From positions 2,747,001 through 2,811,000 of the forward strand of contig NZ_CP084622.1 of NCBI RefSeq assembly GCF_020422885.1: a stretch of 64,000 bases of DNA, written 5' to 3'. Under the pieces are notes generated by a model. That model had not been told where the DNA came from and made no database searches. It saw only the letters and a program-made list of their open reading frames with translations. The DNA is from Mesobacillus sp. S13. GTDB taxonomy: Bacteria; Bacillota; Bacilli; Bacillales; Cytobacillaceae. Below are positions 1 through 64,000 of this stretch, one piece after another (positions within the stretch are counted from its first letter, which is position 1; the number at the start of each line of letters is the position of its first letter). Position numbers and translations under genes: made by a program.

Positions 1-1
1 T

Positions 2-1120
2 CGTGAATTGAACGCCAACTTTTTTTCTGCCAGCGGATCTGCATTTAATGAAATGTTCATCGGTGTAGGTGCCTCTCGTGTCCGAAGCTTATTCCAAAGT
101 GCACGGAAGCAAGGGCCAGCCGTTATTTTCATTGATGAAGTTGATGCTCTTGCCGGTAAACGTAAGCCACATGGCGGTGAAGAAGGTGAAAAGACACTTA
201 CAGAATTGCTTGTCCAGCTTGACGGAGGCCACGCTAATGATGGAATTCTTTTCATTGCAGCTACGAACAGGAAAGACATGCTGGATGATGCATTCCTACG
301 TCCCGGTCGTATCGATTTCTCATTTAATGTCCCACTTCCGGATACAAAAGGCAGAAGAGAGATCATCAACATTCATATCAAAGGAAAAAACCTGGCAGAT
401 GACGTTGCAGCATCACTTGATGACCTGGCTGAAAGCACTTCTGGATTCTCAGGTGCCGAACTGCACTCGTTGTTTGAAACAGCAAGCAGACGTGCATTAA
501 GGAGTGGACAGGATTTCATTTCAAAGAGTGATATTGATTACTCTCTTGATCGGACCATCCTTGGAAGTACTTCCCGTACTCTTCAGGATGCAGATACAAA
601 GCGCAGGGTTGCCATCCACGAGGCAGGACATGCACTTGTGTCAGCAGTCACTAAACCTGGTTCTGTCCGAAAAGCAACGATCATCCCCAGAGGGCAGGCA
701 CTTGGATATGTGGCTCCGATTCCAAAAGAACTTCAATTGTCGACTCATAGCGATTTAATTGACCGTATAGCGATGATTCTTGCTGGTGGTGTAGCCGAAA
801 GGATGATTCTCGGTGAACATAGTATCGGAGTAAGCGGTGATGTCCAGCAAGCTAAACAGATTATAGAGCAAATGGTTGACACGGGTTTGCTGCAGGAAGG
901 TTTCTCACTAACATTCAGTAAAGGCTTGAAAGAAACAAAGATGCAGGAGCTTTTCGATGACGCTTTAGAAAAATCCGAAATGATCATTAATGCTCACAGA
1001 CAACAATTTGATATGCTAGTAGAAGAATTGCTAAAGAAAGAAACACTTGAAGGTTCAGAAGTTGATGAAATTGTCCAGGATAAGACTCGTTTTCGTGAAG
1101 ATCAGTATTTAATGGCATAA
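2..1120 (+). CDS. FtsH-family AAA+ zinc metalloprotease, C-terminal part (5' end outside window)
   Basis: The frame is open to the left edge, so this is the 3' part of a larger gene. The AAA module shows the pore-loop/box region FFSASGSAFNEMFIGVGASR, a Walker B (VIFIDEVDAL) and the second region of homology (AATNRKDMLDDAFLRPGRID). Walker A lies before the window. The protease domain has the HEAGH zinc site and a downstream SGD that can supply the third zinc ligand. FtsH is a hexameric, usually membrane-anchored ATP-dependent protease. The C-terminal part is shorter and more divergent than housekeeping FtsH, so this is probably a paralogue. The domain assignment is firm; the substrate is unknown. 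Confidence 0.88.
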   Translation, partial: RELNANFFSASGSAFNEMFIGVGASRVRSLFQSARKQGPAVIFIDEVDALAGKRKPHGGEEGEKTLTELLVQLDGGHANDGILFIAATNRKDMLDDAFLRPGRIDFSFNVPLPDTKGRREIINIHIKGKNLADDVAASLDDLAESTSGFSGAELHSLFETASRRALRSGQDFISKSDIDYSLDRTILGSTSRTLQDADTKRRVAIHEAGHALVSAVTKPGSVRKATIIPRGQALGYVAPIPKELQLSTHSDLIDRIAMILAGGVAERMILGEHSIGVSGDVQQAKQIIEQMVDTGLLQEGFSLTFSKGLKETKMQELFDDALEKSEMIINAHRQQFDMLVEELLKKETLEGSEVDEIVQDKTRFREDQYLMA

Positions 1121-1121
1121 C

Positions 1122-1156
1122 AAAAAAGGCTTTCTGCGGAAAGCCTTTTTATTTTT
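1122..1156. terminator. bidirectional rho-independent terminator
   Basis: A 10-bp stem (AAAGGCTTTC / GAAAGCCTTT) with a TGCG loop has A and T runs on either side. It lies between the convergent FtsH-like and RsbR-like genes and can serve both. Confidence 0.85.
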
Positions 1157-1976
1157 GGACTAGAGCCTGGGCCAGGTTTGTTCTTATCTCTTTATCTTTG
1201 AAAGAGAGCCCAAGTTGAACAGCTGTCTGGGCAATTTCTGGTCTGATGCCAGAAAGCGTGGTCTTTACGCCTATTATTTCTAATGCGTTCAATAACTGGA
1301 ATATTTGATGGGCAACCATAGTGTCAATCATCGCCACCCCTGATAAATCAACAAATAGGTGATGAATATCCCTCTTAGCGCATTGCTTAAGTGTATTTTC
1401 AAGAATCATTTTTGCTCTTGAAGTATCAATATCCCCAATAAGGGGCAGCAGACCTTGATGGTTGCTTAATGAAATAACTGGGGCACTTAATTCATTGATA
1501 GTCGCCTGCTGGGCTTTCAACACGTTTTGAGAGTATTTATATGTAGCTTCGACGAAACGTAAAATGACCTCGTCCATTTCTTTAAGGATAATATCATACC
1601 ATAAATCGACTTCTTCCCTTGTGATCCCCGGGTTCATCTGAATAAATTTACGGACATAGTCAAAATACTGATTCCTTACGTTTTTAAATTCCCTGATTAC
1701 GTAATGAATAGGCGTATTAATATGTTCAAAATCACTTGCTATCTCGATGATCCATGGCTCGAAGTCCTGGAAAAATTCTTGTTCCCCTTTATTGAATAAC
1801 TCAATAAAATGTAAATGGAAATCATGATTTTGTTTTTTCAACGCCTTAATAACCTCAGGGTCTTTCGAAGCATATACACCTGCAGTGTTCGACTTATCAA
1901 TATTTTCATACCATTCTTCAGTTAAATTATAGCTGTTTTCTTTTAGGTATTCATATAAGTAATGATTTCTGTGCAT
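1149..1976 (-). CDS. RsbR-type stressosome protein (RsbRD-like N-terminal domain plus STAS domain)
   Basis: This 275-residue protein has an all-helical, globin-like RsbR N-terminal sensor domain (about 1-155), a linker and a STAS domain (about 165-270). The STAS domain carries DLSGVAMIDTMVAHQI, where the Thr after Asp matches the threonine that RsbT phosphorylates in RsbR. RsbR paralogues form the stressosome with RsbS and release RsbT to activate the sigma-B pathway. The ATG at 1976 is chosen because AGGGGGAA lies 7-8 nt upstream; a TTG at 2006 is in frame but has no such site. The gene stands alone and ends in the shared terminator. The signal it senses is unknown. Confidence 0.82.
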   Translation of the reverse strand: MHRNHYLYEYLKENSYNLTEEWYENIDKSNTAGVYASKDPEVIKALKKQNHDFHLHFIELFNKGEQEFFQDFEPWIIEIASDFEHINTPIHYVIREFKNVRNQYFDYVRKFIQMNPGITREEVDLWYDIILKEMDEVILRFVEATYKYSQNVLKAQQATINELSAPVISLSNHQGLLPLIGDIDTSRAKMILENTLKQCAKRDIHHLFVDLSGVAMIDTMVAHQIFQLLNALEIIGVKTTLSGIRPEIAQTAVQLGLSFKDKEIRTNLAQALVQK

Positions 1977-2120
1977 CAAGCTTCCCCCTGTCTCGAAATG
2001 CACCAAATGAAAATAGTGACAAGATGCAAAATCTTCTATTTTGTATTATACCAAAAAAACCTGCCTATTATAAACTCTAACGGATCTATCCTATTACTGG
2101 CTTGTATACTGTATCAAACT

Positions 2121-2396
2121 TTATTCAAGTTTGTGTTTTTCCTTTAACTCAGCCGGAGCCATTTTTATCATCTGTTGGAAAATAATAAGCAGGACACCTA
2201 CATCATCAACGATTCCGATCAATGTTAAGAAGTCAGGAATGATATCAAATGGCAGGAGAAAATAGCCGATGATCAAACCAGCTGAAATGAATTTTTGCTT
2301 TAATGGAACTAGCCTCGAAGTAAAGAACTCTATTAAAAAGGGTAAAAATTTATGCACTTTAAATACAAGCCTGATTCTTTTAAAAAACTTTTTCAT
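2121..2396 (-). CDS. DUF1232 (YkvA-like) small membrane protein
   Basis: This 91-residue protein has a basic N-terminus and a hydrophobic core with the DUF1232 signature (YFLLPFDIIPDFLTLIGIVDDV). The core forms one or two membrane segments. The start is supported by AGGAGG 7 nt upstream. The family is widespread in Firmicutes and its biochemical role is unknown. It follows the RsbR-like gene divergently from nothing obvious and looks monocistronic. Confidence 0.8.
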   Translation of the reverse strand: MKKFFKRIRLVFKVHKFLPFLIEFFTSRLVPLKQKFISAGLIIGYFLLPFDIIPDFLTLIGIVDDVGVLLIIFQQMIKMAPAELKEKHKLE

Positions 2397-2579
2397 GAAA
2401 ACCCTCCTTCTGACTAGTATTATCCACTTTCACATTTTATTGAATCTTAAAACATTGTAAGATAACATTAATACGTTGGAAATGGAGATATGTTTCATTT
2501 ACGAATCAAAAAATCAGCCTATAGAGTAGAGGCCACTGAAAGTATGCCGATTGTTTAGATTTTCTTAAGAGCCAAACAT

Positions 2580-2628
2580 AAAAGCAGATCCAACTCCATA
2601 TTTTTGGAATTGGATCTGCTTTTTTCTT
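2580..2628. terminator. long hairpin terminator in the 2397-2884 intergenic region
   Basis: The stem AAAGCAGATCCAA...TTGGATCTGCTTT carries an inner TCCA/TGGA pairing and is followed on + by TTTTTTCTTG; the - side is also T-rich. It is the likely end of the MerR/TipAS transcript (- strand). Apart from this hairpin and the dispersed repeat at 2684-2808, I see nothing else convincing in the 488-bp gap. Confidence 0.7.
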
Positions 2629-2683
2629 GTTTCTTGTCCTCTTTTGCCTCCAAAGATAATGGCTTTCGTTTAGTAGCACTAGG

Positions 2684-2808
2684 CTGATTGGAATGGAAGG
2701 TGCGTAGACTCCTGCGGGATCAGCGGGTCTGGTGAGACCCCGCAGGCGCTTTAAGGCTCAACGCACGCCCCGCGGAAAGCGAAGCATCCTGGAATGGAAA
2801 TCAACCGG
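2684..2808. repeat. dispersed GC-rich intergenic repeat, copy A
   Basis: This about 125-bp segment is much richer in G+C than its surroundings. It contains TAGACTCCTGCGGG, GTGAGACCCCGCAG and CCCCGCGGAAAGCGAAGC and is bounded by TGATTGGA...AAATCAAC. A second copy, in the same orientation, lies at 14777-14910. CTGCGGG/CCCGCAG form a stem. From memory, similar elements recur between genes in many Bacillaceae genomes; the function is unknown. Confidence 0.75.
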
Positions 2809-2884
2809 CCAATTTAACAAAGTTACCCTATAAGGACTTTATCAGTGGCCTCATAGAGTATTGGGTGTTTTTAAGACCTATTAT

Positions 2885-3649
2885 TCATTTACTTTTTTGC
2901 TGATCACAATAAAAGTGGATCGCTTCCTTAAAGAATGCTGCCAGTCCTTGTTGGTATTTATCAATGTTCTTTGTGAACCGCGGATCGTCCACATATAAAT
3001 CACCCAGTCCACGAAAGATTTCCAGTGTGCAATCATAATAGTGATCGGTGATAAACTGGCGCCAATCCGCTACAGCCTGCTGTACTTCTGGAGCTTCTGG
3101 GCCCTTGTCCATCCCGGCAATAAGCCGTTGATAAATTCCCTCTGTTTTACTTTGGATGTCTCCCCAGTCTTCCGCTGAATATCCAGCAGTCTTCTCCTCG
3201 ACTTTTTCGACAGTCTCTTTCCCGTACCGCTCTTTCGCTTCCTCACTATATTTCTTTTGATGTTCTTCAATCTCCTTCATATCAAACCCTTTGAACATAT
3301 CCTTTTCTGCCATCTTATAACCTCCTTCTATTGAATGAATTGTCCGTTCCACAGTCATGATCATCTCTTCTAGCCGCTTTTTCTTAGCTAAAAGTAATTC
3401 TTTATGCTTTTTTAAATTCTCCTTGCGGTTAAACTCCGGCCTATCAATGATATCTTTGATTTCTTGAAGAGAGAGATCCATTTCCTTGAAAACTAATATC
3501 TGTTGAAGGCGCTCAAGATTCTCTTCTGAGTATAGTCTATACCCAGCAGTGGACAAAGCTTCTGGTTTGAGTAACCCAATCCGATCATAATGATGTAGCG
3601 TACGTACACTCACTCCAGTAAACTCAGCAACTTCTTTTACTTTGTACAT
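2885..3649 (-). CDS. MerR-family regulator with TipAS effector domain (Mta/TipA-like)
   Basis: This 254-residue protein has an N-terminal winged HTH (MYKVKEVAEFTGVSVRTLHHY...GYRLYSEENL) and a dimerisation coiled coil (about 75-110). A helical TipAS antibiotic-recognition domain follows (about 125-250), with W..QFITDHYYDCTLEIF..LG.LYVDDPRF. Relatives (TipA, Mta, SkgA) activate multidrug resistance and their own gene by untwisting promoters with a long spacer. The ATG at 3649 has GGAGGTGA 7 nt upstream. The promoter at 3673-3703 has the expected architecture, so autoregulation is very likely. No exporter gene is adjacent, so other targets must be elsewhere. Confidence 0.92.
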   Translation of the reverse strand: MYKVKEVAEFTGVSVRTLHHYDRIGLLKPEALSTAGYRLYSEENLERLQQILVFKEMDLSLQEIKDIIDRPEFNRKENLKKHKELLLAKKKRLEEMIMTVERTIHSIEGGYKMAEKDMFKGFDMKEIEEHQKKYSEEAKERYGKETVEKVEEKTAGYSAEDWGDIQSKTEGIYQRLIAGMDKGPEAPEVQQAVADWRQFITDHYYDCTLEIFRGLGDLYVDDPRFTKNIDKYQQGLAAFFKEAIHFYCDQQKSK

Positions 3650-3672
3650 GTCTTGATCACCTCCACATATAA

Positions 3673-3703
3673 ATCGTAATCTATGACGCAGCGTCAGAGT
3701 CAA
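3673..3703 (-). promoter_or_regulatory. MerR-type promoter with 19-bp spacer and palindromic operator
   Basis: On the - strand, TTGACT (3703-3698) and TACGAT (3678-3673) are separated by 19 bp. The spacer holds the palindrome TGACGCTGCGTCA. An overlong spacer with a centred dyad is the hallmark of MerR-activated promoters and lies just upstream of the MerR/TipAS gene. Confidence 0.82.
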
Positions 3704-3750
3704 TACTTTTTATTATTTTATATTTGAAATATGATTCTAGCCTTCTACAC

Positions 3751-4395
3751 TTACTTGAATGGGATTTCTTTCTGATACGCCTTTTCATATTTAGTTAATA
3801 GTTCCTCTTTATGTGCTTCACTATTGATTAGAATATCTCCGTATACTGGCACTATTGTATGCCATTCCTTTTCTTCATTCTGCCTGGAAATAAATAAGTA
3901 GCTTTCTCCTTCTTTGAGCAGCTGGTCATTTTCCACCAGAATTAGGGTTTCTCCTTCATAGCCCCCTTGCTGGTTGACTGTTATGTCTCCATGCAATTCA
4001 CCTTTGATGTTCTCAGCCACTTCCACTTTGAACTGCGTTTCAAGCATTCCTCTTTCATCAGATGTTCCAGACAACTTTACAACTCTTCCAACAAACACAT
4101 TATCTGCCCATCCGACAAGCCTTTTAGGGTCAGTGACATCAAAAGCGTGACTGGTCTGTACTGTTTTGATGACGGGATTTTCAGGTGGCTGATTAGATAA
4201 CAATCCAGGGCCTGCTATCCCCAGTGCAATGATCGCAGCGAGACCGGGTACTGCAAAGGTGAACCATTTCTTTTTATTGTTATTTCCCATCTCAGATTTT
4301 GCCTTTCCAATCCCTAATTTGCTTCGCTCACTCAATTCATTTGGTATTTCAATTTTGCTCATTTCTGTTTGGACTTTATTGCTCACATGCGTCAT
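3751..4395 (-). CDS. probable anti-sigma factor, single-pass membrane protein
   Basis: This 214-residue protein has a hydrophilic N-terminal segment (1-44), one membrane helix (about 45-67: FAVPGLAAIIALGIAGPGLL) and an extracytoplasmic domain (about 70-214) with no recognised motif. It overlaps the ECF sigma gene by 20 bp, which indicates translational coupling. The topology and position are typical of an ECF anti-sigma factor whose outer domain senses envelope stress, but I do not recognise a named anti-sigma domain. The function is inferred from context. Confidence 0.6.
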   Translation of the reverse strand: MTHVSNKVQTEMSKIEIPNELSERSKLGIGKAKSEMGNNNKKKWFTFAVPGLAAIIALGIAGPGLLSNQPPENPVIKTVQTSHAFDVTDPKRLVGWADNVFVGRVVKLSGTSDERGMLETQFKVEVAENIKGELHGDITVNQQGGYEGETLILVENDQLLKEGESYLFISRQNEEKEWHTIVPVYGDILINSEAHKEELLTKYEKAYQKEIPFK

Positions 4396-4900
4396 CTCCC
4401 TTCCATTTTTTTCGAAGCTTTTCTAACCCTCGATACAATATTGTCTTTGCTGAGCCTAGTGGAATATCCAATGTCTCCGAAACTTCTTTTAAAGTCATTC
4501 CTTGATAAAATCTTAGCAGGATGACACTTTTTTCTTCCTCCCGTAACTCTTCAATCATTCCCCTTAATGTAATTTCGGAAGGCAAATCTTCATGAACTGC
4601 TCCTGAAGTAAATTCCTCAAAATCAGATTTCAATGGCACAACTTTTTTCCTTTTTCTAAGAATGTCGAGTGAACAGCTAATGGCTATTCTGATCAGCCAT
4701 GATTTAAAATATTTTGGCTCCTTCAGTTCTTTTATAGATTTAAACGACTTATACGCTGTTTCCTGTACGACATCCAATGCGTCATTCTCGTTTTTCACAT
4801 ATATATAAGCCATCCTGTATAGATCCTGCTCATATTGCTGGAAAAGCTCAAGAAATGCTTTGTCATTTCCCCTCTGGGCTTTTTTAATCAATGACAGCAA
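4376..4900 (-). CDS. ECF-type RNA polymerase sigma factor
   Basis: This 174-residue protein has sigma region 2 (about 20-85: LYRMAYIYVKNENDALDVVQ...FKSWLIRIA) and region 4 (about 110-165: LREEEKSVILLRFYQGMTLKEV, then GSAKTILYRGLEKLR). It belongs to the SigV/SigX/YlaC size class of Bacillus ECF factors. The TTG at 4900 is preferred: AAGGGGG lies 8 nt upstream of it but abuts the alternative GTG at 4909. It is followed by its presumed anti-sigma gene. Confidence 0.9.
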   Translation of the reverse strand: MLSLIKKAQRGNDKAFLELFQQYEQDLYRMAYIYVKNENDALDVVQETAYKSFKSIKELKEPKYFKSWLIRIAISCSLDILRKRKKVVPLKSDFEEFTSGAVHEDLPSEITLRGMIEELREEEKSVILLRFYQGMTLKEVSETLDIPLGSAKTILYRGLEKLRKKWKGDDACEQ

Positions 4901-4972
4901 TAGATGCACCCCCTTGTTCCATTCTTAATCATTAGACGGAAGTTGCGCCGGTTTGGCTTTCAATTGTTAGAA

Positions 4973-5017
4973 ATATTCAATAAAAATAAAAACATCCTCT
5001 AAAAAGCAGGATGTTTG
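4973..5017 (-). terminator. terminator of the nuclease-helicase gene
   Basis: AAACATCCT/AGGATGTTT stem followed on the - strand by TTTTTATTTTTATT. It lies just after the stop at 5019. Confidence 0.85.
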
Positions 5018-5018
5018 T

Positions 5019-7304
5019 CTATGTTATACGATAACTTTTCCATAAATCTGGCAGCAAAAACTGATATTTAGACTGTAAATAACGATCATCCATCAATATA
5101 ATGGTTCCTGTATCTTTTTCTGAACGAATCAGTCTGCCGCCTGCTTGCAGGACTTTGTTCATACCTGGATAAACATAGGCGTAATCATATCCATTTTTAC
5201 CGTGGGAGGAAAAATGCCGTTTGATCAAATCCCGCTCGAAGCCAATTTGAGGCAGTCCAACTCCCACTATCAACACACCATTCAATCGGTCCCCCTTTAA
5301 ATCAACTCCTTCTGAAAAGATTCCACCAAGGACAGCGAAACCTACCAGTGAGTCTGATCTTCCTGGTTTAAAGGATTCCAGATACGCTTCACGTTCGGTA
5401 TCTCCCATTCCTGTATCCTGTACAATCGACGGTATGCCATAATTGCCAAGGTTCCATTCTTCCAACACCGAATTAAGATAGAGATAGGATGGAAAGAAGA
5501 TCAAGTAGTTGCCTGGCTTAGTCTGAATGGTTTCGACAAGTGTTTTGACAATCGGTTTTATCGAGTTTTCTCTATCCTTGAATCTAGTCGAAATAGGCTT
5601 GACCATTACCTGGGTCTGTTCTTGGGAAAATGGGGAAGGAATTCGGACAATATAATCATCTTCTTCTCCGCCCAACAGATCACGGTAATATCCAGTAGGG
5701 CTCAAAGTCGCCGAAAAGAAAACACGGGCTTTGAAACTTTTACCTGCTTGCTTGATTAGATAAGAAGGATCAAGGCAAAATTGCTTTATTTTCACTTCAT
5801 TCCTTTGTATCTCTGCATATAAAATGAACCGTTCATCATAAAGCTTGCTAATTCTTTGCCAATTCTGCGCTGCAAAATAGGTTTCAAGCAACAATTCAGG
5901 ATTCTCAGATCTTTCGCTTAACAGTTCCTGTTCAGCAAGTTCAATAAAGTCCGATACCAACTGATTGAATTCCCCAAGAGGCTCTACAAATTCGATTGTT
6001 TTTGAAGCTTCAGCCTGCTTTTTCACCTTGATAAAATAGTCGTTTATTAGCTTGGAAATTTTATGTATGTTTTCGTTCTTCCCCTTAAACTCCCTCTTAA
6101 GCTGCAAAAAAGGTGCCTTTTCCAGAGTGGATGAATACATATCCCTCCCTCTGTCAACCAGATTATGAGCTTCATCAACAAGAAGGACTGTTGCTTTTTT
6201 TTGATCATCAAATAAACGCTTTAAAGAAACTTTCGGGTCAAATATATAGTTATAATCACATATGACTGTGTCCGCACTATACGCAAGATCTAGGGAAAAT
6301 TCAAAAGGGCAAATCTTGTGTTCAAATGCATATCGGTCTATACAATGTCGATTTATAGAGTTTTCATTTTGCAAAATATCAAGTATAGCGTCATTGATTT
6401 TGTCATAATAACCGTCCGCAAACTCACAATGCTCTTTATTGCATATCCCCTGACCGGTAAAACATACCTTATCCTTTGCCGTTATAGTCACTACTTTCAT
6501 TTGAAGGCCTTCGGAAAACAGTTGACTATAAGCTTCTTCAGCTGTTTGCCTGGTCGTTGTTTTAGCAGTCAGGTAAAAAATCTTTCCCAGATGCTCTTCA
6601 CCTATAGCTTTAATTGCCGGGAAGATGGTAGAAATGGTCTTACCGATGCCAGTTGGAGCACTTGCAAAAATGGTCTTTTTTTCAAGAATGGTCTTGTAGA
6701 CCGAACCAGCTAGCTGACGCTGCCCTTTACGATAGTGAGGAAAAGGAAATGCCAATTCTTTAATACTTTGATTCCTTTTCAATTCATGCGCTAATCGCAA
6801 TTTTGCATAAGGAGCAAACATGGATAACATGTACCGCATAGCTTCGTTGATCTCGTCAGTTGTCTGAGTCTTACGGAACCTTTTTATTTCACCGGAAGAT
6901 TTCTGTACATACGTAAGCTGGATATCGATGCAATCCAGTTCATGGTCCTGCATGTACATATACGCATAGCATTCTGCCTGGGCCCAGTGAGCAAGATTAC
7001 TTTCTTCATTGATCACATCCAGGCTTAAGGAGGTTGATTTAATTTCATCGATTGTCATGTGTCCATTGTTTTCAAGAAGACCGTCACAACGCCCTTCAAT
7101 CATAAAATGAAGATTTTCATATTCAATTTCAGCCTTTAAATAGACTTCACTTTGATCTTGTTCATTATATGTTTTTTGGACTTCTCGATGGATTCGAGAT
7201 CCTTCGGTAAAAGACGAAGTTGAGCTGAATCCAGATACGATACTCCCACTTTTATATACATACTCAGCCAAAGTCCTCACCGGTATCTTCACTACCTTCT
7301 GCAT
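5019..7304 (-). CDS. DNA helicase of the XPD/DinG superfamily with N-terminal PD-(D/E)XK nuclease-like domain
   Basis: In this 761-residue protein, residues about 30-180 form a Cas4/RecB-like nuclease module (IEGRCDGLL, then TIDEIKST). The helicase follows: Walker A SAPTGIGKT (about 215-223), then four cysteines of an iron-sulfur cluster (VCFTGQGICNKEHC and KICPFE), then the DEAH box VDEAHN. Motif VI is GGRLIRSEKD near the C-terminus. XPD/DinG enzymes are 5'-3' DNA helicases that unwind forked or structured DNA. Fusion to a nuclease suggests a repair role. AGGTGAG lies before the ATG. It appears monocistronic with its own terminator. Confidence 0.88.
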   Translation of the reverse strand: MQKVVKIPVRTLAEYVYKSGSIVSGFSSTSSFTEGSRIHREVQKTYNEQDQSEVYLKAEIEYENLHFMIEGRCDGLLENNGHMTIDEIKSTSLSLDVINEESNLAHWAQAECYAYMYMQDHELDCIDIQLTYVQKSSGEIKRFRKTQTTDEINEAMRYMLSMFAPYAKLRLAHELKRNQSIKELAFPFPHYRKGQRQLAGSVYKTILEKKTIFASAPTGIGKTISTIFPAIKAIGEEHLGKIFYLTAKTTTRQTAEEAYSQLFSEGLQMKVVTITAKDKVCFTGQGICNKEHCEFADGYYDKINDAILDILQNENSINRHCIDRYAFEHKICPFEFSLDLAYSADTVICDYNYIFDPKVSLKRLFDDQKKATVLLVDEAHNLVDRGRDMYSSTLEKAPFLQLKREFKGKNENIHKISKLINDYFIKVKKQAEASKTIEFVEPLGEFNQLVSDFIELAEQELLSERSENPELLLETYFAAQNWQRISKLYDERFILYAEIQRNEVKIKQFCLDPSYLIKQAGKSFKARVFFSATLSPTGYYRDLLGGEEDDYIVRIPSPFSQEQTQVMVKPISTRFKDRENSIKPIVKTLVETIQTKPGNYLIFFPSYLYLNSVLEEWNLGNYGIPSIVQDTGMGDTEREAYLESFKPGRSDSLVGFAVLGGIFSEGVDLKGDRLNGVLIVGVGLPQIGFERDLIKRHFSSHGKNGYDYAYVYPGMNKVLQAGGRLIRSEKDTGTIILMDDRYLQSKYQFLLPDLWKSYRIT

Positions 7305-7375
7305 CCACTCACCTGCCCCGATCTCTAAAAATCATATAACTAATTATAGTACATATGTTCTTATATATCCAATTA

Positions 7376-7412
7376 AATAAAAAATCCGCTCCAGAGAATC
7401 CTGGAACGGATT
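7376..7412 (-). terminator. terminator of the 42-residue protein gene
   Basis: Stem AATCCGTTCCAG/CTGGAGCGGATT followed on the - strand by TTTTTTATTT. Confidence 0.75.
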
Positions 7413-7420
7413 GATATCTT

Positions 7421-7549
7421 TTACCAATGGCGTGTAATTTCAAGCAAAGTGTCAATTTCAATTTGGTTCAGCGCAAAACTTAAATCATTTTCAGCAACAT
7501 CAGATGTCTCTTCCAATAGCTCGTCAATATCCATGCTAATTGTTCCCAT
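7421..7549 (-). CDS. 42-residue acidic protein of unknown function
   Basis: The ATG at 7549 has an AGGAGG 6 nt upstream and gives an acidic peptide starting MGTISMDIDELLEETSD and ending DTLLEITRHW. The upstream in-frame extension to 7648 has no ribosome binding site and is not used here. A dedicated terminator follows. I do not recognise a family. It lies just after the pheromone locus but is separated from it by a terminator, so co-regulation is unproven. Confidence 0.6.
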   Translation of the reverse strand: MGTISMDIDELLEETSDVAENDLSFALNQIEIDTLLEITRHW

Positions 7550-7683
7550 ACCGAACCTCCTCATGTTTTTGAGTGGACAGAATATTATTGTCCGGCCTCG
7601 TGAAAATAGTTCGTTTATTATATGAGGGTTCTGGGGGTAATTGAACATACTGAAAATTTTCCCAAGTTCCTACCGATAAAAAA

Positions 7684-7712
7684 CAAAAAGGCCTTATGAT
7701 GGCCTTTTTGTT
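7684..7712. terminator. terminator of the RRNPP regulator-peptide operon
   Basis: The stem CAAAAAGGCC/GGCCTTTTTG with a TTATGAT loop ends the - strand operon 8 nt after the pro-peptide stop codon. It is symmetrical enough to work on both strands. Confidence 0.85.
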
Positions 7713-7720
7713 ACACTTTT

Positions 7721-7813
7721 TTATACTGGAGGTTGGATAGGCGGCATGCCCGCTACCAATACTCCTAAAGCAAATGCACTTGTTGTAAGTAAAGCAAATA
7801 ACTTCTTTTTCAT
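7721..7813 (-). CDS. 30-residue secreted signalling pro-peptide (Phr/NprX/PapR-like), cognate to the RRNPP regulator
   Basis: This short gene starts 15 nt behind the RRNPP regulator stop and has a strong GGAGGA 7 nt before ATG 7813. The product is MKKKLFALLTTSAFALGVLV followed by AGMPPIQPPV. It has a lysine-rich start, a hydrophobic signal core (5-20), an Ala21 that could be a signal-peptidase site, and a short Pro-rich C-terminal tail. Pheromone precursors of RRNPP systems have exactly this layout and place the mature 5-8-residue peptide at the C-terminus. The mature form is inferred to lie within MPPIQPPV. A terminator follows at once, so the pair is a closed operon. It resembles none of the textbook heptapeptides I remember. 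Confidence 0.82.
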   Translation of the reverse strand: MKKKLFALLTTSAFALGVLVAGMPPIQPPV

Positions 7814-7828
7814 GTTACATTCCTCCAC

Positions 7829-9049
7829 TTAATTAATTTTTTGAATATATTTTACTGCTTGATCGAACCTGCCTATATTTTGATAGTGATTCGATAGCAT
7901 TTTGTAAAATCCGATTAATTCCTCACTTTTCCCATCACTTTCTTCTAAGAAAGGGATCACTTTCGTTTCGGAATATGCAAGTGATTTTTCAGGAGAGTCA
8001 AGGTTCATAAGGTAATAATTTGATAGAATCTTATACTTGCGATTATCCAACTTCTTTGATACTTCTTGAACCTCTTGAAAAGCCTCTCTTGCTTTATCCA
8101 AATTGCCAAGCTCCAAGTTAATTTCACCAATAGAATAAGATGTGATTAAATAATGAAGATTAATCTGTGTCTGCATTGCTTTACTTTTTTCAAAAAAAAC
8201 AATAGCTTCCTGAAATTTATTAAGTTTTTTTTGCAAGTAACCCATATTATGATATATTTCTGGCAGGAGTTTGCTTTCTTTTAATAATTCTGCATTCCGA
8301 ATTAAATGTTTAAAACAATCCTGAGCTTCTTCATAAATCTTTGAATGCGTATAATTGATCCCTAATAAAATCAATACATGCAAGATCCTTTTGAAGTTAT
8401 GGTCTACCATAAATTCTTCTAAGGCTAATTTGCCGTAATAAATAGCGTATCCTGGTTCTTCAAGAGAACTCTTGGCCAGAGCCCGGTGATATAGTAATTC
8501 TCCTCTGGATATTTCTACCTTAGAAGCTTTGCCAATCGAACTTAAAATCTCATCTGCTTTTCTACAATTACCTTTCTTTAATAACCATACAGCATTAAGA
8601 TAGGAAAATAAAGCCATCTGAGGTTGGGAAAATATATTCTTCTGCTTATTCAAAAGTTCAAATTGCTTACTTGCTTCTAATATCTTACCCTTGAAAATAA
8701 GGTATCTATATTTAGCTAGCTCATATGTATGTAAATTTGTTGAAAAAGGTATTATTCCTTCAAACTCTTGTAGGCTCTTCATTACTTCGTCAGCTTCGTC
8801 ATTTAAGTAATAATCGATCTTCTCATTCAGTTCGCTTACTAGCAGCTTAATCTGCCCTTCATTTTCCGTAATGGAAGAAAGGTTTACGCCAAGCCTTTCA
8901 AGCAGCAGCCCCATTGTTTCCTGGTTGGCTTCTTTGGCATTACTTTCAATCTTGCTCAAATGGGGAACTGAACATATGCCATTTGCCAGTTCCTTTTGTG
9001 TTAGACCTTGTTGAATCCTATAAAATTTAATGAGTGGTCCAAACTGCAT
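7829..9049 (-). CDS. RRNPP-family transcriptional regulator (HTH plus TPR; NprR/PlcR type)
   Basis: This 406-residue protein has an XRE-type HTH at about 5-58 (LTQKELANGICSVPHLSKIE) and then about nine TPR-like helical pairs to the C-terminus (for example YHNMGYLQKKLNKFQEAIVF). The size and architecture match NprR and PlcR, cytoplasmic receptors that bind a re-imported oligopeptide and switch on secreted proteases, virulence or sporulation genes. The peptide gene is directly downstream in the same operon and a secreted subtilase lies directly upstream on the same strand. AAGGTGA precedes the ATG. Confidence 0.9.
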   Translation of the reverse strand: MQFGPLIKFYRIQQGLTQKELANGICSVPHLSKIESNAKEANQETMGLLLERLGVNLSSITENEGQIKLLVSELNEKIDYYLNDEADEVMKSLQEFEGIIPFSTNLHTYELAKYRYLIFKGKILEASKQFELLNKQKNIFSQPQMALFSYLNAVWLLKKGNCRKADEILSSIGKASKVEISRGELLYHRALAKSSLEEPGYAIYYGKLALEEFMVDHNFKRILHVLILLGINYTHSKIYEEAQDCFKHLIRNAELLKESKLLPEIYHNMGYLQKKLNKFQEAIVFFEKSKAMQTQINLHYLITSYSIGEINLELGNLDKAREAFQEVQEVSKKLDNRKYKILSNYYLMNLDSPEKSLAYSETKVIPFLEESDGKSEELIGFYKMLSNHYQNIGRFDQAVKYIQKIN

Positions 9050-9175
9050 ATATTCACCTTCCGTTTTTTATTTTAATCTACCATCTTTCCCAAAATTTTA
9101 AACAGTTCAAAAGTACTATTTTTGAAAAATTCTATATTTTATAAATTATTTCTTCATATATTACAACAAATACTG

Positions 9176-9211
9176 AAATAAAGCCACCCGGATCAATCAA
9201 CCCGGATGGCT
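9176..9211 (-). terminator. terminator of the subtilase gene
   Basis: A 10-bp stem GCCATCCGGG/ATCCGGGTGGC (with G-U pairs) is followed by TTTATTT on the - strand, 25-60 nt after the subtilase stop. Confidence 0.8.
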
Positions 9212-9234
9212 GGCAAAGTTGTAAGTGTGTTATA

Positions 9235-10521
9235 TTATCTCACTCGTGGGAAACCGAACCCTGAAGCATAGTCATCGCCCGTAGCTGCGCCTGATCCACC
9301 TTTGATGTCATACAGTTTCGCACGTCTTTGAATTTCAGATCGAAGCTGTGAATTGCTCCAAGACTTATTCGCAGACCATAATTTTGCTGCAAGTCCGGAA
9401 ATATGTGGCGTTGCCATTGATGTACCGCTCATAGTCGTATAGTTTCCGTCAACAGCTGTTGAATAGATGCCGCCGCCTGGTGCTGCTACTTCAACGTCTT
9501 TTTCCTGGATATAATAGTCACCGTCAGTATATGGGTTACCGCGAGAAGAGAAGTCAGATACTTTATGTGTTCCATTTACGAATGTATTATCCAGTGACGC
9601 AACAGCAATTGCATTTGTTAAAGCACCAGGATAACCAATGGTGTTTGCACTTGGTCCACTGTTACCTGCAGCCGCGACAACCAGTGCACCTTTGCTGTAT
9701 GCATAGTCAACTGCACTCGCGATCATTGAATCTTTGCCGCTTGAACCCAGTGACATTGAGATGACGACTTTGGTTCCTGTACGTACACCTTCATCTGCAG
9801 CATGACGGATTGCTCCTGCGATATCATCTGAGTAACCAGAACCATTATCTCCTAAAACCTTGTATCCCCACAGTTCCGCTTCAGGTGCTACCCCATATAC
9901 CCCAGCACCATCGTACCCGCCATTGGCAACAGCTGTTCCGGCAACATGTGTGCCATGCCCTTGACGGTCAGTACAAGACCCATTAACCATTGAAGAATAT
10001 GATTGGGTAAAATCTTTACATTGTTCAACATTGTCAGTTAAATCAATGTGGTTCCGGTTGATACCTGTATCCAGGACAGCTACCTTGATTCCATTACCAC
10101 CGCTCGTGGCTTGGATGTAATTATCGTTATAGATTGCTTGGATGCCCCAAGGAGTCTGATCAGATGGATAAGATGCCTGGACTGTATAATCACCCTTGCC
10201 TTTTCCTTTGCTATTGCTATTTCCTTCAACACGTGCATCAATGGTGTGAATCCCTACCTGAGACACTTCGATATTTTTGTTCTTAAGCAAAGCTTGATAT
10301 TGTTTACTATTTACCTCTGCTGTAAATCCTTGTTTGCCAAAATCCCATCTCTTTCCATATTGATCTTTTACTTTTGCTTTTTCTGCACTCGGACCTTTAA
10401 TTAAAACTCGATAAGTATCCTGGCTCTCTTGCACTCCCGCACCAAAAGCCCCTGTTGCAAACAATGAAACACCCATTGCTAAACTAAGTACTGCTGATCC
10501 GAGTATTCTCTTCTTCTTCAT
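9235..10521 (-). CDS. secreted subtilisin-like serine protease (S8 family) with pro-domain
   Basis: This 428-residue protein has a signal peptide (1-28, MKKKR then a hydrophobic core, GAFGA end) and an inhibitor-I9-like pro-domain (about 35-110). The S8 catalytic domain shows Asp151 (AVLDTGIN), His192 (GHGTHVAG), oxyanion Asn287 (AAAGNSGP) and Ser368 (GTSMATPH). The GKGKGK linker before the mature part and Cys168/Cys183, which could form a disulfide, stand out. It is an extracellular endopeptidase that should mature by self-cleavage. Its position next to a quorum-sensing regulator suggests density-dependent production, as for nprA beside NprR in B. cereus; that regulation is inference. Confidence 0.93.
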   Translation of the reverse strand: MKKKRILGSAVLSLAMGVSLFATGAFGAGVQESQDTYRVLIKGPSAEKAKVKDQYGKRWDFGKQGFTAEVNSKQYQALLKNKNIEVSQVGIHTIDARVEGNSNSKGKGKGDYTVQASYPSDQTPWGIQAIYNDNYIQATSGGNGIKVAVLDTGINRNHIDLTDNVEQCKDFTQSYSSMVNGSCTDRQGHGTHVAGTAVANGGYDGAGVYGVAPEAELWGYKVLGDNGSGYSDDIAGAIRHAADEGVRTGTKVVISMSLGSSGKDSMIASAVDYAYSKGALVVAAAGNSGPSANTIGYPGALTNAIAVASLDNTFVNGTHKVSDFSSRGNPYTDGDYYIQEKDVEVAAPGGGIYSTAVDGNYTTMSGTSMATPHISGLAAKLWSANKSWSNSQLRSEIQRRAKLYDIKGGSGAATGDDYASGFGFPRVR

Positions 10522-10547
10522 TCTTTTGCTCCTCTCACCCTTACAAA

Positions 10548-10570
10548 TTTTCAGCTGGCCGGCTGCAAAA
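10548..10570. promoter_or_regulatory. palindrome in the subtilase leader
   Basis: TTTTCAGC and GCTGCAAAA flank GC-rich TGGCCG just ahead of the subtilase ribosome binding site. On the - strand it reads TTTTGCAGC-N6-GCTGAAAA. It could be an operator or an mRNA hairpin; I cannot tell which. The rest of 10571-10847 holds the presumed promoter and no gene I can support. Confidence 0.4.
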
Positions 10571-10847
10571 ATAAGTATATTTTAAATTTTCAGCCAATAT
10601 CAACAGATAACCAAGCCTATTTGATTGGGAAAAAAGAGGGAGAAGTAATGGATGTCCGCTAAAATTTGGTGTCTTTTAGTAACTCTCTTTCCAGCTACAT
10701 AAACAGTTCTCGCTGGAACATAAATTCTGTAAAACTGATTACTTCCTTATATACTTTTTTAGAAATGCGGAAGCAATACCAAGCTTAGTTATCATATCAA
10801 ATGGTAATTCAACACTCAAAAATATTGGGAAACCAATGGTTCACCAA

Positions 10848-10882
10848 AATAAAAACACTCCGATAAAAATTATCGAAGTGCT
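10848..10882 (-). terminator. terminator of the cobalamin/STAS operon
   Basis: Stem CACTTCGATAA/TTATCGGAGTG then TTTTTATTTT on the - strand. Confidence 0.85.
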
Positions 10883-10886
10883 CATT

Positions 10887-11633
10887 TTAAATTGATTTTC
10901 TAAACGCTTTGCTGAGAGTATTTAAATACGGTACATCTGGAACAGTCTTTGAACTATTAAGGTAAAAGGCATGATTCGGTTTAATTCCAATTATAAATGG
11001 CTGAAGCCCCATCATCTGCAACTCCTTAACTAGTGCCACAAAAGCTTCTACTCCTTCGATTGTAAATTCTCCGACACCATTAAAATCGAACAGTACTTCT
11101 AGGTACCCACCTTCTTGGGCTTTCCCCAATACCCTATGTTCGTTTTGGCAGATCAGTTCCTGATCCAGGTTCCCAAAAAGGGGCACCAATGCCGCGCTTT
11201 TAGTTAATCTAATGAATGGACAGGACAGACTTTTCATCTCGAAAAGAGTCTTTTCAACCAACTCTTTTTTTTCAAGAAGCTCAAGATTCGTATCTGACAG
11301 CCGTTTCCGATGTTTTTCAACAATGCTTTCTAATTCTATAAGGCGATGGTCTTTTTCAATACAAATGACATGACCCCTGCCCTCATTCCAAATGACACTT
11401 ATGTCGAAAAGGGCGTAAGGAGATTCTTTTGTTTTCATGGTCAGTTCTCCTTCTGCCCTGCCTTCTTTATTTCCCAATATGGATTTTGTTTTGCCATGGC
11501 TTTCCCAATCCACCAAATCAAGAAATGTATCTCCTATAGTAAAAGTTTCCGAACTAATTTGAGAAAATTCGAGAATATTATAGTCACTGTCTAATAAAAA
11601 ATAAGGTTGCGGTGAAAATTTAAGATCCGACAT
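10887..11633 (-). CDS. PAS-STAS protein, RsbR-like with degenerate STAS domain
   Basis: This 248-residue protein has a PAS-like N-terminal domain (about 8-100), a coiled-coil linker (about 100-140, LESIVEKHRKRL...) and a STAS domain (about 145-245). STAS landmarks are ALVPLFGNLDQ and the core FDFNGVGEFTIEGVEAFVAL. The usual DLSGV-x-x-(I/V)D(T/S) phosphorylation segment is replaced, so conventional RsbT phosphorylation is doubtful. The ATG overlaps the cobalamin-protein gene by 14 bp and has GGAGTG upstream. It is likely the output partner of the cobalamin sensor, by analogy with PAS/LOV-STAS proteins such as YtvA. Confidence 0.75.
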   Translation of the reverse strand: MSDLKFSPQPYFLLDSDYNILEFSQISSETFTIGDTFLDLVDWESHGKTKSILGNKEGRAEGELTMKTKESPYALFDISVIWNEGRGHVICIEKDHRLIELESIVEKHRKRLSDTNLELLEKKELVEKTLFEMKSLSCPFIRLTKSAALVPLFGNLDQELICQNEHRVLGKAQEGGYLEVLFDFNGVGEFTIEGVEAFVALVKELQMMGLQPFIIGIKPNHAFYLNSSKTVPDVPYLNTLSKAFRKSI

Positions 11634-12282
11634 TTGTTTTCACTCCGTGCTGATGACGGTCCAGCCAATCATTTATGTCTTTAAGATTTTTAAGGAAAAG
11701 CGTCTGTTCCGATCCATAACGGTCAAATTCATACTGGCTTAACAATCGCCCACCTACAATCACAGCTGGACGGCACGGCAGCTCCTCTAACTCCTTAATA
11801 TAAGGACGAAGCTGTTCCGCATGATAAAGAATCGAAAAAGAGAGGCATATTGCATCCGGCTTCCATTCCTCGGCGGCCTTTTTAATATATTCAAGGGGAA
11901 GATTCGGCCCATGGAATTTTGTTTCCCAACCATATTCACTGAACAATTGGCTAGCCATTTTCAATCCAAGATAGTGCTGTTCATTCTCAACACAAAGAAA
12001 CATCGCTTTTTTCCCAATTGAGGAAATTTGCATATCCCTGCCCTTTTGCCAACTGTATCGAGCCAATATATAATCACATGTCGAAGTTGCCAAATGCTCA
12101 TCGGCAACCGTAATTTTATTTGTCTCCCACAAATGCCCGATATGCCTCATGGCAGCCGTAATGATGTTTTCATAGATATATAAACTGTCTTTCGATGCCT
12201 CCATCTCATCTTCCAATAGTTCCCAGGAGGCATCCTGGTCACCATCAAGCAAGAGCTGAGAAAGCTCTATAGCCTTGTCCAT
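11620..12282 (-). CDS. stand-alone CarH-like cobalamin-binding photosensor protein (no DNA-binding domain)
   Basis: In this 220-residue protein, a four-helix cap domain (about 1-85) contains W52-x9-E62-H63. That is the Trp and Glu-His signature that caps the adenosyl group in AdoCbl photoreceptors of the CarH/LitR type. The Rossmann cobalamin domain (about 92-215) has E101-Q-H103-x-x-G106, the E/D-x-H-x-x-G motif whose His is the lower axial ligand, and later SxS and GG turns (LSFSILY, VIVGGRL). CarH has an N-terminal MerR HTH; here there is none, so the output must be protein-protein. It is translationally coupled to the genes on both sides. Light sensing is inferred from motifs; a redox or B12-status sensor is the alternative. 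Confidence 0.85.
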   Translation of the reverse strand: MDKAIELSQLLLDGDQDASWELLEDEMEASKDSLYIYENIITAAMRHIGHLWETNKITVADEHLATSTCDYILARYSWQKGRDMQISSIGKKAMFLCVENEQHYLGLKMASQLFSEYGWETKFHGPNLPLEYIKKAAEEWKPDAICLSFSILYHAEQLRPYIKELEELPCRPAVIVGGRLLSQYEFDRYGSEQTLFLKNLKDINDWLDRHQHGVKTNVGS

Positions 12283-12293
12283 GGCACCTCACC

Positions 12294-12662
12294 TCATTCA
12301 TTTAATAGTGCATCATTTGATAATGAATCGATCGCTTGTTCAAGTATATTAACATATGCTCTTGCAGATTTGTCATCATTTGATTTTTCAATAGCACCAA
12401 TCAATCTATTAAAATTATCAATAAGATGCTCTGTCTTCATCCCTCTTGAGGTCAAAATGCCATTTAGCCAATGGGCATAATCAATAAAGTATTTTTCCTC
12501 ATCCATACTAGCCGCTGTTTGAAGATACTTTATATGATGTTCATTGTCCTCTTTGCATTTTTGCCTTCCCCGTTCACCATATTTTTCGAGCAGGATAGGA
12601 TTATCTTTGTAAATCCCGTCGGTAACCTCTTCTATAATTGAATTAATTAATGTTTCGTTCAT
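12294..12662 (-). CDS. helical 122-residue protein of unknown function in the cobalamin/STAS operon
   Basis: The protein is predicted all-helical and acidic, with no motif I can name. It contains a His-rich turn (EDNEHHIKYL) and a repeated leucine pattern. The size and composition recall the helical sensor halves of RsbR-type or globin-fold proteins, but this is only an impression. Its ATG overlaps the stop of the ABM gene (ATGA, 12659-12662), and its stop lies 11 nt before the cobalamin gene. It therefore works with them, perhaps as the missing N-terminal module. Confidence 0.6.
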   Translation of the reverse strand: MNETLINSIIEEVTDGIYKDNPILLEKYGERGRQKCKEDNEHHIKYLQTAASMDEEKYFIDYAHWLNGILTSRGMKTEHLIDNFNRLIGAIEKSNDDKSARAYVNILEQAIDSLSNDALLNE

Positions 12663-12964
12663 TTAGCTACCACCTGGTATCGTCCAACAGTTGGACGTAT
12701 GGTAGCAAGTTCCTGATCAGGATAATTCTTTTCAAGTTCATGAACTTTTTTATAGGCGTCACTCGTAATATATTTTATATAATTTTCCTTTGATTCCCAG
12801 CAGATTTGGACGGTCAACTCTGATGGTTTTTGCTCGTTTTGAAGCAAGTTAAAGGAAATGAATCCTTCATACTCATCTACCAGGCGTGATCTTTTTTGAT
12901 AGATTCCTATCACCTCATCAACCTTACCCTCTGGTATATTTACAGTTGAATGTACGATATACAT
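12659..12964 (-). CDS. ABM-fold (antibiotic biosynthesis monooxygenase / HmoA-like) protein
   Basis: This 101-residue dimeric alpha-beta barrel protein shows VNIPEGKVDEVIGIYQKR, GFISFNLLQN and ICWESKENYIKYITSDAYKK, as in ABM and heme-degrading HmoA/IsdG relatives. AGGAGG lies upstream and a good sigma-A promoter at 13003-13031. It is first in the four-gene operon. ABM proteins act on heme, quinols or polyketides; in this context a tetrapyrrole ligand is tempting, but nothing in the sequence proves it. Confidence 0.75.
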   Translation of the reverse strand: MYIVHSTVNIPEGKVDEVIGIYQKRSRLVDEYEGFISFNLLQNEQKPSELTVQICWESKENYIKYITSDAYKKVHELEKNYPDQELATIRPTVGRYQVVAK

Positions 12965-13002
12965 TATTCATTTCCTCCTATTCCCCTTTGAGACATAGTC
13001 CA

Positions 13003-13031
13003 ATTATACATTTCTAGTGTTAGGCATTCAA
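13003..13031 (-). promoter_or_regulatory. sigma-A promoter of the cobalamin/STAS operon
   Basis: TTGAAT (13031-13026), 17-bp spacer, TATAAT (13008-13003) on the - strand, 39 nt upstream of the first start codon. No convincing sigma-B promoter was seen in the same 240 bp. Confidence 0.75.
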
Positions 13032-13213
13032 ATTTACTACGCTCTCAGGGACATAGAAAATCACTAACTTTAGAAAATACTAGTATTTCTTACCTTTTAA
13101 AAGGGTTTACTTTAACTTTTAATACTTTTTTTCAAAAGATCATATACCTGGTTTTACATCTCAAATGGCCATCTACTACATAGGTTGAAATCCGTTAATC
13201 CAGATGCATTAAA

Positions 13214-13240
13214 AAAGCTGGATGTATGTCATCCAGCTTT
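13214..13240. repeat. target-site duplication, left copy (duplicated terminator hairpin)
   Basis: A 27-bp copy of the threonine aldolase terminator palindrome (GCTGGATG-N5-CATCCAGC with AAA/TTT edges). It is identical, in the same orientation, to 14982-15008. It is followed on the - strand by a T6 run, so this copy still looks like the original terminator tail. Confidence 0.85.
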
Positions 13241-13256
13241 CAGTTTGTAGACAAAA

Positions 13257-13295
13257 GGGGTTCGGAATGCTCTCATTCCGAACCCCTTTTTGGAT
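13257..13295. terminator. transposase terminator inside the IS
   Basis: Stem AAGGGGTTCGGAATG/CATTCCGAACCCCTT with A and T runs, downstream of the transposase stop. Confidence 0.8.
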
Positions 13296-13339
13296 TTCAT
13301 CGAATTTTTCAAAGGAAATAGACTCTCTTTTCTATACTT

Positions 13340-14698
13340 TTAGGCCATTACTGGACTTCTCCATGTCCAGTTGGCCATCTTCTTCAAGTTCAATGCAGCG
13401 AAAGTAAGCATCGCCTGCATCGACAATTTTTTAAGTCCCCTTAGGGTTGTCCAACGCATGCCATGCTTTTCTTTTGCATCTGCGAATACGCGCTCAATGG
13501 TTTCTTTGCGCTTCGCATAGATTTGTTTTACTTCTGATTGGTGCCTTAAATGGTCTGCCTCTTCCAAATACTCATGCCAGATGTGGCGCGTTACCACCTT
13601 TTGGTGGTCTTTGCTTTCTGTACATTGCGCTAAAAATGGGCAGGTGGCGCAGATATGTTTGGGAGATTTGTACTCACGATATCCCTCTTTTGTAGTGGTG
13701 GAATACCTTAGGATCTCACCGGCAGGACACAAGTAACAGTCATAAAATTCGTCATATACATAGTCATATTTACGGAAGAATCCGTCCTTCGTTCGTGGTC
13801 GGGTATAAGGCAAAGCCGGAGTTATTTCATTTTCAAACAGAAACTTCGTAATGGCTGGAGTTTTATAGGCTGCGTCGGCCGCAACGGCTTTGGGCTTTCC
13901 AACTTTCTCTATTACTTGTTCTACCAGTGGTTCAAGGATCAGGCTGTCATGGGTGTTACCAGGTGTCACAATTGTTCCTAGGACAAATCCATTTCGGTCT
14001 GATGCCGCATGAAAGGAGTAGGCAAACTGCTTTGTCCGTTCATCCTTGACGTAGTATCCACTCTCCGGATCGGTCGTGCTTTCCTTTATTTCCTTCGATT
14101 CTTCCTTGTCGAATTTATCAGGAGGAAAAGGCTTCTTCCCATGTTCTTCCCGATCTTGATTGATTTCTTCCTGGAGTTTCTCTTGATACGCCCGTGTTTC
14201 CTTCCGCACTACTTTCTTCTCGAATTTATGCTTATTCGCACTTGCTTTAACGTGGGTTGAATCAATGAAGACGTGTTCTGCACTAATAAGTTTCTTATCA
14301 GCTGCGGTCTTAAGAATTCGATAGAAAATCTGTTCAAACAAATCAGTGTCTTTAAAACGGCGTTCGTAATTCTTCCCGAAGGTGGAGAAGTGGGGCACTT
14401 TATCATGGAATCCATAACCCAAAAACCAGCGGTAAGCCATGTTCGTTTCTACTTCGGCAATGGTCTGGCGCATGGAACGAATGCCAAAGGTATATTGAAT
14501 AAAAGTGAGTTTAATTAAAATCACAGGGTCAATGCTTGGGCGCCCTACTTCCGAATACACATCTTTCACCAAGTCATAAATGAAAGAAAAATCTATGGCT
14601 GCTTCCATTTTACGGACTAAATGTTCCATAGGAACCAGTTGGTCTAAAGCAACCATTTCTAATTGATCTCGTTGGATTGGATTGTTCTTTGAAAGCAT
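13340..14698 (-). CDS. IS1182-family DDE transposase, intact
   Basis: This 452-residue protein has an N-terminal DUF772-type domain (about 1-110, VGRPSIDPVILIKLTFIQY, YRWFLG). The RNase-H-like catalytic domain carries the DDE residues in FIDSTHVKASA, AVAADAAYKTPA and IERVFADAKEKHGMR. A Cys cluster (CPAGEIL..., CATCPFLAQC) sits in the C-terminal half. There is no frameshift, so it may be active. The ATG at 14698 has GAGGTG 6 nt upstream; a GTG at 14707 overlaps that site. Confidence 0.93.
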   Translation of the reverse strand: MLSKNNPIQRDQLEMVALDQLVPMEHLVRKMEAAIDFSFIYDLVKDVYSEVGRPSIDPVILIKLTFIQYTFGIRSMRQTIAEVETNMAYRWFLGYGFHDKVPHFSTFGKNYERRFKDTDLFEQIFYRILKTAADKKLISAEHVFIDSTHVKASANKHKFEKKVVRKETRAYQEKLQEEINQDREEHGKKPFPPDKFDKEESKEIKESTTDPESGYYVKDERTKQFAYSFHAASDRNGFVLGTIVTPGNTHDSLILEPLVEQVIEKVGKPKAVAADAAYKTPAITKFLFENEITPALPYTRPRTKDGFFRKYDYVYDEFYDCYLCPAGEILRYSTTTKEGYREYKSPKHICATCPFLAQCTESKDHQKVVTRHIWHEYLEEADHLRHQSEVKQIYAKRKETIERVFADAKEKHGMRWTTLRGLKKLSMQAMLTFAALNLKKMANWTWRSPVMA

Positions 14699-14776
14699 CT
14701 TCATCACCTCAAGCGTTATATGTATCTATTTTAAAATAGACTTATGTTTAGTTCCACGTTAAGTTTGTAAGTCCTG

Positions 14777-14910
14777 TTGATTGGAGTGGAAGGCGCGTAG
14801 ACTCCTGCGGGCTCAGCTGGACAGGTGAGACCCCGCAGACGCCAACGGCGGTGAGGAGGCTCACCGCCAGCCCCGCGGAAAGCGAAGCGCCTGGAACGGA
14901 AATCAACAGC
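14777..14910. repeat. dispersed GC-rich intergenic repeat, copy B (within the IS)
   Basis: Shares TAGACTCCTGCGGG, GTGAGACCCCGCAG and CCCCGCGGAAAGCGAAGC, plus TGATTGGA...AAATCAAC edges, with copy A at 2684-2808. The middle differs and carries an extra hairpin (GCGGTGAG/CTCACCGC). It lies between the transposase start and the right IS end. Confidence 0.75.
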
Positions 14911-14936
14911 CCCCATTTCAGCACCAACCAAAAAAA

Positions 14937-14980
14937 AGACTGTAGACAAGCTCGATTTCCATCGAGTTTGTCTACAGTCT
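14937..14980 (-). terminator. strong hairpin at the right end of the IS
   Basis: A nearly perfect stem AGACTGTAGACAA-x-CTCGAT/ATCGAG-x-TTGTCTACAGTCT with a TTCC loop is followed on the - strand by eight T. It would stop transcripts entering from the threonine aldolase gene and contains the right inverted repeat. Confidence 0.8.
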
Positions 14981-14981
14981 G

Positions 14982-15008
14982 AAAGCTGGATGTATGTCAT
15001 CCAGCTTT
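14982..15008. repeat. target-site duplication, right copy; terminator hairpin of the threonine aldolase gene
   Basis: Identical to 13214-13240. It begins 4 nt after the threonine aldolase stop on the - strand and is now followed by the IS end instead of a T run. Confidence 0.85.
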
Positions 15009-15012
15009 TGCT

Positions 15013-16038
15013 TTATTGTCTGGCAACCTTGGCTATCGCTTCGATTGACTTCTGAATTTGATCTTCATTTACATCATAATGGGTTACAAACCTAACAAAA
15101 GTAGGGCCAAAGGTACCAGAGAGAATTCCTTCACCTCGAAGCCTCTCAACAAAAACATCGGAAGTAATGTTCAGACCTGCAACATCTGCGACAACTATAT
15201 TCGTTTCAGGCTGCCGGGCAAGCTTCATACCTGGAATTGCTTCAATTGCTTCTGCCAGTATCCTAGCATTCCATTGGTCTTCTCCAAGCCGATCTTTCAT
15301 TTTCGTCAACGCAATTAAACCAGGTGCCGCAATGACACCAACTTGTCTCAAACCGCCACCAAGGCGCTTTCTCCATTTGCGGGCAGTCGTAATGAATTCA
15401 GCATCACCAGCTATGATAGAGCCCACAGGAGCTCCAAGTCCCTTTGAAAGACAAATTTGGACAGTATCTGTATACTTAGCAAATTCCTTAGCATCCACGC
15501 CTGCAGCAGCTGCGGCATTGAACAATCTGGCACCGTCAAGATGAACAGGTACTTTATTTGCTTGGGCAATATTATAGATCGCTTTCATATTATCAACCGG
15601 TATGACTGCTCCTCCTGCTCGGTTGTGAGTATTCTCCAAACAAATCAATCCAGTTTCCGGAAAATGGATATCTTCCGTTCTGATCGACCTTAAAACATCC
15701 TGTGGGTCCATTGCTCCCCTGTGCCCTGGAATGGTCCTTGTCTGTACTCCAGCAAGGGCAGCTACAGCACCTGATTCATAATAGAAGATATGTGATTCTT
15801 CCTCTAAAAGTAATTCCTGTCCTGGCCGGCAATGTGTCAGAACAGCAATTTGATTTCCCTGTGTCCCGCTCGTAACAAACAAAGCTGCTTCCTTACCAAG
15901 TAATTCGGCTGCGGTATCTTCCAACTCCCTGACTGTTGGGTCCTCTCGATAGACATCATCCCCCACATCAGCTGTGTACATGGCTTTACGCATTTCTTCT
16001 GTTGGTTTTGTGACAGTATCGCTTCTTAAATCAATCAT
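15013..16038 (-). CDS. ltaE: low-specificity L-threonine aldolase
   Basis: This 341-residue PLP-dependent fold-type I enzyme starts MIDLRSDTVTKPTEEMRKAM and shows DDVYREDPTV and FVTSGTQGNQIA. The Schiff-base lysine is in ICLSKGLGAPVGS. It splits threonine or allo-threonine to glycine and acetaldehyde in the cytoplasm. AGGAGG lies before the ATG. Its original terminator was split off by the downstream IS, though the IS brings its own. Confidence 0.93.
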   Translation of the reverse strand: MIDLRSDTVTKPTEEMRKAMYTADVGDDVYREDPTVRELEDTAAELLGKEAALFVTSGTQGNQIAVLTHCRPGQELLLEEESHIFYYESGAVAALAGVQTRTIPGHRGAMDPQDVLRSIRTEDIHFPETGLICLENTHNRAGGAVIPVDNMKAIYNIAQANKVPVHLDGARLFNAAAAAGVDAKEFAKYTDTVQICLSKGLGAPVGSIIAGDAEFITTARKWRKRLGGGLRQVGVIAAPGLIALTKMKDRLGEDQWNARILAEAIEAIPGMKLARQPETNIVVADVAGLNITSDVFVERLRGEGILSGTFGPTFVRFVTHYDVNEDQIQKSIEAIAKVARQ

Positions 16039-16170
16039 ATGTCCTCCTCTTTTCTATGTACATTTGTATTTATTCATATTTTACCAACAGAACCTGCAAA
16101 AAACTAACAGTTTCTCATTGTTAGCATTCGGGTATTCCTCTAATAGAAGCTTAAAAAGGAGGATGAATTC

Positions 16171-16596
16171 ATGAATATCGAAAAAGTAATGACCAGAAAT
16201 GTAGAGTATTGCAAGCCTGATACACCAATCCATGAGGTAGCAGCAAAAATGAAGGATTTAGATGTGGGTGTAATGCCGATCTGTGATAATGACCAATTGA
16301 CAGGTTTAGCTACCGACAGGGATATTGTGTTGAAAGCAGTTGCCCAAAACACATCAATGGATACACCTATTTCTGAGGTCATGACAGCCGACCCTGTTCG
16401 CGGGACAATCAATATGACTGCTGAAGAAGCAGCAGATTTAATGGCAGACGCACAAATTCGCAGACTTCCAATAGTAGAGGACGGTAAGATGGTTGGAATT
16501 GTATCCCTAGGTGATCTTGCTGTCACTGATAAAATGGTGGATGAGGCAGGAGAGGCTCTAGAAGATATCTCCACTCCCTCTCAACCAGAAAAATAA
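16171..16596 (+). CDS. CBS-domain pair protein (YhcV-like)
   Basis: This 141-residue protein consists of two tandem CBS motifs (about 5-60 and 70-125), each ending in a TDRDI or SLGDLA-type turn: VMPICDNDQLTGLATDRDIV and RRLPIVEDGKMVGIVSLGDLA. CBS pairs bind adenine nucleotides. The B. subtilis relative YhcV has no defined role that I recall. The ATG has AAGGAGG 7 nt upstream. It is divergent from the threonine aldolase gene. Confidence 0.88.
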   Translation: MNIEKVMTRNVEYCKPDTPIHEVAAKMKDLDVGVMPICDNDQLTGLATDRDIVLKAVAQNTSMDTPISEVMTADPVRGTINMTAEEAADLMADAQIRRLPIVEDGKMVGIVSLGDLAVTDKMVDEAGEALEDISTPSQPEK

Positions 16597-16605
16597 ACCA
16601 CAAAA

Positions 16606-16636
16606 TAACCCGCCAGTAAATTCTGGCGGGTTAACT
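16606..16636. terminator. convergent terminator
   Basis: Stem AACCCGCCAG/CTGGCGGGTT between the CBS gene (+) and the STAS gene (-). Confidence 0.85.
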
Positions 16637-17161
16637 TTATTCTGATATTTTTCTGAATTCCAACCCTTTTTCTTTCATTAAATGCTTCAACGCTGATTGA
16701 AAAGTCGAAAATGTTTGCGCCTCTAATTTTATTCCATCAAGTACCATTCGTTTGACAAGCTCAGGATTCATACCCACAAATAAAGTTTTAACCCCCATCA
16801 AAGAAATGGAAGAATCCAAATCATGCAGCTCTCTTCCTATTTCCTCAAGGCAAATATCCTCAACTCTTTCTCCACTTATATCAGTCAAATCAATGATTGC
16901 GGTTTCAATATCCTTATTATGAATAAAGGCGAGCAACTTTCCGCGGATTTTATCAAACCGTTCAGCTCTAATTAAACCTGTGATTGGCACCAGGATTGTT
17001 TGTGGGACAATGGAAGGTATTATTGGTGCGGACATCTCAGAAATAATTGTCTCATATTCTTGAATTTTATCTTCTAGTTCTTTCAGCCTGTTCATTTCCA
17101 ACCTGCTAAAACCCTCCCGAAATCTTTTGGTTACAGTATCTCTGCTTTTTCTATCATACAT
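16637..17161 (-). CDS. STAS-domain protein, truncated RsbR-like
   Basis: This 174-residue protein has a short helical N-terminus with a coiled coil (about 20-45, MNRLKELEDKIQEYE) leading to APIIPSIVPQTILVPITGLI and a STAS core (about 50-165). The phospho-acceptor segment reads DLTDISGERVEDI rather than DLSGV-x-x-IDT, so the switch residue is missing or moved. The sensory N-terminal domain of RsbR is absent. The start is uncertain: 17161 has a weak ribosome binding site, and an internal ATG at residue 23 follows AGCAGG. Confidence 0.7.
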   Translation of the reverse strand: MYDRKSRDTVTKRFREGFSRLEMNRLKELEDKIQEYETIISEMSAPIIPSIVPQTILVPITGLIRAERFDKIRGKLLAFIHNKDIETAIIDLTDISGERVEDICLEEIGRELHDLDSSISLMGVKTLFVGMNPELVKRMVLDGIKLEAQTFSTFQSALKHLMKEKGLEFRKISE

Positions 17162-17224
17162 TTATTGATTATGTTTGTATAGAAAAAAACTGCTTCTACA
17201 TATTAAAGCAGGGAGGATTAATCT

Positions 17225-17362
17225 TTAATTGATTACATTGATTAAATGCATGATATCTTCGTAAATCCGTTCTTGATATTCGTCATCACAACATCTTTTA
17301 TAATCATCAATTAAACGTCCAAGTTCTTTTAGAAAAATTAATTTTTCTTCTTCGTTGATCAT
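17225..17362 (-). CDS. 45-residue helical protein of unknown function
   Basis: The ATG at 17362 is 9 nt after AAGGAGA. The product (MINEEEKLIFLKELGRLIDD..., with CC and ending INVIN) is predicted to be one or two amphipathic helices. It recalls small Bacillus regulators in size only; the Spo0E signature is not present. No family recognised. Confidence 0.55.
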   Translation of the reverse strand: MINEEEKLIFLKELGRLIDDYKRCCDDEYQERIYEDIMHLINVIN

Positions 17363-17534
17363 GGCAAAATTCTCCTTAATAGGACAAAAGTCATGTGTGG
17401 TTAAATTTAACATAAGTGTGTCCTTAAAACAACCAAGAACTTTTTTAATAATACATTATTATATTTCGTAATTGTGGAGAAACTATGCATTATGTGAACC
17501 AAAAAGTTTTGTTTTAGGTCAGAGAGGAGTCTCC

Positions 17535-18002
17535 ATGTTACATAATATATTCAGGCTTTGTATGCTTTTACTTTCCTGGTCCACTTTGTTATTATATCCA
17601 AAACGTGCATTTAAAAAGTTTCTTCCTGTGACGCTATTTGTTACAGGATTAGTATCGATTTTACTGCTTCTTTCGCACCCTTATAAACTTTGGAAGGTAT
17701 CCGGAGGAATTGGAACTCGTATTTACAATGATCTTACTTTCACACTTGGTCCATTTTTTGCGGCAAATCTATGGGTGTTCAAGCTGGCCTACGGGAGCAT
17801 TTGGCAGTATTTAGGGATTAATCTAGTGATTGATTATTTATTAGCATTCCCTATTAGTAATCTTTTTAAGAAAATGGACATTTATCAATTACAACGTCTG
17901 AAACCAATATATTTTTTCAGTGTTATTTATTCCTTTGCGATTTTTGCTTACAGCTTCCAGTACTTTTTTCAAAAACGGAGGCAACGATCCTTTTTTCGCT
18001 AA
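17535..18002 (+). CDS. polytopic membrane protein of unknown function
   Basis: This 155-residue protein has four predicted membrane segments (about 5-22, 30-45, 75-110, 130-150) and a basic C-terminus (FFQKRRQRSFFR). The ATG at 17535 has GAGGAG 5 nt upstream; an upstream in-frame start at 17472 lacks one. It recalls the small Firmicutes 4-TM hypothetical families; I cannot name one with confidence. Confidence 0.65.
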   Translation: MLHNIFRLCMLLLSWSTLLLYPKRAFKKFLPVTLFVTGLVSILLLLSHPYKLWKVSGGIGTRIYNDLTFTLGPFFAANLWVFKLAYGSIWQYLGINLVIDYLLAFPISNLFKKMDIYQLQRLKPIYFFSVIYSFAIFAYSFQYFFQKRRQRSFFR

Positions 18003-18013
18003 CATGATTGAAA

Positions 18014-18055
18014 TAACAAAAGACCCTTCCATCAAATTGATGGAAGGGTCTTGAA
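18014..18055. terminator. convergent terminator
   Basis: Stem AAGACCCTTCCATC/GATGGAAGGGTCTT shared by the genes at 17535 (+) and 18056 (-). Confidence 0.85.
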
Positions 18056-18664
18056 CTATTCTTCATCGATTGTGATAATTTCCATGACTAGTTCAATCCC
18101 TTTTGTATTCTCGATATAATCGATAACGGGGTCAACTTCGTTTCTGAGCTTTGGGCTCAACGGCAACTCGATTTTTTGATTATCATATGTAAAAATTAAT
18201 TTATCAGGAGTTAAGGTACCTCCCTCTTTTTTGTTAACTTGTTTCATTTCAGTGATTTTATCCCACGGATATTCAGTTTGTTTTAATTTCCAAAGTTCAT
18301 CATAGTATAATCCATCTTTATCCATATAGTAATAATTGTCAATACTTAAGTAGCCGCCTGAAGCCATGATCAGCATTGTGAAAATTGAAGCAATAAATAA
18401 ATTTAAACTTCTTTTTTTCGATTCATCTGTTTTGAAAAGATAGACGGCTATGATAATCAGCAATACAGGTATAATCAACAACATGGCAACCATTGTTATG
18501 TAGGAAGACATTGGGCTGTCAAAAAACCAGTGCGACTTATCAAGGTAAAAGGATTGATGAATGAAAGTAACGATAAAAATACCAATTGGTACAGATGCGA
18601 AGATAAGAATAACAGCGACTGTTATCAGCAAGCTCCCCGCTCGGTCAGCATTATGTGCATTCAA
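18056..18664 (-). CDS. membrane protein with C-terminal cytoplasmic domain, unknown function
   Basis: This 202-residue protein has three predicted membrane helices (about 10-35, 52-77, 86-106) followed by a soluble domain (about 110-202) resembling a small PH-like or immunity-type beta domain (LYYDELWKLKQTEYPWDKI). It starts at TTG 18664 with AAAAGGGG upstream. No family named. Confidence 0.65.
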   Translation of the reverse strand: MNAHNADRAGSLLITVAVILIFASVPIGIFIVTFIHQSFYLDKSHWFFDSPMSSYITMVAMLLIIPVLLIIIAVYLFKTDESKKRSLNLFIASIFTMLIMASGGYLSIDNYYYMDKDGLYYDELWKLKQTEYPWDKITEMKQVNKKEGGTLTPDKLIFTYDNQKIELPLSPKLRNEVDPVIDYIENTKGIELVMEIITIDEE

Positions 18665-18807
18665 AATATTGTTCCCCTTTTCTTTTTCTCTATATTTCCA
18701 TAATATATATTCAACTTAAAGTAAAAAATTTCCTTCTAATAAAACATACTTTTTTATTTTTCCAGCTAACAATAAACTATTGTTTCATTATTGAGGTTAA
18801 ATCAACA

Positions 18808-18839
18808 AAAAAATAAGCCGGACTATGTCCAGCTTATTC
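18808..18839 (-). terminator. terminator of the 49-residue protein gene
   Basis: Stem AATAAGC-x-GGAC/GTCC-x-GCTTATT, then T7 on the - strand. Confidence 0.8.
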
Positions 18840-18842
18840 CGA

Positions 18843-18992
18843 CTATTTTCTAAGGTTTTCCTGGTCCTTTAATCTTTTTTGCTGATCGGGAACTCTTCCC
18901 TGACCTTTGAACTCATCCATCTTTTTATCTTTCCCTAATTTTTCTCGTTCATATTCGACGAGGCTTTGCTGATCCTTTTTTGAATCTGCCAT
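18843..18992 (-). CDS. 49-residue highly charged protein, unknown function
   Basis: This short gene has AAGGAGG 8 nt before ATG 18992 and its own terminator. The product starts MADSKKDQQSLVEYEREKLG and is rich in Lys, Glu, Asp and Gln, with no hydrophobic core. Such small hydrophilic proteins are common in spore formers. It is not an alpha/beta SASP and I do not recognise the family. Confidence 0.65.
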   Translation of the reverse strand: MADSKKDQQSLVEYEREKLGKDKKMDEFKGQGRVPDQQKRLKDQENLRK

Positions 18993-19252
18993 GGTGCTTC
19001 CCTCCTTAATCTTTATATACATCCTATTCCCTCCACGAAAATAGCAAAACCCTAAGGATTAAGAAACAGTACTTTATTCCACAGGATCTGCTTTTCCATC
19101 AAGATTGTTCAAGAGTTACCAAAACACCCAACAACAAAAAAGAGAGGCTGCCTGTCACTCCCTGATGTTTATTCAACCTCAATAGTTGGTATTATTTAAA
19201 ACACGGAAGTATTAAACTGATCACGAAAACACATTAGAAAGGGTAATGTACA

Positions 19253-19387
19253 ATGAGAGAAGTAACAGTTTCTGTAGATTTAAAGGGGAAAAATTATTTA
19301 ACGAATGTCATTGCTGATTGTGAAACATCAGAGGAAGAAATCATGGAGATGGCACGAAAGCAAGTTCAAGAGCAATGGCTCTTTTAA
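19253..19387 (+). CDS. 44-residue protein resembling the BA3454-type small stress protein family
   Basis: The gene has ATG 19253 with AAAGGG upstream and a strong terminator after it. The product contains VTVSVDLKGKNYLTNVIADC and TSEEEIMEMARKQVQEQW. This pattern (beta strand, NVI, SEEEIM, KQV..QW) fits the short BA3454-type stress proteins as I remember them. The family call is from memory. Confidence 0.6.
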   Translation: MREVTVSVDLKGKNYLTNVIADCETSEEEIMEMARKQVQEQWLF

Positions 19388-19392
19388 AATAG

Positions 19393-19436
19393 TGAAAAGG
19401 ATGTTCAACGATTGTTGAACATCCTTTTATTTTTGC
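19393..19436. terminator. convergent terminator after the small stress protein gene
   Basis: Stem AAAAGGATGTTCAA/TTGAACATCCTTTT followed by TATTTTTG on +. It also closes the rsbS-rsbT operon. Confidence 0.85.
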
Positions 19437-19451
19437 TGTTATTCATAGGTA

Positions 19452-19853
19452 TTATCTTGCCCATTTGGTAATCGTGATTTCGGTACCAGTTCCGGGGCTT
19501 GAATCAATATCGAAGCTGTCCATCAACCTTTTAACTCCTGGGAGCCCTGCACCAAGGCCTCCAGAGGTAGAATAACCATCCTGCAAAACCATCCTGATGT
19601 CATTAATGCCGGGACCTTCATCAGCTGCAGAAATCCGAATTCCTCGTCTTCCGTTATCTTCTAATACGTCAATAGTAATCCTGCCGCTTCCCGCATATAA
19701 ATAAATGTTTCTTGCAAGTTCAGAAATGGCTGTTGTTATTCTTGCCTGGTCAACGCCGCCAAATTGGAGTTCTTTCGAAACTTCTCTTCCTTTTTGACGG
19801 GCAAGTACTATATCAAATTCATTATTAATATTAATAATAATCGGTTCTGTCAT
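19452..19853 (-). CDS. rsbT: RsbT, serine/threonine kinase and RsbU activator
   Basis: This 133-residue GHKL kinase has the N box (SELARNIYLYA, about 44-54), the G1 box (DEGPGI, about 78-83) and the G2 box (GGLGAGLPGVKR). RsbT phosphorylates RsbS and RsbR in the stressosome and, when released, activates the phosphatase RsbU of the sigma-B cascade. It starts 4 nt after the rsbS stop, with GAGGGT inside the rsbS end. RsbU, RsbV, RsbW, sigma-B and RsbX are not adjacent, so the target phosphatase is elsewhere or different. Confidence 0.92.
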   Translation of the reverse strand: MTEPIIININNEFDIVLARQKGREVSKELQFGGVDQARITTAISELARNIYLYAGSGRITIDVLEDNGRRGIRISAADEGPGINDIRMVLQDGYSTSGGLGAGLPGVKRLMDSFDIDSSPGTGTEITITKWAR

Positions 19854-19857
19854 CTGG

Positions 19858-20214
19858 CTAACCCTCTAACAATTGGCTTAAAATCGAAATTCCTTGTTCA
19901 AGATCCAGTGCAGTATGGACATTTTCCAACGTTATGCCAAGTTCAATCAAGGTAATAGCGACTGCAGGTTGGATACCGGTCAGCACAGCTTTAGTGCCCA
20001 TCAGGCTTGTCATTACGATTACGTCGCCTAATACTTTTGCAATGAAAGAATCAATCATATCGACAGAAGTCAAATCGATGACAACACCTTTTGCTCCTGT
20101 ATCTTTAATTTTATTTAACAGGTCTTCTTGAAAAGTAAGTACCGTCTGGTCATCTAGTTCTACTTGAATTGAAACCAATAAATAGTCTTTTAATTTTAAA
20201 ATAGGAATTCTCAT
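19858..20214 (-). CDS. rsbS: RsbS, stressosome STAS-domain antagonist
   Basis: This 118-residue single STAS domain is nearly identical in its core to B. subtilis Rsb[40 protein letters not shown] (the Ser is the RsbT phosphorylation site) and [20 protein letters not shown] 20214 has GGAGG 8 nt upstream; the longer in-frame extension to 20289 has none. Forms an operon with rsbT. Confidence 0.95.
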
Positions 20215-20327
20215 TTTATATGCCTCCAAATCATTAAACTCACCAGAATTCACTATGTACAAATAATTTTCATTCAAAATGGTCAACATCCAACCACTTG
20301 CACGTTAGTAAATAAGATTTTAATTGG

Positions 20328-20357
20328 ATTATACGCTATATAATATGTGGTTTACAA
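20328..20357 (-). promoter_or_regulatory. possible sigma-A promoter of rsbS-rsbT
   Basis: TTGTAA (20357-20352), 18-bp spacer, TATAAT (20333-20328) on the - strand, about 115 nt upstream of the rsbS start. Confidence 0.5.
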
Positions 20358-20404
20358 ATTAAAAGCTGTGCCTAGTAAAATGGTAGTCTTCGTTTAATGA
20401 AAAT

Positions 20405-20435
20405 AAAAAAACCTCCGAGGTGGAGGTTTCAAAAT
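20405..20435 (-). terminator. terminator of the LysM-NlpC/P60 gene
   Basis: Stem AACCTCC/GGAGGTT then T7 on the - strand. Confidence 0.8.
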
Positions 20436-20466
20436 TCAAAGAGCTGGGTATAGGTAAACAATCAGA

Positions 20467-21483
20467 TTAAAATGTTGTTTTTGCACCCAGATAACGCGGC
20501 TTCCAATAAGAGTTATTCATGTCACTGATTTCCACACCTCTTGAAGAACCAGCATGAATGAACTTACCGCTGCCTAGATAGATACCAGCATGAGAAGGGC
20601 CTGCTTTATATGTTTCAAAAAATACAAGGTCTCCTACTCGTGGAGATGAAACAGGTTTTGTTGCATTCCAAATGGTTTCTACTGTTCTAGGAATCGAAAT
20701 GCCGACATTATTATATACGTAATTTAAATAACCCGAACAATCAAAGCCTGCAGGTGTGCTGCCAGCCCAAACATATGGTACTCCCATATACTTTTTGGCC
20801 TCACCGATCAATGAATTCACCTTAGAAGTAGAACCATAGGTTGCCATTACAGGTGTAGTGGCTGTTGACACATTAGTCGCAACTGGTGTTGTAGATGAAC
20901 CGGTTAGCTTCAATACTTGACCAGGATAGATCAGATGAGAGTTCAGATTATTGATTGACATTAATTGTGATAGCGATAAATTATGGCGAGCAGCAATCGT
21001 TGACAAATTGTCACCGCTACGGACTGTGTATGTGCTGGACGTATTTACAGTTGGAGAACTGGCTGTTGTTGCAGCAGATCCTGAAACTTTCAATTTTTGC
21101 CCAGGGTAGATGACATCAGAGTTTAATCCGTTTAAGGATTTAAGTCCACTTATGGACATTCCGTACGACTTTGATATTCCCCATAACGTATCGCCTGACT
21201 TTACGATATACGTAGAATCAGATGCGCTGACGGAAGTATTTGAATCAGATGAATGACTATGCGGCGCTAAGACTGATAGTTTTTGATTTACATAGATGGT
21301 TGTGCTTGAAAGATTATTCCACTTTTGAATATCATTTATAGCGACATTGTATATATTTGAAAGCTTCCATAAAGAATCTCCGGACTGGACTGTGTGTAAT
21401 TTATCATGTGCACTTGCTGATCCATTGAATGATGTAAATAAAATCCCGGCTGTTGCAGCCACCGTTAAAAGCTGTTTTTTCAT
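20467..21483 (-). CDS. secreted LytE-like peptidoglycan DL-endopeptidase (three LysM, NlpC/P60)
   Basis: This 338-residue protein has a signal peptide (1-25, ending SASA) and three LysM repeats (about 28-73, 92-137, 150-195; each SGD-L-x-x-I...N...I-x-x-GQ-x-L), separated by Ser/Thr-rich linkers. The C-terminal NlpC/P60 domain (about 220-338) has catalytic Cys in FDCSGY and His in SHAGIYLG. It cuts the D-gamma-Glu-DAP bond in the wall and is bound through LysM. ATG 21483 has AAAGGAG 9 nt upstream; a TTG at 21492 lies within the spacer. Confidence 0.93.
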   Translation of the reverse strand: MKKQLLTVAATAGILFTSFNGSASAHDKLHTVQSGDSLWKLSNIYNVAINDIQKWNNLSSTTIYVNQKLSVLAPHSHSSDSNTSVSASDSTYIVKSGDTLWGISKSYGMSISGLKSLNGLNSDVIYPGQKLKVSGSAATTASSPTVNTSSTYTVRSGDNLSTIAARHNLSLSQLMSINNLNSHLIYPGQVLKLTGSSTTPVATNVSTATTPVMATYGSTSKVNSLIGEAKKYMGVPYVWAGSTPAGFDCSGYLNYVYNNVGISIPRTVETIWNATKPVSSPRVGDLVFFETYKAGPSHAGIYLGSGKFIHAGSSRGVEISDMNNSYWKPRYLGAKTTF

Positions 21484-21809
21484 GTTGAGCAACTCCTTTG
21501 ATTTCGTTACAAATTAATAGTAGAGTTTCCCAAACTAGTTTTGAATCTATAAATATTGGTTTGTGAGGAATACTTTTCCTCTGGTAAAAATACCGTTTAC
21601 ATGGCAATTAATCGCTAAACCCCTTTCTTATAGGGATTAGAGGGGCTTTTTTCCTTCTCGACTCCCGTTTTGTTACATTAGTGAAATAAAAGCTTAACAT
21701 TGTTGTAATTTTACCAAGCTATGCCACTCGACCCATTCCCTATTCATAACAAGGTAAAAAGGAACTAATTGATTGGATAAATAGTGACTTTCATTAAATC
21801 TATAAGTAA
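21484..21809 (-). other. long leader/intergenic region upstream of the LytE-like gene
   Basis: About 325 bp without a gene. It contains a CCCCT/AGGGG hairpin at about 21619-21655 with a T run on +, and A/T-rich stretches suitable for promoters. I looked for a ydaO-type riboswitch and WalR direct repeats and could not support either. Confidence 0.4.
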
Positions 21810-21846
21810 CAAAAAACTCTCGCTGAAGGCACAGCGAGAGTTTTTT
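21810..21846. terminator. strong bidirectional terminator
   Basis: Perfect 14-bp stem AAAAAACTCTCGCT/AGCGAGAGTTTTTT after the gene at 21888 (-). Confidence 0.88.
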
Positions 21847-21887
21847 GATGTCTATTATTCATCTGTTCTAATTTGGAAATAGCCTTT

Positions 21888-22319
21888 CTAAAGGTTGCGC
21901 TTAATTAATTGATTGGCTAGGTGATCCACCTGCTGGCTATTTCCTGTTTCTTTGGCAGCCGAAGCTATTTGGTTAATCATTTGACTGCTTTCCGGGTTCG
22001 TCGAGGTCGTCGAATGAAAACCTGTCGTACTGTTAGTCTTAGTTGTATCTAAACCAGAGGTGATTTCCTTTGCAAATTCTGTAATTCCTGCCGCCATTGG
22101 CTTATTAAAAGTTGATCCGGCATTGGAATTTTGGAAAAGCTGCCTCATCCCATTTCCATTTCGGTTGCGAAAAATAAAGGCTGCTGCTGCACTTGCTACA
22201 ACCCCCATAATCGAGTAGGTCATGGAGCGATTTCTCTTACGTTTGTATCCGAACATTTTCATCATATTCTGAGGTATATTCGATTTCATCAACGTAGAAA
22301 TCCAAGCAGATCTATTCAT
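21888..22319 (-). CDS. small single-pass membrane protein, unknown function
   Basis: This 143-residue protein has a basic N-terminus (GYKRKRNRS), one membrane helix (about 33-50, MTYSIMGVVASAAAAFIF) and a Ser/Thr/Asn-rich tail with a short C-terminal helix. GGGAG lies 9 nt before the ATG. No family recognised. Confidence 0.6.
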   Translation of the reverse strand: MNRSAWISTLMKSNIPQNMMKMFGYKRKRNRSMTYSIMGVVASAAAAFIFRNRNGNGMRQLFQNSNAGSTFNKPMAAGITEFAKEITSGLDTTKTNSTTGFHSTTSTNPESSQMINQIASAAKETGNSQQVDHLANQLIKRNL

Positions 22320-22426
22320 CCGGCAGCACTCCCATTAAGAATTAGAGGAGATCTTTATATCTCCTCCATCCATTAGTATTTGATTTAGCCTTATCGTTAT
22401 ACCGGAAATGATTACATAGGATTTGC

Positions 22427-23287
22427 TTACTCTTTAAGGTACTGTTTTACTTTTCGAATTGCTTCTTCCAATTTTTTCGCGTTTTTTCTATACATATCCT
22501 GAGCTTTAGAAGACTCTGTTTCGAGAGCAAATAATTCAAGGTCTGCCTGACATTTTTTCAGCATGGCCAGCAATAGCTTCCTTGGTTTAGGTGACGGTAC
22601 TTGAACCTGGTCATCGTATGTATCAATATATAGACTGCCATAAGAATCGACTTGACCTAAAAAGACATTATCAAGCGTCACTCCTAAATTAGCCAGTTCA
22701 ATGTCTAGCCACGCTTTGTTTTTACCAGCATAAGCCAATTGATCATTGAATACATTTCCATCCATTATGACCGTATACGTTTCTTTTTCTGGTGCTACCG
22801 GCATATCTAAATCATTTGGAGTTAACGGAAGGAGTTCCTTTTTTAATAATACACTCAAATCACCTTTTGGCTCTAATACAGCAAACTCAACGTCTGCAGT
22901 TTTGAAGACATTCTTCTGCCTTAACAAAGAATTCAATTCATCGATTGTATATTTTTCTTTTTTCAGGTTCTCTTCCATCACTTTTCCATCTTTTATAATC
23001 ACGGTTGCCTTTCCCTCAAATAAATCTCTGAACTTCTTGCTTTTAATTCCAATGAGGTCATGCAAATATGTGAAGGACCCAAATATTACAATAGCCAATA
23101 CTCCATGAAATAAATTTCCATCCAGACCCATAATCACTTCGCCGGCAATACTTCCTATCGTAATACCCGATACATATTCAAAAAAAGACAGCTCCGACAG
23201 TTGCTTCTTCCCGCCTATTTTCGTAATGGCAAATAAAGTCACTACAAACAACACAGACGAAATAATAATATGCGTCCATTCATTCAT
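22427..23287 (-). CDS. DUF421 (YetF-like) membrane protein with C-terminal DUF1657-like extension
   Basis: This 286-residue protein has three N-terminal membrane helices (about 5-75) and the paired alpha-beta DUF421 domains (about 85-215: VIIKDGKVMEENLKKEKYTIDEL; YTVIMDGNVF). The last 55 residues (LLLAMLKKCQADLELFALET...YRKNAKKLEEAIRKV) look like a DUF1657 helix pair, as in the next two genes. YetF-type proteins and DUF1657 proteins accompany spoVA-2mob operons that affect spore germination. No spoVA genes are here. It is the last gene of a three-gene unit. Confidence 0.82.
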   Translation of the reverse strand: MNEWTHIIISSVLFVVTLFAITKIGGKKQLSELSFFEYVSGITIGSIAGEVIMGLDGNLFHGVLAIVIFGSFTYLHDLIGIKSKKFRDLFEGKATVIIKDGKVMEENLKKEKYTIDELNSLLRQKNVFKTADVEFAVLEPKGDLSVLLKKELLPLTPNDLDMPVAPEKETYTVIMDGNVFNDQLAYAGKNKAWLDIELANLGVTLDNVFLGQVDSYGSLYIDTYDDQVQVPSPKPRKLLLAMLKKCQADLELFALETESSKAQDMYRKNAKKLEEAIRKVKQYLKE

Positions 23288-23298
23288 TTTCTCACCTA

Positions 23299-23502
23299 CT
23301 AGCTTTTATATTGGGGTTCTTCTTTTTCAATCTGTGTTTTCCTGTCTTGAAGGTCGGTTTTAATTTCCCCAACGATCAGCATTGTTTCATGAAAGATTGT
23401 GCTCGCTTCAGGAACATTGGTATTCAGCGCCATTGTAGATAACTGTGCTTCAATTCCTTTTATTGTGGAAAGGAGTTGATTGATGTTTGATGCTACTGTC
23501 AA
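23299..23502 (-). CDS. DUF1657 protein, 67 residues
   Basis: The TTG start at 23502 is 7 nt after AGAGGTGA and aligns the product (MTVASNINQLLSTIKGIEAQ...) with its paralogue at 23560. Both end in EIEKEEPQYK or QIEKEEPQYK. A coiled-coil pair of helices is predicted. DUF1657 proteins are sporulation-associated partners of SpoVA/YetF proteins. Confidence 0.82.
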   Translation of the reverse strand: MTVASNINQLLSTIKGIEAQLSTMALNTNVPEASTIFHETMLIVGEIKTDLQDRKTQIEKEEPQYKS

Positions 23503-23559
23503 TTTAATCACCTCTGTAAAAAGGAAAAGGGCCGGTTCAACCTACCCCGTCCCTGCCGT

Positions 23560-23763
23560 TTACTGTTTATATTGTGGTTCTTCTTTTTCTATTTCTTGCA
23601 GACGCGGTTGAATGCTATCTATAACTGCCTGTGTTTGTTGTGCAGCTGTCTGATAAAGTTGCTTTGCTTGTTGATTATCCGTACCAAGTGCAAAAGTCTC
23701 CAAACTCGCCTGAGCACTTTTTAGACCAGCAATTGTTTGCTTAACTTGCGCTCCAACAGTCAT
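23560..23763 (-). CDS. DUF1657 protein, 67 residues (paralogue)
   Basis: The product MTVGAQVKQTIAGLKSAQAS... ends QEIEKEEPQYKQ. It is the same length and fold as its neighbour at 23299, so a tandem duplication is clear. AGAAGGGA precedes ATG 23763. It is first in the DUF1657-DUF1657-DUF421 unit. Confidence 0.83.
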   Translation of the reverse strand: MTVGAQVKQTIAGLKSAQASLETFALGTDNQQAKQLYQTAAQQTQAVIDSIQPRLQEIEKEEPQYKQ

Positions 23764-23842
23764 CAGAGTCCCTTCTTTCTAAAGAATTTCTGGTACTGTT
23801 TTAGTATGGCAAAGCTAAGAGAAATTATTCGGGACGATCAGT

Positions 23843-23886
23843 AAACAAAAAGCCATGAGCATGCTTGTCAGCAAGCCCATGGCTGG
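23843..23886 (-). terminator. terminator of the gene at 23887
   Basis: Stem AGCCATGGGCTTGCT/AGCAAGCATGCTCATGGCT (bulged) then TTTTTG on the - strand. Confidence 0.75.
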
Positions 23887-24357
23887 TCATTGCTCATTAT
23901 CATGAACAATCACTCTTGCAGTATACAATACATAACCATTTTCCCACTTAGCATGAACTTCCAAAGCGTAATCACCAGAAGCGACATTGTACTCTTCAAA
24001 GTTTAAAGGGTATCCAGTCAACTCTTTATAAGCGAGTCTACCCGTATCCATATCCCATAAATAACATTTTACTGCATCCGGTGATTGTTTGAATAAAAGC
24101 TTAACATTATCATTTGAATCGACAATAAGTGGGGTGGATTCTCTGGCAAGTACAGCAGGTTCAATATTCATATCCGCAGAAGCAGTCCTTCCCCATTTCC
24201 TTAAGGTATAGGTTACCGGCTTAACTTCCATGATATGTTTCGCTGCAGCAACTTCCAATTCAGGAGGAGTTGGTTTATAAGTGCTATACGTGATCCAGCT
24301 GGCCATACTGATCAAAACCAAAATAGACAAGGCTATCCACGGAACAGACTTCTTCAC
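23887..24357 (-). CDS. exported or membrane-anchored protein, unknown function
   Basis: This 156-residue protein has an N-terminal membrane anchor or signal (about 6-24, VPWIALSILVLISMASW) and an extracytoplasmic beta-rich domain (about 60-150) with WDMDTGRLAYKEL and GDYALEVHAKWENGYVLYTARV, similar to an Ig-like fold. The GTG at 24357 has AAGGGGG 7 nt upstream, which decides the start over an upstream in-frame ATG. Confidence 0.6.
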   Translation of the reverse strand: MKKSVPWIALSILVLISMASWITYSTYKPTPPELEVAAAKHIMEVKPVTYTLRKWGRTASADMNIEPAVLARESTPLIVDSNDNVKLLFKQSPDAVKCYLWDMDTGRLAYKELTGYPLNFEEYNVASGDYALEVHAKWENGYVLYTARVIVHDNEQ

Positions 24358-24601
24358 CGATATCCCCCTTTTCACAAATCCCTGATTTCTCCCTATTAAT
24401 AGACGTAGATGACAGTGGGAAAGTTTCAAATTTTTCAATCAATTCTGCTTGGTAGTCTTGCCAGTTTTAGCTGGTGAAATTGCCTTTTTTCTAAAAGTTC
24501 AGCGGGAAAACCATTTTCGGTAAGGTGTAACATTCATTACATGCGCATAAAATCACTTATTTTATAATGAATAAATAAATGAAAAAAAGTTGGTGATATA
24601 A

Positions 24602-25765
24602 ATGCATGGAGTTGGACATTCCCATTCCACAAGCTTCCACCCTGGTAAAGTTGATTTTGACCAAAATCCTTATATCGTTATTTGGGAAGTAACAAGGGCT
24701 TGCCAGCTGAAATGTTTGCATTGCAGGGCAGATGCTCAAAATAAACCCGACCCAATGGAATTGACTCCTAAAGAAGGGAAAGTATTAATCGATCAAATTT
24801 ATGAGATGGGTAATCCTATGCTAGTTTTTACTGGTGGTGATTGCATGATGCGGGAAGATCTTTTTGACCTTGCGGATTATGCCATTAGAAAAGGGATGCG
24901 CGTTTCCATGACCCCTAGTGCTACAGATAATGTGACAAAGGAAAAAATGGAAAGGGCCAGGGAAGTTGGACTCTCACGATGGGCTTTTAGCCTCGATGGG
25001 CCAACTCCAGAAATCCATGATCATTTTCGCGGAACTCCTGGTTCGTTCGAACTTACGATTGAAAAAGTAAAATACTTGAACGAATTAAACATGCCCTTGC
25101 AGCTTAATACTGTAATTTCACGTTACAATTATGACCACCTAGAACAAATGGCAGAATTAATGAAAGAGCTAAAGGTAGTGATGTGGTACATCTTTTTACT
25201 TGTACCGACTGGGAGAGGGCAACTCGATGCCTGCCTTACTCCGGCCGAACACGAAAAGGTGTTTAGATGGCTATATGAGTTAAGTAAATCGGCACCATAC
25301 GACATTAAGACCACTGCTGCCCAGCACTACAGACGTGTTGTGTACCAGCAAAAAGCAAGAGAAAATAAACTCATCAAAGAACAAGGCATCCGCTATGAGG
25401 ACACATTGACTAAAGATATGGCCTCCGTCATTGATGGGCTAAAGCGGGCTCCTAAAGGGGTGAATGACGGCAACGGTTTTGTTTTTATTTCCCACACCGG
25501 AGATGTCATGCCATCTGGGCTCCTGCCTCTTGTCGGAGGGAATGTCCGTGAAAAGCCTTTAGCAGAAATATATAGAGACTCCCCTATTTTCAAAGACCTG
25601 CGCAGCCCTGATAAATACAGCGGAAAATGTGGTGTTTGTGAATTTCGCTATGTATGCGGTGGTTCACGTTCGAGAACCTATGCTGTTACTGGAGACTATA
25701 TGGCCAGTGAGCCATTTTGTGTTTATATCCCAGAAGCAATGCGTAAAAAGGAAACTAGGGTTTAG
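24602..25765 (+). CDS. radical SAM/SPASM protein (TIGR04053-like, NirJ/AhbD-related)
   Basis: This 387-residue protein starts with a His-rich segment (MHGVGHSHSTSFHPG). It then has the radical SAM cluster C34-x3-C38-x2-C41 (ACQLKCLHC) and TGGDCMMREDLF in place of the usual TGGEP. A C-terminal SPASM region follows with clustered Cys (GKCGVCEFRYVCGG, then FCVYIP) for auxiliary iron-sulfur clusters. Relatives act on heme precursors or on peptides; no peptide substrate gene is seen. A HesB-like gene follows on the same strand 143 nt later. The exact reaction is unknown. Confidence 0.85.
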   Translation: MHGVGHSHSTSFHPGKVDFDQNPYIVIWEVTRACQLKCLHCRADAQNKPDPMELTPKEGKVLIDQIYEMGNPMLVFTGGDCMMREDLFDLADYAIRKGMRVSMTPSATDNVTKEKMERAREVGLSRWAFSLDGPTPEIHDHFRGTPGSFELTIEKVKYLNELNMPLQLNTVISRYNYDHLEQMAELMKELKVVMWYIFLLVPTGRGQLDACLTPAEHEKVFRWLYELSKSAPYDIKTTAAQHYRRVVYQQKARENKLIKEQGIRYEDTLTKDMASVIDGLKRAPKGVNDGNGFVFISHTGDVMPSGLLPLVGGNVREKPLAEIYRDSPIFKDLRSPDKYSGKCGVCEFRYVCGGSRSRTYAVTGDYMASEPFCVYIPEAMRKKETRV

Positions 25766-25908
25766 GGTTTTCAGCTACTCACTTGGGGAGCTGTTTTTAA
25801 ATGGAACATTTTTGACAATGTAATGACATTGCGAAAAGTGTGACATAAAGCACGGCAGCCAGTACCTTTGAGGTTTTACAATAAAGCTAACGAAAGGATG
25901 GTGCAAAG

Positions 25909-26205
25909 ATGACAATCAAGATTGATCAAAACGCATACAAATGGTTTGAAAAGGAATTTGATACACAGAAACCGTTTCACATCCGCCTTTATCCTCAATA
26001 TGCCGGGTTTGGCGACAAGAATAAAGGTTACAGCCTGGCATTTTCGCTTGAAACTCCTGCCATAGCCGCCGAACAGCAAGAGATTGACGGCATCACTTTT
26101 TTTGTAGAAGCAAACGATACATGGTTCTTTAACAAAACAGATGTAGAACTGAAGTACAGCGATACCGCTGGTGAAATTTTCGCCAGTTATATAGAACATA
26201 ATTGA
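25909..26205 (+). CDS. HesB/IscA-fold protein lacking the usual cysteines (YneR-like)
   Basis: This 98-residue protein shows AYKWFEKEFDTQKPFHIRLYPQYAGFG and IDGITFFVEANDTWFF, as in the HesB/YneR family. It has no cysteine at all, so it cannot carry an iron-sulfur cluster the way IscA does. AAAGGATG lies upstream of the ATG. Confidence 0.8.
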   Translation: MTIKIDQNAYKWFEKEFDTQKPFHIRLYPQYAGFGDKNKGYSLAFSLETPAIAAEQQEIDGITFFVEANDTWFFNKTDVELKYSDTAGEIFASYIEHN

Positions 26206-26208
26206 ATC

Positions 26209-26244
26209 TAAAAGAGTCCCCGGTTCATCCAGGGACTCTTTTTA
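26209..26244. terminator. convergent terminator
   Basis: Stem AAAAGAGTCCC/GGGACTCTTTTT between the HesB-like gene (+) and argS (-). Confidence 0.88.
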
Positions 26245-27939
26245 CATTTCTTTTGGAGCCTTGACTCCAAGTATTCTAAGACCTTCTTCGAGCACAATGC
26301 TTACACAATGGACTAATTGAAGACGTGCGTTCTTTTCAGCATTTTCTTCAAGGATGCGGACTTCTCCATAATATTTATTAAAGGCCTGGGACAAATCAAG
26401 GACATATTTAGCAATCAAAGATGGATCGTTTTTATCAATCGCTCTCTTTATTGTTTCCGGAAAGTTCTGAAGCTCAGTGATCACTGGCCACTCCGCAATA
26501 GCTGCCCATTTGAAGTCTTCATTTCCTCCTTTGAAACCTCCCTTTTTCAATAACGATTGTGTCCGTGCATTTGTATATTGAACATAAGGTCCTGTTTCCC
26601 CTTCAACCTTTAACATTTCTTCGAGGGAAAATTCAATGTCGTTCATCCGAAAATTCTTCAGGTCATGAAAAACAATTGCGCCGGTACCAACCATTTTTGC
26701 AATCTCTGTTTTATTTTCCAAATGAGGATTTTTTTCTTCTATATTCTTTTCTGCCAGTTGAATGGAATCATTAAGAACATCTTCGAGCAAGACTACCTTC
26801 CCTTTTCTCGTGGACATTTTCTTTCCATCCTTTAACATCATGCCAAATGGAACATGAACAATCCCGGCAGCCCATGGAAAGTCCAATTTTGCCAGCACTG
26901 CTTTGAGCTGTTTAAAGTGCAGACTTTGCTCATTGCCGACCACATACAATGATTTTACAAATGAATAGCTATCGAATCTGTACTTAGCTGCGGCTAAATC
27001 CCTGGTAGCATACAATGTTGCGCCATCCGATTTTTTAATAAGACAAGGCGGAAGTTCATGTTCTTCCAAGCTGACTACCAGTGCCCCATCCGAATCAACA
27101 AGCAGCTCCCTGTCTTTTAGCATTTTCACGATTGAATCCATTTTGTCATTATAAAAAGCTTCTCCCGCATATGAATCAAACTCGATTCCCATGAGTTCAT
27201 AAATCTTCTTAAACTCCTTAAGTGACTCATCCTTGAACCATTTCCATAGCTTGAGTGCCTCAACATCCCCGTTTTCCAGACGTCTGAACCAGTTTCGTCC
27301 CTCTTGCTCCAGCTCCGGCTGGCTTTTTGCTTCATCATGAAACTTTATATATAGCACCAGCAGCTCCTGTATTGGGTTCTTCTTTACTTTCTCTTCTGAT
27401 CCCCAAAGTTTATAGGCTGTGATAAGCTTGCCGAATTGAGTTCCCCAATCTCCTAAATGATTGATTTTCACGGTCTTATATCCAGCCTTTTCATAAATAA
27501 GTGACAAAGAATTCCCTATAACGGTTGACCGAAGATGTCCCATGGAAAAGGGTTTTGCAATATTCGGAGAAGAAAGGTCAATTGTCACAATTTGATTTCC
27601 ACCAAGATCAAAATCACCATAATGATTCCTCTTTTGCCCGATTTCAATCAAAAGTTCTTCGGTCACTTTCGCCTTGTTTAAAAACCCATTTACATAGCCT
27701 CCGGCCGCTTCAAAACGTTCCATTGAATCATTAACTGAGCTTTGCAACCGAGCATTTAACTCCTCCGCAATAACTACCGGCGGTTTTCTCATGCTTTTTG
27801 CCAATTGGAAGCATGGAAAAGCTAAGTCACCCTGATGCAAAAATTTCGGTTTCTCAATTAACCTCTCTATTTCTGAACACGAGAGAGCCCCTTCTAGCTC
27901 AACGGCAAGCAACTCTGCATACAGTTTCACATAATCCAT
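26242..27939 (-). CDS. argS: arginyl-tRNA synthetase
   Basis: This 565-residue class I synthetase has an N-terminal additional domain (about 1-90), the HIGH-type motif SPNIAKPFSMGHLRST, a KMSKS-like KKMSTRKGK and a C-terminal anticodon-binding domain ending GLRILGVKAPKEM. It charges tRNA-Arg. AAGGGGG precedes the ATG. It is controlled by an upstream T-box leader, so its level rises when uncharged tRNA-Arg accumulates. Confidence 0.96.
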   Translation of the reverse strand: MDYVKLYAELLAVELEGALSCSEIERLIEKPKFLHQGDLAFPCFQLAKSMRKPPVVIAEELNARLQSSVNDSMERFEAAGGYVNGFLNKAKVTEELLIEIGQKRNHYGDFDLGGNQIVTIDLSSPNIAKPFSMGHLRSTVIGNSLSLIYEKAGYKTVKINHLGDWGTQFGKLITAYKLWGSEEKVKKNPIQELLVLYIKFHDEAKSQPELEQEGRNWFRRLENGDVEALKLWKWFKDESLKEFKKIYELMGIEFDSYAGEAFYNDKMDSIVKMLKDRELLVDSDGALVVSLEEHELPPCLIKKSDGATLYATRDLAAAKYRFDSYSFVKSLYVVGNEQSLHFKQLKAVLAKLDFPWAAGIVHVPFGMMLKDGKKMSTRKGKVVLLEDVLNDSIQLAEKNIEEKNPHLENKTEIAKMVGTGAIVFHDLKNFRMNDIEFSLEEMLKVEGETGPYVQYTNARTQSLLKKGGFKGGNEDFKWAAIAEWPVITELQNFPETIKRAIDKNDPSLIAKYVLDLSQAFNKYYGEVRILEENAEKNARLQLVHCVSIVLEEGLRILGVKAPKEM

Positions 27940-27964
27940 TAAATTACCCCCTTATATAAAATAA

Positions 27965-28200
27965 AAAAACTCCCGTCTCTAAATAAGAGACGAGAGTTTA
28001 TCCCGCGGTACCACTCCAATTGCTCCGAATTTCGGAACCTTCTTCCAAGTGATAACGGGTAAATCCCGGCTATCCCTACTCAATTTCAGGACAGCATCTC
28101 AAAAGTGCGCTTCATTATTCTGATGCACCAGGCTTCCACCGTCCCTGGCTCGCTGTAGCAAAGAAAGAATAATTACTCTCTTTTTCATCGATTTGATATT
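27965..28200 (-). promoter_or_regulatory. T-box leader of argS
   Basis: On the - strand: a stem I region with AGCGAGCC and GGTGGAAGCC; the candidate specifier CGC (28109-28107, followed by A) in GAAGCGCACTTTTGAG; GAGTAGG; then the T-box TGGTACCGCGG (28013-28003). A terminator hairpin follows, AACTCTCGTCTCT/AGAGACGGGAGTT, with T7. The CGC specifier fits arginine, but its position in the specifier loop was judged by eye. Confidence 0.92.
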
Positions 28201-28236
28201 TTTCCCATTATAAACAACTCTTCGGACCTTTTGCAA

Positions 28237-28713
28237 TCATTTTTTTGCATATAATCCAGAATTGAATTCTTGGATTGACCGATTGTGATCATCGAACATT
28301 TCAATATAGTTGCCGCCAGTATAATCGCCAATCACTTTTCGCCAAAAGTTCCTTGCCGGCTCATTTTTCTCTACCTGAGTGACACTCCAATTTCCAGGGA
28401 ATAGGCCAAATAGCTTTTCCGCCGCTGCTTTTCCAAACCCTCTTCGGTAGAATTTCCTCATAATAAAAAACTCCAGAATGACATTGGGAGCTCCACTTTC
28501 GACCATGGCAAAACCCGCCAGTTCTCCTTCATGCATGATAAAAAAAGCATGTAAATCGGCTTCAGTCCAATACGGTTTTAAATCAAAGGGTGCAAAAAAT
28601 CCAGATTGCTCAAGCTTGATATCCTGAAAGACAGTAAATTCGTAAATATAAAATTGTATTAAATTTTGGAGTATTGCTTCATCCTCCTGTTTTGCACGCA
28701 CTAATTCAATCAC
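28237..28713 (-). CDS. GNAT-family N-acetyltransferase
   Basis: This 158-residue protein shows the GNAT core: ELAGFAMVE (strand 4), VILEFFIMRKFYRRGFGKAAAE (motif A with the R-x-x-G-x-G/A acetyl-CoA loop) and N-x-PARNFWRKV (motif B). The substrate is unknown. Start GTG 28713 with GGGGAG upstream. Confidence 0.88.
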   Translation of the reverse strand: MIELVRAKQEDEAILQNLIQFYIYEFTVFQDIKLEQSGFFAPFDLKPYWTEADLHAFFIMHEGELAGFAMVESGAPNVILEFFIMRKFYRRGFGKAAAEKLFGLFPGNWSVTQVEKNEPARNFWRKVIGDYTGGNYIEMFDDHNRSIQEFNSGLYAKK

Positions 28714-28805
28714 ATGGACTCCCCTTTTTCAAAAAGATATAAATAAGAATTCGAGGATAGAACCAAAAATCCTTTTCATAAAAGAAAATGGTCTTGTATA
28801 AAAAG

Positions 28806-28845
28806 TGAAAATGAGCCCTCATCTTATTAGGATAAGGACTCATTC
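28806..28845 (-). terminator. terminator of the OsmC-like selenoprotein gene
   Basis: Imperfect stem AATGAG-CC-TATC/GATGAGGGCTCATT then TTTTC on the - strand, immediately after the TAG at 28848. Confidence 0.7.
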
Positions 28846-28847
28846 TA

Positions 28848-29318
28848 CTAGTATTCTTCGATTTCCCAAGTATGATTGAACTGAATACAGCCCTTTAATG
28901 TTTGTGCGACAGGACATCCCCGTTCGAATACATTTAATGCTCTTTCGGCAGCTTCCCTATTTCCTGAAGGAACCTTCAATTCATAGTGGCAGCTGATTTT
29001 TGTGATTTTCAGGACTCCTTCAGGTGCTTCAATTGTTCCTTGGATGTTCGCTTTGACTTTATCAGGTGAAGATGGTATTTTACGCGCCTCCAGCGCGCCA
29101 GATAGGGTTCCAACCAGTCAGCCGCCTGCTGCAGCAACGATATGATCTAGTGTAGACGGATATTCTACCTCTGGATTCACACCATAGAACTGCTTTACAC
29201 CACCATGTACCCCAAAAAGTAAAGGCTCACTAAAACCTTCAATGTAAGCCTCCCTAATTTTATTGGCAGTATCTTTCTGGATTACTGTTATTTTCGTTAG
29301 CGCGATTGGCTCGGACAA
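28848..29318 (-). CDS. OsmC-family peroxiredoxin-like selenoprotein (in-frame UGA read as selenocysteine)
   Basis: The frame opens at TTG 29318 behind GGAGGGGG and runs 156 codons to TAG 28848, with a single internal TGA at 29120-29118 (codon 67). Before it: DHIVAAAGG. After it: LVGTLSGALEARKI and the conserved second Cys in ERGCPVAQTL. In OsmC/Ohr-like proteins this AGG-C-L-x-G-T-x-x-x-ALEAR position is the peroxidatic cysteine. UGA therefore sits exactly at the catalytic residue while both sides keep family similarity. A candidate SECIS lies at 29097-29083. Without Sec decoding the product would be a 66-residue stump. SelB is encoded in this window. A simple pseudogene is the alternative. 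Confidence 0.88.
29083..29097 (-). promoter_or_regulatory. candidate bacterial SECIS element of the OsmC-like gene
   Basis: Perfect stem CGCGC/GCGCG with apical loop TGGAG, 25 nt behind the UGA. G is the second loop base. This fits the bacterial SECIS rule (short stem, G among the first two loop bases, about 16-37 nt from UGA) as I remember it. Confidence 0.75.
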
Positions 29319-29521
29319 TTATACGACCCCCTCCTTGAATTTCTAACTCCACCATATTAGAAACTGTGCCATTTTTCAAATAATAACCTATTTCTTTTAA
29401 AATAGGCAGCCCGTCTTTTAAATTCAATGATACAAGCTGATGCTCGTCCGATATTTTTTCATAAGATGTTGTTGTAAGGTTCGGATCTTACCTAACTTCT
29501 ATGAAGGAAGGGGGTGGAGAG

Positions 29522-29659
29522 ATGTTAATCACTGCGATTGTTGTTCTTTTGCTGGCACTTGCTTTGGTAGTTGCGATTTTGTTGAACCAAGACGCACTTG
29601 CTGATGTCCTTTACACTTGCATCGGTGAAGTAATTGCTGTAGACAATGGTGCTGCTTAA
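29522..29659 (+). CDS. 45-residue hydrophobic peptide, unknown function
   Basis: The ATG at 29522 follows a strong GGGGGTGGAGAG. The product has one membrane helix (2-20: LITAIVVLLLALALVVAIL) and an acidic tail with a lone Cys (DVLYTCIGEVIAVDNGAA). A hairpin GTAAG/CTTAC precedes it (about 29475-29495) and a terminator follows. It could be a small membrane regulator, toxin-like peptide or spore peptide; I cannot decide. Confidence 0.6.
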   Translation: MLITAIVVLLLALALVVAILLNQDALADVLYTCIGEVIAVDNGAA

Positions 29660-29689
29660 TCTCTGTAAGATTTGCAACCTAAAGTTCCT

Positions 29690-29735
29690 TACAATCTCCC
29701 TGGTTATACCGGTATTAGCCGGGGAGATTCTATAA
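29690..29735 (+). terminator. possible terminator of the 45-residue peptide gene
   Basis: Stem AATCTCCC/GGGGAGATT with a further inner pairing; the T run is weak. Confidence 0.5.
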
Positions 29736-29756
29736 TAAAAGAAAGGATGATAATAG

Positions 29757-30200
29757 ATGAATGAAAAAGATATAAAGCCACATATTGATTCTTTGAAAAA
29801 AGAGCCGTCTTTAGATGGAATACTTAATTTCACCCAGGCGATTTTTAATCAGTTGCCAGAAGAAAATAACGATGAGGTCAGCCAATCTCAGAATAACCAT
29901 TTTAATGCTGACAACCTTAATTCCCTAATGGCAGCTGTACAAGGGTTTGTAAATCCAACTACTTTATCATTGCTATCCAAGACATTGAATAAATCAGACA
30001 CAAAAAAAGAAGACGCAAACACTACTAGCTTAGAAAATGAGAACGAACAACTTTCTTTTGAGAACGAAAAACTTTCTGCGGAGTTGAACGAAGTGAAAGA
30101 GCAATTGAATGCAATGAAGAGCGATCTAGCAGAAAACAGTAAGCGTCTGCAAGAACTTGAGTCAGAAGTTCAATATCTTCGACGTCGCAGAAGACGATAA
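29757..30200 (+). CDS. coiled-coil protein with arginine-rich C-terminus, unknown function
   Basis: In this 147-residue protein, the N-terminal 80 residues are helical (FTQAIFNQLPEENNDE; LMAAVQGFVNPTTLSLL). Residues about 92-140 form a long heptad coiled coil (LENENEQLSFENEKLSAELN...LQELESEVQYL), ending in six Arg. Such a basic tail could bind nucleic acid or membrane. AAAGGATGA lies upstream. No family recognised. Confidence 0.65.
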   Translation: MNEKDIKPHIDSLKKEPSLDGILNFTQAIFNQLPEENNDEVSQSQNNHFNADNLNSLMAAVQGFVNPTTLSLLSKTLNKSDTKKEDANTTSLENENEQLSFENEKLSAELNEVKEQLNAMKSDLAENSKRLQELESEVQYLRRRRRR

Positions 30201-30245
30201 GAAAAAGTAGTCCTTCATGATTTTTATGAAGAACTCTTTTTCTGG
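30201..30245. terminator. convergent terminator
   Basis: Stem with CCTTCAT/ATGAAGA flanked by AAAAAG and CTTTTT between the coiled-coil gene (+) and the LysE-type gene (-). Confidence 0.65.
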
Positions 30246-30266
30246 CCTCTTTTCAGGATCCTTAAG

Positions 30267-30872
30267 TTAAAAAGTCAACAACAAGTAAATGGCTGTCCCC
30301 CACATAATCAAAGCGGATATTTTATTCAAGATCATGTGAAAACTATTTAATTCCCCCAACCTTCCCACTTGCCGTCCAACATAAGCAAGAACGAAAAACC
30401 AGATCCAGGAAGTCAAAATACAGGCAACTGCAAAGGTGAATTTCGCTGGACCTGCATAATTCATTGAACTCGTTCCTATCACTCCGATTGTGTCCATGAT
30501 CGCATGCGGATTAAGCAAAGAAACCGATGCGGCAAAGGTTATCTGTTTTTTCGGGGAAAAGGCTACTGTCTCCGCAGTTACATCAGTTGGCCTGCTTCTC
30601 CAAGTTAAATATCCCATATAGATTAAAAAAAGTATGCCGGCTGATAATAACAACGTACTTAACCAGGTAACCTTTAGAACCACCACTGATATACCAAGAA
30701 CTGCAAGAGTGATTAAAACTGTATCACTGATTGAAGCTGTCAAAATCACTGGCAAAACTCTACTATATTGTTTGTGCATCGATCCCTGGTTAAAAACAAA
30801 CACGTTTTGCACTCCTAACGGAAGGATCAGTCCGAAGGCGAGGATAAATCCATGAACTCCCGCAGCTAGCAT
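30267..30872 (-). CDS. LysE/ArgO-family amino-acid exporter (YisU-like)
   Basis: This 201-residue protein has six predicted membrane helices and the LysE signature FILAFGLILPLGVQNVFVF at the N-terminus and SVSLLNPHAIMDTIGVIG in helix 4. The family exports basic or other amino acids. ATG 30872 has AAGAGGAA upstream; a TTG at 30899 is not supported. Confidence 0.88.
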   Translation of the reverse strand: MLAAGVHGFILAFGLILPLGVQNVFVFNQGSMHKQYSRVLPVILTASISDTVLITLAVLGISVVVLKVTWLSTLLLSAGILFLIYMGYLTWRSRPTDVTAETVAFSPKKQITFAASVSLLNPHAIMDTIGVIGTSSMNYAGPAKFTFAVACILTSWIWFFVLAYVGRQVGRLGELNSFHMILNKISALIMWGTAIYLLLTF

Positions 30873-30961
30873 AGTTCCTCTTCCCCTTTTTCTATCCAAC
30901 TATATTTACTATTAATTCCATTCCACTCGACCCTCAATCTTTTAGACAGCTCCTATATAAC

Positions 30962-30990
30962 AGAAAAGGACTTAGGCCTAAGTCCTTTTC
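30962..30990. terminator. perfect 26-bp palindrome, likely terminator
   Basis: AAAAGGACTTAGG and its exact complement, with no loop. It lies about 165 nt behind the HIT gene on the - strand and is flanked by A/T-rich sequence. The rest of 30873-31153 shows no gene. Confidence 0.55.
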
Positions 30991-31153
30991 CAATTAATTC
31001 TTAAATATATTCTCTGAGATACTGAAAACAACTAAACTGAGCATAAACACTAAAATGCCTGAGTGAATTTTATTCACAATCAATCATATTATTCGTGAAT
31101 GTTAAAGTGGTAGCGATAAAGAAGTTTGTGAAAAGTATCTGTTTTAGATGAAA

Positions 31154-31546
31154 TCAAAAACCATTATTTTTTTCTTGATCATCTAGTAAATATCCTTGCT
31201 CATCACGTATTCTCGCACCAAAATGGACATGCCAGTGCATATGTTTATTGCTCTGATAATTTCCTATGTTGGTAGAGATGGTGCATGCTCCAAAATCCTT
31301 CTCTAGCATCGAGGCAACCTGCCTAACTACTCTTAGAACATCATTCAAAATCTCCGCTTCCTCATTGGATACTGTTAAAAATGACAAAATATGTTTTTTG
31401 GGAATGACAACAATATGTACCTCATAATATGGCCGAGTATGATGAAACGCGAGAGACTGCTCAGTTTCATATACTTTTTCAACTGGTGTTTTGGCTGATA
31501 ATACTTCCTCACAATAGAAATCTTGCCATTTTTGATCACCCGTCAT
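31154..31546 (-). CDS. HIT-family nucleotide-binding protein
   Basis: This 130-residue protein has the histidine triad HMHWHVHFG near the C-terminus and VIPKKHILSF upstream. HIT proteins hydrolyse or transfer nucleotides linked to a phosphate. ATG 31546 has AGGAG 7 nt upstream. It is the third gene of a methyltransferase-Nudix-HIT run with gaps of 17 and 56 nt, a combination suited to nucleotide or metabolite clean-up. Confidence 0.88.
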   Translation of the reverse strand: MTGDQKWQDFYCEEVLSAKTPVEKVYETEQSLAFHHTRPYYEVHIVVIPKKHILSFLTVSNEEAEILNDVLRVVRQVASMLEKDFGACTISTNIGNYQSNKHMHWHVHFGARIRDEQGYLLDDQEKNNGF

Positions 31547-31602
31547 TTTATAACTCCTGTATGAATATTTTTTAAAGGGCATTTCTTACATATATTCAGC
31601 TT

Positions 31603-32067
31603 CTATTTACAACATTCTATGGCGTTATGATGAATATAATGTTGTATAAAATCAAGATAGCTTTTTTGCAAGTTATCTGGCAATTGATGCAAATTGAAGA
31701 ATTGCAGATCAATTGACTCTAGTTCATCCGACACTAGTTCACCCATATAGTCTTGTGTTGAATAAACGGTAGTTACTGAGTAAAGTTCATCACCATTTGC
31801 GACTTTCAAATAATATTCTTCACCTGAAAACACACCCTCTAGCTTCAACCTTCCTATGTCGAGCCCCGTTTCTTCCTTCACTTCCCTTCTTGCCGTTTCT
31901 TCAAGGCTCTCTCCTAATTCCATCAAACCTCCTGGAAGCCCCCATCCGCCATCACTTCGATGCTGGAGCAGTAACTGGCCTTCATCATTAAAAATAAGCA
32001 CGACTGCTCCTGGTAAAATCAGTGGCCTGTGGCCTACCAGCTTTCTTAGCTCACGTATATATTCCAA
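31603..32067 (-). CDS. Nudix hydrolase
   Basis: This 154-residue protein has the Nudix box G-x5-E-x7-REVKEETG (GGLMELGESLEETARREVKE). It starts MEYIRELRKLVGHRPL, as in Bacillus Nudix relatives. TTG 32067 is chosen because TGGAG lies 8 nt before it but directly abuts the in-frame GTG at 32076. The substrate is unknown. Confidence 0.9.
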   Translation of the reverse strand: MEYIRELRKLVGHRPLILPGAVVLIFNDEGQLLLQHRSDGGWGLPGGLMELGESLEETARREVKEETGLDIGRLKLEGVFSGEEYYLKVANGDELYSVTTVYSTQDYMGELVSDELESIDLQFFNLHQLPDNLQKSYLDFIQHYIHHNAIECCK

Positions 32068-32084
32068 TGTGTTCACTCCATTAT

Positions 32085-32789
32085 TTATTTTTTGAAAAGG
32101 GCAGCTAAAAGGGCAGATGTTCCGAATTTTCCGGTATCAGAGTTTAAATCTTTCATTTTCCGGATTTCAACTGCTGTGAATTCTTGAAAAATCCCCTTAA
32201 GCTTTTCATCAGTGAAGCCCAAACCGCCTCGCATGCTTTTACCCCTATACACTTCCCAATCGGAAATGTCCGCCCCGCCAAGCTCTCCTCCCTGTACAAA
32301 GCAGGTTAGCGCAAATGAACCTCCAGGCTTTAAAGCTCTCTGTACGAGATCAATATAACTCATTCTTCTATGCGGCGGGATATGGTGGAAACAGCCAGAA
32401 TCATAGACAAGATCATAGGAACCCTCTTCAATTTTCAAATCAAAAATATTACGTTGAACAAAATTCACTTTAACTTCTTGTTCTTGTGCCCTTTCTTTAG
32501 CCCATTCCAGACCTTCTGCAGATTGGTCGACGGCATCTACGTTAAAACCATTCCTGGCCAAATAAATGGCATTCCTCCCTGGTCCACAGCCTAATTCCAA
32601 GGCCTTTCCCGCTGTTATCCTACCATTTTCCATATATTCAACTAAATTCTCATCTGGATGGTTTTCAAAAAAAGGAATTTTTCTTTCCCGGTCAGAATAA
32701 AAATGATCCCAGTTAAACTCACTTTCTTCTTTCAGAAAGTAATCTAACATTCTTAATAAGTCCTCATAGCTATTTATTGTTTCTTTCAT
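32085..32789 (-). CDS. class I SAM-dependent methyltransferase
   Basis: This 234-residue protein has motif I ALELGCGPGRNAIYLA (about 64-79), the acidic AVDQS strand end, and motifs around YDLVYDSGCFHHI and LKPGGSFALTCF. The substrate is unknown. GGGAGG lies before the ATG. It is first in the methyltransferase-Nudix-HIT unit. Confidence 0.88.
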   Translation of the reverse strand: MKETINSYEDLLRMLDYFLKEESEFNWDHFYSDRERKIPFFENHPDENLVEYMENGRITAGKALELGCGPGRNAIYLARNGFNVDAVDQSAEGLEWAKERAQEQEVKVNFVQRNIFDLKIEEGSYDLVYDSGCFHHIPPHRRMSYIDLVQRALKPGGSFALTCFVQGGELGGADISDWEVYRGKSMRGGLGFTDEKLKGIFQEFTAVEIRKMKDLNSDTGKFGTSALLAALFKK

Positions 32790-32929
32790 AATCTACCTCC
32801 CTAGATTTCCCCTGTTTACCCTTTCAAAAGTAAAATAAGGTACAGTTGACACTTGTTGATGTCTTGATTTGTACTATCATTACTTCTTTGTATATAATTC
32901 GACAAACCTATTGGAAAATCCTTGTAAAA

Positions 32930-32965
32930 ACGCAAAAAAGCGACCTTCTTATAAGAAGGTTCGCC
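32930..32965 (-). terminator. terminator of the TehB-like methyltransferase gene
   Basis: Stem GGCGAACCTTCTTA/TAAGAAGGTCGC then TTTTTTG on the - strand. Confidence 0.85.
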
Positions 32966-32979
32966 TTATCAATCTTGCC

Positions 32980-33576
32980 TTATTTTTGAAAAATAATCTG
33001 TATTACATGACCCACACCGGTATGTAATTGGCCTTCAATTCGCTCCTCTTCTCCATAGTAGAAATGCAATGTTCTATGCCCTTTCGTCCACTGGAGCAGG
33101 TCCAATGGATCATAAAGCATCTCTTTTGTTTTTGGCCCACCTGTTCCATATTTGACCTGGTCCTCTGAATATACTTCCAGCATGACAATGCCACCAGGTT
33201 TTACAGCAGATATGAGTTTGTCGAATACTGTTTTTTGGTCTCGCTTTGAAAAATGGCCAAAAACCATTATAGCTGCGTCAAATTCCTCAACTGGTACCTG
33301 TTCTTGAGTTAAATCCTTTTGTTTAGTCGTGATCTTGACTCCAAACCGTTGGGCCAGTGCTTCCGTCTTTTTTAGGCCATTAAGCGCATAGTCATAAGCT
33401 GTAACCTCATGACCTTGTCTCGCAAGGTAAACAGCATTCCTTCCTTCACCTTCAGCAAAGCATACAACTTTTTTCCCGTTCTCCAGCCTTGTTGATTGTT
33501 TTTTTATAAAAAGGTTTGGCTCTTCACCATACACATATTCTTCCGAACCGAAACGCTCATGCCATAGATTTCCCAT
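32980..33576 (-). CDS. TehB-like class I SAM-dependent methyltransferase
   Basis: This 198-residue protein starts MGNLWHERFGSEEYVYGEEP, typical of TehB/tellurite-type methyltransferases. Motif I is VCFAEGEGRNAVYLARQG, with EFDAAIMVFGHF and VKPGGIVMLEVY following. Relatives methylate tellurite and selenium compounds or thiopurines. Being beside a selenoprotein gene is suggestive, but nothing shows that selenium is its substrate. Divergent from the thioredoxin-like selenoprotein gene. AAGGAG upstream. Confidence 0.82.
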   Translation of the reverse strand: MGNLWHERFGSEEYVYGEEPNLFIKKQSTRLENGKKVVCFAEGEGRNAVYLARQGHEVTAYDYALNGLKKTEALAQRFGVKITTKQKDLTQEQVPVEEFDAAIMVFGHFSKRDQKTVFDKLISAVKPGGIVMLEVYSEDQVKYGTGGPKTKEMLYDPLDLLQWTKGHRTLHFYYGEEERIEGQLHTGVGHVIQIIFQK

Positions 33577-33690
33577 ACTCTCTCACTCCTTCCTGATTAT
33601 TATACCCTTTACCCTTTTTTTAGTATGATTAAAGAACTGAAGGCTAACCTAATTTTCAATGGGTAAAAAAAGATAGGAGGTGGATTAAAG

Positions 33691-34020
33691 ATGAAAGAAT
33701 TAATGTCGATGGACGAAGTAAAAAGCTTGATAAGCGATAATGAATTAAGCTTCATATATGTCTTGACTGACAGTTGAAGCGTCTGCCATGGATTGCTCCC
33801 TCAGGTTGAGGAAGTTATGGAAGATTTCCCTAAAATCAAAACAGGTTTGGTAAACGCAGGAAAGGTTGAAGAGATCGCTGGATTTCTTATGGCTTTTACC
33901 GTGCCCGTCCTCGTCCTCTATGCAGATGGGCGAGAATATTTGAGGGAAGCCAGGATCGTACAAGTTGAGAAGTTGAGAGATGATATCAGCAAAATATACG
34001 AAGGATTTTTCGGGGAATGA
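33691..34020 (+). CDS. thioredoxin-like selenoprotein with U-x-x-C active site (in-frame UGA)
   Basis: The gene has an AGGAGG 11 nt before ATG 33691 and runs 109 codons to TGA 34018-34020, with one internal TGA at 33775-33777 (codon 29). The translation around it is FIYVLTDS-U-SVC-HGLLPQVEE, a thioredoxin C-x-x-C with the first Cys replaced. The rest keeps the thioredoxin fold, including the cis-proline strand FTVPVLVLYADGREYLREARIV. A SECIS-like stem-loop follows at 33799-33811. Sec at the nucleophilic position would give a fast thiol-disulfide oxidoreductase. Starting translation only behind the UGA would remove the first strand and half the active site, so that is unlikely. Confidence 0.9.
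33799..33811 (+). promoter_or_regulatory. candidate bacterial SECIS element of the thioredoxin-like gene
   Basis: Perfect stem CCTCA/TGAGG with apical loop GGT, 26 nt behind the UGA. CT/AG pairs continue after a C-A mismatch. The GGT loop is like the fdhF SECIS loop. Confidence 0.78.
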
Positions 34021-34023
34021 GTG

Positions 34024-34058
34024 TAGAGCTTGGGATATACCAAGCTCCTTATTTTTCG
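34024..34058. terminator. convergent terminator
   Basis: Stem GAGCTTGG/CCAAGCTC followed by TTATTTTT on +, directly after the thioredoxin-like gene; overlaps the end of the lipoprotein gene. Confidence 0.8.
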
Positions 34059-34630
34059 CTCAAATTTAAGTTTTTTTCATATATCAATTTCCCAGTTGAA
34101 GTATACCCAGAGACTTTAGTCACAAGACTCTGTGCATTTTCGGTACCTGATTTATGGTACCAGAACTTCCTGCTATTGCGGGTTATGATTTTTGCAGGAT
34201 ACTTACCATGCGGTACCTCCAAGATAATCTCCGTAATTTCCGGTTGATGGATTTCACCAATGAACACGGTATTATATCTGTTATTCCCCTCAAGAGAATA
34301 GTCTCCCAGCAACCATGTTGCCGCTCCAAATGTTAGAGGATCAGGCTTTCCTACAGGATGCCCAAACTCTGATCCCCCTCTGTATTGCCAACCTTTATCT
34401 GACTTAACAAAGTGAATGACGCCAAATCCATCAACTTGTTCATATAAAGAGAATGCATTTTGCCCCTTTATCTTTTCAGTAAACATAATGTTACCGGTCC
34501 TGATCCCACTGTCCAACATTGCCTGTTCAATCGTTTTTTGATTTGGTTCAGTGACATTTACCTGATCCTCAGTGCAACCTGCAAATAATATACTAGTTGA
34601 TAAAAGAAGCGCTAAGACTATTTTTTTCAA
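34049..34630 (-). CDS. lipoprotein of unknown function
   Basis: This 193-residue protein has a signal peptide with lipobox LFAGC (Cys19) and a beta-rich domain (about 45-150, FGVIHFVKSDKGWQYRGGSE; WLLGDYS). It starts at TTG 34630 behind GAGAGGATG. Exposed on the outer face of the membrane. No family recognised. Confidence 0.72.
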   Translation of the reverse strand: MKKIVLALLLSTSILFAGCTEDQVNVTEPNQKTIEQAMLDSGIRTGNIMFTEKIKGQNAFSLYEQVDGFGVIHFVKSDKGWQYRGGSEFGHPVGKPDPLTFGAATWLLGDYSLEGNNRYNTVFIGEIHQPEITEIILEVPHGKYPAKIITRNSRKFWYHKSGTENAQSLVTKVSGYTSTGKLIYEKNLNLSEK

Positions 34631-34856
34631 AAAAAATCATCCTCTCCCCTTTACTGTAACATACGTTTTTCGCTCAATAAAAGGTAGGATATTAGGGATT
34701 TATTCTCATAATACAATTTTCAATTTACAAATAACTCCAAATTTCCGCTGTTTAATTAAAATGTATTCATTTCCCATCTAGTATAAGGTATGAATACAAC
34801 TTCTAAATACAAAATAATCAATGGACCAACTTCCTTTAATATAAGGAGCAAAAACA

Positions 34857-35396
34857 ATGAACTTTGAAACGATAAGGAGTGCGATCATGGGAATATTAAG
34901 CGGAAATCCTAAAGATGAACCACTGCATTATGGCGAGGTATTTGGTACTTGGACTCATCTGTCAGTCAATCATGGATTGATTGCAGCATACCAGACGTTT
35001 ATCAATCATATTGGTGATGAGGATTTAAAAAAACTTGTTCAAGAGGCTATCGAAGCCATGCAGGAAGAAAATAAACAGCTAGAAGAGTTGCTAAAATCAA
35101 ATGGAATTGCTCTTCCTCCTGCACCACCAGAACGCCCAGTTGCTCATCTGGAAGACATTCCACCCGGGGCAAGATTCAGTGACCCAGAGATTGCAGCAGC
35201 TGTTTCCAAGGATGTTGCAGAAGGCTTAGTAGCCGCCAGCACCATGATTGGGCAAGCCATCAGGGAGGATATTGGCTTAATGTATGGTCAATTCCATATG
35301 GCTAAAGCACAATTTGGAGCCAAAATGCTTAAATTGAATAAAACAAAAGGATGGTTGATCCCTCCACCATTGCAAGTGAAATCCACCGAGAATTAA
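34857..35396 (+). CDS. DUF3231 family protein
   Basis: This 179-residue, mostly helical protein has EVFGTWTHLSVNHGLIAAYQTFINHIGDEDL and GLMYGQFHMAKAQFGAKMLKL, as in one half of DUF3231. Full-length family members have two such halves, so this is the single-domain form. Ferritin-like helices are suggested by the His/Glu spacing. The role is unknown. AAGGAG lies 8 nt before the ATG. Confidence 0.8.
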   Translation: MNFETIRSAIMGILSGNPKDEPLHYGEVFGTWTHLSVNHGLIAAYQTFINHIGDEDLKKLVQEAIEAMQEENKQLEELLKSNGIALPPAPPERPVAHLEDIPPGARFSDPEIAAAVSKDVAEGLVAASTMIGQAIREDIGLMYGQFHMAKAQFGAKMLKLNKTKGWLIPPPLQVKSTEN

Positions 35397-35423
35397 ATAA
35401 TATTGTTATGTAAACTAATTGAA

Positions 35424-35466
35424 AGAATAACAGCAGGCCAAAGAGGTCTGCTGTTATTTTTTTGAT
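35424..35466 (+). terminator. terminator of the DUF3231 gene
   Basis: Stem AACAGCAG/CTGCTGTT followed by ATTTTTTT. Confidence 0.85.
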
Positions 35467-35490
35467 ATTTATTAGTTATTTATTGATCAT

Positions 35491-36486
35491 TTGGACAAAT
35501 TCAGCTGGTCTCCTTCTACTTTGTCCGAAGTTGAACTTGGTTCAGACAAAATCACGTTGGTCTCCTTCAATATTGTCCGAAGTTAACCCTGGTCAGGCAA
35601 AATCACGTTGGTCTCCTTCAATATTGTCCGAAGTTGACTCTGGTTCAGACAAAATCACGTTGATCTCCTTCAATTTTGCCCGAAGTTGAACTTGGTTCAG
35701 ACAAAATCACGTTGGTCTCCTTCAATATTGTCCGAAGTTAACCCTGGTTCAGACAAAATCACGTTGATCTCCTTCAATTTTGTCCGAAGTTGATCTTAGT
35801 TCAGACAAAATCCTGATGCATCCCTTCAATTTTGTCCGAAGTTGATCTTGGTTCAGACAAAATCCTGATGAATCTCTTCAATTTTGTCCGAAGTTGATCT
35901 TGGTTCAGACAAAATCAAGTTGGTCTCCTTCAATATTGTCCGAAGTTAACCCTGGTTCAGACAAAATCACGTTGATCTCCTTCAATTTTGTCCGAAGTTG
36001 ATCTTGGTTCAGACAAAATCCTGATGCATCCCTTCAATTTTGTCCGAAGTTGATCTTGGTTCAGACAAAATCCTGATGAATCTCTTCAATTTTGTCCGAA
36101 GTTGATCTTGGTTCAGACAAAATCAAGTTGGTCTCCTTCAATATTGTCCGAAGTTAACCCTGGTTCAGACAAAATCACGTTGATCTCCTTCAATTTTGTC
36201 CGAAGTTGATCTTGGTTCAGACAAAATCACGTTGATCTCCTTCAATTTTGTCCGAAGTTGAACTTGGTTCAGACAAAATCTTGCTGATCTCCTTCAGCTT
36301 TGTCCGAAGTTGACCTTAGTTCAGACAAAATCCTGATGAATCCCTTCAATTTTGTCCGAAGTTGATCTTGGTTCAGACATAATCACGCGGATCTCCTTCA
36401 ATTTTGTCCGAAGTTGATCTTGGTTCAGACAAAATTCTGATGCATCCCTTCAATTTTGTCCGAAGTTGACCTTGGTTCGGACTAAT
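35491..36486. repeat. tandem array of about 19 copies of a 52-bp palindromic repeat
   Basis: The core GTCCGAAGTT recurs every 52 bp (one interval 51) from 35523 to 36458. Each unit has TTCAGACAAAAT and ATTTTGTCCGAA arms that are complementary apart from a G-U pair, so every unit folds into a hairpin. Variable bases lie mainly between the arms. A block of four units (about 208 bp, beginning near 35812) is repeated at about 36020, showing recent block duplication. The array fills the gap between the convergent DUF3231 and selB genes. No coding potential is supported. Confidence 0.92.
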
Positions 36487-36536
36487 CTTTGGGTGATACC
36501 TGTTCCGTGAAAGAATAGAGGCGAAACTCCCTGGGT

Positions 36537-38420
36537 TTATTTCCGCCAAACCCTTTTGTTTTCAACTCTCCGTGTAAATCCCAGTGCATCGAGACGCTCG
36601 AGGAAAGGAATCATGTATTTTCGCGATAACTCCACTGCTTCCTTTGCCTGGGGTACTTCAAACTCCGCGCCCGTATGTTTTCTTAGCTTCTCCACTGCCT
36701 CAGCAAAATGAGTGCCATACCAGGCATATTGATCATCCAGCATAACAATCTTTCCTTGATCTTCGAGGAATCGTTTCAACTCAGCTGCAAGAGACTCAGG
36801 GATTCCGGCACTTTTTATATAATCGTGCAAATAAGCTACCTTCAGGCCATCCTTCTTGAGTTCCTCAAGCATATTCTCTGTTCGCTTCACCCAGTTGTTC
36901 GGAACATGTGGAGCAAAGCTTTCCATAGAAATATACTGTTCTTTCCTGTTCAGCACCCCCTCGGTTATGGCGTGATCGATCACAAACTCAAGCAGGGTTT
37001 TTGAAAAAGTTTTTTGCAAGGATTGAAGCAGTTCCGCCTTGTTCATCCCGATTCGCATTGGGTTATCAGCATGGAAGTCTTCTAACCGGTCGCTGATCTC
37101 TTCTTCGATAACTTCGACAATTGATACTAGAGCGTATTCCTTATTGGAAATCTGGATGAACTGGTCATCTTTCAGATTGTCCAGAATTGCCCCTTCATCA
37201 AGAGCCGTCCGTTTGATTAGTTCTTCAATAGATAAACTTTTTTCTTCGTATAAAGCAGCATTTATTCGTTCAATTGGCGTTCCGGCTTTCTTTTTCTCAA
37301 GCTCTTCAATCGTCTGCTTGCCAAATCGGTATTTATTTCCGCGTGGGTCAATTACCCATCCGCCGCCAATCGTTTCCTGCGGACTTGGACGGCGGACGAT
37401 GAACCGGTCTCCACGCTTCGTAACGATTTTTTCATCAAGACGGAGCTGACAAAGGATTTCTCCGTTGTCTTCTTTTAGTTCATTCCGGTCAAAAAAGACA
37501 ATCCTTCCCATTACTTCAGCAGTCCCGATATGGCACTTAATAGGGGTTCTTTGTTTTACCAAATGCTCAAGATCCTCAACGACTCTGATTGCTACATCAA
37601 TCGTATTCGTTACAATAAAGTGCTCGGAAGACACAATGACTTCGCCACGTTCAAGATCATCCCGCGAGACACCCGATAGATTGATGGCTGCCCTTTGCCC
37701 TGCATAAGCCATCTTTGCTGGCTGATGATGAACTTGCAGCTGTCGAGCTCTGACCTCTAATCCGCTCGGCAGGATTTTTAATGACTGGCCCTCTTCAACC
37801 GTCCCTTCGTAAACAGTACCTCTCACAACGGTCCCTTGCCCCTTCACTGTAAATACCTGGTCAATCGGCAGGCGGAACGCTCCTTTGGCATCCCGCATTT
37901 CTTGCTCCTTCAGTGTTTCAATGATCATTTCTTTTAATTCCGGGATCCCTTTTTTTGATAGACTATCGACCAACATAAATGGAGCGTTCTCAAAGACTGT
38001 GCCATCAAGCTCGCTTAAAATATCGTCTTTCACTAGCTCTATGAATTCCTCTTCTACCCTGTCGGTCTTTGTAATTGCGATAATACCCGAGCGGATTCCG
38101 AGAAACCCCAGGATATCAAGGTGCTCCTTCGTTTGCGGCATGACGCCTTCATCCGCAGCAACCACCAGAACGACGAGGTCGATCCCAGCAACTCCGGCAA
38201 TCATCTGGCGGATGAAGCGCTCATGTCCTGGAACATCGACAACAGAAATTTGCAGTTCTTCATCCTCATATAATGGCGCAAAGCCAAGTTCAATTGAAAT
38301 TTGGCGTTCTTTTTCTTCTTTCAGGCGGTCCGTATCGACATTCGTCAACGCCTTGGTCAGCGATGTTTTTCCATGGTCAATATGACCTGCCATCCCAATG
38401 GTAAAATACCTCTTGCTCAA
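36537..38420 (-). CDS. selB: SelB, selenocysteine-specific translation elongation factor
   Basis: This 627-residue protein has an EF-Tu-like GTPase domain: G1 AGHIDHGKTSL (11-21), DVPGHERFIRQMIAG (G3), TKTD (G4). Domains 2/3 follow, with FTVKGQGTVVRGTV. The long C-terminal extension of winged-helix repeats (about 370-627) recognises the SECIS hairpin. It delivers Sec-tRNA to UGA codons. TTG 38420 follows GAGGGTG. selA is not next to it, and I find no tRNA-Sec in 38421-38691, which shows only A/T-rich sequence and the hutG terminator. Its presence is independent support for the two UGA genes. Confidence 0.96.
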   Translation of the reverse strand: MSKRYFTIGMAGHIDHGKTSLTKALTNVDTDRLKEEKERQISIELGFAPLYEDEELQISVVDVPGHERFIRQMIAGVAGIDLVVLVVAADEGVMPQTKEHLDILGFLGIRSGIIAITKTDRVEEEFIELVKDDILSELDGTVFENAPFMLVDSLSKKGIPELKEMIIETLKEQEMRDAKGAFRLPIDQVFTVKGQGTVVRGTVYEGTVEEGQSLKILPSGLEVRARQLQVHHQPAKMAYAGQRAAINLSGVSRDDLERGEVIVSSEHFIVTNTIDVAIRVVEDLEHLVKQRTPIKCHIGTAEVMGRIVFFDRNELKEDNGEILCQLRLDEKIVTKRGDRFIVRRPSPQETIGGGWVIDPRGNKYRFGKQTIEELEKKKAGTPIERINAALYEEKSLSIEELIKRTALDEGAILDNLKDDQFIQISNKEYALVSIVEVIEEEISDRLEDFHADNPMRIGMNKAELLQSLQKTFSKTLLEFVIDHAITEGVLNRKEQYISMESFAPHVPNNWVKRTENMLEELKKDGLKVAYLHDYIKSAGIPESLAAELKRFLEDQGKIVMLDDQYAWYGTHFAEAVEKLRKHTGAEFEVPQAKEAVELSRKYMIPFLERLDALGFTRRVENKRVWRK

Positions 38421-38645
38421 ATGCTTACACCCTCTTTAGATATGTATAAAACAACTCTAACTTTAAAAGCAAAATAGTTCAAGCAACGAAAATTGTACAA
38501 TTAAAATACAATTATTTAAGGCTCGAAAAATGTTGAAGTCAAGACAATTGATACTGCTATCAATGCTGTTCAAATTCTGGTTTCACTGATCGCTAGGTTG
38601 TATATTTTCTACTAACTAAGCATCTTCACCACCTTTTCCTTAAAA

Positions 38646-38691
38646 AGATCAGCCTGCAGACAATGATTGGTCTGCAGGCTGATTAATTTTT
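38646..38691 (-). terminator. terminator of the hut operon
   Basis: Stem ATCAGCCTGCAGACCAA/TTGTCTGCAGGCTGAT then TTTTTAAGG on the - strand; T7 on the other side. Confidence 0.88.
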
Positions 38692-40900
<2,209 letters not shown>

Positions 40901-40953
40901 CTAAAATCCCCTAAATGCAATGCCTCATTATAATTCTCATTGCCTCCTCCAAA

Positions 40954-42615
40954 TTAGGGAAGCATCGGGATGTCAACCCCTTTTTCTTTCGCTGTTTCGA
41001 TCGCTTTTTCGTAGCCAGCGTCAGCGTGGCGGGCAACACCCATTCCAGGATCTGTAGTCAGGACCCTCCTAAGCCTCTCTTCAGCAAGGTCAGTACCGTC
41101 CGCCACCACGACCATTCCTGCGTGCAGGGAATATCCCATGCCTACGCCCCCGCCATGATGGACAGAGATCCATGAGCCGCCTGCAGCAACATTGACTAGC
41201 GCATTAAGAATCGCCCAGTCACCAACTGCATCACTGCCATCCTTCATTGCTTCTGTTTCACGATTTGGAGAAGCGACCGACCCGCTGTCTAAATGATCGC
41301 GACCAATTACAATCGGTGCTTTCAATTCACCTTTACGCACCAGTTCATTAATTGCCAATCCCATCTTCACTCGCTCACCATAGCCAAGCCAGCAAATTCT
41401 TGACGGTAGACCCTGGAATTCCACTTTTTCCTGTGCCATGTCAATCCAGCGCTGAAGGGCTTTATTTTCTGGAAAAAGCTCCTTGATCAGTTCGTCTGTC
41501 CGATGAATATCTGCTGGGTCTCCAGATAATGCAGCCCAACGGAAAGGCCCTTTACCTTCACAGAAAAGCGGTCTGATATAGGCAGGAACAAATCCTGGGA
41601 AATCGAACGCATGCTGCTCACCATGATCCTTGGCAACCTGGCGGATGTTATTGCCGTAATCAAATGTGACAGCACCTCTCCTCTGGTATTCAAGCATGGA
41701 AGCGACATGCTTTGCCATTGAGAAGGAAGATTGCTTTACATATTCTTCAGGATCTTCGTCACGAAGTTTAGCCGCTTCTTCCAAATTAAAACCAACCGGG
41801 ATATACCCATTCAATGGATCATGAGCAGAAGTCTGGTCCGTTACAATATCCACCTTAAAATTCCTGGACAGTAATTCCAGATGGACCTCTGCAGCATTCC
41901 CGACCAGACCAATAGAGAGAGGTATTCCCTTATGCTTTGCTTCATTTGCCCAATCAATTGCCTCATCGATTGAATGGGTCATTTTGTCGCAATAACGAGT
42001 ATCAATTCGCTTTTTGATCCGTTCTGGATCGATCTCCACAGCTAAGCAGACGCCATCATTCATCGTAACCGCTAGAGGCTGGGCTCCACCCATGCCGCCG
42101 AGCCCTGCAGTCAGCGTAATGGTGTTTCTAAGCGTTCCGTTGAAGTGCTGTCTCGCTACCTCTGCGAATGTTTCATATGTGCCCTGGAGGATTCCCTGGG
42201 AACCAATGTAAATCCAGCTTCCAGCAGTCATTTGTCCGTACATCATCAATCCTTTTTTATCTAATTCGTGAAAGTGATCCCAATTTGCCCATTTAGGTAC
42301 CAAAACAGAGTTGGAGATTAACACTCTTGGTGCAGCCTCGTGCGTTTTGAATACAGCGACAGGTTTACCGGATTGAACGAGCATTGTTTCGTCATTTTCC
42401 AGCCTGCGCAGCGTTTCAACGATAGCGTCGAACGCCTCCCAATTACGTGCTGCTTTGCCAATTCCTCCGTAAACAACAAGATCCTCAGGCTTTTCAGCCA
42501 CCTCTGGATCAAGATTGTTATAGAGCATCCTTAATGCAGCTTCTTGTTCCCATCCTTTACACTCCAGTTCAAGGCCCTTTTTTGCTTTGATATTGCGCTT
42601 TGCTTTAATTGCCAT
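40954..42615 (-). CDS. hutU: urocanate hydratase
   Basis: This 553-residue NAD-dependent urocanase starts [22 protein letters not shown] and has [33 protein letters not shown] and the active-site Cys region [16 protein letters not shown] (read here as [17 protein letters not shown]). It hydrates urocanate to imidazolone propionate. ATG 42615 has AGGAGAG upstream. Confidence 0.96.
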
Positions 42616-42645
42616 TTTTTCCACTCTCCTCAATTTTTTATAGTA

Positions 42646-44166
42646 TTAAACCAGACTCTCCTGCTGTTTTACAGCTGTCCACTGATGTCTATTTTTTTTT
42701 AGCCAATCTGCAAGCCTCTCGATATCCTCAGAGAAAATCCGGTCCTCTGTGATGGATGGAACGATCTTTCTTACCTCTTGATAGAAGCTCCAAGTTTTAG
42801 GTGCCATTTTATCAACACCACGATATTGGACTGCCTGAAGAGCACAGATACATTCAATTGCTAGTACACGCCTGACGTTTTGGATGATACTGTGTGCATG
42901 GCGGGCAGCAATGGTTCCCATGCTCACATGATCCTCCTGGTTGGCAGAGGATGGAATCGAATCTACACTTGCAGGATGAGCAAGGGTCTTATTTTCAGAA
43001 ACGAGTGATGCTGCACTGTATTGCATGATCATCGCACCTGACTGAAGTCCAGGTTGCGGACTCAAGAAAGGTGGGAGGTCATTTAATTGCGGATTGACCA
43101 ATCTTTCAATCCGTCTTTCAGAAATACTGGCAAGTTCCGCAACAGCTATTTTCATAAAATCCATTGCAATCGCAATTGGCTGGCCATGGAAGTTGCCTCC
43201 TGAAATGATGGTTTCCCCCCCGTCAAAAATGAGCGGATTGTCTGTAGCTGCATTCATTTCAATCTCCAGCTTTTCTTTTACATAGTCGAGCGCCTGCCAT
43301 GATGCTCCATGCACTTGGGGAATGCATCTTAATGAGTACGCGTCCTGTACTCTTTTTTCACCTTGTCGTGTCGTCAGTTTGCTGCCTGCCAGTAAATCTC
43401 TCATGCGCTCCGCTACCTCTATTTGCTGTCTGTAGCCGCGAGCTTCATGAATAGCAGGGTGGAATGCATCTATGACCCCTTCCAATCCTTCCATTGTTAG
43501 GGCAGCAATCCATTCTGATTGATGTGCCAGGTCTTTTGCTTCGATCCAGTTCACCACACCCATTGCCGTCATTGCCTGCGTTCCATTAATCAGCGCCAGA
43601 CCTTCTTTAGCCTGTAATACGATTGGCTCAAGACCTTCTTTTGTATATGCTTCTTCTGTCAGGCATACCCTTCCCTGATAGAAAACCTTCCCCTCGCCTA
43701 ACAATACTAATGCCAGATGGGACAGCGGCGCTAAATCCCCCGATGCACCAAGTGATCCTTGCTGCGGGACAACCGGATGGATCCTGAGGTTGAGCAATTC
43801 CTTCAACCTTTCAGCAATAACCGGCCTGATCCCTGAAAAACCTTTAATCAACGCATTCAGCCTAAGTAAGATCATCGCACGTGAAACGACCTCGGGGAAT
43901 GGCTCCCCTACGCCGCAGGCATGAGACCTGATCAGGTTTAACTGCAATGCATTGACATCTTGTTCATCAATGATGACATCACTGAATTTACCGAATCCTG
44001 TATTGATTCCGTAGATCGTACGCTTGTCGGCAACGATTTTCTCTACCGCTTCCCTGCTCTCGGTAACCTTCTTCATGCTTTCTGGACTGATGGCGACTGC
44101 CTCGTCGAGATAGCAGACCTGCTTGATTTGCTCCAAAGTTAACGTTTCTCCCGTTAAAACAACCAT
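42646..44166 (-). CDS. hutH: histidine ammonia-lyase
   Basis: This 506-residue protein has the MIO cofactor triad Ala-Ser-Gly in [14 protein letters not shown], plus [12 protein letters not shown] and [15 protein letters not shown]. It deaminates histidine to urocanate. AGGAGG lies before the ATG. It is separated from hutP by the HutP-controlled attenuator. Confidence 0.97.
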
Positions 44167-44186
44167 TCAAGTAACCTCCTGATCGG

Positions 44187-44253
44187 ATAAAATAAAAAGG
44201 AGACGACAATGGCATACTTAACCATCATCGCCTCCTACTGACTAGTGGACTAT
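44187..44253 (-). promoter_or_regulatory. HutP-dependent attenuator of the hut operon
   Basis: On the - strand, TAG-containing repeats (CTAGTCAGTAGG) run into the stem GGAGGCGATGATGG/CCATTGTCGTCTCC followed by TTTTTATTTT. In B. subtilis, HutP with histidine and Mg binds spaced UAG triplets and opens this terminator. Position and sequence fit the same mechanism. Confidence 0.85.
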
Positions 44254-44266
44254 AGGCAATGCAACT

Positions 44267-44701
44267 TTATATATGATTGATTCCTAAACCGACCGTTTCG
44301 TGTTCAGACCCTTTTACAGGAGCGCCAATCGTTCCATAAAACGCGACGGCAATCCATTCTCCTTCTTCTTCATCGGAAAAGGGTGTACCACGGACAACGG
44401 CAAATCGAAGGCCGACAGTACGGCTCATTTCACCAATGGACAGGTGGCCCCGTGTCACCCCTTCCATGCCTTCCATGATTGCATGGTATAAAGCATGGGT
44501 TTCACGATACAAATTGGGATGTATGAGACCATGACGTTTGGCAGCTGTCTCCACTGCTGAAATAACTTTTTGCATATTCATCGAGCCTACTTTGCCAAGG
44601 CAATAGCTTACACCTTTAAGGGTATCCTGAAAAAAAGCCATTTCTTCTTCTGTGAATGACGCCAGCAGGATCGCTGTTTTCCCAATCGCTAATTTACTCA
44701 T
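44267..44701 (-). CDS. hutP: HutP, histidine-dependent antiterminator
   Basis: This 144-residue protein shows [51 protein letters not shown] and [19 protein letters not shown], as in B. subtilis HutP, with the metal-binding His residues present. First gene of hutPHUIG. A hutM permease, usual at the end of the B. subtilis operon, is missing here. Confidence 0.95.
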
Positions 44702-44750
44702 GACCGACCCCGTTTTCTGAATTTTACCTATTGACTAATAACTTATATTA

Positions 44751-44779
44751 ATTTTATGGTTCCTCGCAGTGAATGTCAA
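44751..44779 (-). promoter_or_regulatory. sigma-A promoter of the hut operon
   Basis: TTGACA (44779-44774), 17-bp spacer, TAAAAT (44756-44751) on the - strand, about 50 nt before hutP. Confidence 0.85.
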
Positions 44780-44837
44780 CAGATATGGGAAATTTTAGTA
44801 TTCTAATATAGTAGTATGATACCATATTAAAGCATTG

Positions 44838-44864
44838 AAAAAAGCGCCCATCAGGCGCTTTTCG
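44838..44864 (-). terminator. terminator of the gene at 44866
   Basis: Stem AAAAGCGCC/GGCGCTTTT with loop TGATG, then TTC on the - strand. Confidence 0.75.
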
Positions 44865-44865
44865 G

Positions 44866-45447
44866 TTACCTATTCTTTATTGACTCTGCGAGACCAAAAA
44901 GAAAACCATAGATCAGATTATAAGCCTCTCCGATGGATAGAACCTCTTTGTATCCTTTAAGTCCATTCAATGCGAAGTTAAGGCTCCATACTCCTTCATT
45001 CGCATCGAACATCAAGTCAAATCTGGACCCATCTCCTTGCAGGTTTTCTTCAAGGAATTTCTTGATGTCCGCTTCATATTTCTTCTGAAGCTTAAGTCCG
45101 AGCATGACATCATATGTTCCGAACACATCATCTTTTTCAAAACTGACGGCATCGACTCCAATCAGTTCAAACCACCTGGATTCCAAGTACATGAATTCAT
45201 TATTCCGTTCTTTGAAATAACCAATTGGCTGACTAAGAAATTGCGATGATTCTTCACCTAGGAACTCTTCAGTCTCTTTGTTGCCTCTCTCAATATAAGC
45301 ATCCTTGAAACGGGCGCCAGGCTCTGATAATTTTACCTGGACACCATTAAGTAATCCTTGACGTTCTGCATATTCCTTTTCTTCATTATGTAATTCAACC
45401 GTACCCTTTTGAGATCCTATATACTTCTCTATCTGTTTTTTCAACAT
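44866..45447 (-). CDS. 193-residue cytoplasmic protein of unknown function
   Basis: ATG 45447 has GGAGG upstream; the longer in-frame extension to 45510 lacks one. The protein is acidic, with YIGSQKGTVELHNEEKEYAER near the N-terminus and a C-terminal domain with GDGSRFDLMFDANEGVWSLNFALN and GEAYNLIYGFLFGLAES. I have a weak memory of relatives labelled as aminotransferase-like, but I see no PLP motif and do not adopt that. Confidence 0.6.
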   Translation of the reverse strand: MLKKQIEKYIGSQKGTVELHNEEKEYAERQGLLNGVQVKLSEPGARFKDAYIERGNKETEEFLGEESSQFLSQPIGYFKERNNEFMYLESRWFELIGVDAVSFEKDDVFGTYDVMLGLKLQKKYEADIKKFLEENLQGDGSRFDLMFDANEGVWSLNFALNGLKGYKEVLSIGEAYNLIYGFLFGLAESIKNR

Positions 45448-45642
45448 TATGATGGCCTCCATAATCGTTTTGCTGATATTTATATTGAATGGAAAATAGG
45501 CAAATAGCAAATTTTCTAGTTCAGTTTCCCAAAAATTTCTTGAAGAATTTCTTTTGTATAGTCACATCCCCATACAAACCACTGCTTTTCCCCATATCTT
45601 GTAAGTATAACACCACTCTATAAGAAAGGAGAGGCACGTTTT

Positions 45643-46338
45643 ATGAATTATCATTACAAAGATGATCATCGACCTGACGATGATTACGATCATAAAAAAG
45701 GAAAGTCCAGGGACCGCGATATGGGGAAACACAAAAAATATGATGACCATAGGGATTGGGATGATCACAAGCATAGGGATTGGGATGATCATAAAAAATG
45801 GGATGATCATAAGGATTGGGACGATGATGATTGTGGTTGCGAAAAAAGCCATCATGATGAAAAACACTCCCATCATTGTGTGTGCAAAAAGGTCAGGGAC
45901 ATTAATGATGCACAGCATAAAGTAAAGCATAAGAAAGATGGTTGTGATGTCAGCTGTGAAAGATCAATCAGAGAACTCTTAAATCAGTGCAAACAGTCAA
46001 ACTTCGATACAATCCCATTCAAATTATTATGCGGGTGCAGCAAAGGCGACTGTGAGACCTTCGTGGGTACAGGCGTTGTTAAAATCAATGGATGCTTTTA
46101 TGATATCAAGTCTAGTTTTTTCCGTGTAGTTGATTTTACTAAGGGTTCCAAATGCTGTGCGATTCTTGAGCTGCTCTGTCCGGAACGTTGTGAAGGGAAA
46201 CAACATGGAATTGAAGGCTTCGTAAGAACGGGGGCTTGCTTTGAAGTCGATTTGAAAGATTTTGTCGGCATTACCTGCTTCCCTCCAGTAAAAGCGAAAA
46301 AAATGGATCCTAAGAAGCTATTATGCTCTGGACGCTGA
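45643..46338 (+). CDS. spore coat protein of the CotY/CotZ/ExsY family with His/Asp-rich N-terminal repeats
   Basis: In this 231-residue protein, residues 1-75 are an extremely polar tract with repeats of D(H/D)K-x-WDDHK. The rest is the Cys-rich CotZ/ExsY-like domain: CVCKKVRDINDAQHKV, CDVSCERSIRELL and many further Cys (LLCGCSKGDC, CCAILELLCPERC). These proteins cross-link through disulfides in the outer coat or exosporium. The N-terminal extension could bind metal. GAAAGGAGAGG precedes the ATG. Confidence 0.82.
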   Translation: MNYHYKDDHRPDDDYDHKKGKSRDRDMGKHKKYDDHRDWDDHKHRDWDDHKKWDDHKDWDDDDCGCEKSHHDEKHSHHCVCKKVRDINDAQHKVKHKKDGCDVSCERSIRELLNQCKQSNFDTIPFKLLCGCSKGDCETFVGTGVVKINGCFYDIKSSFFRVVDFTKGSKCCAILELLCPERCEGKQHGIEGFVRTGACFEVDLKDFVGITCFPPVKAKKMDPKKLLCSGR

Positions 46339-46364
46339 TTTCCTGAATAGTCACACAAAACAGC

Positions 46365-46397
46365 CACCCCACTTCTATGTGGGGTTCCATTTTGCCT
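46365..46397 (+). terminator. likely terminator of the CotZ-like gene
   Basis: Stem ACCCCAC/GTGGGGT followed by TCCATTTTG. Confidence 0.6.
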
Positions 46398-46584
46398 CTA
46401 AAACTCAGCACTTGTCCCGAATCCTATTAACTCCACTTCCCTGACGTAAAAAATATGTGATTGCCCTCTATCATTCGTCTATTCATTTACTGTAGTACTG
46501 GCATATAAAATAGTAAGTCAAAAGAAAGGAGCAGACTTATACTGTTTCTTACTGCTTTTGATTAAAAAAAAAGGAGTGAAAGAT

Positions 46585-47418
46585 ATGAAGAGAAATACAG
46601 GTTGCAATTCAAACCATGGCTGCCCGCCACAGCTTTCATGCGATGAAGCAAAAACGCTTCGGGTTGATTGCGATAATGATTCTTACTATCCTTATGGCAA
46701 TTACCTTAAGTATCCAGTTGCTGACATTGATGTCGCGCTAGCTGAAGTTGAGCTGCAAGTAGAAGTCGAAAGTGACATTAAACTCCCTACAGCAGCACGC
46801 GAAATCAAGCACATGCGCAGGAACGTATCGCTTACGCAATGTAAGGCCATCCGTTCAGCAATGGACTATGACAAGGTTAAACTCTATATATCCGGTGTTG
46901 TCCACAAGAATATCCAATATGTAGAGCAGTGCAGCGGAGTATTGAAGGACTACAGCGTCGATGTACCATTTACTTGCAGCCAGGCTGTCAAAGTCTACAA
47001 TTACCCAGATTACGAAAACTTAAGCCAAAAGAACACCGTGTACGAAAGAAGATTCATCGATAAGAAAGGCCATGGTGCTGATAACTGTACTTCTGGTGCA
47101 TTTACGTATGAGTACTATAATGAGCCGATTGACTGCAAACTGCTTGCATCTTTTGTCAATGACCTTGACCTTTACAAGGATTTTGACAACTGGGGCCGAT
47201 TCAGCCGCATCACAGAAAAGATGGAAGTTGGCTTATTCTTCAAATTGCTACAGAAGCAGCAGGTTGACTTAGACCATTCCTATGGACACAAACATGAAGA
47301 AGAATCATCTTCATCTTCATCATCATCCTATTTGGAATCAGGCGATAAAATTGTCCAACAGCAGCCCAAAAACATGAAGCACAGAATGGCTGAATTAATG
47401 AAACGCCATGATGGCTAA
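46585..47418 (+). CDS. CsxC-like / SPOCS-type spore surface protein
   Basis: This 277-residue protein has a Cys-rich start (MKRNTGCNSNHGCPPQLSC) and then a domain with VALAEVELQVEVESDIKLP, VSLTQCKAI and KLYISGVVHKNIQYVEQCSG. VHKNIQY/VRKNIQYA is the signature shared with the proteins at 48742 and 49819. A Ser-rich stretch (eight Ser in a row) and a basic tail end it. ATG 46585 has AAAGGAG upstream. Confidence 0.75.
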   Translation: MKRNTGCNSNHGCPPQLSCDEAKTLRVDCDNDSYYPYGNYLKYPVADIDVALAEVELQVEVESDIKLPTAAREIKHMRRNVSLTQCKAIRSAMDYDKVKLYISGVVHKNIQYVEQCSGVLKDYSVDVPFTCSQAVKVYNYPDYENLSQKNTVYERRFIDKKGHGADNCTSGAFTYEYYNEPIDCKLLASFVNDLDLYKDFDNWGRFSRITEKMEVGLFFKLLQKQQVDLDHSYGHKHEEESSSSSSSSYLESGDKIVQQQPKNMKHRMAELMKRHDG

Positions 47419-47433
47419 TATTAAAAGCAAGGG

Positions 47434-47459
47434 TGCCTCGCTTGAGGCACCCTGTTTAT
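47434..47459. terminator. convergent terminator
   Basis: Stem AGGGTGCCTC/GAGGCACCCT between the genes at 46585 (+) and 47463 (-). Confidence 0.85.
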
Positions 47460-47462
47460 ATA

Positions 47463-48620
47463 TTATTTTGAGAGTAACCTATTTAAATCCAAACATTGCT
47501 TTTGAAATAGATCTATTTTCATCTTTGCAGTGCCTTGGACCATCACTCTGCCATTATGAATGAATTGTTCATTCCAAACACAATGCAAACCTGATAGGCT
47601 AAACTCCACTTTTTCTACTAAACTCTCACGATACTCGCGAGTATATCCTTCTTCCATGCCAAGATTTGAAGTAAATAAATATTCCTTGCTGTTCTTGGAA
47701 GAAAGCTCGGGCTGATGAATCCATTTTACAGGAATGATTTTTTTCCACGGGATGTGAATCATAAGAGAGTGCATGGTCCCAGATTTATCAGTACAAGCAT
47801 AATCGATATTCAACAGAAGTGTGCCTTTAGTGAATAAGCTCGCTGAAGGCAGCAATACCTCCGCATCAATCGAATGTAGTGAACATTCGACATTAGACAC
47901 ATCCGAAATAGGCCTTGCGAGTGTGAAAGTGTCAAAAATGTCAATTTCGAGCTCAACATCTGCCAGGTGCAATGGCAGCCTTACTTTCGTGAGTTCCGTC
48001 ATTGAATTCTTCCCACTATATGCGGCTGTTGCTAATTTCATTGGTTCCGAGGACGATTCAGAGGATTCATAGGCAAGATCATTGGATTCATAGGCATGAT
48101 CATCGGATTCATAATCATGATCATCGGATCCATGTTGATATTCAACTGATTCATCACGGTCTTCATAGTAAAAAGGTTCGTCTGCGGATTCATCTACAGC
48201 GAATAACTGACTTGCTTCTTCATCTGGGAGATTGCTGGACTCATCAAATAATATTTCACTAGAGGATTCCTCGTACTCTTCCTGAGTTTCCTCCTCTATA
48301 TACTCGTCGCTTCCGCCAATAACCTCTAATATGTCACTTGATTCTTCCTCGACTTCTTCTATTGTAAATTGTCTCCTTGAAGGAGGTTTTTCTTCGACAC
48401 TTCGAATCACAGGAGGAGCGAGAATCAATGGCTTCCCTGAACTTTTTCCCTTAGGCCGGAATCCAGTTTCATAGAATTCTCGGGCTCGCCCCTTATCGAT
48501 TTCATCGAATACTTCACCCATTTGTGAGTCAACCTCTGATTCCTCACGACCCACTGAATGATTTCGCCAATTGCCCTGGAACAAATTCATCTCATGAAAT
48601 GTTCTATTTCTGTTTTCCAT
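47463..48620 (-). CDS. acidic Ser/Glu-rich protein with C-terminal SPOCS-like domain, probable spore surface protein
   Basis: In this 385-residue protein, residues about 80-200 are very acidic and Ser/Tyr-rich, with degenerate repeats (DDHDYESDDHAYESNDLAYESSE). Residues about 205-385 resemble the CsxC/SPOCS domain (VRLPLHLADVELEIDIFDTF; CSLHSIDAEVLLPSASLFTKGTLLLNIDY). The start is uncertain because the ribosome binding site is weak. The neighbours suggest a coat or exosporium role. Confidence 0.65.
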   Translation of the reverse strand: MENRNRTFHEMNLFQGNWRNHSVGREESEVDSQMGEVFDEIDKGRAREFYETGFRPKGKSSGKPLILAPPVIRSVEEKPPSRRQFTIEEVEEESSDILEVIGGSDEYIEEETQEEYEESSSEILFDESSNLPDEEASQLFAVDESADEPFYYEDRDESVEYQHGSDDHDYESDDHAYESNDLAYESSESSSEPMKLATAAYSGKNSMTELTKVRLPLHLADVELEIDIFDTFTLARPISDVSNVECSLHSIDAEVLLPSASLFTKGTLLLNIDYACTDKSGTMHSLMIHIPWKKIIPVKWIHQPELSSKNSKEYLFTSNLGMEEGYTREYRESLVEKVEFSLSGLHCVWNEQFIHNGRVMVQGTAKMKIDLFQKQCLDLNRLLSK

Positions 48621-48689
48621 CTTCTATGGAAGGGTCTGCTTATATTGCAACCTATCCCTACCCTCCTTCTTTAAAGAGGTAAAAACATA

Positions 48690-48736
48690 AAGGGGCATAT
48701 ACTAATGTTGCCTAGTATAATACCCCGCTTTTTTCT
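48690..48736. terminator. terminator between two coat genes
   Basis: Stem GGGG-x-ATA-x-ACTA/TAGTATAATACCCC with T6 on + and T-rich - side. Confidence 0.75.
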
Positions 48737-48741
48737 GTTAT

Positions 48742-49521
48742 TTACTCTGATTCGTCATAGCAATCTGGATCATTTGTTGCTGAAGAAACGCGGATTTGTT
48801 GATTTTGAAGAACACGAACAGTAAAATCAATGACCATTTTCTCTTCGATTGTCTGGAAATATCCTTCATCGATCGGTGATGATGTTGGAAGCGGCTGACG
48901 GTCAATCGCTTCATCCCATTCGATGATTTGGCTGGAAACCAATTCACAGAAAGGCAATTCATTATAATGTTGAGAGCTTTCCTGGTGGAATTGGCTCAAG
49001 TCACTTGTCAGTAATTCATCTTTTTCCGGGAATCCTGTTGGCAAAGGTTTAGAGACGAAGAAATCAAATTCCTTCCGGTTGTTCACTTGCGGCATGACAG
49101 GATGGGATAGGAAGTTCTTTACCTCTGTTACTACCTGGAACGGAATGTCGACTGTATAAGAGTGCAGGTCAGAAGCTACTGATGAGGATGAAGAAGCTTC
49201 AATATCCTGGCTCGGACTTGCGTATTGGATGTTCTTCCTTACAAACCCTTTGATGAATAATTTATTCGTTGGCAATAGCAATCTGCATTGGGTCAGTTTG
49301 ATTCTCTTTTTAATATCCTTAATCTCAAGCACCGGCTCTGGGAAATTAATCATTGTATCCAGATTCACGTGCAAAGTCAGTTCCGCCAGAACGACTGGAA
49401 CTTTCGTTACGACCTTTCCTAGGCTTACATGTGGATGATGATGCTTTGGTGAGCATTCAAAGTGATCGGTTGAAGGCTTACACTCAAAATCAGGCTTTTT
49501 ATTTTTATCTAGTTCAAACAT
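48742..49521 (-). CDS. CsxC-like / SPOCS-type spore surface protein
   Basis: This 259-residue protein has VVLAELTLHVNLDTMINFPEPVLEIKDIKKRIKLTQCRLL and FIKGFVRKNIQYASP, then a second half with TSDLSQFHQ, ELPFCELVSSQIIEWDEAIDRQPLP and a C-terminal VRVLQNQQI. It is paralogous to 49819. AAGGAGG upstream. Secretion signals are absent, as expected of a protein deposited on the spore from the mother cell. Confidence 0.78.
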   Translation of the reverse strand: MFELDKNKKPDFECKPSTDHFECSPKHHHPHVSLGKVVTKVPVVLAELTLHVNLDTMINFPEPVLEIKDIKKRIKLTQCRLLLPTNKLFIKGFVRKNIQYASPSQDIEASSSSSVASDLHSYTVDIPFQVVTEVKNFLSHPVMPQVNNRKEFDFFVSKPLPTGFPEKDELLTSDLSQFHQESSQHYNELPFCELVSSQIIEWDEAIDRQPLPTSSPIDEGYFQTIEEKMVIDFTVRVLQNQQIRVSSATNDPDCYDESE

Positions 49522-49751
49522 ACATGGCTCCTCCTTAAAACTCCTTAGAGTGAAGATGCTCTATCCTATGCGCTTCGACTTTTTGGGTCTAGGCGTATGC
49601 CCCTATGCTTTCTGAAATTTCAAGGCAGATAGGCGGTGTAAATCCTTTATTTATTTGTGATGTACTGGCCAAATACCATCGCAAAAATTTTTTTGCCATT
49701 TTTTTTGCTACTATTCTAATAGCGATAAGACATTGTCTTGAATATGTATAA

Positions 49752-49790
49752 TAAAAATGGCGATGACAGCTGTCATCGCCATTTGTGGAA
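49752..49790. terminator. terminator, perfect palindrome
   Basis: AAATGGCGATGACAG and its exact complement, with a T run on the - strand, behind the gene at 49819. The rest of 49522-49818 shows nothing else I can support. Confidence 0.8.
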
Positions 49791-49818
49791 TCTTATCTAC
49801 CCTATTTAATAATTAGGG

Positions 49819-50568
49819 TTACCCATTGCCATTAAGGGCAATTTGCTGGTTCTGGTAAACTCTTACACGGAATTGCAAGAATGTTTTTTCCACAATATTG
49901 TGGAATGTTCCTTCTTCGAATGGTCCATTATTAGGTAAAGGATAACGATCTACTGCTTCATCCCACTGAACAATGCTGCTTGATACCAGTTCACAGAATG
50001 GAATTTGATTGTAGAATTGTGTGCTTACCTGATGGAATTGTGATAGGTCGCTGGATAGCATCTGATCTTTTTCCGGATATCCATGGCCCAGGCTTTGTGC
50101 CCTGAAGAAGTCAAACTCTTCACGAGTATTGGAAATCGGGAGAATTGGATCAGTCAAGAAATCAGTTACAACAGTTACACACTCAAATGGCACATCTACA
50201 GTCAACGAGCGCATTTCTGAAGATACACAGTCACTTTTAGCATGCGGACATGGCGTTGCATATTGGATATTTTTGCGGATGAAACCTTTAATAAATAGTG
50301 GGATTCCTGTAACAGGATCTGATGTAGGACCTATGAGCAATCTGCACTGGACGATTTTCACCCTTTTTTTGATATCCTTGATTTCAAGTACCGGATCTGG
50401 GAAATGAATGTCGGCAACTAGATGGTCTGTTATGGTTATATCCGCAAGAGTAACAGGAAGATTAGCAGATGGGAGCAATCCTGGGGTTGGGACGTTCACA
50501 CATTCATTCCTGGACGCAGACTTGTTGACACTAACGCATCCACGCTTCCCTTTATGGTCATTAGTCAT
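49819..50568 (-). CDS. CsxC-like / SPOCS-type spore surface protein (paralogue)
   Basis: This 249-residue protein shares with 48742 the blocks FPDPVLEIKDIKKRVKIVQCRLL, FIKGFIRKNIQYATP, SSDLSQFHQ, FCELVSSSIVQWDEAVDRYPLP and VRVYQNQQIAL. It is a tandem duplicate. AAAGGAGG precedes the ATG. Confidence 0.78.
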   Translation of the reverse strand: MTNDHKGKRGCVSVNKSASRNECVNVPTPGLLPSANLPVTLADITITDHLVADIHFPDPVLEIKDIKKRVKIVQCRLLIGPTSDPVTGIPLFIKGFIRKNIQYATPCPHAKSDCVSSEMRSLTVDVPFECVTVVTDFLTDPILPISNTREEFDFFRAQSLGHGYPEKDQMLSSDLSQFHQVSTQFYNQIPFCELVSSSIVQWDEAVDRYPLPNNGPFEEGTFHNIVEKTFLQFRVRVYQNQQIALNGNG

Positions 50569-50769
50569 TATATTTCCTCCTTTTAATTTTCTTGTACAAT
50601 TTATCCTATTCCTTCCAGATATTTTGGACTAGATGAATGCATCAGTACATATGCGGATTTTTCATATTTCTTGATTTGTTCATGAATGTAATTCTTTCAT
50701 TCCAAAAAAATTAGGTACTTGCACAATTGAACATGCGTTTTGCATAGGATTCAAAAGGAGGAGGATAAA

Positions 50770-51960
50770 ATGAACAATTATAATTATTTCGCTGTCGACA
50801 TAGGGAACAGCTGGTATAAAGTCCTGGCCTCTGATCATGGAGAGCTCAGGGAATACCAAATGCCAAACGCCATCGCATTGTATGATGATGAGTTTTATGA
50901 AAAGCCCTATGACGAGGAAGATATCATTCTCGAGGAAAATTTGATCGTAGAGATAAAAAGCCCGGCGATCACAAACAAAAGAGAAATTTTTTATGCTGGA
51001 AAGGCTGCTGCCAAGCAAAGAAATGTCAGCCTGACCGCAAGCAATAATCAAAAAGCTGACGAAGACCGCACATATATCCTTCTGTTCGCCGCTGCAGCCT
51101 ACCATGCTTCTGTCATAAATTCAACCGATATTGAATTGAACTATTGCATCGACCAATTAGCTGTATCTCTTCCAACCACACAATATAAGGAGAGAAAAGA
51201 GTTACTGAAGCAAAAGTTAATTGGCACCCATACCATCACTCTGCATAAGGTGCCGGGAATTCCTGAGCCAAAAGAACTGATTGTCAAACTCGAAATCAAG
51301 GATGTCATTGTCGGTGCCGAGGGAGCATGTGCCTATTTAGGTTTAATTCGGGACATTGACACATTGACAATTAAGGACGACACCCTCGTGAAGGATTCCA
51401 AGAAAGGAATCATCATTGGTGACCTTGGCGGGGATTCAGTCGACTTTGTTGGAATCAAGAACAGCAAACCTGTTGCCTCAGTTGAAGGTGATCATTTTGG
51501 AATCAATCTTTTTTTGGATACGATTATAAAAAAGGTAAGCAAGAATGAATTATATACTTTTGATTCAAGGTCCGAGCTTGAAGAAAAGCTGTTTGCAGGT
51601 CAATCAGAATGGTATGTCGAACCCTTTGCCGGGGTCAGGAAAGACATTAGCAAGTATGTAATTCCCCAATTAAGAATCATGGCTATAAAGTATCTTGAGC
51701 ACTTTGACCGCGCGAGAAGCAGTTCCAGCGAAATCAAAGGGGCATCCCGCTACATCGCCGTGGGCGGGGCAGCAAAATTGGCCCAAAAACAAATTCAGGA
51801 AGCTGCAGTAAGATGGGCTGATAAGGGGCGCCCGATTGAGCTGACTTTTCCAGAAAACCTGGAAAAACTGAACGTCTTCGGACTCATGATTTTAGCCAAA
51901 ATGAACCAGCTTAAAAAACAACATGAGAATACCGAGGAACTAATTTCCATTGAAGGATGA
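50770..51960 (+). CDS. ParM/Alp-type bacterial actin
   Basis: This 396-residue actin-fold ATPase has phosphate-1 FAVDIGNSWYKV at the N-terminus, phosphate-2 IIGDLGGDSVDFVG (about 215-228) and the adenosine motif YIAVGGAAKLA (about 330-340). Actins of this type polymerise into filaments that segregate plasmids or act in phages and mobile DNA. ATG 50770 has AAAGGAGGAGG upstream. The ParR-like gene follows 5 nt later. It sits among core and spore genes, which is unusual. Confidence 0.85.
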   Translation: MNNYNYFAVDIGNSWYKVLASDHGELREYQMPNAIALYDDEFYEKPYDEEDIILEENLIVEIKSPAITNKREIFYAGKAAAKQRNVSLTASNNQKADEDRTYILLFAAAAYHASVINSTDIELNYCIDQLAVSLPTTQYKERKELLKQKLIGTHTITLHKVPGIPEPKELIVKLEIKDVIVGAEGACAYLGLIRDIDTLTIKDDTLVKDSKKGIIIGDLGGDSVDFVGIKNSKPVASVEGDHFGINLFLDTIIKKVSKNELYTFDSRSELEEKLFAGQSEWYVEPFAGVRKDISKYVIPQLRIMAIKYLEHFDRARSSSSEIKGASRYIAVGGAAKLAQKQIQEAAVRWADKGRPIELTFPENLEKLNVFGLMILAKMNQLKKQHENTEELISIEG

Positions 51961-51965
51961 TCGGT

Positions 51966-52340
51966 ATGTCAAACACCTATACGGATTACGTTAATAAAAT
52001 CGCGATAACTGTCCCTGAACGATATATTGATGTCAAAACCGGTGAGTCTTATTCGGTTTCACAAAAAATCGTTGACCAGATCGAATACCATGCCGAAAAC
52101 AGTTCGCTGGGTCATCTTGTTCTATCCGCTCTCCATCATTACCTTACGCCAAAACCCGTATTGAATGGAGGGTCTGCCGAAATCCTCCAGCAGCTGGCTG
52201 ACATACGATCGATGCTGGAAAATGGCAGCTATCTTATCCAGCCAACTGTTAAGGCAAGAACCATGAATGAACAAACAGATGCTGCAAAATTACTCAACAT
52301 GAAAGAAGTTGAAGATATCCTTGAAGCATTCGGGGGCTAA
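51966..52340 (+). CDS. probable ParR-like partner of the actin
   Basis: This 124-residue protein has a short N-terminal segment (KIAITVPERYID) of the type seen in ribbon-helix-helix proteins, a middle helical domain and an acidic C-terminal tail (MKEVEDILEAFGG), the layout of ParR adaptors whose tail binds the filament end. ATG 51966 has GAAGG 9 nt upstream; an ATG at 51957 overlaps the actin stop but abuts the site. The function is inferred from position and shape. Confidence 0.6.
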   Translation: MSNTYTDYVNKIAITVPERYIDVKTGESYSVSQKIVDQIEYHAENSSLGHLVLSALHHYLTPKPVLNGGSAEILQQLADIRSMLENGSYLIQPTVKARTMNEQTDAAKLLNMKEVEDILEAFGG

Positions 52341-52354
52341 TATTGTTTAAAAAA

Positions 52355-52386
52355 ACAAGGACGGTACTCATGTACTCGTCCTTTGC
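52355..52386. terminator. terminator of the actin/ParR-like operon
   Basis: Stem AAGGAC-G-GTAC/GTAC-x-GTCCTT. Confidence 0.7.
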
Positions 52387-52422
52387 TCTTGGTTCTGACC
52401 AATTGATTCTCCCAAATACGCC

Positions 52423-53349
52423 TCAAAACATGCTCATATTATACTTGGCAGACATGCTTTCCAGCAGCTTGATTCCTCCAATGCTATTTCCCTTTTCGTC
52501 CAGGGCTGGCCCTAAAATGCCAATTCCAAACCGGTTTGGCACTGACCCCATAATCCCGCCAGATACCCCACTTTTAGCAGGAATCCCTACCCTGACTGCA
52601 AACTCTCCTGACGCGTTGTACATCCCACAGGTAACCATGAACGTTTTGCAAAGGCGTGCGACATGGGCCGGTATCAAACGGCGATTTGTGACCGGCTCCA
52701 AACCATCCATTGCGAACACGCAGCCAATACGGGCAAGATCAAGACAGTCCATTTCGATTGCACATTGCTTCGTATAGACATGAAGCAATTCTTCGACATT
52801 CTCATCAATCACCCCATGCTGCCTCAAAAAGTAGCATAAAGCTCTATTTAGATCGGAACTTTCATATTCTGACTCTGCAACCTCCTGTGAATAACCAATT
52901 GAAGAATTTCCAGCCAGCTCCTGAATGAAAGAGAGTATCCGTTCGAATCGTTCCTCTGCGTCCTGCCCTTTGATCATATGTGTAACGGCTAATGCACCTG
53001 CGTTGATCATAGGATTCAACGGTTTCGAAGGGCTGAACTCCAGTTTGACAATTGAATTGAAGGGATCGCCAGTTGGTTCATAACCCACTTTGTTGAACAC
53101 AGCTTCTTCCCCGTAATCAATCAGGGCAAGCGCAAGCGTCAACACTTTTGATACACTTTGCAATGTCAATTTTTGATGGATGTCTCCAGCAGAAACACAA
53201 GTTCCATCCTCATGAAAAATCGCGACAGACAACTCTTCAGGATTCGCTTTCGCCAATGCAGGAATATAGTCTGCTACCTTTCCGCCCTCAGTGTACTTTT
53301 TTGCTTCATCTACCAGTTCGTTCAGTTCATCAGTCGTTCTGCAAGGCAT
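52423..53349 (-). CDS. glsA: glutaminase
   Basis: This 308-residue beta-lactamase-fold glutaminase has the catalytic Ser-x-x-Lys SVSK in [15 protein letters not shown]. It also has [35 protein letters not shown] and [14 protein letters not shown]. It hydrolyses glutamine to glutamate and ammonia. GGAGGAG precedes the ATG. Confidence 0.96.
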
Positions 53350-53397
53350 AATAAACTCCTCCGAAAAAAATTATTGAACACACCTATCGATTCACAT

Positions 53398-53428
53398 AAA
53401 AAATAGGCAATGGGGTCGACATTGCCTA
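53398..53428 (-). terminator. terminator of the ABC1/UbiB kinase gene
   Basis: Stem AATAGGCAAT/ATTGCCTATT then TTTTTTATG on the - strand. Confidence 0.8.
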
Positions 53429-53442
53429 TTCTAAAAGTCTTA

Positions 53443-55119
53443 TCAAAAGCGACCCGACTTTAATATAGAATAAATAATCCATAAAAACATTCCGAATGCA
53501 ATGATAAACCCTATTTCAATTGCAGGTACGCTTGTCAATATTGTATTATTGCCAAATGTTGCCCCGACAATTAGCCCTAGGACAACAATACTGAAAGCAA
53601 GCAGTGTCAAACCGAAGGAAACCTGGTTGCTGATCCTGTCAAACTTATGGAGAATCCGATTTATTTCCGATAAGCTTATTTCAAATTTCAGATCCCCCTT
53701 AGAAGCCTGATCCAGAACATTTTCAACTTGATTCGGAATATTGGAGAATGTATCCGTTAAGTCCTCCGCCCTATTCCAAAGCCGTTTGCCCATTTTTATC
53801 GGATCATATCGCTCCCTCATGATCTGCTCTCCATAGGGCCTCGCCAGCTCAATCATGTCAAGACTTGGATCGATTTCAGAAATGATGCCCTCAATCGTCA
53901 TCAGCGCTTTTCCCATCATCGTCATTTCCTTAGGTAGGATAATTCGATGTTCCTGAGCAGCCGCAAACAATTCCTTGACCGTAATTCCTAAGCTTAATCC
54001 CTCTTTTGATGACCTTTCAACCGTTTTCCTGACTCCATCTACCCGGTCATAAAAATGCTGTTCATCAATGTCTGAAGGAACATAAGCCATTTTGAATATC
54101 GACCTGACGATTCGGTGGGTATCCTCTTGCATAATGCCCATCATCATCGAGGCAGTATCTTGTCTTAACCTTGCTGACAGCCGGCCTACTTGTCCAAAAT
54201 CAATGAATATCAGCTGTTGAGCTTCAGGATTATATAGGATATTGCCAGGATGTGGATCACCATGAAAAAAACCTTCCCTTAAAATTTGAGTTATGAATGC
54301 ACTTACCAAAAGATCGGCAATCCTTCGTCTTTCCTCATCCTGAATCATAGTCCTATTCAATTCGTTGAGTTTGATTCCTTCAACCTTCTCCATGGTCAGG
54401 ATCTGTGGCGTCGAAAAGTCATGGAAAACGACAGGAACTTTGATAGAGTCGCAATCTTCAAACTGCATCTGGACCATATCCGTATTTCGTGCTTCTTCCG
54501 TATAATCGAGTTCCCTGCGAATGGACTCAGACAGCTCTTCTACCATGTCGGTAATATTGTAGTATTGAGCCCAATCATATCTCTGTTCAATTAATCTTGC
54601 TATATCCCTTAGAATTTCAAGGTCAGTATGGACAGTCTGGATAATGCCCGGCCGCTGGACCTTGACCATGACAGATTCCCCTGTTATCAGTATGGCTTCA
54701 TGAACCTGTCCAATCGACGCGGCTGCAACGTAATTCTCGTTAAAATATTGGAACACATCCTCAACAGGCCTGCCAAACTCATGATGAAGTTTCTCCTTTA
54801 TTTCATCAACCGGCACAGGGGGAACTTGGTCTTGAAGCAATTCCAATTCCTTAACAATCTCTTCTGGCAGCATATCACTCCTGATGCTTAGGAGCTGCCC
54901 GAGCTTTATAAAAGCTGGCCCCAATTCCTCCAGCATGCATCTCATACGGTAACCCGCCTCTTTTGTGTTTCCGCTCTTCACATCAGCAGCAATCCGATCC
55001 TTCAAAGAAAGGACATGGAAGAGCCCCACCTCTTCAAGCACATAGCCAAAACCGTACTTAACAAAGGCTGATGCAATCTCTCTGTATCTATTTAAACGTC
55101 TCAATCGGTCCGTCAACAT
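53443..55119 (-). CDS. ABC1/UbiB-family atypical kinase with two C-terminal membrane helices
   Basis: This 558-residue protein has the family KxGQ-type motif (FIKLGQLLSIRSDMLP), the Ala-rich loop AAASIGQVHEA and VMVKVQRPG. The catalytic/metal segments are FFHGDPHPGNIL and FIDFGQVG. C-terminal membrane segments lie at about 500-520 and 530-552. UbiB-type proteins support isoprenoid quinone or lipid metabolism at membranes. The phasin-like gene directly upstream shares the operon (14-nt gap). Confidence 0.9.
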   Translation of the reverse strand: MLTDRLRRLNRYREIASAFVKYGFGYVLEEVGLFHVLSLKDRIAADVKSGNTKEAGYRMRCMLEELGPAFIKLGQLLSIRSDMLPEEIVKELELLQDQVPPVPVDEIKEKLHHEFGRPVEDVFQYFNENYVAAASIGQVHEAILITGESVMVKVQRPGIIQTVHTDLEILRDIARLIEQRYDWAQYYNITDMVEELSESIRRELDYTEEARNTDMVQMQFEDCDSIKVPVVFHDFSTPQILTMEKVEGIKLNELNRTMIQDEERRRIADLLVSAFITQILREGFFHGDPHPGNILYNPEAQQLIFIDFGQVGRLSARLRQDTASMMMGIMQEDTHRIVRSIFKMAYVPSDIDEQHFYDRVDGVRKTVERSSKEGLSLGITVKELFAAAQEHRIILPKEMTMMGKALMTIEGIISEIDPSLDMIELARPYGEQIMRERYDPIKMGKRLWNRAEDLTDTFSNIPNQVENVLDQASKGDLKFEISLSEINRILHKFDRISNQVSFGLTLLAFSIVVLGLIVGATFGNNTILTSVPAIEIGFIIAFGMFLWIIYSILKSGRF

Positions 55120-55133
55120 TCCATCACCCGCTG

Positions 55134-55517
55134 CTAATCAATGTCTTTTGAAAATCCAGGAGGAACATTCTCCATTCCATTTTCAACCTGGTCAATATCA
55201 TTATTCAATCCGTTGTTTCGCAGTTGTGCAATTTCCTTTTGCAATATCACAAGCTGTGCCTTGACAGTGTCTAACTCTTCCCTTGTTGCGAATCCAAGAT
55301 CTGATAGCTGCTTCCTCGCCATCTCTCTGAATTCTCCATTCCATTCCTCACTCTTCGATTCACCTTTTTTAAAAAAGTCATCGAAGATCGTGTCAGCTTC
55401 AGCCTGAGTCATATTCCCCTTCTCCACCAGCTTCATGATGGTTTCATCTACTTTTTCCTTGCCGGCAACTGCAGCTCCCAGCCCGAGTAAAAAGCCGCTC
55501 TTCAGAAAATTATTCAT
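55134..55517 (-). CDS. phasin-like / polyhydroxyalkanoate granule-associated protein
   Basis: This 127-residue protein has an N-terminal hydrophobic stretch (FLKSGFLLGLGAAVAGKEKV), then amphipathic helices with LVEKGNMTQAEADTIFDDFFKKGE and a C-terminal coiled coil (LDTVKAQLVILQKEIAQL). It resembles the phasin-family proteins commonly found next to ABC1/UbiB genes. AGGAGG precedes the ATG. Confidence 0.75.
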   Translation of the reverse strand: MNNFLKSGFLLGLGAAVAGKEKVDETIMKLVEKGNMTQAEADTIFDDFFKKGESKSEEWNGEFREMARKQLSDLGFATREELDTVKAQLVILQKEIAQLRNNGLNNDIDQVENGMENVPPGFSKDID

Positions 55518-55587
55518 TTCATGGACCTCCTCTTATTTGAATCAATTTACTTACTAATACCCCAAAAAAGCAGACAATTACCCTATT

Positions 55588-55624
55588 AAGTAAAAAAGCA
55601 CCTGTTTCATTAAGAAACAGATGC
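55588..55624 (-). terminator. terminator of the SleL-like gene
   Basis: Stem AAGCATCTGTTTC/GAAACAGGTGCTT then TTTTTACTT on the - strand. Confidence 0.82.
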
Positions 55625-55709
55625 TTACTATGAATTATTAAATACCCGCTTACCCCACTGCGTTCAGGCTTTGAATTTAGCCACAAGTTGGGAGGATTAG
55701 TCTAATAAT

Positions 55710-56975
55710 TCATCGTTTGAGGACATCGACCTTATCCAAGTAAGCCCAATTTTGAGGAGCCTTCAAACTAAGTTGCCAATAGGTTGCGCCATAAAGCTCA
55801 TATAAATCAATCAATCTATATTTTTCAACATAGCTCCTGATATCCTCAAACCAGACTATATGTTCTTCAGCCCCTTTCCAGTACCGGAACCATGGTGCCC
55901 TGGCTGCTGCATCAAATTGGATGACCGCACCGGTAGAAATAGCAAGATTCTGTGCGTCAAGGACGGAGAGAGCACGATATTGATTGGTCGAAACCACTTT
56001 ATCATGACCGTAAAGCGGGAGACCGATTTGCAACTTTTCACGAGGAATCAAGGTCAATGAATACCTGACTACGAGTGCGATCCACCATAAAGGAGAAACA
56101 GGATCAGGCGGACCTCCAGGGTAACCGTAGTCAATTGTCATTACGGCCACAATGTCAGCAATCTCTCCAATCGATTGATAATCATAGGCTCCGATGATCG
56201 GATTGGTCGGGATATCTTCTGTCTTTGCATGGACGTTCACATGTAATATCAGGTTGCCCATGGCCTCTTTCAGTTCACGAAGGAAGCTGTTGAAATCTTC
56301 TCTCTGAGGCGGAGGAATAAATTCCAAGTCCACACTTATACCAGCATATCCTCTTTGGTTCGCTAAATTTACTAAACTGGCAACCAGGTTTCTGCGATAT
56401 ATTGGGGTTCCCAGAACATTGCCTGCCAGCTCTTTGCTGAAACCGGCCGAAGTAGTGTTTTGGATCAATAATAAGGGGATGATGTTCAATTCTTGGCATC
56501 TGCGGACAATAGGTCCATCATCTCCTAAAACATAGGCATACCCTTCTTTTGTGAAGGAAAATGCCGCAACAGCAATGAAAGTTAAATGAGGTGCCATTTT
56601 GTCCAAATCGGCAAGGAAGGTTGGAGAGGAGCCAGGGACGATAAATCCAAGAGTTGAGAATTGTGGTTGAACAGGGGAGGGAATATTGATGTTCTGGCCA
56701 ATATACAAATTATTTGGATCCAGTCCCGGATTCGCACTCACGATGCTGCTGACACTCGTCCTGAACTGCAAAGAAATTCTCCACAATGTATCTCCAGCCT
56801 TAATTTTATAATAGCGAATAATAGGCTGCTGATCTGGAATATATAGTGCCAGCCCAGGAATGATTAAGGTGGTGGAAGGAAGTCCATTGACATCGACAAT
56901 ACTTTGGATCGATACACCATATGTCCTGGCAATTGCCCAAAGGTTTTCGCCTGACCTAACTACGTGAACAGTCAT
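55710..56975 (-). CDS. SleL/YaaH-like spore cortex hydrolase: two LysM domains and GH18
   Basis: This 421-residue protein has LysM 1 (about 2-47, VVRSGENLWAIARTYGV), LysM 2 (about 55-100, KAGDTLWRISLQFRT) and a GH18 domain (about 108-421) with the catalytic strand GYAGISVDLEFIPP (D-x-E) and later AVMTIDYGYPGGPPDPVSPLWW. These enzymes are N-acetylglucosaminidases that depolymerise cortex fragments in germination. AAAAGGTG upstream of the ATG. No signal peptide, as usual for YaaH/SleL. Confidence 0.92.
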   Translation of the reverse strand: MTVHVVRSGENLWAIARTYGVSIQSIVDVNGLPSTTLIIPGLALYIPDQQPIIRYYKIKAGDTLWRISLQFRTSVSSIVSANPGLDPNNLYIGQNINIPSPVQPQFSTLGFIVPGSSPTFLADLDKMAPHLTFIAVAAFSFTKEGYAYVLGDDGPIVRRCQELNIIPLLLIQNTTSAGFSKELAGNVLGTPIYRRNLVASLVNLANQRGYAGISVDLEFIPPPQREDFNSFLRELKEAMGNLILHVNVHAKTEDIPTNPIIGAYDYQSIGEIADIVAVMTIDYGYPGGPPDPVSPLWWIALVVRYSLTLIPREKLQIGLPLYGHDKVVSTNQYRALSVLDAQNLAISTGAVIQFDAAARAPWFRYWKGAEEHIVWFEDIRSYVEKYRLIDLYELYGATYWQLSLKAPQNWAYLDKVDVLKR

Positions 56976-57048
56976 CTGATCACACCTTTTTATTTTTTCC
57001 TTCTATAATCATATGGCGGTTGAGCTATTATATACTACCGTACCTAAA

Positions 57049-57085
57049 AGTAGCAGGGCTTCATTTTCGAAGCCCTGCATACAGA
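57049..57085 (-). terminator. terminator of the Suv3-like helicase gene
   Basis: Stem GCAGGGCTTC/GAAGCCCTGC then TACTTTT on the - strand. Confidence 0.75.
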
Positions 57086-57088
57086 TGA

Positions 57089-59665
57089 CTATCTCCAGCG
57101 ATCCCTGTTGTCTGCCCTTTTCCTGTTCCTTGCTGAGTAGCAGGAATCACATATTTGATATGGGGAATCGACATGAATTCCCTTTCCACAATGCCTGCAT
57201 TTCTTTTTATAATTTTTGACTTCTGACTTTAGGAATTCATGAACATCGTCGCTTAACTCCGTACGAACCCTTTCCCAGTAAACAGCCTCTGTTTTCCTTC
57301 CGAGCTTATATAAAAACAACAGATGAAGGCCAATCGCTTTATAAGATAGCTCAAGCTCCTCCAGAGAAGCAGTTTTCACAGGTGGTTCAGGCAATTCTTC
57401 ATCTGCGACAATTGCTTTGATGGTTTCGAGCCATTGTTCAATAAGGGCAGGTTCTTTGGACGAAAAAGGCAAGTGAAGAAATCCATACAGCTCCATCATC
57501 GGCAGTCTGGCTTCGATTTCAGTATCCCTGACATACTCGTACAACTCCCTTTCTTCCGAAAGTGAAGCTTTATTCGTCCCTTTAGGGCTCTCGAATTTAT
57601 CCCATAGTTCAAAAAATACCGCAAGAGAACGGTGATATTTTTGGAACCTCTCAAAGATCCCCGAGGTGGGAGCAATCGAAAATGTTTCTACTGGTTTATC
57701 TTCTTTTTCAAGCAGCTTTGTCATCAAGCCTATATCTGAGGTAAAAGCAACCCGTCCGACATTGTATATGCCCTTTCTGCCGGCACGGCCGGCTATTTGC
57801 TTTACTTCCTGGGAAGTCAACCTCCTGCGTCTCGTTCCATCGAATTTTTCATTTTCCAAAAAGACAATTCTCCTGATCGGCAAATTCAGCCCCATTCCAA
57901 TCGCGTCGGTTGCAACCACTACACTTGTTTCTCCCTTGATGAAACGCTCCATTTGCTTTTTCCTTGTTTCTGGCGGCATACTTCCATAAATCATACTCAC
58001 CTGGCGGCCACTGTTCTGGAGTTTCGAAGCATTTTCAAGCACCTGTTTTCTAGAAAAACAAACAAGAGCATCTCCTTTCTTGGTATACTTCAGGCTAAAC
58101 TCTTTATTCTCAACCTGGAGCGGGATATCACGGGTATATTCGTAAATCTCTGCCACTCCATCATCCAGCAGGTCCATCATCATGGACTTGATATTTTTGC
58201 TGCCGATGATGTGGACTTCTTCTGCATTTGCATTTGTAATGGCTTTGAACCAGGAAAATCCTCTATCCTTATCAGCGATCATCTGAGACTCATCAATAAC
58301 TACTACTTCATAAAAGTCCTTTTCGTGGAACATTTCCACTGTGCAGGATATATGGTTGGCACCTTCCACAGGCTTTTCTTCTTCTCCCGTTTTAAGGGAA
58401 CATGGAACACCCTCAGAGTTGAGTTTTTCAAAAACCTCAAGGGCAAGCAGACGAAGCGGAGCCAAATACAAACCAGTTTTTGCTTCCTTCATCCTTTCGA
58501 GAGCGTGATGGGTCTTACCTGTATTCGTTTCACCGATATGAAGTGTATATCGAACATTTCTCCTCAGTGAAGGATTGTATTCACGGCCGAATATGTCCTC
58601 CAGCATGCGAGCTTCTTCTTCCCTTTTCCGCTCAAGCTCTGCCCGCTCTTCTTCTTTCCTGCGTATCCTCTCTCCAAGGTCTCTTTCGTACATTGCTCGA
58701 TGTTCCGTTACATCAAATTCTGTATCAGCCAGAGTCATTAAATCCGTTATATATTCTTCCTGCAGCTTGAAAAGAAAACCGTCTAAATAAACTCCAGTGA
58801 GGTCTTTAGTAATTCTTTTCACCTCTCCAGCTGAAAGTTTGTCCTCAAACACTTCCTCATACTCGCTGAGCAGTTGCTGATTCAGACTCCCCAATATCTT
58901 TTCTGCAGCTATCTGGGTAAAATACTCTAAAACTTTTTTTTCGAAATGAAACTCATAGGTCTCATATTCAAAATAAAAACGCCCCCAGCTGGCTATTTGG
59001 TGAATCTGGCCTGTCAGTTCATCATAAAAGTCAGCCATGGTTCTATAATCGTCCGGATTGAAAGATCCAATCACAGTCAATCTTTCTTCCAGCATGTGTG
59101 TATCGATATCCTCAAACTTCTGATTCTCATTAAAAACCTTCCTTAATTCCTTTGCCATCATATGCCTGATTTTTAGATAGGCTGATTCCTGGAAGTCACT
59201 TAAGACAGTTTGGGCAACCTGGTATATGTTTTCCTTAATGCCTGCCTTATGCTCAAGCAACCGGGCTTCCTCCACTTTTTTGAGGAACTTCTTTCTCGCG
59301 CTGTGATATTGCTCTTCCCAGCTTTGTTCATCAATCTTGGTTTTTACCCATTCTTTGGTGTTGAAGGGCTCATAGTCCCTCATCTCATTTCTGAAAAGCT
59401 TATTGATCAGCTTTCGGTCCACACCTTCAACGACATAACCACGCTCACTTAAAAAAGCCTTTTTATCCCGCTTCGAGAAGTCGTTCGTGGATTTTGTCAG
59501 CCACACATTTAGCCAGATCTGGCTGATATAAGTACTTCTATTATCTAAATACTCCTTGAAATCAGGAAGGACTTCCTGTTCTCCAAGGAACTTTTCGATA
59601 TCATCCATTATTTTAGTTTTAGTATTCTCCACGGCCTGCTGGTGGATCATGTCAATTTGCTTCAT
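57089..59665 (-). CDS. Suv3-like DEAD/DEAH-family RNA helicase with C-terminal zinc ribbon
   Basis: This 858-residue protein has a long helical N-terminal region (about 1-370, with a charged coiled coil near RIRRKEEERAELERKREEEA). The helicase core has Walker A HIGETNTGKTHHAL, DEAH-type VVIDESQMI, motif V VVVATDAIGMGLNLP and motif VI QIAGRAGR. A C-terminal C-x2-C...C-x2-C ribbon (CRHCGKG; CDSC) ends it. Relatives of mitochondrial Suv3 act with exoribonucleases in RNA decay. ATG 59665 has AAGGGG upstream; a longer extension to 59767 has no site. Confidence 0.88.
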   Translation of the reverse strand: MKQIDMIHQQAVENTKTKIMDDIEKFLGEQEVLPDFKEYLDNRSTYISQIWLNVWLTKSTNDFSKRDKKAFLSERGYVVEGVDRKLINKLFRNEMRDYEPFNTKEWVKTKIDEQSWEEQYHSARKKFLKKVEEARLLEHKAGIKENIYQVAQTVLSDFQESAYLKIRHMMAKELRKVFNENQKFEDIDTHMLEERLTVIGSFNPDDYRTMADFYDELTGQIHQIASWGRFYFEYETYEFHFEKKVLEYFTQIAAEKILGSLNQQLLSEYEEVFEDKLSAGEVKRITKDLTGVYLDGFLFKLQEEYITDLMTLADTEFDVTEHRAMYERDLGERIRRKEEERAELERKREEEARMLEDIFGREYNPSLRRNVRYTLHIGETNTGKTHHALERMKEAKTGLYLAPLRLLALEVFEKLNSEGVPCSLKTGEEEKPVEGANHISCTVEMFHEKDFYEVVVIDESQMIADKDRGFSWFKAITNANAEEVHIIGSKNIKSMMMDLLDDGVAEIYEYTRDIPLQVENKEFSLKYTKKGDALVCFSRKQVLENASKLQNSGRQVSMIYGSMPPETRKKQMERFIKGETSVVVATDAIGMGLNLPIRRIVFLENEKFDGTRRRRLTSQEVKQIAGRAGRKGIYNVGRVAFTSDIGLMTKLLEKEDKPVETFSIAPTSGIFERFQKYHRSLAVFFELWDKFESPKGTNKASLSEERELYEYVRDTEIEARLPMMELYGFLHLPFSSKEPALIEQWLETIKAIVADEELPEPPVKTASLEELELSYKAIGLHLLFLYKLGRKTEAVYWERVRTELSDDVHEFLKSEVKNYKKKCRHCGKGIHVDSPYQICDSCYSARNRKRADNRDRWR

Positions 59666-59727
59666 AGCTGAACCCCTTAAAATATGTAAATTAATCAACA
59701 AAAAATCACGATAAGTGTCTCGAAAAC

Positions 59728-59766
59728 CAAAAAAAGGGCCGCACAACCACTGTGCATGCCCTTCCA
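59728..59766 (-). terminator. terminator of the gene at 59803
   Basis: Stem AAGGGCATGCACA/TGTGCGGCCCTT then T7 on the - strand. Confidence 0.82.
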
Positions 59767-59802
59767 TCTGATATGAACCTTAAAAACAGCGGAACGGCTT
59801 GA

Positions 59803-60183
59803 TTAGGCGTTCTTCACTTTCAACTTTTGCATGACTTTGGTTTGTACCTTTTGGTCATCCTTAGTAAACCTTTTAGGCTTGATTGGTGACACGGGTTTAA
59901 TTTTATCGACGTTCTCGACACTCAGGATTTCAAGGTAGAACGGACTGCTTTGTTTGTTGCCCTTTAAGTATCCCTTAAGTATTTTCATTTTTTCAGAGGT
60001 ACCTGTAAAAGGCCCTTGATAATCCCATTCTATTTCATTTGCATATTTTGAATCCATTTTTTCCTTCAAAGCGAATGCTTCTGATAATGCATCCTCAGGT
60101 GTCATAAAATAGGATTGCGTTCTCCTCAATCCCTTTTTCTTGCTGCCATCGCCAGCTTTTGCCTGATAAAGTTTCACTAACAT
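59803..60183 (-). CDS. 126-residue basic protein of unknown function
   Basis: ATG 60183 follows GAGAGGATGAGGGAA. The product starts MLVKLYQAKAGDGSKKKGLR and has FMTPEDALSEAFALKEKMDSKY, GPFTGTSEKMKILKGYL and a Lys-rich C-terminus. It could be nucleic-acid binding, but no domain is recognised. Upstream in-frame starts to 60237 lack ribosome binding sites. Confidence 0.6.
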   Translation of the reverse strand: MLVKLYQAKAGDGSKKKGLRRTQSYFMTPEDALSEAFALKEKMDSKYANEIEWDYQGPFTGTSEKMKILKGYLKGNKQSSPFYLEILSVENVDKIKPVSPIKPKRFTKDDQKVQTKVMQKLKVKNA

Positions 60184-60314
60184 TTCCCTCATCCTCTCTG
60201 GTTTGGTCTCACGCCTTCTCATGGTAAGTGGAAACACCAGAAGACCCGAGGAATTGCGTATATAGGTTAGTATACCCTTTTTTCCATCAGTTACCTATTA
60301 ATAAGGAAAAATCA

Positions 60315-60355
60315 AATTAAAATGAAAGGAGCGCGATATTGAAATCACGCTCCCC
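60315..60355 (-). terminator. terminator of ppdK
   Basis: Stem GGAGCG-x-GAT/ATC-x-CGCTCC then TTTCATTTTAATTT on the - strand. Confidence 0.7.
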
Positions 60356-60363
60356 ATTAAGGG

Positions 60364-63036
60364 TTATTTGGCTATAACAGCCTCTTTTTCGTTGTTTCTC
60401 TCGTGGCGGATTGTTGCCTGAGCAGCTGCCAGTCTCGCAAGCGGCACACGGTATGGTGAACAGCTTACGTAGTCAAGCCCAGCATTGTAGCAGAATTCAA
60501 TCGAAGACTTTTCACCGCCATGCTCCCCGCAAATACCAGTCTTTAAGCCAGGCTTTGTCTTACGGCCCAGTTCTACACCAGTCTCAACCAATTTGCCTAC
60601 TCCTTCCCGATCAAGTACTGCAAATGGGTTTTCAGGAAGTACTTTTTGTTCAATATAAGCCTGAAGGAATTTGCCTTCTGCATCGTCGCGGCTGTAGCCG
60701 AATGTTGTTTGTGTCAGGTCATTCGTACCAAATGAGAAGAAGTCCGCTTCCTCAGCGATTTGGTCTGCAGTCAATGCTGCACGTGGAATTTCAATCATTG
60801 TTCCGACCGTGTATTCAATATTCTTCCCGGTTTCTTCCTTGATGCTTTGCGCTGCCGCGTTCACAAGCTCACGCATTTCCTTCAATTCATTCACATGGCC
60901 AACTAACGGAATCATGATTTCAGGCTGTGCATCAATTCCTTTATCAGCTAAATTGGCTACAGCGTAGAAAATGGCTCTTGCCTGCATCTCATAAATTTCA
61001 GGGTGGATCATTCCAAGGCGGCAGCCACGGTGGCCTAGCATTGGATTGAATTCATCCAATTGTCTTACTTTCTTTAACAACGCTTCCTTTTCCTTAAGCT
61101 CTTTCGATTCAGGATCAAGGATTTGCAGTTTCGTTATTTCAACTAAGAGTTCTTCTTTATCAGGCAAGAATTCATGTAAAGGAGGATCAAGCAAACGAAT
61201 GGTTACAGGCAATCCCTGCATCACTTCAAGGATTCCCTCAAAGTCCTCTCTCTGCATCGGCAATAGTTCATCCAATGCGGCGTTCCGTTCCTCAAATGTT
61301 TCGGCAAGAATCATTTTTTGGACAATTGGGACCCTTGCAGCGTCCATGAACATATGCTCCGTGCGGCAAAGTCCGATACCGCCCGCACCAAACTCCAGTG
61401 CCTTGGCAGAATCTTCAGGATTATCTGCATTGGCACGAACGCCGATTTCCCGCTCTTCATCGGCCCATGAAAGAAGAAGCTGGAACTCCTCTGAAAGCTC
61501 AGGTTCGATCATTGGGATCTCACCAAGCATGATTTCACCGGTTCCACCGTCGATTGTAATAATATCACTATGCTTAACGATCACATCGCCAACACGAAAT
61601 TGCTTTTCGTGCAAGTCGATCTTCATCGCTTCACAGCCGCAGATACAAGCCTTACCCATACCACGCGCTACTACAGCGGCGTGGCTTGTCATACCGCCGC
61701 GGCTTGTGACGACCGCCTGGGCAGCAATGATTCCATGGATATCATCCGGAGTCGTTTCAGGCCTTACAAGAATGACTTTTTGACCTTCATTTGCAAGAAG
61801 TTCAGCCTCATCGGCATCGAACACGACTTTCCCAGTAGCGGCTCCTGGTGAAGCAGGCAGTCCTTTTGCCAGCTGGTTCCGTTCAAAATTCTCATCGATA
61901 CGGCGGTGCAAAAGCTGATCGAGCTGTTCCGGATCCACACGAAGAAGGGCTGTCTTTTTATCAATGATTCCTTCATTCACAAGCTCTGTCGCAATACGGA
62001 TAGCTGCTTGAGCAGTACGTTTCCCGGTCCGGGTTTGAAGGATGAACAATTCTCCGCGTTCAACGGTGAATTCGATATCCTGCATATCCTCATAATGCTG
62101 TTCGAGGCGATTGCAGGTTTCAACGAATTGCTGATAAACAGCAGGCATTTCATTTTTCAATGTTTGGATTGGCTGAGGTGTCCTAATGCCAGCCACAACA
62201 TCTTCGCCTTGCGCATTGATTAAGTATTCGCCATACAGGATACTCTCACCGGTTGACGGGTCACGAGTAAAAGCAACACCAGTTCCGGAATCATCCCCCA
62301 TATTCCCGAATACCATGCTCTGGATATTAACAGCTGTCCCCAGATGTGAAGGAATTTTATTCAAACGGCGATAGACAATCGCACGCTGATTATTCCAGGA
62401 ATCAAACACAGCGTTGATGGAAAGGAATAGCTGTTCCTTAGGATCCTGAGGGAAAGGCTTTCTTGTATGTTTTGTAACGATATTTTTATAGCCTTGGATA
62501 ACTTCTTTCCAATCTTCTGCAGTCATTTCTGGATCTGCTTTGTATCCTTTCGCTTCCCTGGTTTCTTCCAGTAAGCGCTCGAAGAAAAAGACATCAACAT
62601 CGAGGACGACATCACTGAACATCTGGATAAAACGGCGGTATGAGTCATAGGCAAAACGTGGATTGTTGGTTAGTTTCGCCATCCCCTCAACTGTCTCATC
62701 ATTCATACCAAGGTTCAAGATCGTATCCATCATTCCAGGCATGGAAAATACTGCACCAGAACGAACTGATACCAGCAGCGGGTTCTCAGGATTCCCAAGC
62801 TTCTTGCCCGTTTTCGCTTCAAGATCACTTAGAGCTTCAAGAACCTGAGCCTGTACTTCTGCAGGAATCGTCTTGCCAGCTTCATAATAGGCATTACATG
62901 CTTCCGTAGAAATCGTGAATCCAAAAGGTACAGGAAGCCCGATACGCGTCATTTCCGCCAGGTTCGCTCCCTTACCTCCCAGGATTTCTTTCATTCCGCT
63001 ATTTCCTTCATTAAAAAGATAAACAAATTTAGACAT
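60364..63036 (-). CDS. ppdK: pyruvate, phosphate dikinase
   Basis: This 890-residue protein has an N-terminal ATP-grasp domain (GKGANLAEMTRIGLPVPFGF), a central phospho-histidine domain with catalytic His in GGMTSHAAVVARGMGKACI, and a C-terminal PEP/pyruvate barrel with GLCRTEHMF and SFGTNDLTQTTFGYSRDD. It interconverts pyruvate plus ATP plus Pi with PEP. The Thr in TSHA is the residue its regulatory kinase modifies. It overlaps the regulator gene by one base. Confidence 0.97.
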   Translation of the reverse strand: MSKFVYLFNEGNSGMKEILGGKGANLAEMTRIGLPVPFGFTISTEACNAYYEAGKTIPAEVQAQVLEALSDLEAKTGKKLGNPENPLLVSVRSGAVFSMPGMMDTILNLGMNDETVEGMAKLTNNPRFAYDSYRRFIQMFSDVVLDVDVFFFERLLEETREAKGYKADPEMTAEDWKEVIQGYKNIVTKHTRKPFPQDPKEQLFLSINAVFDSWNNQRAIVYRRLNKIPSHLGTAVNIQSMVFGNMGDDSGTGVAFTRDPSTGESILYGEYLINAQGEDVVAGIRTPQPIQTLKNEMPAVYQQFVETCNRLEQHYEDMQDIEFTVERGELFILQTRTGKRTAQAAIRIATELVNEGIIDKKTALLRVDPEQLDQLLHRRIDENFERNQLAKGLPASPGAATGKVVFDADEAELLANEGQKVILVRPETTPDDIHGIIAAQAVVTSRGGMTSHAAVVARGMGKACICGCEAMKIDLHEKQFRVGDVIVKHSDIITIDGGTGEIMLGEIPMIEPELSEEFQLLLSWADEEREIGVRANADNPEDSAKALEFGAGGIGLCRTEHMFMDAARVPIVQKMILAETFEERNAALDELLPMQREDFEGILEVMQGLPVTIRLLDPPLHEFLPDKEELLVEITKLQILDPESKELKEKEALLKKVRQLDEFNPMLGHRGCRLGMIHPEIYEMQARAIFYAVANLADKGIDAQPEIMIPLVGHVNELKEMRELVNAAAQSIKEETGKNIEYTVGTMIEIPRAALTADQIAEEADFFSFGTNDLTQTTFGYSRDDAEGKFLQAYIEQKVLPENPFAVLDREGVGKLVETGVELGRKTKPGLKTGICGEHGGEKSSIEFCYNAGLDYVSCSPYRVPLARLAAAQATIRHERNNEKEAVIAK

Positions 63037-63854
63037 CAGCCAAAACTCCTCTCACTTTTTAAAATATCGAGTATCAATCCTGCTGTTTCTTCAATCGCTT
63101 TATTGGAAACATTGATGACAGGGCAGCCAACACGTTTCATGATTTTTTCAGCATAATCCAGCTCTTCCAGGATTCGTTCATAGCTTGCATAATTAGCCCG
63201 AGCGCCCAGACCGAGCGCTTTCAGCCTTTCCGTCCTGATTTCATTAAGCTTATCCGGCGAAATGATCAAACCTACACATTTGCTTCTAGGCACTTGAAAC
63301 AATTCATCTGGCGGCTTAACTTCCGGAACGATCGGTACATTGGCCACCTTATAGCGCTTGTGGGCAAGATACATCGACAAGGGTGTTTTTGAAGTACGGG
63401 AAACCCCAACAAGAACGATATCCGCTCTCAAAATGCCCCGAGGGTCCCTGCCATCATCGTATTTGACGGCAAACTCAATCGCTTCAATTTTACGGAAGTA
63501 TTCATCATCCAGCTTGCGCATCATGCCTGGTCGATGGTTTGGCTCCTTATTGAACTTCTTTTCAAAGGCATTCATCAATGGATTGAGCAAATCAACCGCA
63601 TAGATGCCTTCCTCCTGAGCCCTTTTATCAAGATAAGCCTTAAGTGCTGGAACGACGATGGTATAAGCGATTATTGAACGCCCCTGCTTCGCGACCATGA
63701 TGACATCCTCAATGTCTTCCTCATCCTCAACATATGAATTTCTTCTGATATCGACCTGTCCCCCGTTAAACTGGGTCGCCACAGCTTTTACTACAAATTC
63801 CGCCGTTTCCCCGACTGAATCAGATACTACGTAAACAACTTCCTTCATATCCAA
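63036..63854 (-). CDS. PPDK regulatory protein: bifunctional kinase/phosphorylase (YqfL family)
   Basis: This 272-residue DUF299 protein shows VVYVVSDSVGETAEFVVKA at the start, the P-loop-like GVSRTSKTPLSMYLA and GLIISPDKLNEIRTERLKALG. It inactivates PPDK by ADP-dependent phosphorylation and reactivates it by Pi-dependent dephosphorylation. TTG 63854 is 10 nt after AGGAAG; an ATG at 63848 is also possible. Its place between ccpN and ppdK is the usual Bacillus arrangement. Confidence 0.93.
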   Translation of the reverse strand: MDMKEVVYVVSDSVGETAEFVVKAVATQFNGGQVDIRRNSYVEDEEDIEDVIMVAKQGRSIIAYTIVVPALKAYLDKRAQEEGIYAVDLLNPLMNAFEKKFNKEPNHRPGMMRKLDDEYFRKIEAIEFAVKYDDGRDPRGILRADIVLVGVSRTSKTPLSMYLAHKRYKVANVPIVPEVKPPDELFQVPRSKCVGLIISPDKLNEIRTERLKALGLGARANYASYERILEELDYAEKIMKRVGCPVINVSNKAIEETAGLILDILKSERSFG

Positions 63855-63868
63855 AATGCGCTCACTTC

Positions 63869-64000
63869 CTAGACAGATTTTTGCTCTGCTATTTCTAAAT
63901 AAACCTTCGTAATGGTTGTTTTGGTTATTCGTCCGATGACTTCATATGAATCGGATTTATGCTTGAGTTCCCGGACGACAGGGAGAGAATCAATTCTGTT
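63869..64000 (-). CDS. ccpN: CcpN, transcriptional repressor, C-terminal fragment (5' end outside window)
   Basis: The last 43 codons before a TAG at 63871-63869 encode RIDSLPVVRE and YEVIGRITKTTITKVYLEIAE, the end of the second CBS domain of CcpN. CcpN represses gluconeogenic genes in B. subtilis, and ccpN-yqfL is a conserved pair there. That pairing plus the sequence support the call. Only the fragment is visible. Confidence 0.82.
   Translation of the reverse strand, partial: NRIDSLPVVRELKHKSDSYEVIGRITKTTITKVYLEIAEQKSV

Follow-up and report, generated by a model that had tools for sequence, protein, structure and literature searches.

A thioredoxin-like gene of Mesobacillus sp. S13 that is interrupted in frame by a UGA at codon 29 is very probably a selenoprotein gene. 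The gene had been read from the DNA alone, before any comparison, as one in which the UGA stands for selenocysteine (Sec), and that reading is well supported: relatives of the gene carry Cys at the same codon, the genome encodes the machinery for Sec, and a hairpin just past the UGA is under constraint in the genes that have the UGA. From these we infer that Sec is inserted at UGA-29. The gene lies in a stretch of 64,000 nucleotides (positions 2,747,001 to 2,811,000 of contig NZ_CP084622.1, assembly GCF_020422885.1), here called the window, and coordinates below are those of the window unless stated otherwise. The finding adds an unannotated selenoprotein group to Bacillaceae and offers a clean natural experiment, in which the same small protein occurs with Sec or Cys in relatives and the hairpin occurs in the Sec forms.

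The gene and its predicted product

The reading frame opens with an ATG at 33691 on the forward strand, behind a ribosome-binding-site-like AGGAGG (33675..33680, +), and runs for 28 codons to the proposed Sec codon, a TGA at 33775..33777 (+). It continues through Ser-Val-Cys and stays open until a second TGA at 34018-34020. Inspection by eye suggests a terminator-like element beyond it, a hairpin with a run rich in T after it (34026..34056, +). The whole coding sequence (33691..34020, +) would specify a protein of 109 residues with the motif U29-S-V-C32 and a conserved proline, P72, at the cis-Pro place. The sequence-only reading had described this AGGAGG-ATG start, the 28 codons, the TGA and the SVC that follows, as well as a complete thioredoxin fold with its cis-Pro strand. 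The sequence elements are borne out, and the fold is predicted by the AlphaFold model, which was built from a 32-sequence alignment with the active residue entered as Cys and reaches a mean pLDDT of 89.5 and a pTM of 0.85. In the model a strand at residues 19-25 leads into a helix at 30-43, placing the active site at the helix start after the second strand. Foldseek aligns the model with thioredoxins at TM scores of up to 0.87 by query and up to 0.90 by target; 468 PDB chains match at E <=1e-3, and the best 50 of the 468 are mainly thioredoxins and thioredoxin-based designs.

The 32-row alignment (A1) comprises eight UGA rows and 24 rows chosen from 101 database hits, and across it residue 29, C32, H33, P72, E82, R85 and R88 are invariant; in the wider Cys set H33 varies. 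The protein misses the cut-off of the thioredoxin equivalog TIGR01068 (24.1 vs 96.8 bits) and narrowly misses that of PF00085 (22.6 vs 23.5 bits). Of its two NCBIfam matches at E <=1e-3, none is above cut-off. Inspection by eye revealed no signal peptide, and the protein is probably located in the cytoplasm.

UGA or Cys at the same codon in relatives

Among 151 related genomes searched, 82 contain a match to the gene at E <=1e-3 and 59 a strong one (E < 1e-15). The strong matches divide into 32 genomes in which a TGA interrupts the gene in frame and 27 whose gene has no stop. The TGA occupies the motif codon in 32 of 32 UGA genomes, and the 28 Cys-type genes found in the other 27 genomes, the Cys orthologues that had been proposed as a first check, all read TGT or TGC at the corresponding codon and none has Trp, so that the codon is UGA or Cys across the 59. 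UGA forms are present in all 21 genomes of the same genus, that of S13 included, and in 11 genomes of four further genera. The thioredoxin frame is broken near the C-terminus in two of the UGA genomes (G004 and G078). In what follows, Cys counts come from the set with all 28 Cys genes placed and UGA counts from the 31 distinct sequences of the 32; the motif-codon check, the tally of codon +18 and the stem-codon analysis drew on 10 of 18 Cys loci, those with the strict motif.

A tree of 60 rows contains two changes between the UGA and Cys labels (bootstrap 5-95% range 1-2), with a single change in 12% of 200 bootstrap trees. This would be compatible with roughly one gain of Sec in a family that otherwise has Cys, on an alignment of few columns and an unsettled bootstrap. 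One genome (G077; loci L075 and L125) has the Cys form and has neither SelA nor a full SelB over cut-off, and the four other gene-bearing genomes of its genus are of the UGA type. A reversal from Sec to Cys after loss of the Sec trait is a possible and suggestive explanation of this genome, whose gene sits on a long branch of unsure placement. A copy with 87% identity was also found on a contig titled Chryseobacterium sp. ISL-80 (L049), a record whose organism name is probably wrong.

A constrained hairpin downstream of the UGA

The SECIS candidate, CTCCCTCA-GGT-TGAGGAAG, occupies 33796..33814 (+), with its core at 33799-33811 and its loop at 33804-33806. The core, CCTCA-GGT-TGAGG, begins 21 nt past the UGA and its GGT loop lies 26 nt past it, positions that the sequence-only reading had given correctly. 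In most relatives the stem is about 8 bp long (CTTCCTCA/TGAGGAAG), and in the S13 strain it has one C.A mismatch below the 5-bp core. The bSECIS model, as published, has a loop of 3-9 nt, a stem of 4-16 bp, a G at the first or second loop position, a spacing of 16-37 nt and a free energy limit of -7.5 kcal/mol (PMC13188914). The candidate fits this geometry with its 3-nt GGT loop, 26-nt spacing and 5-bp core, and the S13 sequence folds at -15.1 kcal/mol over 54 nt and at -7.4 kcal/mol as an isolated 38-nt hairpin, just short of the limit.

Folding energy was nevertheless dropped as evidence, with the energy of the single S13 sequence over 54 nt not below that of its shuffles (z -1.16, 24 of 200 shuffles as good) and that of the OsmC hairpin described below not significant either (z 0.01, 103 of 200 as good); the z for SelD is -2.06. 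For the SECIS folding that had been suggested as a check, comparative constraint speaks for the hairpin and single-sequence energy does not; the strength of the case is comparative. Rfam at its gathering thresholds reported only a T-box in the window, a leader of 141.8 bits at 27983-28197 (-) upstream of a gene at 26242-27939 that we take, on its sequence, to encode an arginyl-tRNA synthetase.

A 4-bp core together with the GGT loop is found in 30 of 31 distinct UGA genes vs none of 28 Cys genes. All 31 UGA genes have the GGT loop; of the 28 Cys genes, one has the 4-bp core by itself and four have GGT by itself. A G within the first two loop places is also common in the Cys genes (20 of 28 rows, two of them, L065 and L067, misplaced). 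Counting codons from the UGA, the UGA genes use CTT for Leu at +7 (28/31), CCT for Pro at +8 (30/31), CAG for Gln at +9 (31/31) and GAG for Glu at +11 (31/31), and the Cys genes that share the residue use these same codons in 1/21, 5/28, 5/16 and 3/10 cases. A control proline at +43 also differs in codon use between the two sets (p 3e-5), which shows that there is codon bias by lineage; the between-set comparison alone is therefore not clean. Such bias is shared inside the UGA set, where the permutation was run: five stem codons taken together are under tighter constraint than five columns drawn at random (200,000 draws, p 4e-5), in a test whose columns were chosen with the hairpin already known and from which the Cys rows were excluded. 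The most constrained six-codon window among the UGA genes starts at +6. The synonymous constraint on the hairpin is a feature of the UGA genes only.

A very improbable alternative is that the hairpin is a by-product of a conserved LPQVE peptide. All 32 rows of A1, whether Sec or Cys, do have LPQV, but the Cys genes spell similar peptides with different codons and none of the 28 combines the core with the GGT loop. The UGA genes are also free in their choice of codon elsewhere, using four codons for Pro at +18 (13, 6, 6, 4; CCT in 13/29; p 0.085 against the Cys genes).

Selenocysteine machinery

The S13 genome, a single contig of 4.8 Mb, encodes all four Sec factors, SelA, SelB, SelC and SelD, the presence of which had been named as a point on which the reading would turn. 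The tRNA-Sec scores 67.1 bits (cut-off 47) and has the ARAGORN anticodon tca, SelA scores 561.6 bits, and SelD scores 394.7 bits and has an in-frame TGA of its own. The gene for SelB, the selenocysteine-specific elongation factor, lies within the window at 36537..38420 (-) and scores 364.5 bits against TIGR00475 (cut-off 242.25).

Across the relatives, SelA is over cut-off in 32 of 32 UGA genomes vs 13 of 27 Cys genomes (Fisher 1.5e-6) and SelB in 31 of 32 vs 12 of 27 (Fisher 5.2e-6), values that overstate the association because the UGA genomes are related (five genera; one or two label changes) and are not independent events. The one UGA genome in which SelB falls short, G010, is 66% complete. 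SelA is split or contains a stop in three UGA genomes (G004, G010 and G016), and the SelB of G004 contains one TGA. Elsewhere in the S13 genome, a formate dehydrogenase alpha-like gene (L108; G000:C1:2836740-2838761, -) has one in-frame TGA. Another, partial match (L112) also has one TGA.

Probable translation through the UGA

Compared with 20 same-genus genomes, the gene has a median dN of 0.070 for codons 2-28 and of 0.034 for codons 30-75. Synonymous divergence has reached saturation in the part ahead of the UGA for 16 of the 20 pairs and in the part behind it for 5 of 20, and the median dS of the unsaturated pairs is 1.14 and 1.44, respectively. Low dN on either side of the UGA suggests that both parts are translated in frame.

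It is hardly credible that the UGA is a nonsense mutation, or the gene a pseudogene, and that translation simply stops there. UGA is a standard stop, and the database entries are fragments of mostly 67 or 75 residues that begin after it, named, where they have a name, 'thioredoxin', 'thioredoxin family protein' or 'hypothetical protein' (P0034, P0052 and P0097 are the three such pieces among the 20 homologues listed). A dead gene would not, however, be expected to keep its UGA at the equivalent codon in 32 genomes of five genera, with few amino acid changes on both sides in the 20 same-genus comparisons. Decoding of the UGA as tryptophan, or non-specific readthrough, is just as hard to credit. 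WSVC does appear in four of the 20 database homologues listed (P0002, P0005, P0010 and P0014), which we take to be gene predictions made with UGA as Trp; the Cys-type genes have Cys and never Trp at this codon, and this explanation leaves both the hairpin constraint and the association with SelA and SelB unaccounted for. A restart past the UGA, with the 67-75-residue product chosen by gene callers as the real protein, deserves equally little credence, as that product would, by the model, lack the first strand-helix unit and the redox motif and codons 2-28 show low dN. Database records for this gene need correcting because the entries seen are truncated pieces or have the UGA read as Trp.

An OsmC-family gene with an in-frame UGA

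An OsmC-family gene in the window (28848..29318, -; PF02566, 51.6 bits) has an in-frame UGA at codon 67 (29120-29118). It falls below the NCBIfam model for OsmC-related selenoproteins (24.7 vs 95 bits). A hairpin predicted by folding follows its UGA at 29082..29098 (-), with a 3-nt GGA loop at 29091-29089, 26 nt past the UGA, and GCGCGCTGGAGGCGCG is kept in 18 of 20 placed loci. The sequence-only reading had seen almost exactly the same distance and geometry in the two genes; the distance of 26 nt stands, and the GGT loop does not carry over, the OsmC loop being GGA. It had further held that two independent UGA genes of the same geometry in one window make chance mutation very unlikely. A strict test asked for five Watson-Crick pairs around a 3-nt loop whose first or second letter is G. 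Of the 2864 TGA trinucleotides in the window (both strands, any frame), 2 have such a hairpin at a distance of exactly 26 nt, and the loop is of the GG type in 1 of the 2; at any spacing of 16-37 nt the number is 27 of 2864. The OsmC hairpin fails this test because its loop-closing pair is U.G. The premise of independence is weakened, because the two genes are near neighbours in the genus, though not always together.

Searches of 91 genomes gave a match to the OsmC gene at E < 1e-40 in 24, each with one in-frame TGA. The position of this TGA is shared by 20 of these, the other four not being placed by the pattern of the script, and no close Cys form was seen among the 24. A distance of 1.9-6.8 kb separates the OsmC gene from the thioredoxin gene in the 16 same-genus genomes that match it strongly. 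As an obligate partner of the thioredoxin, OsmC was considered and rejected: 26 of the 91 genomes have the UGA thioredoxin, 24 have OsmC with the TGA, and 18 have both, leaving eight with the thioredoxin only (G002, G008, G009, G012, G015, G034, G036 and G054) and six with OsmC only (G033, G039, G105, G109, G110 and G124). The OsmC gene is in two pieces in G006, and the matches in G027 and G050 are no more than partial and degenerate.

Gene neighbourhood

The selB gene lies 120-2623 bp downstream of the thioredoxin gene, in convergent orientation, in 20 of 21 same-genus genomes; outside the genus it is distant, the nearest having been read off at about 40 kb. A tandem array of 19 copies of a 52-bp unit (35494-36482) separates a DUF3231 gene from selB in the window. 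The divergent neighbour on the other side encodes a class I SAM methyltransferase (32980..33576, -; PF13649, 50.0 bits), one of two adjacent SAM methyltransferases by Pfam domains (32088-33576, -) that are weakly like TehB and the MduS selenoprotein methyltransferase, with all NCBIfam scores shown below cut-off. No operon partner is common to most of the 21 context loci. The commonest neighbours within about 5 kb are an upstream methyltransferase, at 8 of 21 loci, all in UGA genomes; a large transporter-like family, probably of the MFS type on our reading of its sequences, at 7 of 21 (five UGA and two Cys genomes); and a large ABC-type ATPase family, at 6 of 21.

Relatives of the thioredoxin also occur on plasmids, and 5 of the 16 matching plasmid records were examined, all with a CxxC motif. 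One copy is beside a sulfurtransferase, a metal-sensing repressor and YtxJ. On a Paenibacillus plasmid the Cys form is directly beside an OsmC gene, with YtxJ and a rhodanese near. A match on a Bacillus licheniformis plasmid has TusA and TauE near; it is unannotated there, between tauE and PAS/histidine-kinase genes, and its frame has stops upstream of the motif. Another copy is beside trxA/trxB with a CMD protein, and one of the five plasmids has no such neighbour. The ydfQ gene of B. licheniformis is part of a sulfane-sulfur cluster whose detailed role is described as unknown, and the authors note that thioredoxin reduces persulfide (PMC9918477).

Proposed mechanism and function

We propose that the hairpin a short way past UGA-29 is recognised by SelB with its Sec-tRNA(Sec), and that selenocysteine would be inserted at this codon. 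The product would be a 109-residue thioredoxin-like selenoprotein, a Sec-containing version of a family that has Cys in Bacillales (motif CSVC) and in which one relative carries the annotation YdfQ. U29-S-V-C32 would then act as a selenol/thiol pair, in which Sec29 may attack the disulfide or persulfide of a partner and Cys32 may resolve the bond, as in CxxC thioredoxins. Catalysis probably runs in the direction of reduction by this pair, and our guess is that its substrate in the cell would be a persulfide or a disulfide formed under stress. The plasmid neighbours and the sulfane-sulfur cluster of ydfQ therefore lead us to favour, tentatively and at somewhat less than even chances, a selenol/thiol reductase of persulfides or stress disulfides. 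A wider scenario, speculative and on balance unlikely, is that a thioredoxin family of sulfane-sulfur or peroxide stress gained a Sec branch about once in Bacillaceae and that, in Mesobacillus, this branch forms a small selenium island with the OsmC UGA gene and selB, in which a selenol reductase and a selenol OsmC-type peroxidase would work as a pair.

Relation to known systems

No paper on this gene was found in the literature searched, a search outside which most subscription journals lie. A 2006 survey tabulates three selenoproteins for Bacillales in its genome set (PMC1794560). The tables of PMC9312934 and PMC13188914 list Sec thioredoxin (PF00085, UxxC) above their 'Predicted' heading. 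The S13 protein resembles it in its thioredoxin fold with UxxC and in having Cys homologues at the same place, and differs in scoring below both thioredoxin cut-offs and in its motif, USVC. The classical thioredoxin motif is CGPC. SaoT (NF040730) is likewise a UxxC thioredoxin-like selenoprotein (PMC13188914), but NF040730 is not among the two NCBIfam matches of the S13 protein at E <=1e-3. The closest solved relative by sequence profile is BCE_0499 of Bacillus cereus (PDB 4euy, E 8.5e-26), which has 24% identity in the fold comparison, ranks 37 among the matches listed, and carries titles that, where seen, name no function.

The nearest relatives are the YdfQ-like 'thioredoxin family protein' sequences of Bacillales with the motif CSVC, which are 41-57% identical over the 24 rows chosen from the 101 hits and share with the eight UGA rows the seven invariant residues given above; the name YdfQ rests on the annotation of one record (P0091) and on the B. 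licheniformis plasmid match. They differ from the S13 protein in having Cys in place of Sec and in the absence of the hairpin. UxxC Sec thioredoxins are already known, and what would be new here is their occurrence in the YdfQ-like CSVC subfamily, whose Sec members stand in the databases as truncated pieces.
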